From Bacteroidales bacterium (lineage in GTDB: Bacteria > Bacteroidota > Bacteroidia > Bacteroidales > Muribaculaceae), in the NCBI GenBank assembly GCA_022768005.1, contig JALEMF010000012.1, forward strand, positions 1-32,062: DNA of 32,062 bases, in the 5' to 3' direction. The notes below the pieces were generated by a model. It made no database searches and had not been told where the DNA came from. It saw only the letters and a list, made by a program, of their open reading frames with translations. This document shows positions 1-32,062 of this stretch, one piece after another (positions within the stretch are counted from its first letter, which is position 1; each line of letters opens with the position of its first letter). Both the position numbers and the translations under genes were made by a program.

Positions 1-75
1 CATTTGTCAATAAGGAAGGCGGCAGAGCAACTCGGAGTATCAAAATCAACTGTTGGCAGATGGGTTAATAATTAA
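1..75 (+). CDS. C-terminal fragment of a helix-turn-helix protein (5' end outside window)
   Basis: Frame 1 reads HLSIRKAAEQLGVSKSTVGRWVNN* with a stop at 73-75. The 'S(I)RKAAEQLGVSKSTVGRWV' stretch looks like an HTH recognition region. Confidence 0.6.
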   Translation, partial: HLSIRKAAEQLGVSKSTVGRWVNN

Positions 76-82
76 ATCAGTC

Positions 83-136
83 CTTGTCTCGTTTGTCCCA
101 CGAGACAGACGTGAGACAGTGGGACAATGGGACAAG
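83..136. repeat. GACA-type repeat cluster with inverted repeats upstream of the DUF6371-like gene
   Basis: TGGGACAA at 120-127 and 128-135. GAGACAG at 102-108 and 113-119. Inverted TTGTCCCA at 93-100. TGTCTCG (85-91) pairs with CGAGACA (101-107). Confidence 0.7.
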
Positions 137-236
137 TTTTACACTCATCTATGATATTGCCTTTACCGCAGACTGAATATATCCAAGGCAATCCTCCTCT
201 CTCCATATATCACCTTTTCATTAATAATTAAACAAA

Positions 237-1262
237 ATGATTAACTATGATTTTCACCTTGACAAGACATCGCGGAAATATATCTGCCCGCATTGTCATC
301 GCAAAACGTTTGTCCTATATTTGGACTCTCAGAACAAGATTCTTTCACCTGAAGTTGGTAAATGTGACAGACTCGATAAGTGTAACTATCACTATCCTCC
401 CCGTCAATTCTTTGAAGAACATTTATCGCTATCGCCCCGAGTCCATAAAGAAATCCGTACTTTCCCCCAAAAAACTACAGTACCCTTACCCTCTTTTATC
501 CCTCGAGAATACGTGGAAAATACCCTTTCAGCCTATAATCAGAATTCACTTTACAGATTCCTGGCTCACGCGTTTAGGAAAGTCCTTCAGAAAAAACATA
601 TTGATGAGGTAGTGAGTGACTATATGCTCGGCACTGCCAAGATGTACGGCGGCAGCCCCGTGTTTTGGCAAATTGACAGGCTCGGAAGAGCGCACACTGG
701 CAAGATTATGGGCTACGACGATACCGGTCACCGCATTAAGAATCCTCATCCGCTGATGCAATGGGCGCATACGGCACTGAAAGACCGCTTAGACGGAGAT
801 TTTACTCTGTCGCAGACTTTCTACGGTGCACACCGTCCGCGAGCTGATAACACTGTCTATTGGCTCTTTGAAAGCGAGAAAACTGCACTTATCACGGCTC
901 TTGCCCTTAAGTGCTGCGGCGAGGCGGAGTACCGCCGATTTATCCCTATCGCAGCAGGCGGCTGTGAAGGTTTTAATCCCACACCCGAAGCAATGAGCAA
1001 CCGTAATCATCGTATTCAACTCCTTAAAGGGCAACGATTAGTACTCTTTCCCGATAATGGAAAATACGAGCATTGGAAACTCCGTGCCGGTCTCGCAAAG
1101 CGATTCTGCAAGAGCGTGAAAGTATCCACAATCCTTGAGCCTCAAATCCACAGGACATATTATCCCAAAGTACCCGTCAATCCTTCCGATGACCTCGGTG
1201 ATATTATCCTGGGTTACCTTGAAGCAGGGCTTGACGTCACGGAACTTGTGACATTCTATTAA
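237..1262 (+). CDS. DUF6371-like protein: N-terminal Cys/His zinc finger and C-terminal TOPRIM-like segment
   Basis: 341-aa ORF with CPHCHRKTF...KCDRLDKCNYH (zinc-ribbon/CHC2-like) and FESEKTALITAL...AAGGCEGF...RLVLFPDNG (TOPRIM-like). Family assigned by recall. Confidence 0.75.
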   Translation: MINYDFHLDKTSRKYICPHCHRKTFVLYLDSQNKILSPEVGKCDRLDKCNYHYPPRQFFEEHLSLSPRVHKEIRTFPQKTTVPLPSFIPREYVENTLSAYNQNSLYRFLAHAFRKVLQKKHIDEVVSDYMLGTAKMYGGSPVFWQIDRLGRAHTGKIMGYDDTGHRIKNPHPLMQWAHTALKDRLDGDFTLSQTFYGAHRPRADNTVYWLFESEKTALITALALKCCGEAEYRRFIPIAAGGCEGFNPTPEAMSNRNHRIQLLKGQRLVLFPDNGKYEHWKLRAGLAKRFCKSVKVSTILEPQIHRTYYPKVPVNPSDDLGDIILGYLEAGLDVTELVTFY

Positions 1263-1306
1263 GCAAAAAGGCGAAAAGGGCTGAAAAGGGCAAAAAGGCT
1301 TTGAAA

Positions 1307-1340
1307 GTCAGACAGGTCGGACAAGTCAGACAGGTCTGAC
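1307..1340. repeat. 9-bp tandem repeat GTCAGACAG/GTCGGACAA/GTCAGACAG/GTCTGAC
   Basis: Direct reading: units at 1307-1315, 1316-1324, 1325-1333 and a partial unit at 1334-1340. GTCAGAC-AG-GTCTGAC at 1325-1340 is a perfect palindrome. Confidence 0.85.
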
Positions 1341-1344
1341 TTTT

Positions 1345-1390
1345 ACCACAAAAATACCAAACAGATTGCCACAAAAACACCAAACGAAAT
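1345..1390. repeat. Two copies of a 23-bp tandem repeat
   Basis: accacaaaaataccaaacagatt (1345-1367) and gccacaaaaacaccaaacgaaat (1368-1390), 18/23 identical. Confidence 0.7.
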
Positions 1391-1403
1391 ACCGATATTC
1401 TTT

Positions 1404-1444
1404 GTCTGTCCGATGCTGAAGAATGTGCGCCATCGGGGAGCCTC
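1404..1444. repeat. Dispersed direct repeat, copy A
   Basis: gtctgtccgatgctgaagaatgtgcgccatcggggagcctc. Closely matches copy B at 1542-1584. Confidence 0.75.
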
Positions 1445-1541
1445 TGAGGTGAAATGTATGGGACAGTGTCCCAAGTGTCCGGGCATCTATCGTGGGACAG
1501 TGGGACAGACAACATCATCAAGGAAAGTCGGAGTGAGTGAG

Positions 1542-1584
1542 GTCTGTATCTGATGCTGAAGAAGTTACGCCATCGGGGAGCCTC
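1542..1584. repeat. Dispersed direct repeat, copy B
   Basis: gtctgtatctgatgctgaagaagttacgccatcggggagcctc. A partial third copy, gtctgtccctgatactgaagatg, begins at 1681. Confidence 0.75.
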
Positions 1585-1840
1585 GGTGAGGCTCGGCTGT
1601 AAGAAACACCGTATAAGCACGCAGTGCGCCATGCGGTGACACAATGCCCTCACTCCCCACTCGCACCTCGGGGAGGTGCGGTCTGTCCCTGATACTGAAG
1701 ATGTAGTCTTTACATGTAATTCTTATACTTTAAGTAAAATCACCGTACTGAGCAACACCCGAAAAGAAAAATTTCCGGCAAAATGGGGAGAGTATTCAGG
1801 AAATATCTCTAACTTTTTAAGATATTAAAAAAAAGACGAT

Positions 1841-2380
1841 ATGGCAAACGATACAATACAGGAATTCGATGCGGCTATCAAGAGATGCCGTGAACTATAT
1901 GTGGCAAAATTAGGCGATTACGGACCATCATGGAGGATAATGCGCCCTTGCAGTATTACAGACCAAATTTTTATCAAAGCAAAGCGTATCCGTCAGATAG
2001 AGGAGACGGGAGTGTCAAAAGTAGGCGACGGTATTCTCGGAGAGTTTATTGCTATCGTCAATTATGGCATCATGGGGCTTATACAGCTGTCAAAAGGGTG
2101 GAGCGACACTAAGGATATTTCTTCACAAGAGGCTGTTGCACTCTACGACAAATATATGAATGAAACTCGCGAACTGATGATATCAAAGAACCATGACTAC
2201 GACGAAGCGTGGCGCGGAATGAGAATCTCCAGTTACACAGATTTTATCCTGATGAAAATAGAACGCACCAAGGAGATAGAAAATCATTCCGGTGAAACGT
2301 GTGTATCCGAAGGTATTGATGCCAACTATAAGGATATGGTGAACTATGCCATTTTCGGCATCATAAAACTCAGCGAATAA
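1841..2380 (+). CDS. DUF1599-like protein (nucleotide-modification-associated domain type)
   Basis: 179-aa ORF. Internal duplication: YVAKLGDYGPSWRIMRPCSITDQIFIKAKRIRQIEE versus MISKNHDYDEAWRGMRISSYTDFILMKIERTKEIE. Confidence 0.8.
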   Translation: MANDTIQEFDAAIKRCRELYVAKLGDYGPSWRIMRPCSITDQIFIKAKRIRQIEETGVSKVGDGILGEFIAIVNYGIMGLIQLSKGWSDTKDISSQEAVALYDKYMNETRELMISKNHDYDEAWRGMRISSYTDFILMKIERTKEIENHSGETCVSEGIDANYKDMVNYAIFGIIKLSE

Positions 2381-2389
2381 GCCGCAACT

Positions 2390-3646
2390 ATGAGTCCGTT
2401 CTTGGAAAAATTGCGATTGCTGAACCGTAAGTATGCCAAAGCGGCGGTAGTGGTACTGCGAGTGCTGCTCGGAGTAGTATTTATCTTTTCAGGATTCGTA
2501 AAAGCCGACGACCTCTGGGGCTTTATCTACAAACTTGAGGAATACCTGAGCGTGCTTGACATGACATTGCCTCGAACCGTGACCCTGACGATAGGAATGA
2601 CAGTGGCAGCAGTGGAAGCCCTCTGCGGACTATCGCTGCTCATAGGTGCTTACAGGCGAGTAGTACCCGTGATAATGGGATTGATGATGGCAGTTATGCT
2701 CCCGCTGACAGCCTGGCTGTATTTTGCGAACCCTATCAGCGACTGTGGCTGCTTCGGAGACGCAATAATCCTCTCGAACGGTGCCACTTTCCTTAAAAAT
2801 ATACTTATCACCATCGGAGTCATCTATCTGATCAAGTACAACAAGTACGTTCGCCTCCGACTCTTTCACCAGGAATTACACTGGCTTGCAGTGATGGGCG
2901 GAATGGCATATATGGCAGCATTAAGTCTTACATGCTACAACGTTCAGCCCGTCATAGACTTTCGCCCCTATCCTGAGGAAAGTAACCTCATTAAGGACAT
3001 AGAAAGTGACGGCAGTGAAGTGGAATTCCTTTATACCAAAAACGGCGAAGAAAAAGTTTTCACCGCCGACAATCTGCCCGATGAAACCTGGACATACGTC
3101 AATAGAATACCGTCAGAGACAAATAGCGAAAATGAAGGCTTGGCAGTATATGACGGAGATGAAGAAGTATCACAAGACGTAATTGCAAGCAGCGGAAAGC
3201 AGATGATATACGTAGTGCCGGAAATGAACCGTATAGACCTTTCCTACACCTACTTCGTCAACGAACTTTACCGCAAGTGCCTCGAAAACGATATAGACTT
3301 TATAGCACTCCTCGCCACGGATACAGAAGGAATAGAATGGTGGAAAGACTACTCCATGGCAAACTATGCCTGCTACTCCGCAGACGATACGGAACTGAAG
3401 TCGCTCGTCAGAGGCAAAATGAGCATTGTGTACACGGAAGACGGCATCATCAAGTGGAAACGCACAATATCCTCACTAATTGATACTTACCACAATAATA
3501 AAGCCACAGGGACATTCCCCGACAACATAGTATTCGACTTACGGCACTATTTTTATAAAATCACGATAATCTTTGCCGCATGGCTTATCTTTATCGGAAT
3601 AATTCAGATTTTAATACAAGTCAAAACTAAAAAGCAAAAAAAATGA
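2390..3646 (+). CDS. DoxX/MauE-like membrane protein (BT_3928-like) with C-terminal extracytoplasmic region
   Basis: 418-aa ORF with multiple TM segments, the motif NPISDCGCFGDAI, and a terminal TM helix. Confidence 0.8.
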   Translation: MSPFLEKLRLLNRKYAKAAVVVLRVLLGVVFIFSGFVKADDLWGFIYKLEEYLSVLDMTLPRTVTLTIGMTVAAVEALCGLSLLIGAYRRVVPVIMGLMMAVMLPLTAWLYFANPISDCGCFGDAIILSNGATFLKNILITIGVIYLIKYNKYVRLRLFHQELHWLAVMGGMAYMAALSLTCYNVQPVIDFRPYPEESNLIKDIESDGSEVEFLYTKNGEEKVFTADNLPDETWTYVNRIPSETNSENEGLAVYDGDEEVSQDVIASSGKQMIYVVPEMNRIDLSYTYFVNELYRKCLENDIDFIALLATDTEGIEWWKDYSMANYACYSADDTELKSLVRGKMSIVYTEDGIIKWKRTISSLIDTYHNNKATGTFPDNIVFDLRHYFYKITIIFAAWLIFIGIIQILIQVKTKKQKK

Positions 3647-4233
3647 TAGAATACATAAAAGGCGACATAGCAAGTCTTACACCCACCGAAGCCGTCATCG
3701 AAACAACAGGCGGAGTAGGGTACTTACTGAACATCTCGCTCAACACTTACACATCAATAGAGCAAAGCAGCCGGAAAGCACTCCGAATTTACGTACACGA
3801 GATAATACGCGAAGACGCAGTAACCCTTTACGGCTTCTTTGACCTCCAGGAGCGAGAAATCTTCCGTCAACTCATTGGAGTGTCAGGCGTAGGAGCATCA
3901 ATAGCACGAATGATACTCTCAGCAATACCCCCTGTTGACTTGCAGCAAGTCATAGTAAGCTCAGACGTCAGACGACTCAAATCCGTCAAAGGAATAGGTG
4001 CAAAGACAGCAGAAAGAATAATTGTTGACCTCAAAGATAAAATAAAAGGGGTAGATGTTACGTTATTAGAAAAGACACCGGTAGCGTCAGAAATCTTCGA
4101 TGAGGCAATGGCAGCCCTCGTCATGCTCGGATTTCCAAAGCAGCAGACACAGAAAGTGCTTGAAAAAATCTTTAAAGCCGAGCCTGACATCAAAGTGGAA
4201 GTCGCTATCAAGAAGGCACTTAGTATGATGTAA
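3643..4233 (+). CDS. ruvA: Holliday junction branch migration protein RuvA
   Basis: MIEYIKGDIASLTPTEAVIETTGGVGYLLNISL...GVSGVGASIARMIL...VKGIGAKTAERIIVDLKDK. 4-bp overlap (ATGA) with the upstream gene. Confidence 0.97.
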   Translation: MIEYIKGDIASLTPTEAVIETTGGVGYLLNISLNTYTSIEQSSRKALRIYVHEIIREDAVTLYGFFDLQEREIFRQLIGVSGVGASIARMILSAIPPVDLQQVIVSSDVRRLKSVKGIGAKTAERIIVDLKDKIKGVDVTLLEKTPVASEIFDEAMAALVMLGFPKQQTQKVLEKIFKAEPDIKVEVAIKKALSMM

Positions 4234-4248
4234 AGCATAATTCAGATA

Positions 4249-7200
4249 TTGAAAACGAAACATTTGGTCTCGACATATAAAAAAATATTTGTTGCGGTAT
4301 TGCTGTCAATGGCGATACCTTTTGCCATATATCCCCAAGCAGACACCACAAGAGTGAAAGTACAGCCCACCATTGCACCGGACTACGAGACACTTATGGG
4401 CGAAAAGTCTGCACTGGACCTCGTTACCCCCTCAAACATCAAGACCGAAGCAGAGCTTGACTCCGAAACAGGAAACTACATTATCCGTACTAAAATCGGA
4501 GAAAAAGAAATCGGCACACCATTTATTCTCACACCACAGGAATACAACAACTGGCAGCTCAGAAAGTCAATGCAGACCTATCTCCACAAGAAAAACACCG
4601 AGCTCGCAGAGAAAAAAGAAAAAGAGCCCTTCAACATCTTGGACATGAACTTCGCTCTCGGACCATTGGAAAAAATATTCGGTCCCGGCGGAGTACAACT
4701 GAAAACACAAGGCTCCGTACAAATAAAGATGGCAGTCAACTCCAACAAGACCGATAACCCCGCATTGTCGCTCAACAGCCGTCGCAAGACCTATTTTGAC
4801 TTCGACCAAAAAATACAAGCCACTATCAATGCAAGCGTAGGTGACCGTATGAAATTCAATATGACATACAACACCGATGCTACATTTGACTTTGACTCCA
4901 AAAATATCAAACTCGCTTACGAAGGAAAAGAAGACGACATCGTAAAGAGCATTGAAGCAGGTAATGTGTCTATGACTACCGGTTCTTCACTTATCAGAGG
5001 CAGCACCGCACTTTTCGGTATTAAGACAAAACTCCAATTCGGAAAACTTACCGCTACCGCACTCGTCTCACAGCAAAATTCCGAATCAAAGACCGTAAAC
5101 AGTAAAGGGGGAGTACAGTCAACGGACTTCACCGTCAACATCGATAATTACGACCAGAACCGTCACTACTTCCTCTCGCACTATTTCCGTGACAATTACG
5201 ACAACTTCTGCTCACGCCTCCCATTCGTCACATCAGGAATTAAAATCACCAGGATAGAAGTGTGGGTCACAAACAAGAGCAGCAACTACGACCAGTCAAG
5301 AAACATCGTAGCATTCATGGACCTCGGTGAAAATGAAGTCCTTGCAAACAGCCATTGGCAGCCCGATAAGTCCCTTCCAACTCCTGCAAACTCTTCAAAT
5401 GACTTGCTCTCTACAATCAAAAACCAATACCCCGAAGCAAGAAATATCAGCATAGTAAGTCAAGCACTCAGCCCCCTTCAAGCATACGGATTCGAAGGTG
5501 GCAGAGACTACGAAAAAGTAGAAAGCGCACGTCTGCTTAAAGACAACGAATACACCCTTAACAGTACACTCGGATACATCTCCATCAAAAGCCAACTAAA
5601 CGCCGATGAAGTCCTCGGCGTAGCATTCGAATATACTTACAACGGACAAGTTTACCAAGTAGGTGAATTCTCCGGAGACATCACAGGGACCGACCAGTCA
5701 CTTTACGTCAAAATGCTTAAAAGCACCACAGTAGCACCAAAACTGCCGATGTGGGACTTGATGATGAAAAACGTCTATTCACTCGGAGCATACCAAGTGT
5801 CTAAATCAAACTTCAAACTCAACATCAAATACCTCAGCGACACCACAGGAACACAAATCGTATATCTCCCCGTACCCGGACTTAACGATAAGTCACTCCT
5901 CCAAGTTATGAACCTTGACCGACTTGACAGCAACGAGCAGTCAAACCCTGACGGATTTTTTGACTTCATAGAAGGATACACCATAACATCATCGAACGGC
6001 AAAGTAATATTCCCCGTAGTAGAACCATTCGGCAGCCACCTCGCCAAGAAAATCGGTAACCCCGAAATTGCTAAAGAATACATCTATCAGGAACTATATG
6101 ACTCAACACTCGTCGTAGCACGCCAATTTGCCGACAAAAACAAATTTGTCCTCACCGGCTCATATCAAGCGTCATCAGGCTCACAAATCCGATTAAACGC
6201 AATGAACGTTCCTCGAGGATCTGTAGTCGTCACCGCAGGTGGTGTCAAACTCACGGAAAACAGCGATTACACCGTGGACTACTCCATGGGTATCGTCACA
6301 ATCACCAATCAGAGCATCATCGACTCAGGACAAAGCATCAGCGTATCCCTCGAAAACCAGTCAATGTTCAACACACAGAGGAAAACACTCGTAGGACTCG
6401 ACCTACAGTACGCCATAAACAAAAACTTCAATATCGGCGGTACATTCCTCCACTTCTCCGAAAAAGCATTGACGGAAAAAGTTAACATCGGAGACGAAAC
6501 CATTAACAACACTATGTTAGGACTCAATCTGTCCTACAACACACAGTTCATGTGGCTTACAAACCTCCTTAACAAGATTCCTACCGTTAATGCCACTCAA
6601 CCGTCTTCAATAACCGTCTCAGCAGAGTACGCACAGTTAATGCCAAGCAAGCAAAAAGCCGGAACGAACAAAGGCAGCTCTTACGTCGACGACTTTGAAT
6701 CAAGTCAGACTGGTATTGACCTCCGTTCACCTTACTCCTGGTTCCTCGCTTCTACACCTTACGACAACTCCTCATCTGCACTATTCCCCGAAGCAGCACT
6801 GTCAAACGACGTCGCCTACGGTAAAAACAGAGCACTCATCAACTGGTACTACATCGATAGAATGTTTACACAGAGAAACTCCTCAATGTGTCCGGGTTAC
6901 CTAAAAAGCGACTTAAAGCAGCAGTCAAACCCTTACGTCCGTGAAGTCACATCTCGTGAAATATTCCCCGGACGACAACTGACCTACGGAGAATCCTCCA
7001 CTATCCAGACACTAAACCTCTCTTTTTACCCTAACGAACGCGGTCCGTACAACGTTGACGCTACAAACATCGATGACAACGGATACCTCCTCAATCCCGA
7101 AAAACGTTGGGGCGGAATAATGAGAAAAATGGATAACACGAACTTTGAACAGTCAAACATCGAATATATACAGTTCTGGATAATGAGTCCCTTCCTTGAC

Positions 7201-10200
7201 CCCGAAAACCCTAACGAAGAAGGCGGTGACCTCTACTTTAACTTAGGCGAAGTAAGCGAAGATATACTCAAAGACGGACTTAAATCTTACGAAAACGGCA
7301 TCTCTCCTGACGGTAGCCTTGACAACATCGCCGAGACTGTATGGGGACGAGTTTCAAAACAAAACTCACTAACTTACTCCTTCGACAATAATAACGCTTC
7401 TCGTAAAGCACAAGACGTAGGACTTAACGGACTTTCTACTGATGACGAATTCCAATTCCCTACGTACAAAAACTTCCTCGAAGAACTTAATCGCAGACTT
7501 TCACCCTCTGCCATTGAAGAAATGCAAAGCGACCCGGCATCACCGCTCAACGACCCGGCAGGCGATAACTATCACTTCTTCCGCGGCTACGACTACGATG
7601 ACCGACGACTTTCTATCCTCGACCGATACAAACGCTACAACGGTACCGAAGGTAACTCCATTTCACCCGAAGACGCATCAGACCCATTGTATCAATCTTC
7701 ACGCAGCGTCCCTGACGTTGAGGACATAAACCAGGATAACACCCTTAACGAAAACGAACGTTACTTCCAGTACCACATCTCTATCCGACCCGAGGACTTC
7801 GTTGTAGGAAAAAACTTTATTGCAGACAAGCAAGTTTCACTCGTCCCCACTCGTGACGGACAAAATCAGGAAGTGGAATGGTACCAATTCAAAATTCCAT
7901 TGAGCGAATACGAAAAAGTAGTAGGCTCTATCTCGGACTTCTCCACTATCCGATTTATGAGAATATTCATGACAGGATTCAAGAATACTACACACCTCCG
8001 CTTCGCCACACTGGAACTCGTCCGCGGGGAATGGCGCACATACGATTTTAACCTTAACAACCGTGGTGATGCTCCAGCTGAAGGACAACTCGACGTATCT
8101 GTCGTAAACATCGAAGAAAATGCAAGCCGTGAACCTGTTAACTACGTCTTACCTCCGGGCGTATCAAGAATCGTGGACCCCGGACAGTCACAAATCACAC
8201 AGCTCAACGAACAGTCTATGTCCATGACCGTCACAGGACTTCAAGCAGGCGACGGACGTGCCGTGTACAGAAACACTTCACACGACCTGAGAAACTACAA
8301 GAGACTCCAGATGTTCGTTCACGCTGAAAGCAAAATTGATGATGTCACAAACCTCAAGAGCGGTGAACTCTCGGCATTCGTACGACTCGGTACTGACGTG
8401 AAAAACAACTACTACGAGTACGAGATACCATTGACGCTCACACCCGCAGGTAAATACAATAACGACCTGACTTCGGACCGTTACATCGTATGGCCTGAAG
8501 AAAACTTTATGAACCTCCCCCTCCAAAGCCTCGTTAACCTCAAAAAGGAAAGAAACAGAATGAAAAACGAAGAAGGCAGCGGAGTAGGATACTCTACCGT
8601 ATATCAAGGTCGTGATCCCGATAACGAAAAAAATACTATGGCGGTCAAAGGTAACCCTTCACTCAGCGATGTACGTGTTATCCTCGTAGGTGTCAGAAAT
8701 AATTCCTCTACTGTCAAAGACGGTACGGTATGGATTAACGAAATGCGTGTCACTGACTTTGACGAAGACGGTGGCTGGGCTGCAAAAACTAATGTTAACC
8801 TCAACGTCTCTGATATCGCTACCCTTAACTTCGGCGCTCACATCGAAACAGCCGGATTCGGAGGTGTGGATCAGTCACTTAACAATCGCCGACTTGACGA
8901 TTACACTCAGTACAACTTCGGAGTACAAGTAGATGCAGGACGTTTCCTCCCCGAGAAAGCTAAACTTACAGCACCGATTTTCTACTCGTACACCAAAGAA
9001 AAAACGTCTCCCAAGTATAACCCTCTTGACCAAGACGTACGGCTCAAAGACGCACTTGACGATGCTGCTACTCAGCAAGAAAAAGACTCTATTAACAACT
9101 ACGCCATTGAGCAGTCCACCACTAAAAACTTCTCTATATCCGGACTGAAATTCGATATTCAGAGCAAGAACCCTATGCCGTGGGACCCCGCTAACTTCAC
9201 ACTGAACTTCTCTTTCAGCAAGCAGGCTAAGCAAGACCCTACCACGGAATACGAAAATATTAATGACTATAGAGGCAGTTTCCAATACTCTTACACCCCG
9301 TACTTCAAGCCCTTCAAACCCTTCTCTTTCATCAAGTCAAAAAACAAAAACCTCAAGTTTATCAAAGACTGGGAATTAAATTGGCTGCCTACATCTATAT
9401 CATTCCTGACTAATATGTCAAGGTACTACTACGAGCAACAGACCCGCTCGGAAACTGACGTTATGTTCCAAATGCCCGTCTCAGTAAGTAAAAACTTCCT
9501 GTGGGACAGACAGCTTGCAGTGACATGGAATATCACCAAGTCGCTCAACTTCTCATTTAACTCAAACACCACTGCACACATCGACGAACCTGCAGGCGCT
9601 GTAAACAAAAAGTTGTTCCCGGACGAATACAAACTATGGAAAGATACCGTAATAAACAGTCTCCTCTCCATGGGTACACCCTGGGCTTACAACCAGTCAT
9701 TCGTAGCATCTTACAAAGCACCGTTCAGCAAAATCCCCGTCCTCGATTTCTTGACTGCATCTGCTACTTACAACGCTACATACCGCTGGGATAGAGGTGC
9801 CACTATTGACGGTATTGACCTCGGTAACACCATCTCGAACCAGGCAAGCTGGAACGTTGACGGACGATTTAACTTTGAATCACTCTACAACAAAATCCCG
9901 TACCTCAAAGACATCAACAAGCGCTTCGCAAACACACGTAAGACTGTCACCAAGGAAAAGAAACCGAAAAAGTTTGAACGTACTTACAAACTCCAACCCG
10001 ACACCACACTCAACATTCGTCACAACTTGAGAAACAAGAAAGTCAAAATCGTTGCAACAACCGTTGACGGAAAACCTTTCCCCGTAAAGACTCAAGTCGT
10101 TGATGCTAACAATGTATTAGTCCTCACCAAAGGCGATACAAACGTCAAATTCACCATCACGGAAATCCTCAAAGAAGACAAGCCGTTCATGAAAGAATTT

Positions 10201-11622
10201 GCAGCGTATGCCACACGCTTCGTAATGTCTCCTCGCTCTATGTCTGTACGCTGGCGCAAGTCACAAGGATTGAAATTACCTCTATTCCGTAATGACGTTG
10301 GAAACATCTTCGGACAGTCAAACAGCTACGGTCCGATGTCTCCGGGACTTGACTTCGCATTCGGATTTACAGGTAAAGACTATCTATACACCGCACTTGA
10401 CCGTAATTGGCTTATCACAGACGATGGTCAGACCTCACCCGCTATCTGGTCAACAACAAACGAACTCAACCTCGAATTGAACTTAGAACCGATTAAAGGC
10501 TTGAAAATACAGTTGACAATGAACAGAACTGACAACCGCAGCGAGCAGATGCAATTCATGTACGAAAACATTCCCGTCACACGCTCAGGCTCATTCACAA
10601 TGACATACTGCGCTATATCCACTGCCCTCGGTTCAAGCAATTCAAACAATGCCTACAAGAGTGCCGCCTTCGACAAGTTCCTCGACAATATTCCTACTGT
10701 AGCATCACGAGTTGAAAGCGCATATAGCGGAATGACATATCCGGAAACCGGTTTCTTGAAAGACTCACCGTACGCAGGTAAAACATTTGACCCTGAAGTA
10801 GGAACAGTCTCAAACACAAGCAGCGACGTACTTATCCCCGCATTCCTCGCAGCATACACCGGTAAAAATGCAAACAGCATTTACCTCAATCCATTCCCGT
10901 CATTCGGAAACGCAATGCCGAACTGGCGTATCACCTACGACGGACTTCTGAACCTGGGTAATATGCGCAGCATCTTCAAGTCATTCACCCTCTCTCACGC
11001 ATATCAGTGTACTTACTCCGTAGGCTCTTATTCATCTTACCTCAACTGGATTTCTGCCGACGGCAAAGAAATGGGATTTACCCTTGACGAACTCACCGGT
11101 AACCCCGTACCTGCATCACCGTTTAACATCTCAACAGTGGCGATAACAGAAAAATTCGCACCGCTATTCGGTGTTAAATTAACCCTCAAAAACGACATCT
11201 CATTCAATGCCGAATACCGTGACAGCCGTACACTCACCCTTAACACCTCTGCAGGACAAGTAGTGGAGGCGGCACAAAAGGGTATCACAATCGGTGCCGG
11301 TTACAAGATTGTGGGCTTTAACACATTCCTTAAAATGAAAGGCTCACAGTCCGGAGTATCGAACGACTTAACCCTTAACGCAGACGTCTCACTGCAAAAT
11401 ACACAGTCACTCGTAAGACGTATCGAATCAAACTACACCCAAGCAACGAACGGCACAAAGACGCTAAGCATAAACTTCACTGCTTCATACGTCTTAAGCA
11501 AACGACTCACCGTAGCCGCTTTCTTTGACCATCAGGTTAATACACCGTTAGTAACAACTTCATCATTCCCTACAACAAACTCTTCTTACGGCTTAACGTT
11601 CAATCTCTCACTTGCACGCTAA
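4249..11622 (+). CDS. sprA: Cell surface protein SprA/Sov, type IX secretion outer-membrane translocon; TTG start
   Basis: 2457-aa ORF with signal peptide and SprA-like content (FNILDMNFALGPLEKIFGPGGVQLKTQGSVQIKM, SYVDDFESSQTGIDLRSPYSW, NEMRVTDFDEDGGWAA). Lies immediately after ruvA. Confidence 0.95.
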   Translation: MKTKHLVSTYKKIFVAVLLSMAIPFAIYPQADTTRVKVQPTIAPDYETLMGEKSALDLVTPSNIKTEAELDSETGNYIIRTKIGEKEIGTPFILTPQEYNNWQLRKSMQTYLHKKNTELAEKKEKEPFNILDMNFALGPLEKIFGPGGVQLKTQGSVQIKMAVNSNKTDNPALSLNSRRKTYFDFDQKIQATINASVGDRMKFNMTYNTDATFDFDSKNIKLAYEGKEDDIVKSIEAGNVSMTTGSSLIRGSTALFGIKTKLQFGKLTATALVSQQNSESKTVNSKGGVQSTDFTVNIDNYDQNRHYFLSHYFRDNYDNFCSRLPFVTSGIKITRIEVWVTNKSSNYDQSRNIVAFMDLGENEVLANSHWQPDKSLPTPANSSNDLLSTIKNQYPEARNISIVSQALSPLQAYGFEGGRDYEKVESARLLKDNEYTLNSTLGYISIKSQLNADEVLGVAFEYTYNGQVYQVGEFSGDITGTDQSLYVKMLKSTTVAPKLPMWDLMMKNVYSLGAYQVSKSNFKLNIKYLSDTTGTQIVYLPVPGLNDKSLLQVMNLDRLDSNEQSNPDGFFDFIEGYTITSSNGKVIFPVVEPFGSHLAKKIGNPEIAKEYIYQELYDSTLVVARQFADKNKFVLTGSYQASSGSQIRLNAMNVPRGSVVVTAGGVKLTENSDYTVDYSMGIVTITNQSIIDSGQSISVSLENQSMFNTQRKTLVGLDLQYAINKNFNIGGTFLHFSEKALTEKVNIGDETINNTMLGLNLSYNTQFMWLTNLLNKIPTVNATQPSSITVSAEYAQLMPSKQKAGTNKGSSYVDDFESSQTGIDLRSPYSWFLASTPYDNSSSALFPEAALSNDVAYGKNRALINWYYIDRMFTQRNSSMCPGYLKSDLKQQSNPYVREVTSREIFPGRQLTYGESSTIQTLNLSFYPNERGPYNVDATNIDDNGYLLNPEKRWGGIMRKMDNTNFEQSNIEYIQFWIMSPFLDPENPNEEGGDLYFNLGEVSEDILKDGLKSYENGISPDGSLDNIAETVWGRVSKQNSLTYSFDNNNASRKAQDVGLNGLSTDDEFQFPTYKNFLEELNRRLSPSAIEEMQSDPASPLNDPAGDNYHFFRGYDYDDRRLSILDRYKRYNGTEGNSISPEDASDPLYQSSRSVPDVEDINQDNTLNENERYFQYHISIRPEDFVVGKNFIADKQVSLVPTRDGQNQEVEWYQFKIPLSEYEKVVGSISDFSTIRFMRIFMTGFKNTTHLRFATLELVRGEWRTYDFNLNNRGDAPAEGQLDVSVVNIEENASREPVNYVLPPGVSRIVDPGQSQITQLNEQSMSMTVTGLQAGDGRAVYRNTSHDLRNYKRLQMFVHAESKIDDVTNLKSGELSAFVRLGTDVKNNYYEYEIPLTLTPAGKYNNDLTSDRYIVWPEENFMNLPLQSLVNLKKERNRMKNEEGSGVGYSTVYQGRDPDNEKNTMAVKGNPSLSDVRVILVGVRNNSSTVKDGTVWINEMRVTDFDEDGGWAAKTNVNLNVSDIATLNFGAHIETAGFGGVDQSLNNRRLDDYTQYNFGVQVDAGRFLPEKAKLTAPIFYSYTKEKTSPKYNPLDQDVRLKDALDDAATQQEKDSINNYAIEQSTTKNFSISGLKFDIQSKNPMPWDPANFTLNFSFSKQAKQDPTTEYENINDYRGSFQYSYTPYFKPFKPFSFIKSKNKNLKFIKDWELNWLPTSISFLTNMSRYYYEQQTRSETDVMFQMPVSVSKNFLWDRQLAVTWNITKSLNFSFNSNTTAHIDEPAGAVNKKLFPDEYKLWKDTVINSLLSMGTPWAYNQSFVASYKAPFSKIPVLDFLTASATYNATYRWDRGATIDGIDLGNTISNQASWNVDGRFNFESLYNKIPYLKDINKRFANTRKTVTKEKKPKKFERTYKLQPDTTLNIRHNLRNKKVKIVATTVDGKPFPVKTQVVDANNVLVLTKGDTNVKFTITEILKEDKPFMKEFAAYATRFVMSPRSMSVRWRKSQGLKLPLFRNDVGNIFGQSNSYGPMSPGLDFAFGFTGKDYLYTALDRNWLITDDGQTSPAIWSTTNELNLELNLEPIKGLKIQLTMNRTDNRSEQMQFMYENIPVTRSGSFTMTYCAISTALGSSNSNNAYKSAAFDKFLDNIPTVASRVESAYSGMTYPETGFLKDSPYAGKTFDPEVGTVSNTSSDVLIPAFLAAYTGKNANSIYLNPFPSFGNAMPNWRITYDGLLNLGNMRSIFKSFTLSHAYQCTYSVGSYSSYLNWISADGKEMGFTLDELTGNPVPASPFNISTVAITEKFAPLFGVKLTLKNDISFNAEYRDSRTLTLNTSAGQVVEAAQKGITIGAGYKIVGFNTFLKMKGSQSGVSNDLTLNADVSLQNTQSLVRRIESNYTQATNGTKTLSINFTASYVLSKRLTVAAFFDHQVNTPLVTTSSFPTTNSSYGLTFNLSLAR

Positions 11623-11664
11623 TCAATACCATTATTTTAATACCAATATTAAATTTAATGCCCT

Positions 11665-12087
11665 ATGTTTTACCGACTATTTATGTTTTTTACATGGATC
11701 TTCATCATCGTGGTTTGCTTTTTGTTCTCCTTCGGAAGATGCATCTTCGATAAATCCCCGGAAGAATACGACACTTGGGATAAAGACCCTATTGACTATA
11801 ATATTAACTCAGGATCTTCTTCCGTCAAAGATACTACGCTTAACAAGCAAGAAAATGAAAACAAAAACAAAGAAAACGTAAGTCCGGAAAAAGCATCTGC
11901 CAACGCCGATATCGACATTTATTCTTACGATGGAGGCTATACAATGGGATTCGAAGACGGCAAAAAAGGTCGTGAATTCGGAACAAGCATCAAAGACCTT
12001 GACCACGACGCGGAATTTGAAGAAGGCTACGAAGACGGATATTACGAAGGTCGTGTACTGCGAACACAAAAAGAAAGAAGAATATAA
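11665..12087 (+). CDS. Hypothetical protein with one N-terminal TM and a Gly/Asp/Glu-rich repeat C-terminus
   Basis: 140-aa ORF: N-terminal hydrophobic helix FMFFTWIFIIVVCFLFSFG; C-terminal GGYTMGFEDGKKGREFG...FEEGYEDGYYEGR. Confidence 0.6.
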   Translation: MFYRLFMFFTWIFIIVVCFLFSFGRCIFDKSPEEYDTWDKDPIDYNINSGSSSVKDTTLNKQENENKNKENVSPEKASANADIDIYSYDGGYTMGFEDGKKGREFGTSIKDLDHDAEFEEGYEDGYYEGRVLRTQKERRI

Positions 12088-12248
12088 CGTCTAAACATTC
12101 TATATATACAGAATAGGTACACCTTATTATATAATGTCGATCTCCACTACAAGTGCCGGGAAAGAGAGCGCGTACAGTCTCTGAAATTTATAGAAATATC
12201 GCTTGGAAAATTATTTTTTCACTTTACCGTAAAAATTTCCGATAAAAA

Positions 12249-12280
12249 TTTGCATATTTCACACTTAAATGTTAATTTTG
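12249..12280 (+). promoter_or_regulatory. Bacteroidota-type sigma promoter for the histidine kinase/response regulator operon
   Basis: TTTG (12249-12252), 20-bp spacer, TAATTTTG (12273-12280). Matches TTTG-N19-21-TAnnTTTG. Confidence 0.7.
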
Positions 12281-12403
12281 CCCCGAAATGTTAAAGTAAA
12301 CGGGTGAATTGTCAAATCTCGTAAACTCAAAAATTAATAACCAGACATTTTATTCATAGTTTTAGTTAAATATCCATATAAAATTAACATAAAATCTCCT
12401 AAG

Positions 12404-13939
12404 ATGAAAAAGTCAACAATCTGGATACTCACTATTGTGATGGCAGTCACTTTTGTAGGTTTGCTGTTAGTGCAGATAATGTATCTTGACAACATTATCA
12501 AGATGCGTGACGACCAATTCGAAGAAGGCGTCAGCAGAAGTCTGTTTTGGGTGTCAAAGCAACTCGAACAAGACGAAGTGCGCCATTTCATCGATGAAGA
12601 CGTTTCGCAAGTGGAGGCAAGTTCCATTTACTCACAGTATTCCGACGGCAGCACACCGCACTTGGGAGGTATTAAATACACATTTACCACCGCCAGCGGT
12701 GTTGAAGCAGACTTGACAATCAAAGGCGATGCAGATAAAATCACACAAATACAAAGCAAGACACAGAGCGGACTCTCCGGTCACTTCCAGTCTGTACAAG
12801 AAGCACTAAAAGACAGATACCTCTATCAGAAAGGACTCATCGACGAAGTGCTTGTAAACATTCTCAGCCAATCATGCAACAGACCTATTGAAGAAAGAGC
12901 CGACACCACCGTAATCCGAAAATATCTCAAATCACAACTTGAAAACTACGGCTTGCGACTACCCTTTGAATTTGCAATAGTGAACCGTAACGGCGTTACA
13001 CAGTACGCAACATCGGGTTACCAAACAATAGAAAAAACGAATAACAACACATACACACAAGGCTTGTTCCGTACAGACACCGCTTCCAAGAAATACTTCA
13101 TCAAAGTAGTATTCCCGAGCAAGAAAGACTACATAATGTCTTCAATAAACTTTATGTTGCCATCTTTCGCTTTCACATTCGTACTATTGATAATATTCGT
13201 GTACATCATAGTCCTCACATTCCGACAGAAAAAACTGACCGAAATGAAAAACGACTTCATAAACAATATGACACACGAATTCAAGACGCCGATTTCCTCT
13301 ATATCACTGGCAGCACAGATGCTCAAAGATGACACTGTCAGAAAGTCACCCTCAATGATGACACATATCACCACCGTGATAATGGACGAAACAAAGCGAC
13401 TCCGTTTCCAAGTAGAGAAAGTACTCCAAATGTCAATGTTTGACCGCAATAACACAAGCATGAGACTCCAGGAAGTAGATGCCAACGCAGTAGTCGAAAG
13501 CGTGGTCAGAACATTCAAACTCAAAGTGGAAAGTTACGGCGGACACCTTGAAGCCTCAACAAAAGCCGATGATGCACTCGTAATGGTAGATGAAATGCAC
13601 TTCACGAACGTAATCTTTAACCTGCTTGATAACGCAGTCAAGTACAGAGACGAAGAGCGTCCACTCGAACTTAAAGTTGAAACATCTAATCTCCCCGACG
13701 ACAAACTTCAGATAACAATATCCGACAACGGTATCGGAATAAAAAAAGAAGACCTCAAACGAATTTTTGAAAAATTCTACCGAGTATCAACCGGTAACCT
13801 TCACGACGTTAAAGGATTCGGACTCGGACTCGCTTACGTAGAAAAAATCATTACCGCACTTAATGGTACTATCAAAGTTGAAAGTGAAGTAAATCAAGGA
13901 ACGAAATTTATAATAACATTACCTCTAATAAAAAACTAA
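12404..13939 (+). CDS. rprX: Sensor histidine kinase, RprX-like
   Basis: Two TMs flanking a sensor region, H-box MTHEFKTPISSISLAAQML, N-box NVIFNLLDNAVKY, G-boxes SDNGIGIKKEDL and GFGLGLAYV. Paired with an RprY-like regulator. Confidence 0.88.
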   Translation: MKKSTIWILTIVMAVTFVGLLLVQIMYLDNIIKMRDDQFEEGVSRSLFWVSKQLEQDEVRHFIDEDVSQVEASSIYSQYSDGSTPHLGGIKYTFTTASGVEADLTIKGDADKITQIQSKTQSGLSGHFQSVQEALKDRYLYQKGLIDEVLVNILSQSCNRPIEERADTTVIRKYLKSQLENYGLRLPFEFAIVNRNGVTQYATSGYQTIEKTNNNTYTQGLFRTDTASKKYFIKVVFPSKKDYIMSSINFMLPSFAFTFVLLIIFVYIIVLTFRQKKLTEMKNDFINNMTHEFKTPISSISLAAQMLKDDTVRKSPSMMTHITTVIMDETKRLRFQVEKVLQMSMFDRNNTSMRLQEVDANAVVESVVRTFKLKVESYGGHLEASTKADDALVMVDEMHFTNVIFNLLDNAVKYRDEERPLELKVETSNLPDDKLQITISDNGIGIKKEDLKRIFEKFYRVSTGNLHDVKGFGLGLAYVEKIITALNGTIKVESEVNQGTKFIITLPLIKN

Positions 13940-13944
13940 GAATT

Positions 13945-14652
13945 ATGGACGAACGTGTAAGAATTCTTCTATGTGAAGATGATGAGTATCTTGGAATGCT
14001 CTTGAGAGAATATCTTCAAGCAAAAGGATTTAATGCAGACCTCTACGCCGACGGCGAAAGCGGTTACAAAGCATTCATTAAAGGAAAGTACGATATCTGT
14101 CTTCTTGACGTGATGATGCCTAAAAAGGACGGTTTTACACTCGCACAGGAAATCCGTACCGTGAACAGCGAAGTGCCTATCATCTTCCTTACGGCTAAAG
14201 CATTGAAAGAAGATATTCTTGAAGGTTTCAAAATCGGTGCCGACGATTATATCACCAAACCTTTCTCTATCGAAGAATTGGTATTCAGAATTGAGGCAAT
14301 ACTTCGCCGCGTGAGAGGTAAAAAAGGCAAAGAAATCACTATGTACAAAATCGGTAAGTTCACTTTTGACACACAAAAGCAAGTGCTTATGTTCGGTTCA
14401 AGAATTACTAAACTTACCACTAAAGAGTCCGAACTCCTCAGCCTCCTTTGCGCACACATCAACGAAATACTTGAACGTAACTTCGCATTGAAGACAATCT
14501 GGATTGACGATAACTACTTTAACGCTCGCTCTATGGACGTTTACATCACTAAGCTCCGTAAACACCTTAAAGACGACCCTTCAATCGAAATCATCAATAT
14601 CCACGGCAAAGGTTACAAACTCATCGCTCCTGACGCCGAGGTTGTAAAATAA
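13945..14652 (+). CDS. rprY: OmpR-family response regulator, RprY-like
   Basis: Receiver domain LLCEDDEYLGMLLREYLQAKGF...CLLDVMMPKKDGFTLAQEIR...ADDYITKPFS and winged-helix output domain. Confidence 0.92.
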   Translation: MDERVRILLCEDDEYLGMLLREYLQAKGFNADLYADGESGYKAFIKGKYDICLLDVMMPKKDGFTLAQEIRTVNSEVPIIFLTAKALKEDILEGFKIGADDYITKPFSIEELVFRIEAILRRVRGKKGKEITMYKIGKFTFDTQKQVLMFGSRITKLTTKESELLSLLCAHINEILERNFALKTIWIDDNYFNARSMDVYITKLRKHLKDDPSIEIINIHGKGYKLIAPDAEVVK

Positions 14653-14678
14653 GATTGAAATATTAATCGAAATAAGAT

Positions 14679-14717
14679 AGTCCGGACAGGAAAACTGACC
14701 TGCTCGGGCTGTTTTAT
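14679..14717 (+). terminator. Rho-independent terminator after rprY
   Basis: agtccggacagg...cctgctcgggct stem (one mismatch, G:U pairs) followed by gttttatt. Confidence 0.7.
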
Positions 14718-14751
14718 TGCAATATGTGAAAATTATATAAGACTGAATTTA

Positions 14752-14780
14752 TTGTATTTGAAAAAAAATAAGTAAATTTG
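14752..14780 (+). promoter_or_regulatory. Probable efp promoter
   Basis: TAAATTTG (14773-14780) with a TTG at 14752-14754 (18-bp spacer). Confidence 0.45.
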
Positions 14781-14818
14781 CAGTCGCAAAAGCGAATTTT
14801 TAACTACAAAATAATTAT

Positions 14819-15385
14819 ATGATTAACGCTCAGGATATTAAGAACGGAACTTGCATCCGTATGGATGGCAAACTTTACTTCTGTATTGAATTTCTTCACG
14901 TAAAGCCGGGTAAAGGTAACACCTTTATGCGTACTAAACTCAAAGACGTCGTTAACGGCTACGTGATTGAACGCCGCTTCAATATTGGTGAGAAACTTGA
15001 AGACGTACGCGTTGAACGTCGTCCTTATCAGTATCTTTACCAAGACGCAGGTGACTACATCTTCATGAATCAAGAAACTTACGACCAAATTCCTATTCAC
15101 AAAGCACTCATCACAGGTGTTGACTTTATGAAGGAAAGTGATGTTGTAGAAGTGGTATTTGACGCATCTACAGAAACTGTTCTTTATGCTGAAATGCCTG
15201 CTAAGACACAACTCAAGATTACTTACACAGAACCGGGTCTTAAAGGTGATACAGCTACTAACACCCTCAAGCCTGCTACTGTAGAAACAGGTGCTACTGT
15301 TCGTGTTCCTCTCTTCGTTAACGAAGGCGAAACTATCGAAGTAGATACTCGTGACGGTTCATACGTCAGCCGTATTAAAGCATAA
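14819..15385 (+). CDS. efp: Elongation factor P
   Basis: 188 aa: [44 protein letters not shown]...[25 protein letters not shown]. Confidence 0.97.
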
Positions 15386-15412
15386 GCGAAATAATTTTTT
15401 CAATAATTATTA

Positions 15413-15448
15413 TAAGCGCATCGGAGTTTTCTCCGGTGCGCTTTTTTG
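15413..15448 (+). terminator. Rho-independent terminator after efp
   Basis: aagcgcatcggag-tttt-ctccggtgcgctt followed by a T tract. Confidence 0.88.
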
Positions 15449-15514
15449 TGCCGTAATGTTTACCTTTTCGGAAAGTCGGTATATTAAAATAGTAATTCAT
15501 TAAAATTTAGTAAC

Positions 15515-16309
15515 ATGAAAAAACTAGTATTAGCGATTGTAATTTTCATCGCTGTGGTAGGAGGCTTGATTTTAGCAAACCGAAACAACGAAAGAGCAGA
15601 GTTCAAAAAGGAAGTGGCTGAATTTGCCACTATTTGTAAATCCTCAAACTATGAGTGGGGAAATTTTAAGTCACTTGAATTTAAAGATTCAGTATTGACT
15701 ATGGATATTGCTTATAATAGCAATTATATGCCAAAAGAGGCAGAAGATATTGTGTACAAAATGTATGAGACAGATCCTCAGATATTTTCCCAATCAATGA
15801 CGTATTTTTTATCATCAATGTTCGTCAAAATATTAGAGGACAAAACTGCTGAAAAGTTCTATAATCATTTGAAGATGTATGCTTCAAAAATTAATTTTAA
15901 CGCTGAATTGCCTTCAGGAACAATTATATTTACAACTTCAGATATGGATTCCGTGGCGGAATTGACGGATAAATTTCGCGATAATCCTGATGACGCATTA
16001 AGATATGCATTACTACAAAGAATTTCTATGGAAAAAGCAAATTTACCTATGCAATTAGATGAGATGACAACTGCAATAGATGAGTTTTTGGAGGGTGATA
16101 TGCTTGTTTACGTATGTGAGATTGATGAAAATCAAGTATCAATATCAGATATTAAACAGTATTCAGAGTATATTAAACGAACAATACTTAACAACCCCGG
16201 TATTAGAAATAATTTGGAACAATTCAATGTTGATATTGCTTATCGTTATATAGGCAACATATCAGGCGACACGTATGATATAATATTACGACAATCTGAC
16301 TTATATTAA
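15515..16309 (+). CDS. Hypothetical protein with N-terminal TM or signal anchor
   Basis: 264-aa ORF; MKKLVLAIVIFIAVVGGLILANRNN, remainder soluble. AT-rich codon usage. Confidence 0.75.
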   Translation: MKKLVLAIVIFIAVVGGLILANRNNERAEFKKEVAEFATICKSSNYEWGNFKSLEFKDSVLTMDIAYNSNYMPKEAEDIVYKMYETDPQIFSQSMTYFLSSMFVKILEDKTAEKFYNHLKMYASKINFNAELPSGTIIFTTSDMDSVAELTDKFRDNPDDALRYALLQRISMEKANLPMQLDEMTTAIDEFLEGDMLVYVCEIDENQVSISDIKQYSEYIKRTILNNPGIRNNLEQFNVDIAYRYIGNISGDTYDIILRQSDLY

Positions 16310-16318
16310 TAAATAACT

Positions 16319-16948
16319 ATGGAACTAAATGAGAACCTTCCTCAGAATGAGGAAACAAAAGCAACTGCCACAACTCAGGAAGAAGAAATAAACTTGTATT
16401 GGAGTGAGGATAACCCCGGTGCATTGGACATATATAGTTATCCGCAACTTTTGTCAATCAAGGATTATATGAAGATAGCGTTAATCTATCCGTTTTTTAT
16501 ACAAATAGTGTTAGCATTGTTAGTTATTTTCACTTCCGGCGTAACCTCGTCTATGGTATTGTATGGCATATTATACTATATTGTGATGCTGTTGCCATTT
16601 ATAGGTCTTATGCAAATGGTAAATCACTCATTGATTTATCGCAAACCGAATGCTCCTTTTTTAGTTAAATCAGCATTTTGGATGACGATGTTGTTTTGGT
16701 TAATAATGTTTGTATCATTATTAATGCAAGGACAGTCAGGAGTTGTGTTAGCACTTTTGCTTTCGGTTATCTACGGCTATATGGGACTCAAAGAATGTGG
16801 CGCAGGTGAATTGGACGACGTATTTCCAGCTGAATATCGCAAAGTAAGTATAACAGATTTTCTACTTGTATTCTCATTCTTTGCCACTCCGTTCATCCTT
16901 TATGCAGTTTATTTAGCCGTAATGGACTATTTTGGAATAGTTTTTTAA
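16319..16948 (+). CDS. Hypothetical multi-pass membrane protein
   Basis: 209-aa ORF starting 9 bp after the previous gene, with several hydrophobic segments. Confidence 0.75.
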   Translation: MELNENLPQNEETKATATTQEEEINLYWSEDNPGALDIYSYPQLLSIKDYMKIALIYPFFIQIVLALLVIFTSGVTSSMVLYGILYYIVMLLPFIGLMQMVNHSLIYRKPNAPFLVKSAFWMTMLFWLIMFVSLLMQGQSGVVLALLLSVIYGYMGLKECGAGELDDVFPAEYRKVSITDFLLVFSFFATPFILYAVYLAVMDYFGIVF

Positions 16949-16971
16949 TGTAAATAAGTGAGAATAAAATT

Positions 16972-17007
16972 ATCTCCGGTATAATTCAGGATATCGGAGA
17001 TTTTTTT
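16972..17007 (+). terminator. Rho-independent terminator
   Basis: atctccggtat...atatcggagat (one G:U pair) followed by ttttttt. Confidence 0.85.
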
Positions 17008-17083
17008 ATCACCAATTTGTTCCACAAGTACATAAAAATAGTCATTAATGCGGTGAAATTAGATATATTTCGCACTTTTTATG

Positions 17084-17091
17084 TAACTTTG
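17084..17091 (+). promoter_or_regulatory. -7 element upstream of the acetyl-CoA hydrolase/transferase gene
   Basis: TAACTTTG matches TAnnTTTG. No clear -33 TTTG at the expected spacing. Confidence 0.5.
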
Positions 17092-17119
17092 CTGCCTCCA
17101 TAAGAAATAAATTGAGAGT

Positions 17120-18427
17120 ATGAATATAAAAGAGCATGCAAAATTGATGACACCGGAAGAGGCTGTCAAGATGGTAAAAAGTGGTGACCACGTATTCGTT
17201 CAGGGTAGCAGTTCTATTCCCGAAGTATTAGTCGCCGCACTTGCCAAGCGAGGAGATGAACTCAGCAATGTCATATTATACAATGCTTTCGCTCTTGGCA
17301 GAAGAGTTTCTCCACTGTGCGATATCAAATTGAAAGATTCATTTCTTATTGATTCCTTTTTTGTGTCAAACGCCGTAAGAGGATGGGTTAATCAAGGATA
17401 TGCCACCACTACTCCCCGATTTTTCGGACAAGTACCTCAGCTTTTCCGTGATGGTACTATTAAACTCGATGTTGCGTTTATTAACTGCTCCTTACCTAAT
17501 GAAGACGGCTACGTATCCTGCGGAGTATCTGCGGATTTGACCCCTTCAGCCGTAGAGTGCGCAAAGATTATTATTGCACAGATAAATCCGTTAATGCCGT
17601 TCACTTACGGCGACTCTATGATACACATCTCTCGATTGGACGCTATTGTGGAGGCATACGACCCTCTCGCTGAAACTCCGAATTTACAGCCTACGGAAAA
17701 AGAAATAAAAATAGGTAACTATATCTCCGAGCATATCCCTGACGGTGCCGCACTGCAAATCGGCGTAGGTGCTATCCCTAACGCTGTACTTAATGCTCTA
17801 CATAACCATAAACATCTCGGACTTCACACTGAAGCATTGACCGACGGTATGGTGCCGCTGATTGAAAAAGGCATCGTGGATAACTCTTGCAAGCAAGTTG
17901 AGCCGGGACGTTCCGTTGCATCATTGGCTATTGGCACACGACGCTTGTACGACTTTATGAACTACAATAGGTCACTTCTTTTCAGAGATATAGCATGGGT
18001 GAATGACCCCTTTATAATATCCCAGAATAAGAATATGGTAGCGATTAATTCCTGCATTGAAATAGACCTGACAGGTCAGGTATGCGCTGACTCTATCGGT
18101 ACACGCATATTCTCGGGCGTAGGCGGACAGCAAGACTTCGTTTACGGCTCATCAAGAAGTATCGGAGGACAGTCCTTTATAGCAATGTTGTCAACCACAT
18201 CAAAGGGTGAAAGCAAGATAAAGCCGGTGCTTACTCCGGGTGCCGGAGTAGTAACTACACGCTTTCAGACAAACTGGGTAGTAACGGAATACGGCGCCGT
18301 GAATTTACGCGGAAGAAATATGATAGACCGTGCAAAACTTCTTATCTCCATTGCCGCACCTCAGTTCCGTGAAGAACTTGACCGCGCTGCATACGAGATG
18401 CTCGGATACGCTTATCGTAGATGGTAA
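17120..18427 (+). CDS. Acetyl-CoA hydrolase/transferase family protein (4-hydroxybutyrate/acetate CoA-transferase-like)
   Basis: 435 aa with LQIGVGAIPNAVL, LHTEALTDGMVPLIEKG, FSGVGGQQDFVYGSSRSIGGQSFIAM, TNWVVTEYGAVNLRGR. Confidence 0.92.
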   Translation: MNIKEHAKLMTPEEAVKMVKSGDHVFVQGSSSIPEVLVAALAKRGDELSNVILYNAFALGRRVSPLCDIKLKDSFLIDSFFVSNAVRGWVNQGYATTTPRFFGQVPQLFRDGTIKLDVAFINCSLPNEDGYVSCGVSADLTPSAVECAKIIIAQINPLMPFTYGDSMIHISRLDAIVEAYDPLAETPNLQPTEKEIKIGNYISEHIPDGAALQIGVGAIPNAVLNALHNHKHLGLHTEALTDGMVPLIEKGIVDNSCKQVEPGRSVASLAIGTRRLYDFMNYNRSLLFRDIAWVNDPFIISQNKNMVAINSCIEIDLTGQVCADSIGTRIFSGVGGQQDFVYGSSRSIGGQSFIAMLSTTSKGESKIKPVLTPGAGVVTTRFQTNWVVTEYGAVNLRGRNMIDRAKLLISIAAPQFREELDRAAYEMLGYAYRRW

Positions 18428-18448
18428 CACTCTCTAAACTTTACAGTT

Positions 18449-19258
18449 ATGAGAATAGTATTCGTATTTGTATTCACTTTGCTGTCAGTCTCTGCCTATG
18501 CACAGACCGAGAAAGGCGATACGATAACAGTTTCCGGCAATAAAATCAATGTAGAGACTCAGGATATACAAACAGGTAGCCGCAATAATAATAGTGGAGC
18601 GCACTACAAATACACTCCGACTGCCGACATTAGTTCAGAAAAGACTTTTGACCTTTCAAAATTTCGTATCAGCGGATTCGAATATACTCCGGGAATAGCA
18701 CCGATTACAAATTGGGGAACCGGTGGAATATATGCAGCAGGTTTAAGCACGGAATACGTCGGACTGATGAATGTACAGAGCGGTAGTCTGAACTTGTGGC
18801 AGCAAGCCGGTAACTTCACTTTCAATGTCTATGGTGATGCTGCAAAATATGGTTTTTACAGAGGATTAAGCACTACCTACGGGGTGGGAGGAAGTATGAC
18901 GTATGATATTAATGACCGAATTGGCATCACAGCCTTCGGCTCTTATACTACAACACCGGGCTTCGGAACACCCGGTATGGCAGGATATATTAACACCACA
19001 AATTTCGGAGGCTATCTTAACTATAAAATAGGTGACCGTTGGGGAGTAAAAGTAGGTGCGCAAACGTATCGTTCAGTCATGAATAACGGTTGGCAAACAC
19101 AACCTATGGTAATCCCGTACTTCAAACTCGGAAATGGCAGCGAATTAGGCATAGACGTAGGAGGAATACTATATAATATCCTTAAAAACACTCACTCCGG
19201 TCCCTTCAAAGGCGGTAATCCTACTATTGCACCGCCTACTATGATAGATATGCACTGA
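18449..19258 (+). CDS. Secreted, predicted outer-membrane beta-barrel-like hypothetical protein
   Basis: 269 aa; signal peptide MRIVFVFVFTLLSVSAYAQ; alternating aromatic/Gly-rich strands. Confidence 0.7.
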   Translation: MRIVFVFVFTLLSVSAYAQTEKGDTITVSGNKINVETQDIQTGSRNNNSGAHYKYTPTADISSEKTFDLSKFRISGFEYTPGIAPITNWGTGGIYAAGLSTEYVGLMNVQSGSLNLWQQAGNFTFNVYGDAAKYGFYRGLSTTYGVGGSMTYDINDRIGITAFGSYTTTPGFGTPGMAGYINTTNFGGYLNYKIGDRWGVKVGAQTYRSVMNNGWQTQPMVIPYFKLGNGSELGIDVGGILYNILKNTHSGPFKGGNPTIAPPTMIDMH

Positions 19259-19296
19259 AAGAACTCTACCTGAAATGCTATTAAAATTTGCTAAAT

Positions 19297-19329
19297 TTTG
19301 GTCAGAGTGGATAATTATTGCTACCTTAG
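19297..19329 (+). promoter_or_regulatory. Putative promoter overlapped by a palindrome
   Basis: TTTG (19297-19300), 21-bp spacer, TACCTTAG (19322-19329, 7/8 match). TGCTAC-CTTA-GTAGCA (19319-19334) covers the -7 box. Confidence 0.45.
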
Positions 19330-19361
19330 TAGCATAATTCACATTTGAAAAGCAGAATATT

Positions 19362-19679
19362 ATGGAATACGACGAAAATATAGCAATAAAACAGATAAGA
19401 AAAGTATTGTCTGACAAGTCAAACACAATTTACGACGATGATGAAATCCTTAACGTGATAGATATGATATGGGATTTTTACGACGAAAACGGTATGCTTG
19501 ACATTGACCTGGAAGACGGAGAAGATGACAGTGAAGCCATTTACAGTGAACTGTGTGACTACGTTGTCCGTATGCTAAAGAAAGATAAAGAAGCAAAGAT
19601 TCTGCCGGAAGACGTTCCCGCTATTGTCAAAGCCGAAGTTGATTACGAACTCAGTCTTGAAGAAGGAGATTTGTCATGA
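19362..19679 (+). CDS. Small acidic hypothetical protein
   Basis: 105-aa ORF, Asp/Glu-rich. Overlaps the next gene by 4 bp (ATGA). Confidence 0.7.
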   Translation: MEYDENIAIKQIRKVLSDKSNTIYDDDEILNVIDMIWDFYDENGMLDIDLEDGEDDSEAIYSELCDYVVRMLKKDKEAKILPEDVPAIVKAEVDYELSLEEGDLS

Positions 19680-20317
19680 AACTGAAATCATTACTCCTCG
19701 GAGCAGGGTTAGCATTATCATTTCTGTTCGGCTCGTTTGCAACACAAGCACAGACGCAAAGCAATACAGACGCATACATTGAAAAATTGCAGACGCTGAC
19801 TCTCAGAGAAAACCTTGAAATGCCTCAAGTGGATAAAAGAGACCACGAGACCGTAAAAACACTTATGGGTAGAACAGCGAAGACCATTGCAAAAGATAAA
19901 GCCTACAAAGTGGAGTCAATGCGAAAAGGAGAAGTCATAGTAGTCACAATTCCTACAGATGCGCTTTTTGCTCCTAACGACACTCTGCTTATTGACGGGG
20001 CAGGCGACAAATGGCTGACGGTGTTCCTCCAATATCTGCAAAGACCCGGAAAATATAAATTGCTCCTCGCTGTTCACAGTGACAACACAGGAAGCAAATA
20101 CTATACGGAAAACCTTACCGCACAGAGAATTGAAGCCCTCTATGAATGGTTCGACAGTAAAAACCGTGAAGGAGCAAAGTATGTATTCGGCTATCCGATG
20201 GGTGACACTCAGCCACTATTTGAAAACAATACCCGTGCAAATCGTGCATCTAATCGTCGCCTGGAAATTTTTATAGTGCCGGAAGAAGGATTTATCCGTT
20301 CCATAAAAAGCAGATAA
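19676..20317 (+). CDS. OmpA family protein (secreted)
   Basis: Signal peptide SLLLGAGLALSFLFGSFATQAQ. C-terminal OmpA-like YKLLLAVHSDNTGSKYYTENLTAQRIEALYEWF...NRASNRRLEIFIVP. Confidence 0.85.
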   Translation: MKLKSLLLGAGLALSFLFGSFATQAQTQSNTDAYIEKLQTLTLRENLEMPQVDKRDHETVKTLMGRTAKTIAKDKAYKVESMRKGEVIVVTIPTDALFAPNDTLLIDGAGDKWLTVFLQYLQRPGKYKLLLAVHSDNTGSKYYTENLTAQRIEALYEWFDSKNREGAKYVFGYPMGDTQPLFENNTRANRASNRRLEIFIVPEEGFIRSIKSR

Positions 20318-20443
20318 AAACATAAAAAGTCACAATATAAGTGTAGAAGTGAATATTTTACATTTATATTGATGTGTATATGTGTTAAAATTGCTAATTT
20401 TGCAAAATAATTCGGAAAAATAAACAAACAAACTCAAAATATA

Positions 20444-21925
20444 ATGGCAATCGAACTAAAGGGTCTTACTAAACGTAAAGACAATTACTCTCAGTGGTAC
20501 AATGAGTTGGTAGTAAAAGCAGACCTTGCAGAACAGTCTGCAGTGAGAGGTTGTATGGTTATCAAGCCATACGGATATGCAATATGGGAAAAAATGCAGC
20601 AGCAGCTTGACAAGATGTTCAAGGCTACAGGCGTGCAAAATGCGTATTTCCCGCTATTGATTCCGAAATCTTTTCTTTGCCGTGAAGCTGAACACGTAGA
20701 GGGCTTCGCTAAGGAATGTGCAGTCGTTACTCACTATCGTCTTAAAAATGACCCTAACGGTAAGGGCGTAATCGTTGACCCTGAAGCAAAACTTGATGAG
20801 GAACTTATCATTCGTCCTACATCTGAAACAATTATCTGGGGTACATACAAAAATTGGATCCATTCTTACCGCGACTTACCACTTTTGTGCAACCAGTGGG
20901 CTAATGTGATGCGTTGGGAAATGAGAACACGTATGTTCCTTCGTACATCGGAATTCTTGTGGCAAGAAGGGCACTGTGCTCACGCTACTGCTGAAGAATC
21001 AGAGGCAAGAACAGTACAGATGATAAATCTTTACGCCGATTTCGCTGAAAAATATATGGCAGTGCCTGTTATCAAGGGCGTAAAATCTGCCAATGAACGT
21101 TTTGCCGGTGCGCTTAACACTTACACTATTGAAGCTATGATGCAAGATGGTAAAGCACTTCAGAGCGGTACTTCTCACAACCTCGGTCAAAACTTCGCTA
21201 AAGCATTTGACGTTACATTCATCAACAAGGAAAACAAGCCGGAATACGTTTGGGCTAACTCCTGGGGTGTATCTACAAGACTTATGGGTGCTCTTATCAT
21301 GAGCCACTCTGATGATAACGGACTCGTGTTACCTCCGCACTTGGCTCCAATACAGGTGGTTATCGTACCTATCTACAAAAACGCAGAGCAGCTCGCTGCA
21401 ATCTCTGAAAAAGTTCGTCCTATCGTGGATAAACTTACTGATATGGGTATCAGCGTTAAGTACGATGATGCTGAAAACAAACGTCCGGGCTTTAAATTCG
21501 CGGATTATGAACTTAAAGGTATTCCTGTCCGTCTTGCTATCGGCGCTCGTGACCTTGAAAACGGCACAGTTGAATTGATGCGCCGTGATACACTTGAAAA
21601 ACAAGTAGAGCCGCTTGAAGGTATTGAAAATTATATCGCAAACCTTCTTGAGGAAATTCAAAATAACATCTTCCAAATTGCACTTCGTCGTCGCGAAGCA
21701 ATGACTCGCACTGTTGAAACTTACGACGAATTCAAGGAAGAAATTGAAAAGGGCGGTTTCATCTTGGCTCATTGGGACGGTACTCCCGAGACAGAAGAGA
21801 AAATCAAGGAAGAAACAAAGGCTACAATCCGTTGTATCCCGCTTGAAGGAGATAAGACTCCCGGCAAATGTATGGTAACAGGACGTCCATCTGCTCAGAG
21901 AGTAATATTTGCTCGTAACTATTAA
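20444..21925 (+). CDS. proS: Proline--tRNA ligase (archaeal/eukaryotic-type, lacking the INS domain)
   Basis: 493 aa: [46 protein letters not shown]...[25 protein letters not shown]...[12 protein letters not shown]. Confidence 0.96.
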
Positions 21926-21957
21926 TATTGTTATTAAAGTAAAAAAACACATACCGG

Positions 21958-22003
21958 AGCGCCGGATGTCTGCTATGGGTAGATGTCGGCGCTTTGCTTT
22001 TTT
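21958..22003 (+). terminator. Rho-independent terminator after proS
   Basis: agcgccg...cggcgct stem followed by ttgctttttt. Confidence 0.8.
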
Positions 22004-22020
22004 CTAAAAGAAATTTTTTT

Positions 22021-22977
22021 ATGAACACCTCTTTGCCAAGAATAGCGATTGTGATGCCATGCTATAATGAAGAGCAGGCATTGCCTATTTCATCTGCCGA
22101 AATATTATCTCTGTTGGATAAAATGTCGCAGGAAAATCTTATTTCAAGTGATAGTTACATATTATGTTGCAATGACGGAAGTAAGGACAACACGTGGGCG
22201 GTCATTCAAAGTCTTCACAGTAAAGACAATAGAGTAAAAGGCATTTCGCTCGCTCATAATCGAGGACACCAATATGCCCTTCTTGCAGGGCTTATGACGG
22301 CTAAGGATAATTGTGACGCAGCTATTTCTATTGATGCAGACCTTCAAGACGACCCGAACGCTATTGTAGAAATGGTGCAAAAATTTCGTGAAGGTAAAGA
22401 GATTGTGTACGGCGTCAGGTCTTCAAGAAAAACTGATACATGGTTCAAGAGAACCACTGCACACGCTTTTTATTCTTTTCAGAACGTAATGGGGCTTGAG
22501 ACGGTGTATGACCATGCGGACTACAGACTGATGAGTCGCCGTGCACTGGAGCTTTTAAGTCAATACGGCGAGGAAAACTTATTTCTCAGAGGTATAGTTC
22601 CGCAAATAGGACTTGACACCGATATTGTAAAATACGAGAGAAATGTACGTGTGGCAGGTGAATCAAAGTATCCGTTAAGCAAAATGTTGAGTTTTTCAAT
22701 AGACGGAATTACGTCTTTTTCTGCACGACCTATGCGCTGGATATTCATGATAGGTTTGATACTCTTGGTAATAGATGTTTTTGTAGCCGTTTACGTACTA
22801 TTCGCTTTCGTTGAAAATAACGCAGTATCCGGTTGGACTTCATTGATGTTGTCAGTGTGGTTCCTCGGTTCATTGATATTGATGGGACTCGGAATAGTAG
22901 GTGAATATATCGGTAAGATATTTATCGAAGTGAAAAATCGTCCTCGCTACGCTATTAAGGATTATTTGCTTGACTAA
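22021..22977 (+). CDS. Glycosyltransferase family 2 with C-terminal TMs (DPM1/GtrB-like)
   Basis: IAIVMPCYNEEQALP...NDGSKDNTW...SIDADLQDDPNAIVEM plus two C-terminal TMs. The track ORF starts at a TTG (21994) inside the terminator, so the ATG at 22021 is preferred. Confidence 0.92.
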   Translation: MNTSLPRIAIVMPCYNEEQALPISSAEILSLLDKMSQENLISSDSYILCCNDGSKDNTWAVIQSLHSKDNRVKGISLAHNRGHQYALLAGLMTAKDNCDAAISIDADLQDDPNAIVEMVQKFREGKEIVYGVRSSRKTDTWFKRTTAHAFYSFQNVMGLETVYDHADYRLMSRRALELLSQYGEENLFLRGIVPQIGLDTDIVKYERNVRVAGESKYPLSKMLSFSIDGITSFSARPMRWIFMIGLILLVIDVFVAVYVLFAFVENNAVSGWTSLMLSVWFLGSLILMGLGIVGEYIGKIFIEVKNRPRYAIKDYLLD

Positions 22978-22989
22978 TCTTTCTGTTCT

Positions 22990-23430
22990 ATGAAAGAAAC
23001 TACGATAGACATTTTCAATGCCGATACATCTACGTATATGCCTATGCCGTACGCAGAACAAGGTATTCAAGCCGGTTTTCCGTCACCTGCTCAAGACTAT
23101 ATTTCCGAAACGATTGACTTGAACAGGGAATTAATTCGTCATCCGTCTGCCACGTTTTACGGCAGAGTCTCCGGTGATTCCATGATAGAGGAGGGGATAG
23201 AAGAGGGTGATATTATTGTGATAGACCGTGCCATTGAGCCTCGTGACGGTGACCTTGCAGTGTGCTGTGTTGATGGAGACTTTACGTTAAAGCACATTAA
23301 GATCGAAGGTGACCATGCATGGCTTATTCCGGCTAATGAAAGCTTTGACCCGATTCTGGTCACAGGCGAAAATAAGTTCTCAATATGGGGTGTGGTGACA
23401 TATACCATTAAGAAAGCACATCGCAGATAA
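22990..23430 (+). CDS. umuD: UmuD-like LexA-family S24 peptidase, DNA polymerase V subunit
   Basis: 146 aa; cleavage-site-like QAGFPSPA, Ser motif GRVSGDSMIEEGI, Lys motif DGDFTLKHI. Confidence 0.92.
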   Translation: MKETTIDIFNADTSTYMPMPYAEQGIQAGFPSPAQDYISETIDLNRELIRHPSATFYGRVSGDSMIEEGIEEGDIIVIDRAIEPRDGDLAVCCVDGDFTLKHIKIEGDHAWLIPANESFDPILVTGENKFSIWGVVTYTIKKAHRR

Positions 23431-23450
23431 TACAATCACTACGCAAATAT

Positions 23451-24719
23451 ATGTACGGACTTGTTGACTGCAATAATTTTTTTGTATCTTGCGAGAGAGT
23501 CTTTTCTCCCGTCTTGTGGGATAAGCCCGTTGTAGTGTTAAGCAATAATGACGGTTGCGCCGTTGCTATTTCAAATGAGGCCAAAGCATTAGGGATAAGG
23601 AGGGGAGACCCCCTCTTTAAAATTCAGGATATTGTGGATAAGTACGGCGTATTCACTCTTTCCGGCAATCACAGACTTTATGGTGATATGTCGTCAAGGG
23701 TGATGATGACTTTATCTTCTATTTTTCCCGAAATAGAAATATATTCCATAGATGAATGTTTTATAAACCTTGACGGTTTCCCTCAAGACAAACTTGAAGA
23801 ATTAGCACATAAAGCAGTCACTATGGTCCGTCGTCACACCGGTATTCCTACATGCTTCGGTATAGCTCCTACAAAGACACTTGCAAAGGTAGCTGTGAAA
23901 TTCGCTAAGAAATATCCCGGATATAAGTGCGTGTGTATGATTGATAATGAGGTAAAAAGACTTAAAGCGTTGAGTCTTACACCTATAAGTGACGTATGGG
24001 GTATAGGCCGCCGTCTGAGTAAGAGATTTGACACTCTGAATATAAGTTTTGCTTCCGGCTTTGCGGAAATGCCGTTGAAGCAGGTAAAGGAATTGTTTAA
24101 CTTACCCGGAGAACGAATTTGGCGTGAACTTAACGGTACACCTTGCGTGGAAGACGAACCTCGGGAGACTGATAGAAAACAGATTTGTACTTCAAGGAGT
24201 TTCTCGCAGATGATTGGCGAGATTACTACTTTGGAAGAAGCCGTGTCAGCATTTGTTACCATCGCATCAAGAAAATTAAGGGAACAAGAATGCTTTACAA
24301 AAAGTGTAAACGTTTTTATTCAGACAAACCGTTTCCGTGACGACTTGCCGCAGTACTATGGCTGCACTACTGTATTCTTTGATGAGGCTGCTAACGACAC
24401 TATGACAATATGCGAAGCTGCAATAACGGGATTGCGTAAAATATTCCGTAAAGGATATAAATACAAAAGAGCAGGAATTCTTTTCCCCGAAATTATTGCT
24501 GCTGAAAATGTAGAGCACAGCCTGTTCGTGAATGATGATAATAGAAAAAAACGTCAGAAAGTAATGCAAGTCTTAGATGATATTAACACCTCTAATACCC
24601 TGGCGGATTCTGTTTTTGTCGCTACTCATTCTCCCATTTCTAAAATAGTCAAACAGACGTCGCGAAGTCCGCTTTACTCCACTTCTTTTGATGATATGAT
24701 TGTCGTAAAAACGAAATAA
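23451..24719 (+). CDS. umuC: UmuC-like Y-family DNA polymerase (Pol V subunit)
   Basis: 422 aa; MYGLVDCNNFFVSCERVF, LSNNDGCAVAISNEAKALGI, YSIDECFINLDGF. Confidence 0.96.
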   Translation: MYGLVDCNNFFVSCERVFSPVLWDKPVVVLSNNDGCAVAISNEAKALGIRRGDPLFKIQDIVDKYGVFTLSGNHRLYGDMSSRVMMTLSSIFPEIEIYSIDECFINLDGFPQDKLEELAHKAVTMVRRHTGIPTCFGIAPTKTLAKVAVKFAKKYPGYKCVCMIDNEVKRLKALSLTPISDVWGIGRRLSKRFDTLNISFASGFAEMPLKQVKELFNLPGERIWRELNGTPCVEDEPRETDRKQICTSRSFSQMIGEITTLEEAVSAFVTIASRKLREQECFTKSVNVFIQTNRFRDDLPQYYGCTTVFFDEAANDTMTICEAAITGLRKIFRKGYKYKRAGILFPEIIAAENVEHSLFVNDDNRKKRQKVMQVLDDINTSNTLADSVFVATHSPISKIVKQTSRSPLYSTSFDDMIVVKTK

Positions 24720-24805
24720 CTGCATAAACATAACGTAAAATTATATATTTAGTTACGTTTGCGTTACAAATGTGGATTTGTTATCAATAGTTGCACTATA
24801 ATCTT

Positions 24806-24813
24806 TATATTTG
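24806..24813 (+). promoter_or_regulatory. -7 element upstream of the lipoprotein gene
   Basis: TATATTTG matches TAnnTTTG. No well-spaced -33 element. Confidence 0.4.
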
Positions 24814-24841
24814 TAAAACTAACCGACATAAATATCACATT

Positions 24842-26581
24842 ATGTATCTTAAATCTACTTTAAGACGCTCGTTAAAATCGGCGTTCGTTTGTATTGTCAG
24901 CATAACTCCTTTATTGGTGTCATGTGACAATGAGTTTGACTTATCTGATATCAACACTGATATCACAGTTGGGGGAAATATTAAAATCCCGATAGGTGAA
25001 ACGGAGCAACTTACTCTGTCTCGAATAATTGATGAAACCGACCAATTATATGTAGATAAAAACGGTGCTTACGCTTTGACTTCTGATGGTAACGTTCAGG
25101 CAAACATTGCAAAGATTGAAGAAATTCATATTAAGGATTTTGCCACTGATGCTAATGTTGTGTACATAGTTCCTCCCATATCCGGTAGCACTGTAATTCC
25201 TCAATTACACTTTGAATCCGATATTGAAACTGTATTACGTCTTGATGCCGTTCAAGACATTCCTGCTGAGGTGAAAAGACTGGATAAACTTTCGGTAACT
25301 CAAGTCAATGCAAGAGTTATAGTGAAATTACTTACTGATGATATGCTTTTGAAAACAAAACTCAAAAGCCTCGCAATGAAGAGTTTTACTATGCAATTCC
25401 CTAAGGAAGTAATTTTTGCTGATGGTATTGAAGGACTTGATTATAGTACTAATATTTTTACACTGACTTCTACACGAAATTTTGATGAAAACTGTGAGAT
25501 GACAGAGACTTTTCCGGTTGTTGGTCTTAGAAATCTTCCGGAAATAGTTAATGGTGAAATGAGGGTTGTTGAAAGTATTGACTGCATGGGGGCTATTGCT
25601 GCAGATGCGGTCAATGTTTCCGGTGACGATTTTGACGGGTTGAGAATGGAAGTGATGTTCGATATTCCGGAATTTGATGTGGCTGATATGACAGGCATCG
25701 TGGATACTAAGTTTGACGTTTCTCCTAAGGTTATTGATTTCGGTGACTTACCGGATATTGTTACTGATGAAGATACAAAAATTAATGTTAATACACTATC
25801 ATTTTGCATCACTATAGATAACCCGGTTGGAGTGCCGTTCGATGCAGACTTGCACTTGAAAGCACTTGACGCTAATAAGCAAAAAATTAATGAGGAAGTC
25901 ACAGTTAATGCTAAGATTGACAAGGCTGAAGGATTTAATTCAAGCAAAAAGACAAACTTGTTTATCACTAATTCAGAATCTATGGTTGCTCCGGACGGAT
26001 ATATGAAGGTTATTGCTCCGAATCTGAATAAGTTAGTGGGACAAGTGCCGGATTTTGTTGAAATCTGTGCAGATGTAGTGGCTGACAAGACACAAACTCA
26101 CACTATTTCACTCGGAAGGTCGTACTCTACTGTGATTGATTATAATATCCGGATGCCTTTTGATTTTGGTGAAGGTTCACACATCGTCTATAGAGAATCT
26201 ATTGACAACTTACACTCTGATATAGATGATTTTGCAGATAAAGTGACTTCTATGGAGGTGTATGCCACTGTTGAAAGCACTCTCCCTTTCGAAGTGAAAT
26301 TAAGCGTTACACCCATTGATATTAATGGCAGAGATATGAGCGACAGAATAGAATACACTCCGTTTGTATTGATTTCTCCGGGAAATGAATCGGCTCCTGT
26401 TCAAGACGTTGAAATGAAGTTTGCCGAAAAAGTATCAGGTGCATTCTCTGACCTTGACAAGGTGGAGTTTACTGTTGAGGGGAATACTAAATCCGCAGTT
26501 TCTGTTTTGAAACCTGCTCAGTACATTAAACTGAAGATGACAGCACATATTCCTGACGGAATTACAATCACTGATAATTAA
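24842..26581 (+). CDS. Predicted lipoprotein, hypothetical
   Basis: Lipobox-like ITPLLVSCDNE, repeated beta-rich sequence. The ATG at 24842 is preferred over the upstream TTG at 24791. Confidence 0.8.
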   Translation: MYLKSTLRRSLKSAFVCIVSITPLLVSCDNEFDLSDINTDITVGGNIKIPIGETEQLTLSRIIDETDQLYVDKNGAYALTSDGNVQANIAKIEEIHIKDFATDANVVYIVPPISGSTVIPQLHFESDIETVLRLDAVQDIPAEVKRLDKLSVTQVNARVIVKLLTDDMLLKTKLKSLAMKSFTMQFPKEVIFADGIEGLDYSTNIFTLTSTRNFDENCEMTETFPVVGLRNLPEIVNGEMRVVESIDCMGAIAADAVNVSGDDFDGLRMEVMFDIPEFDVADMTGIVDTKFDVSPKVIDFGDLPDIVTDEDTKINVNTLSFCITIDNPVGVPFDADLHLKALDANKQKINEEVTVNAKIDKAEGFNSSKKTNLFITNSESMVAPDGYMKVIAPNLNKLVGQVPDFVEICADVVADKTQTHTISLGRSYSTVIDYNIRMPFDFGEGSHIVYRESIDNLHSDIDDFADKVTSMEVYATVESTLPFEVKLSVTPIDINGRDMSDRIEYTPFVLISPGNESAPVQDVEMKFAEKVSGAFSDLDKVEFTVEGNTKSAVSVLKPAQYIKLKMTAHIPDGITITDN

Positions 26582-26601
26582 TCCTTAAAAGAAAAATCAT
26601 T

Positions 26602-27984
26602 ATGAAATATATAAAATATATTCTCTCTGTGGCTGCTGTCTCAATGTGTGCGGTTACACTTTCCGGTCAAACTCCTCATTCCGGTTATTTTCTGGAAAAT
26701 ATGCCCGGCAGACACGTACTGAACCCTGCGTTTGACAATGAATATAATTACGTTAATTTGCCTATCGTACCGGGATTTAGCGGTATCGCAGTAGGTATGA
26801 ACGGAAATGTCGGACTGGATAATTTCTTGTTTAAGCGTAATGGTGAACTGGTTACCGGGCTTAATAAGGCTGTTTCCGCTGAAGAGTTTCTTGGCGGAAT
26901 TAAGAATAATAACTATATGGAGGCTAATGTGTCGTACGACATTTTTTCCATGGGATTTAAAAAGTGGAATGGTTATAACACTATTGGCTTAACGTTTAAG
27001 TCAAGTACGGGAATCGGTCTGCCGTACGAACTATTTGACTTCGCTAAGACAGGTCAAATCGGTGGCGAGTTTACTCAGTATAATATCGGAAAATCCAAAG
27101 TCCATTCTACGAACTATATTGAACTCGCTTTGGGACATTCTCATGCACTTGGCAGTAATGTTAAAATCGGCGGTAAACTGAAATATATTGCCGGTCTTGG
27201 TTTTGCTAATGCCACAGTTAATAATATTGATGTAACTATGGGTGCCGAAAAATGGACTATTAAGGAAGCCGGCGAAATGTTTACGACCGATGCTTTGGAT
27301 ATAATGTACAAGGATAATGGCGAAATTGACGAAATTGATTTTGGTAAAATAAATTTGGCAGGCAACGGTCTCGGCATTGATTTGGGCGTAGTCTATAATC
27401 CCATTAAGAGCGTTGAACTTTCACTGTCTGTTATTGACCTTGGATTTATAAGTTGGAAGGGTAATAAGGCTGAACTTATAGATAAGGCTTTTGAATACGA
27501 TGGCTTTCACCATCTTGTTGCACAAGATGACCCTGAAACAGGTAAATCTGCCTTGAATCAAGAGTCTGACCAACTTGAAGATGACTTACGTGAATTAATC
27601 CGTTTCCAACGTCAAACGACTGCAAGCAAAATTCAGTCATTGGCAACGACTATAAATCTCGGCGTGAAATATTGCTTGCTGAAAGATAAAATTTCATTAG
27701 GCTTGCTGTCATCGAACCGTGTAGGCGGGTACAAACAGTGGTCCGAGCTAATGCTCTCAGCGGATTTCACTCCCGCAAAATGGTTCGGTGCTACCGTTAA
27801 CGGCTCTTTTTCCAATCTCGGAAGTTCATTCGGTGCCCTCTTGAATTTTAATACCAAGGGATTTAACTATTATATAGGCTCAGATTATATCCCTACAAAA
27901 TATGCCAAACAGGGAGTGCCTCTCACATCTAAGATAAACTTTGTTATGGGCATGGCATTCAAGTTCGGATACAGTAAGAAATAG
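26602..27984 (+). CDS. DUF5723-like predicted outer-membrane beta-barrel protein
   Basis: 460 aa; signal peptide; HSGYFLENMPGRHVLNPAF near the N-terminus; barrel-like C-terminus ending MGMAFKFGYSKK. Confidence 0.8.
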   Translation: MKYIKYILSVAAVSMCAVTLSGQTPHSGYFLENMPGRHVLNPAFDNEYNYVNLPIVPGFSGIAVGMNGNVGLDNFLFKRNGELVTGLNKAVSAEEFLGGIKNNNYMEANVSYDIFSMGFKKWNGYNTIGLTFKSSTGIGLPYELFDFAKTGQIGGEFTQYNIGKSKVHSTNYIELALGHSHALGSNVKIGGKLKYIAGLGFANATVNNIDVTMGAEKWTIKEAGEMFTTDALDIMYKDNGEIDEIDFGKINLAGNGLGIDLGVVYNPIKSVELSLSVIDLGFISWKGNKAELIDKAFEYDGFHHLVAQDDPETGKSALNQESDQLEDDLRELIRFQRQTTASKIQSLATTINLGVKYCLLKDKISLGLLSSNRVGGYKQWSELMLSADFTPAKWFGATVNGSFSNLGSSFGALLNFNTKGFNYYIGSDYIPTKYAKQGVPLTSKINFVMGMAFKFGYSKK

Positions 27985-28018
27985 TTTTAATAATTAATTT
28001 TCATAGCTCAAATTATGT

Positions 28019-28064
28019 AATCCCTATGCGATAACGTGAGTAATTGCATAGGGAATTTATTTTG
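28019..28064 (+). terminator. Rho-independent terminator after the DUF5723-like gene
   Basis: tccctatgc (28021-28029) and gcataggga (28046-28054), followed by atttatttt. Confidence 0.7.
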
Positions 28065-28108
28065 ACATTTTTGAGTAAAAACACATCATTTTTTTTGTAA
28101 AAATTCTG

Positions 28109-28139
28109 TTGCAAATCATTTTACTAATTCTTACCTTTG
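28109..28139 (+). promoter_or_regulatory. Bacteroidota-type promoter for nhaD
   Basis: TTG (28109-28111), 20-bp spacer, TACCTTTG (28132-28139). Confidence 0.7.
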
Positions 28140-28187
28140 CACAACTGAAATTCACTGACAGAAATAATTTTTTTTTAATTAATACCA

Positions 28188-29585
28188 ATGATTTTAACTA
28201 TTGTAGTCCTTTTCTTTATAGGATATTTGGCTATAGCGCTTGAACATCCGCTACGTGTGGATAAATCCGCTATCGCACTGCTTTTAGGTATGCTTTTATG
28301 GGTTGTTTACACCCTTGGAGCTGAGTATATAGTACCTCTAATTAATCTTGACGGTCTTCAGGCATACGTTGATGCCAGTCCGCATTTACATGAAAAGTCA
28401 CTTGCCACTCAGTGCCTTGAATATGTATTGAATGTGCAGCTTGTTGAGTCTTTAGGAGAAATTACTCAGACACTTTTGTTTCTGATTGGAGCAATGACTA
28501 TTGTGGAACTTATTGACGTACATGGTGGTTTCTCCGTGGTTACGGATAAAATTACTACAAGGAATAAGCGTAAACTGTTGTGGGTCATAAGTTTGACCAC
28601 ATTCATTTTCTCCGCTATACTTGACAATATGACTACGAGTATTGTGATGATTATGCTCCTTCGCAAACTTGTGGTAAACAAAAAAGAACGCTGGATATAT
28701 GCTGCAATGATTGTTTTGGCTGCAAACACAGGAGGCGCTTGGTCACCGATAGGTGATGTCACTACGATTATGCTTTGGGTTAAAGGTAATGTTACAGCAT
28801 CTGCCCTTATCAGTTATGTGTTGGTGCCGAGTATTGTTGCTTTGCTTGTACCCCTCATCGTAGTGTCAAGAAAAATTAAAGGTAAATTGCCGAACATTGT
28901 GGAACATCATGTTACCAACGACCCGATAACTACCCGCGAAAAGAAGACAATATTAATCCTTGGAGTTGCCGGTCTGCTCTTCGTGCCAATATTTAAGTCA
29001 ATTACTCACATGCCTCCGTTTATAGGCATACTTTTTGTCCTTGGTGTACTTTGGACATTTACTGAGTGTTTTTATAATGGAAAACGTCTTGATGTGTCGC
29101 GTGAACAACGTCTGCCTAAAGTCATTTCCCGAATCGATATGCCATCTATCTTGTTCTTTCTGGGAATCTTGATGGCGGTATCTGTTCTTCAAGTTAGCGG
29201 TGTATTATCTGCCACTGCTCAATATTTAGATGAAAATATCCATAATGTTTATGCAATAGATTTACTACTTGGTACGTTATCATCTGTAGTGGACAATGTT
29301 CCGCTCGTTGCAGGTGTTATGGGTATGTATCCCGTTGAATTGATTGCCGACCCGTTAAGTTATGAAGCAAACTTTATGGTTGACGGCGCATTTTGGGAAT
29401 TCTTAAGTTATTGTGCCGGTGTCGGTGGTAACTTACTCATTATCGGTTCTGCTGCAGGTGTTATAGCCATGGGACTTGAAAAAATCTCATTCGGTTGGTT
29501 CTTGAAAAAATTCTCCGGATTGGCTCTCTTGGGATATTTATCAGGCGCATTGGTTTACATCGTAGAAATTATGTTGTTTAAGTAG
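28188..29585 (+). CDS. nhaD: Na+/H+ antiporter, NhaD type
   Basis: 465-aa multi-TM protein; NMTTSIVMIMLLRKLV, AANTGGAWSPIGDVTTIMLWVKG, SSVVDNVPLVAGVMGMY, GVGGNLLIIGSAAGVIAMG. Confidence 0.93.
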   Translation: MILTIVVLFFIGYLAIALEHPLRVDKSAIALLLGMLLWVVYTLGAEYIVPLINLDGLQAYVDASPHLHEKSLATQCLEYVLNVQLVESLGEITQTLLFLIGAMTIVELIDVHGGFSVVTDKITTRNKRKLLWVISLTTFIFSAILDNMTTSIVMIMLLRKLVVNKKERWIYAAMIVLAANTGGAWSPIGDVTTIMLWVKGNVTASALISYVLVPSIVALLVPLIVVSRKIKGKLPNIVEHHVTNDPITTREKKTILILGVAGLLFVPIFKSITHMPPFIGILFVLGVLWTFTECFYNGKRLDVSREQRLPKVISRIDMPSILFFLGILMAVSVLQVSGVLSATAQYLDENIHNVYAIDLLLGTLSSVVDNVPLVAGVMGMYPVELIADPLSYEANFMVDGAFWEFLSYCAGVGGNLLIIGSAAGVIAMGLEKISFGWFLKKFSGLALLGYLSGALVYIVEIMLFK

Positions 29586-29598
29586 TCAGTAAGAATTA

Positions 29599-30285
29599 AT
29601 GCAAGTAATTTACGAAGATAATCATATTATTATTGTCAATAAAGCTCCCGGAGAAATTGTTCAAGGGGATAAAACAGGTGACAAACCGCTATGTGAAATT
29701 GTTAAAGAGTGGATTAAGGAAAAATATAACAAACCGGGTAACGTCTTCCTCGGCGTTGCACACCGTCTTGACCGTCCCGTTGCAGGACTTGTAGTCTTTG
29801 CCAAAACTTCAAAGGCGTTGACGAGGCTTAATGAAATGTTCCGAAACGGTGATGTACATAAGACGTATTGGGCAATCACTGCTAATGCTCCTGCTGAATG
29901 TGAAGCCACTTTGACTCACTATATTTCCACTGTTGAAAAAAATAATAAGTCGTACGCTTCCTTAGTACCTAAAAAAGATACTAAGGAGGCTCGCTTGCAT
30001 TATAAACTTATTGCATCTTCCGATAGATATCATCTCCTTGAAGTAAATCTGCTGACAGGAAGAAAACACCAAATCCGCGTGCAACTCTCCGCAATAGGCT
30101 GTCCTATAAAGGGTGACTTGAAATATGGCGCTAAGAGAAGTAATCCGGACGGATCTATTTCGCTATTGTCGAGAAGAGTGCAATTCATTCACCCGGTCTC
30201 TAAAATTCCTGTTGATGTCACAGCTCCTGTCCCTGATGATAACCTTTGGAAGGTACTTGAAAAGAATGTTGATACTAATAAATAG
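29599..30285 (+). CDS. RluA family pseudouridine synthase
   Basis: 228 aa; AHRLDRPVAGLVVFAKTSKAL, TGRKHQIRVQLSAIGCPIKGDLKYGA. Confidence 0.95.
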   Translation: MQVIYEDNHIIIVNKAPGEIVQGDKTGDKPLCEIVKEWIKEKYNKPGNVFLGVAHRLDRPVAGLVVFAKTSKALTRLNEMFRNGDVHKTYWAITANAPAECEATLTHYISTVEKNNKSYASLVPKKDTKEARLHYKLIASSDRYHLLEVNLLTGRKHQIRVQLSAIGCPIKGDLKYGAKRSNPDGSISLLSRRVQFIHPVSKIPVDVTAPVPDDNLWKVLEKNVDTNK

Positions 30286-30302
30286 TACATATATCATATA
30301 TA

Positions 30303-31271
30303 ATGAATAAATCAGATTTAAAAATAATATTTTTAGGCACACCTGAATTTGCCGTGTGCAGTCTTGATAAAATTTGCAGTTCCGGATTTAATGTTGTAGC
30401 TGTTGTGACTATGCCGGATAAACCTGCCGGTAGAGGACACCATTTGTATCAATCTCCCGTGAAGGAATATGCTTTGGCACATAATCTCCCTGTCTTGCAA
30501 CCGGTAAGTCTTAAAGACGAAGCATTCGTAGAACAACTTCGTAGTTATGGCGCAGACCTTTTCGTAGTCATTGCTTTCCGAATGTTGCCGAAAGTGGTCT
30601 GGGAAATGCCTCGACTCGGCACGTTTAATCTTCACGCCTCACTCCTTCCGGACTACCGCGGAGCTGCTCCGATAAACTGGGCTGTCATAAACGGAGAAAA
30701 GAAAACCGGTGTTACCACTTTTTTCTTAAAGCATGAAATTGATACCGGTGACATTATCTCTCAGCAGGCTATAGATATCAAAGACGATGAAAATGTAGGC
30801 TCTGTCCATGACAGATTGATGGAGTTAGGCGCAAAGCTTACTATTGATACGCTTGACCAAATCATTTCCGGAACACTTGTCACTACTCCGCAGTCAAATC
30901 TGATTAAAGAAGGGGTGGAACCTAAATCTGCTCCAAAAATATTCAAGGAAACGTGTAAAATTGACTTTAACAAACCTGTTAAGGACGTTTATAACCTTAT
31001 CCGCGGCTTGTCGCCTTACCCGACTGCTTATATAGATATATGTGACGATACAAATTCATCACCTCGCCAAATGAAAATTTTTGAATCAAAAATTATTCAA
31101 GATGGTGATAAACTTATCCCGGGTAGTATTGAAATATGTGGAGATAAAATGTATATAGGAGCAACTGATGGCAAAATTATGCTCCTTGAAATTCAAATGC
31201 AAGGAAAAAAACGTATGTCTATCGCAGATTTTTTACGCGGAGCAAAGTTGATTAATCCCACACTTGCATAG
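30303..31271 (+). CDS. fmt: Methionyl-tRNA formyltransferase
   Basis: 322 aa; IIFLGTPEFAVCSLDKI, NLHASLLPDYRGAAPINWAVINGEKKTGVTTF, IDTGDIISQ. Confidence 0.97.
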   Translation: MNKSDLKIIFLGTPEFAVCSLDKICSSGFNVVAVVTMPDKPAGRGHHLYQSPVKEYALAHNLPVLQPVSLKDEAFVEQLRSYGADLFVVIAFRMLPKVVWEMPRLGTFNLHASLLPDYRGAAPINWAVINGEKKTGVTTFFLKHEIDTGDIISQQAIDIKDDENVGSVHDRLMELGAKLTIDTLDQIISGTLVTTPQSNLIKEGVEPKSAPKIFKETCKIDFNKPVKDVYNLIRGLSPYPTAYIDICDDTNSSPRQMKIFESKIIQDGDKLIPGSIEICGDKMYIGATDGKIMLLEIQMQGKKRMSIADFLRGAKLINPTLA

Positions 31272-31299
31272 TTTTTTATAGAAAAATTCTCAATTTGAT

Positions 31300-31342
31300 A
31301 AGGGTTTACTTGTCGCCTTGACGAGTAAACCTTTTGTTTTTT
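31300..31342 (+). terminator. Rho-independent terminator after fmt
   Basis: aagggtttact-tgtcgccttgacg-agtaaaccttttgtttttt: long stem plus T tract. Confidence 0.88.
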
Positions 31343-31546
31343 GAATTAAAATGTTACATTATTACAAACTGTAACAGGTAAAACAGAGGAAAAAACGCAG
31401 GAAATTTCAATAGAAATGATAGAAAACAGAAAACTCTGTCATAAAAATATGTTTTACAACATAAAATAAATCATAGTGCAAATAATTGATACATAGGAGA
31501 ATGGTAAAAAACGTCAAAAAATAGTGAAAAAATAATTGCAAAAATA

Positions 31547-31578
31547 TTTGGTAGGAAAGAACAAAAGGCGTAACTTTG
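31547..31578 (+). promoter_or_regulatory. rRNA operon promoter P1
   Basis: TTTG (31547-31550), 20-bp spacer, TAACTTTG (31571-31578). Confidence 0.85.
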
Positions 31579-31652
31579 CACTCGCTTTTGAGCAGCGGCG
31601 CAAGGGCATCGGCAAAATGCTGATAAAAAGTTTCAAAAAAACTTCTGAAAAT

Positions 31653-31683
31653 TTTGTCAGTTCAAAAATTAGTCGTAACTTTG
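31653..31683 (+). promoter_or_regulatory. rRNA operon promoter P2
   Basis: TTTG (31653-31656), 19-bp spacer, TAACTTTG (31676-31683). Confidence 0.85.
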
Positions 31684-31938
31684 CATCGCTTTTCGCTCCA
31701 AGACGGAGCGGTTAAAAAGCCGAGAGAACATTGAAAGAATTACAATAGACGAAGTAGTACAAGAGAACGTGAAGACAAAGACGCAAGTCTGAGTCTGAAA
31801 AGATTTCTCTGTCAATTCAACAGCGTTTTAAACAATAAAGTCTGCTGAGTCAATCAAAACTTCAGGAGTTTTGTTTTGGTACAACAAAAAAAAGTTGTCG
31901 TAAATTTTCAAAAGAGAAAATAAAAAGACAAGATAACA

Positions 31939-32062
31939 ACAAAGAAGAGTTTGATCCTGGCTCAGGATGAACGCTAGCGACAGGCTTAACACATGCAAGT
32001 CGAGGGGCAGCGATAGTTGTAGCAATACAATTAGTCGGCGACCGGCGCACGGGTGAGTAACA
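31939..32062 (+). rRNA. rrs: 16S ribosomal RNA, 5' portion (truncated by window end)
   Basis: agagtttgatcctggctcaggatgaacgctagcgacaggcttaacacatgcaagtcgaggggcagc...cggcgcacgggtgagtaaca. Confidence 0.97.

Follow-up and report, generated by a model that had tools for sequence, protein, structure and literature searches.

A repeat array between the genes for a helicase-like RepA and a primase-like DUF6371 protein is a predicted replication origin in Bacteroidota

Results

A layout that recurs in Bacteroidota consists of a gene for a helicase-like ATPase (RepA), inverted arrays of a 6- to 7-bp core repeated every ~9 bp, and then usually a DUF6371 gene, and the sequence of the core varies together with the C-terminal helix-turn-helix (HTH) of RepA. 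We consider it likely that the core array consists of iterons bound by the RepA HTH and that RepA, array, and DUF6371 form a compact replication module. The array would then probably be a replication origin; we infer both this function and its binding by RepA from sequence comparisons.

Repeat copies cluster around RepA and DUF6371

The window analyzed here is the whole of contig C108 (32,062 nucleotides), which is cut inside its upstream gene, RepA. The first-pass annotation had described GACA-containing repeats on both sides of the DUF6371 gene, and when we rechecked each position, all of them agreed with the sequence. The core array (83 to 136, forward strand) consists of two inverted copies (TTGTCTCG at 84 to 91 and TTGTCCCA at 93 to 100) followed by four direct copies (CGAGACAG at 101 to 108, TGAGACAG at 112 to 119, and TGGGACAA at 120 to 127 and again at 128 to 135). 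It begins 8 bp past the RepA stop, and DUF6371 starts at 237. Further copies lie downstream, namely TCAGACAG (1308 to 1315 and 1326 to 1333), TCGGACAA (1317 to 1324), TGGGACAG (1459 to 1466 and twice in 1493 to 1508), TGTCCCA (1467 to 1473), and GTCTGTCCC (1681 to 1689).

The octamer KSRGACAR occurs 22 times in the window compared to 13.5 ± 3.9 expected, a count reached in 2 of 100 shuffles. Across a genome sample of 1.45 Mb (70% of 2.06 Mb, taken in stretches), the single octamer was found 591 times compared to 594 to 628 times in order-3 Markov sequence, which is chance level with no enrichment. On the other hand, clusters of at least three motif copies within 40-bp steps numbered eight in this sample, at six distinct places, while five simulated genomes yielded 1, 0, 0, 0, and 0. 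Four of the six places belong to this locus (upstream of RepA on contig C99, 93 to 135, 1308 to 1333, and 1459 to 1508), and the other two are on contigs C51 and C133. Since the single motif is at chance but clusters are in excess, the observation is confirmed as clustering and not as genome-wide enrichment. With tight clusters found essentially only around this locus, the proposal of a local repeat set withstood the genome-wide density comparison. The array in the window taken alone scored 4 in a strict inverted-6-mer shuffle test (p = 0.25), which is below the pass because its copies are degenerate. Its hairpin potential is -27.4 kcal/mol (z -3.7).

An assembly branch coincides with the array

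The first 141 bases of the window (1 to 141) recur unchanged at the end of C99 (L032 7317 to 7457) and at the start of contig C29 (L030 1 to 141), a pattern typical of an assembly branch at k=141. Past the 3' end of RepA and the array, two continuations were assembled, DUF6371 on C108 and a lipoprotein-like region on C29, and a branch exactly at the array suggests strain variation or a rearrangement there. We also considered a two-copy RepA/DUF6371 locus as the explanation of this junction and ruled it out, as the genome holds no second copy of either gene. Upstream of RepA on C99 lies another array, which contains GGGACA and TGTAACA units. The same genome carries arrays without RepA ("solo" arrays) on C51 (L031 1 to 127) and on C133 (L034 6570 to 6631), and bases 1 to 119 of C51 are the exact reverse complement of the array that precedes RepA on C99.

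RepA and DUF6371 resemble a helicase and a primase

Only the C-terminal 24 codons and the stop of RepA lie in the window (1 to 75, forward strand), and the whole gene is on C99 (L032:6408-7391). Read across the C99 junction, RepA is a 327-aa ATPase with an AAA_25 domain and a C-terminal HTH whose recognition helix is VSKSTVGRWV. The HTH gene previously proposed at the start of the window is in fact the 3' end of this AAA_25 ATPase gene, the rest of which lies on C99. Searching the PDB by sequence returned weak RecA-fold matches only for RepA and nothing for DUF6371, and since these searches were uninformative, we turned to structure prediction. The AlphaFold2 model of whole RepA (pLDDT 87.6) contains the C-terminal HTH, and its nearest folds in structure comparison are T7 gp4 helicase, DnaB, RadA, and KaiC (E down to 6e-13), which points to a gp4/DnaB-like protein with predicted helicase activity. 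A single-protein scan of viral contigs with the RepA of the window found no relative.

The DUF6371 gene (237 to 1262, forward strand) encodes 341 aa with a zinc ribbon and a TOPRIM-like domain and matches Pfam PF21957 and PF19898 and NCBIfam PG0870_Nterm. Four zinc cysteines (C17, C20, C43, and C49) and the TOPRIM-like residues E212 and D273 are invariant in the alignment. The best fold matches of its AlphaFold2 model (pLDDT 91.1) are T7 gp4 primase (1nui) and DnaG RNA polymerase domains, with E about 1e-4 and TM 0.3 to 0.5. These invariant residues and modeled folds bear out the first-pass reading of DUF6371 as a zinc-finger/TOPRIM-like, primase-like protein, and we predict a gp4/DnaG-like primase activity for it. 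Judged by the models, RepA and DUF6371 look like gp4 divided into two proteins, with an extra HTH on the helicase.

Arrays at the RepA stop are conserved, with varying cores

To score arrays at RepA stops, we used 68 RepA loci, which include near-duplicates (47 remain at <85% identity). An inverted 6-mer array score of at least 6 was found at 39 of the 68 stops compared to 1 among 400 control gene ends. By shuffling, p <= 0.01 was reached at 43 of the 68 loci, and 9 lack a clear array (score <= 3). Copies on the same strand are most often spaced 9 bp apart, with 90% of spacings within 8 to 11 bp, and the usual order is three copies in one orientation followed by three in the opposite one, although the arrays of L249 and L397 are almost wholly in one orientation. 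The core unit differs by lineage and includes TGGGACA, GTGAACA, TGAAACA, TGGACA, TGTAACA, GGTAACA, GATAACA, GGAAAAC, and others. Seven other loci carry a second array of the same motif upstream of RepA, as on C99, and four loci have strong predicted hairpins (z -3.7 to -6.9). An independent scan of GTDB genomes for a GACA-array pattern identified five loci directly at RepA/DUF6371 genes (L302, L305, L314, L316, and L328), which include Bacteroides bouchesdurhonensis and two uncultured Bacteroidia metagenome-assembled genomes (MAGs).

The flanks of DUF6371 homologues therefore do carry arrays: a lack of repeats at homologous loci holds for the literal TGGGACA word only, and the gaps carry other core sequences. 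The earlier picture of a set defined by repeats on both sides of DUF6371 is not supported in that form; the conserved site is directly after RepA, and sometimes also before it.

The core motif co-varies with the RepA HTH

To relate the arrays to RepA, we built one motif matrix per locus and compared motif similarity with HTH similarity, controlling for AAA-domain identity in a partial Mantel test. Motif similarity tracked HTH identity in 32 loci (partial r = 0.405, p = 0.0002), a value from which phylogeny is only partly removed, and the correlation was weaker in the most distant pairs (r 0.06 to 0.19 at AAA identity <40%). An earlier measure, the cosine of motif k-mer counts, which the matrices replaced, gave a weaker correlation in the same direction. 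When blocks of RepA were scanned, the partial r was 0.41 for residues 306 to 327, 0.12 for 292 to 305, and -0.04 for the linker (261 to 291), and the zinc ribbon of DUF6371 reached 0.16 after accounting for the HTH. Since the covariation is confined to residues 306 to 327, the HTH at RepA's own C-terminus most likely binds the core array, as far as such comparisons can indicate. Co-inheritance of the neighboring HTH and array could add to the correlation, but with hitch-hiking of adjacent sequence a raised signal would be expected in the linker too, and the flat linker argues against this as the whole cause.

Individual helices follow the same pattern, with helix classes drawn post hoc: GTGAACA arrays accompany 9 of 9 S[LV]GxV helices and 0 of 38 other helices, and GGACA arrays accompany 10 of 18 [SGP]K[ST] helices and 2 of 29 other helices. 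The pair in the window, helix SKSTVGR and array GGGACA, fits this grouping.

The module is found in Tn4555 and between ordinary chromosomal genes

The published gene list of Tn4555, an integrative mobilizable element (IME) with cfxA, includes an AAA ATPase and DUF6371 (PMC13183296, Table 4). In PLSDB, we found a Bacteroides fragilis record, circular and 10,057 bp long, that carries an AAA ATPase, DUF6371, a mobilization protein, cfxA, an integrase, and an excisionase; judging from the sequence record, this gene set is that of Tn4555. At its RepA-DUF6371 junction (L369), TGGGACA occurs three times inverted and three times direct, which is the sole such cluster in the record. The window resembles it in having an AAA_25 ATPase with a C-terminal HTH (46% identical to the protein of the circle) followed by a zinc-ribbon DUF6371, with an inverted TGGGACA array at the 3' end of RepA (83 to 136) whose copies are more degenerate. 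Tn4555 differs in having integrase, excisionase, TnpA/TnpC, and mobilization genes, whereas no integrase, excisionase, relaxase/mobilization, or partition gene was seen among the genes adjacent to the module of the window. The adjacent downstream genes match DUF1599, BT_3928/MauE-like, RuvA, and SprA in Pfam, and by eye the open reading frames of C99 resemble acyl carrier protein, ketosynthase, and NAD(P)HX repair genes. In several relatives (including L235, L240, L247, and L249), RepA with or without DUF6371 likewise stands alone between apparently ordinary chromosomal genes, as read by eye. With no integrase or relaxase nearby, the "integrated element" of the first-pass annotation holds only in the sense of a stand-alone module or remnant, and the module of the window may be a remnant or domesticated.

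Copies downstream of DUF6371 belong to the module less clearly

Downstream of DUF6371, a secondary array of 9-bp period (GTCAGACAG-GTCGGACAA-GTCAGACAG-GTCTGAC) spans 1306 to 1340 and a secondary GGGACA cluster (TGGGACAGTGTCCCA ... TGGGACAGTGGGACAGAC) spans 1459 to 1510, both on the forward strand. The segment holding 1459 to 1510 recurs in the genome, twice on C99 and also on C107 and C51. Bases 1555 to 1705 are a separate, species-specific dispersed intergenic repeat with 49 to 57 matches in its own genome, often at contig ends; it contains three hairpins (GAGCCTCGGCGAGGCTC; CACCGTATAAGCAC...GTGCGCCATGCGGTG; GCACCTCGGGGAGGTGC) and ends in GTCTGT. This repeat was absent from seven congeneric genomes, and an Rfam search of window positions 1 to 2000 gave no match. 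The downstream copies are thus real clusters, as first proposed, but a large part lies within a dispersed repeat of this species, and 1306 to 1340 and 1459 to 1510 are less clearly part of the module than 83 to 136.

Discussion

Proposed mechanism and alternative explanations

For positions 83 to 136, the conserved layout beside a helicase-like and a primase-like protein and the motif-HTH covariation favor the initial proposal of an iteron or operator set that serves replication. In the mechanism that we propose, the RepA HTHs would bind the inverted iterons, spaced ~9 bp apart, that follow their own gene, and this binding would set the gp4/DnaB-like ring at the array. Since the ring would be placed there by its own HTHs, the helicase would act as its own origin-recognition factor. 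Adjacent AT-rich DNA or an extruded hairpin would then be opened, and the zinc-ribbon/TOPRIM protein would lay primers. In Tn4555-type elements, the module would copy the excised circle. Points that speak against this mechanism are the loci lacking a clear array (9 of 68), the array-free G033 paralogues, the solo GGGACA arrays found away from RepA, and the absence of integrase, relaxase, and partition genes among those adjacent to the module of the window.

The main rival is that the RepA HTH acts on the array as an operator, repressing or timing transcription of DUF6371 and the genes downstream with no origin role. The position of the array just upstream of DUF6371 and the second array upstream of RepA in some loci suit this explanation, and the HTH covariation is compatible with any binding role. 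However, at least six tandem and inverted copies appear excessive for an operator, the array is accompanied by a helicase and a primase, and the analogous arrays after the rep genes of SaPI and SGI1 are origins (PMC7581432 and PMC7826253), so that we regard a purely regulatory role as improbable, although autoregulation by RepA and an origin role may coexist. Strong hairpins predicted in four loci (z -3.7 to -6.9) would agree with a folded RNA or single strand, such as an attenuator/terminator or a primase-loading hairpin, being what matters in place of protein sites on duplex DNA. For a hairpin, though, it is enough that the two arms pair, and one unit need not be repeated within each arm at ~9-bp steps; some arrays (L249 and L397) are nearly all in one orientation, and the HTH covariation would be left unexplained, which makes this quite unlikely.

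A further possibility is that the arrays flanking RepA mark the ends of a small mobile element with a RepA-dependent route of transposition or recombination. Arrays on both sides of RepA in the window's genome and seven other loci, modules standing alone between ordinary chromosomal genes, solo arrays, and an assembly branch that falls exactly on the array and leads to contigs with and without DUF6371 all fit, but neither RepA nor DUF6371 has a nuclease or recombinase domain by Pfam or fold comparison, and we think it very unlikely. We give least credence to unrelated low-complexity repeats of the genome that merely cluster near DUF6371. This would account for the part of the downstream copies that lies in a dispersed repeat and may hold for 1306 to 1510, but for 83 to 136 it is contradicted by the phylum-wide conservation of position and spacing and by the HTH covariation.

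Relation to known replication systems

The replication module favored here most likely works like SaPI Rep-ori from unrelated parts, by analogy, and is not a member of that group. The C-terminal domains of SaPI Rep and SCCmec Cch2 recognize iterons directly downstream of their own genes (PMC7581432, citing Ubeda et al. 2007), and these systems share with ours a helicase initiator, iterons 3' of its gene, a primase alongside, and residence on a mobile island. As in SaPI/PICI elements, the iterons found here lie immediately 3' of the helicase gene that would act as initiator. The SaPI/SCC helicases are DUF927/Cch-like and D5/Primase_Cterm-like, and the primases are AEP-type or polymerase-like CCPol; here, in place of a SaPI Rep or D5-type helicase with an AEP primase, Bacteroidota have an AAA_25 helicase of gp4/DnaB-like type that bears a small HTH, and its partner is a zinc-ribbon TOPRIM protein of DnaG/gp4-like type. 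Helicase-linked origin recognition is also seen in the pri-rep-ori of Gram-negative PICIs and in phage P4 alpha/ori-crr (PMC6092414), but P4 alpha fuses primase and helicase, which here are separate proteins of other folds. SGI1 is comparable as a mobilizable element with an iteron origin ~50 bp after the repA stop; unlike our module, SGI1 has a Rep_3-type RepA without a helicase and four 16-bp direct repeats with DnaA boxes (PMC7826253).

In our loci, recognition appears to be fused to the helicase. The RepA-RepB-RepC system of IncQ/RSF1010 likewise combines an AAA_25-type hexameric helicase, a dedicated primase, and an iteron oriV, but leaves recognition to a separate iteron-binding protein, RepC, and ~20-bp iterons. 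Neither an IncQ-type RepC nor ~20-bp iterons were found in the inspected loci, where the spacing is 8 to 11 bp and no third gene is conserved.

Iteron origins read by their own helicase are thus already known, and what our data support as new is a phylum-wide, co-diversifying helicase-iteron-primase module. We are evenly divided over whether it constitutes a new Bacteroidota replicon family, with a gp4/DnaB-like helicase carrying an origin-reading HTH, a split-off gp4-like primase, at least eight iteron codes, and both Tn4555-type and stand-alone mini-module forms, of which solo iteron sites in the same genomes could be non-autonomous followers. The maintenance of excised mobilizable elements was called unexplored in 2017 (PMC5704250), and SGI1 was the first reported example of helper-induced IME replication in 2021 (PMC7826253). 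For Tn4555, a widely spread resistance element, and its relatives across Bacteroidota, our findings predict the location of the origin and the pairing of protein domain with DNA site. The naturally occurring HTH helices and the iteron codes that match them allow direct tests of protein-DNA specificity and of element incompatibility, and the uncharacterized DUF6371 family gains a likely role as a primase, as the models suggest.

Related arrays and RepA-like genes elsewhere

Three loci (L073, L076, and L077) have DUF6371 beside a different helicase-like partner (DUF3987-like, read by eye), and their gaps hold inverted short-repeat arrays of TGCAA/TGCATT type, so the layout may extend beyond RepA. 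One genome (G033; L088 and L091 to L102) contains 14 RepA-like matches, possibly a domesticated expansion; the nine paralogues scored for arrays have C-terminal tails but no arrays. Bacteroidales also carry solo GGGACA arrays with no RepA in the vicinity, and in two Bacteroidales MAGs (L281 609 to 774 and L322 1634 to 1793), such arrays face each other ~145 bp apart across sequence very rich in AT, an arrangement that resembles a minimal origin lacking a rep gene.
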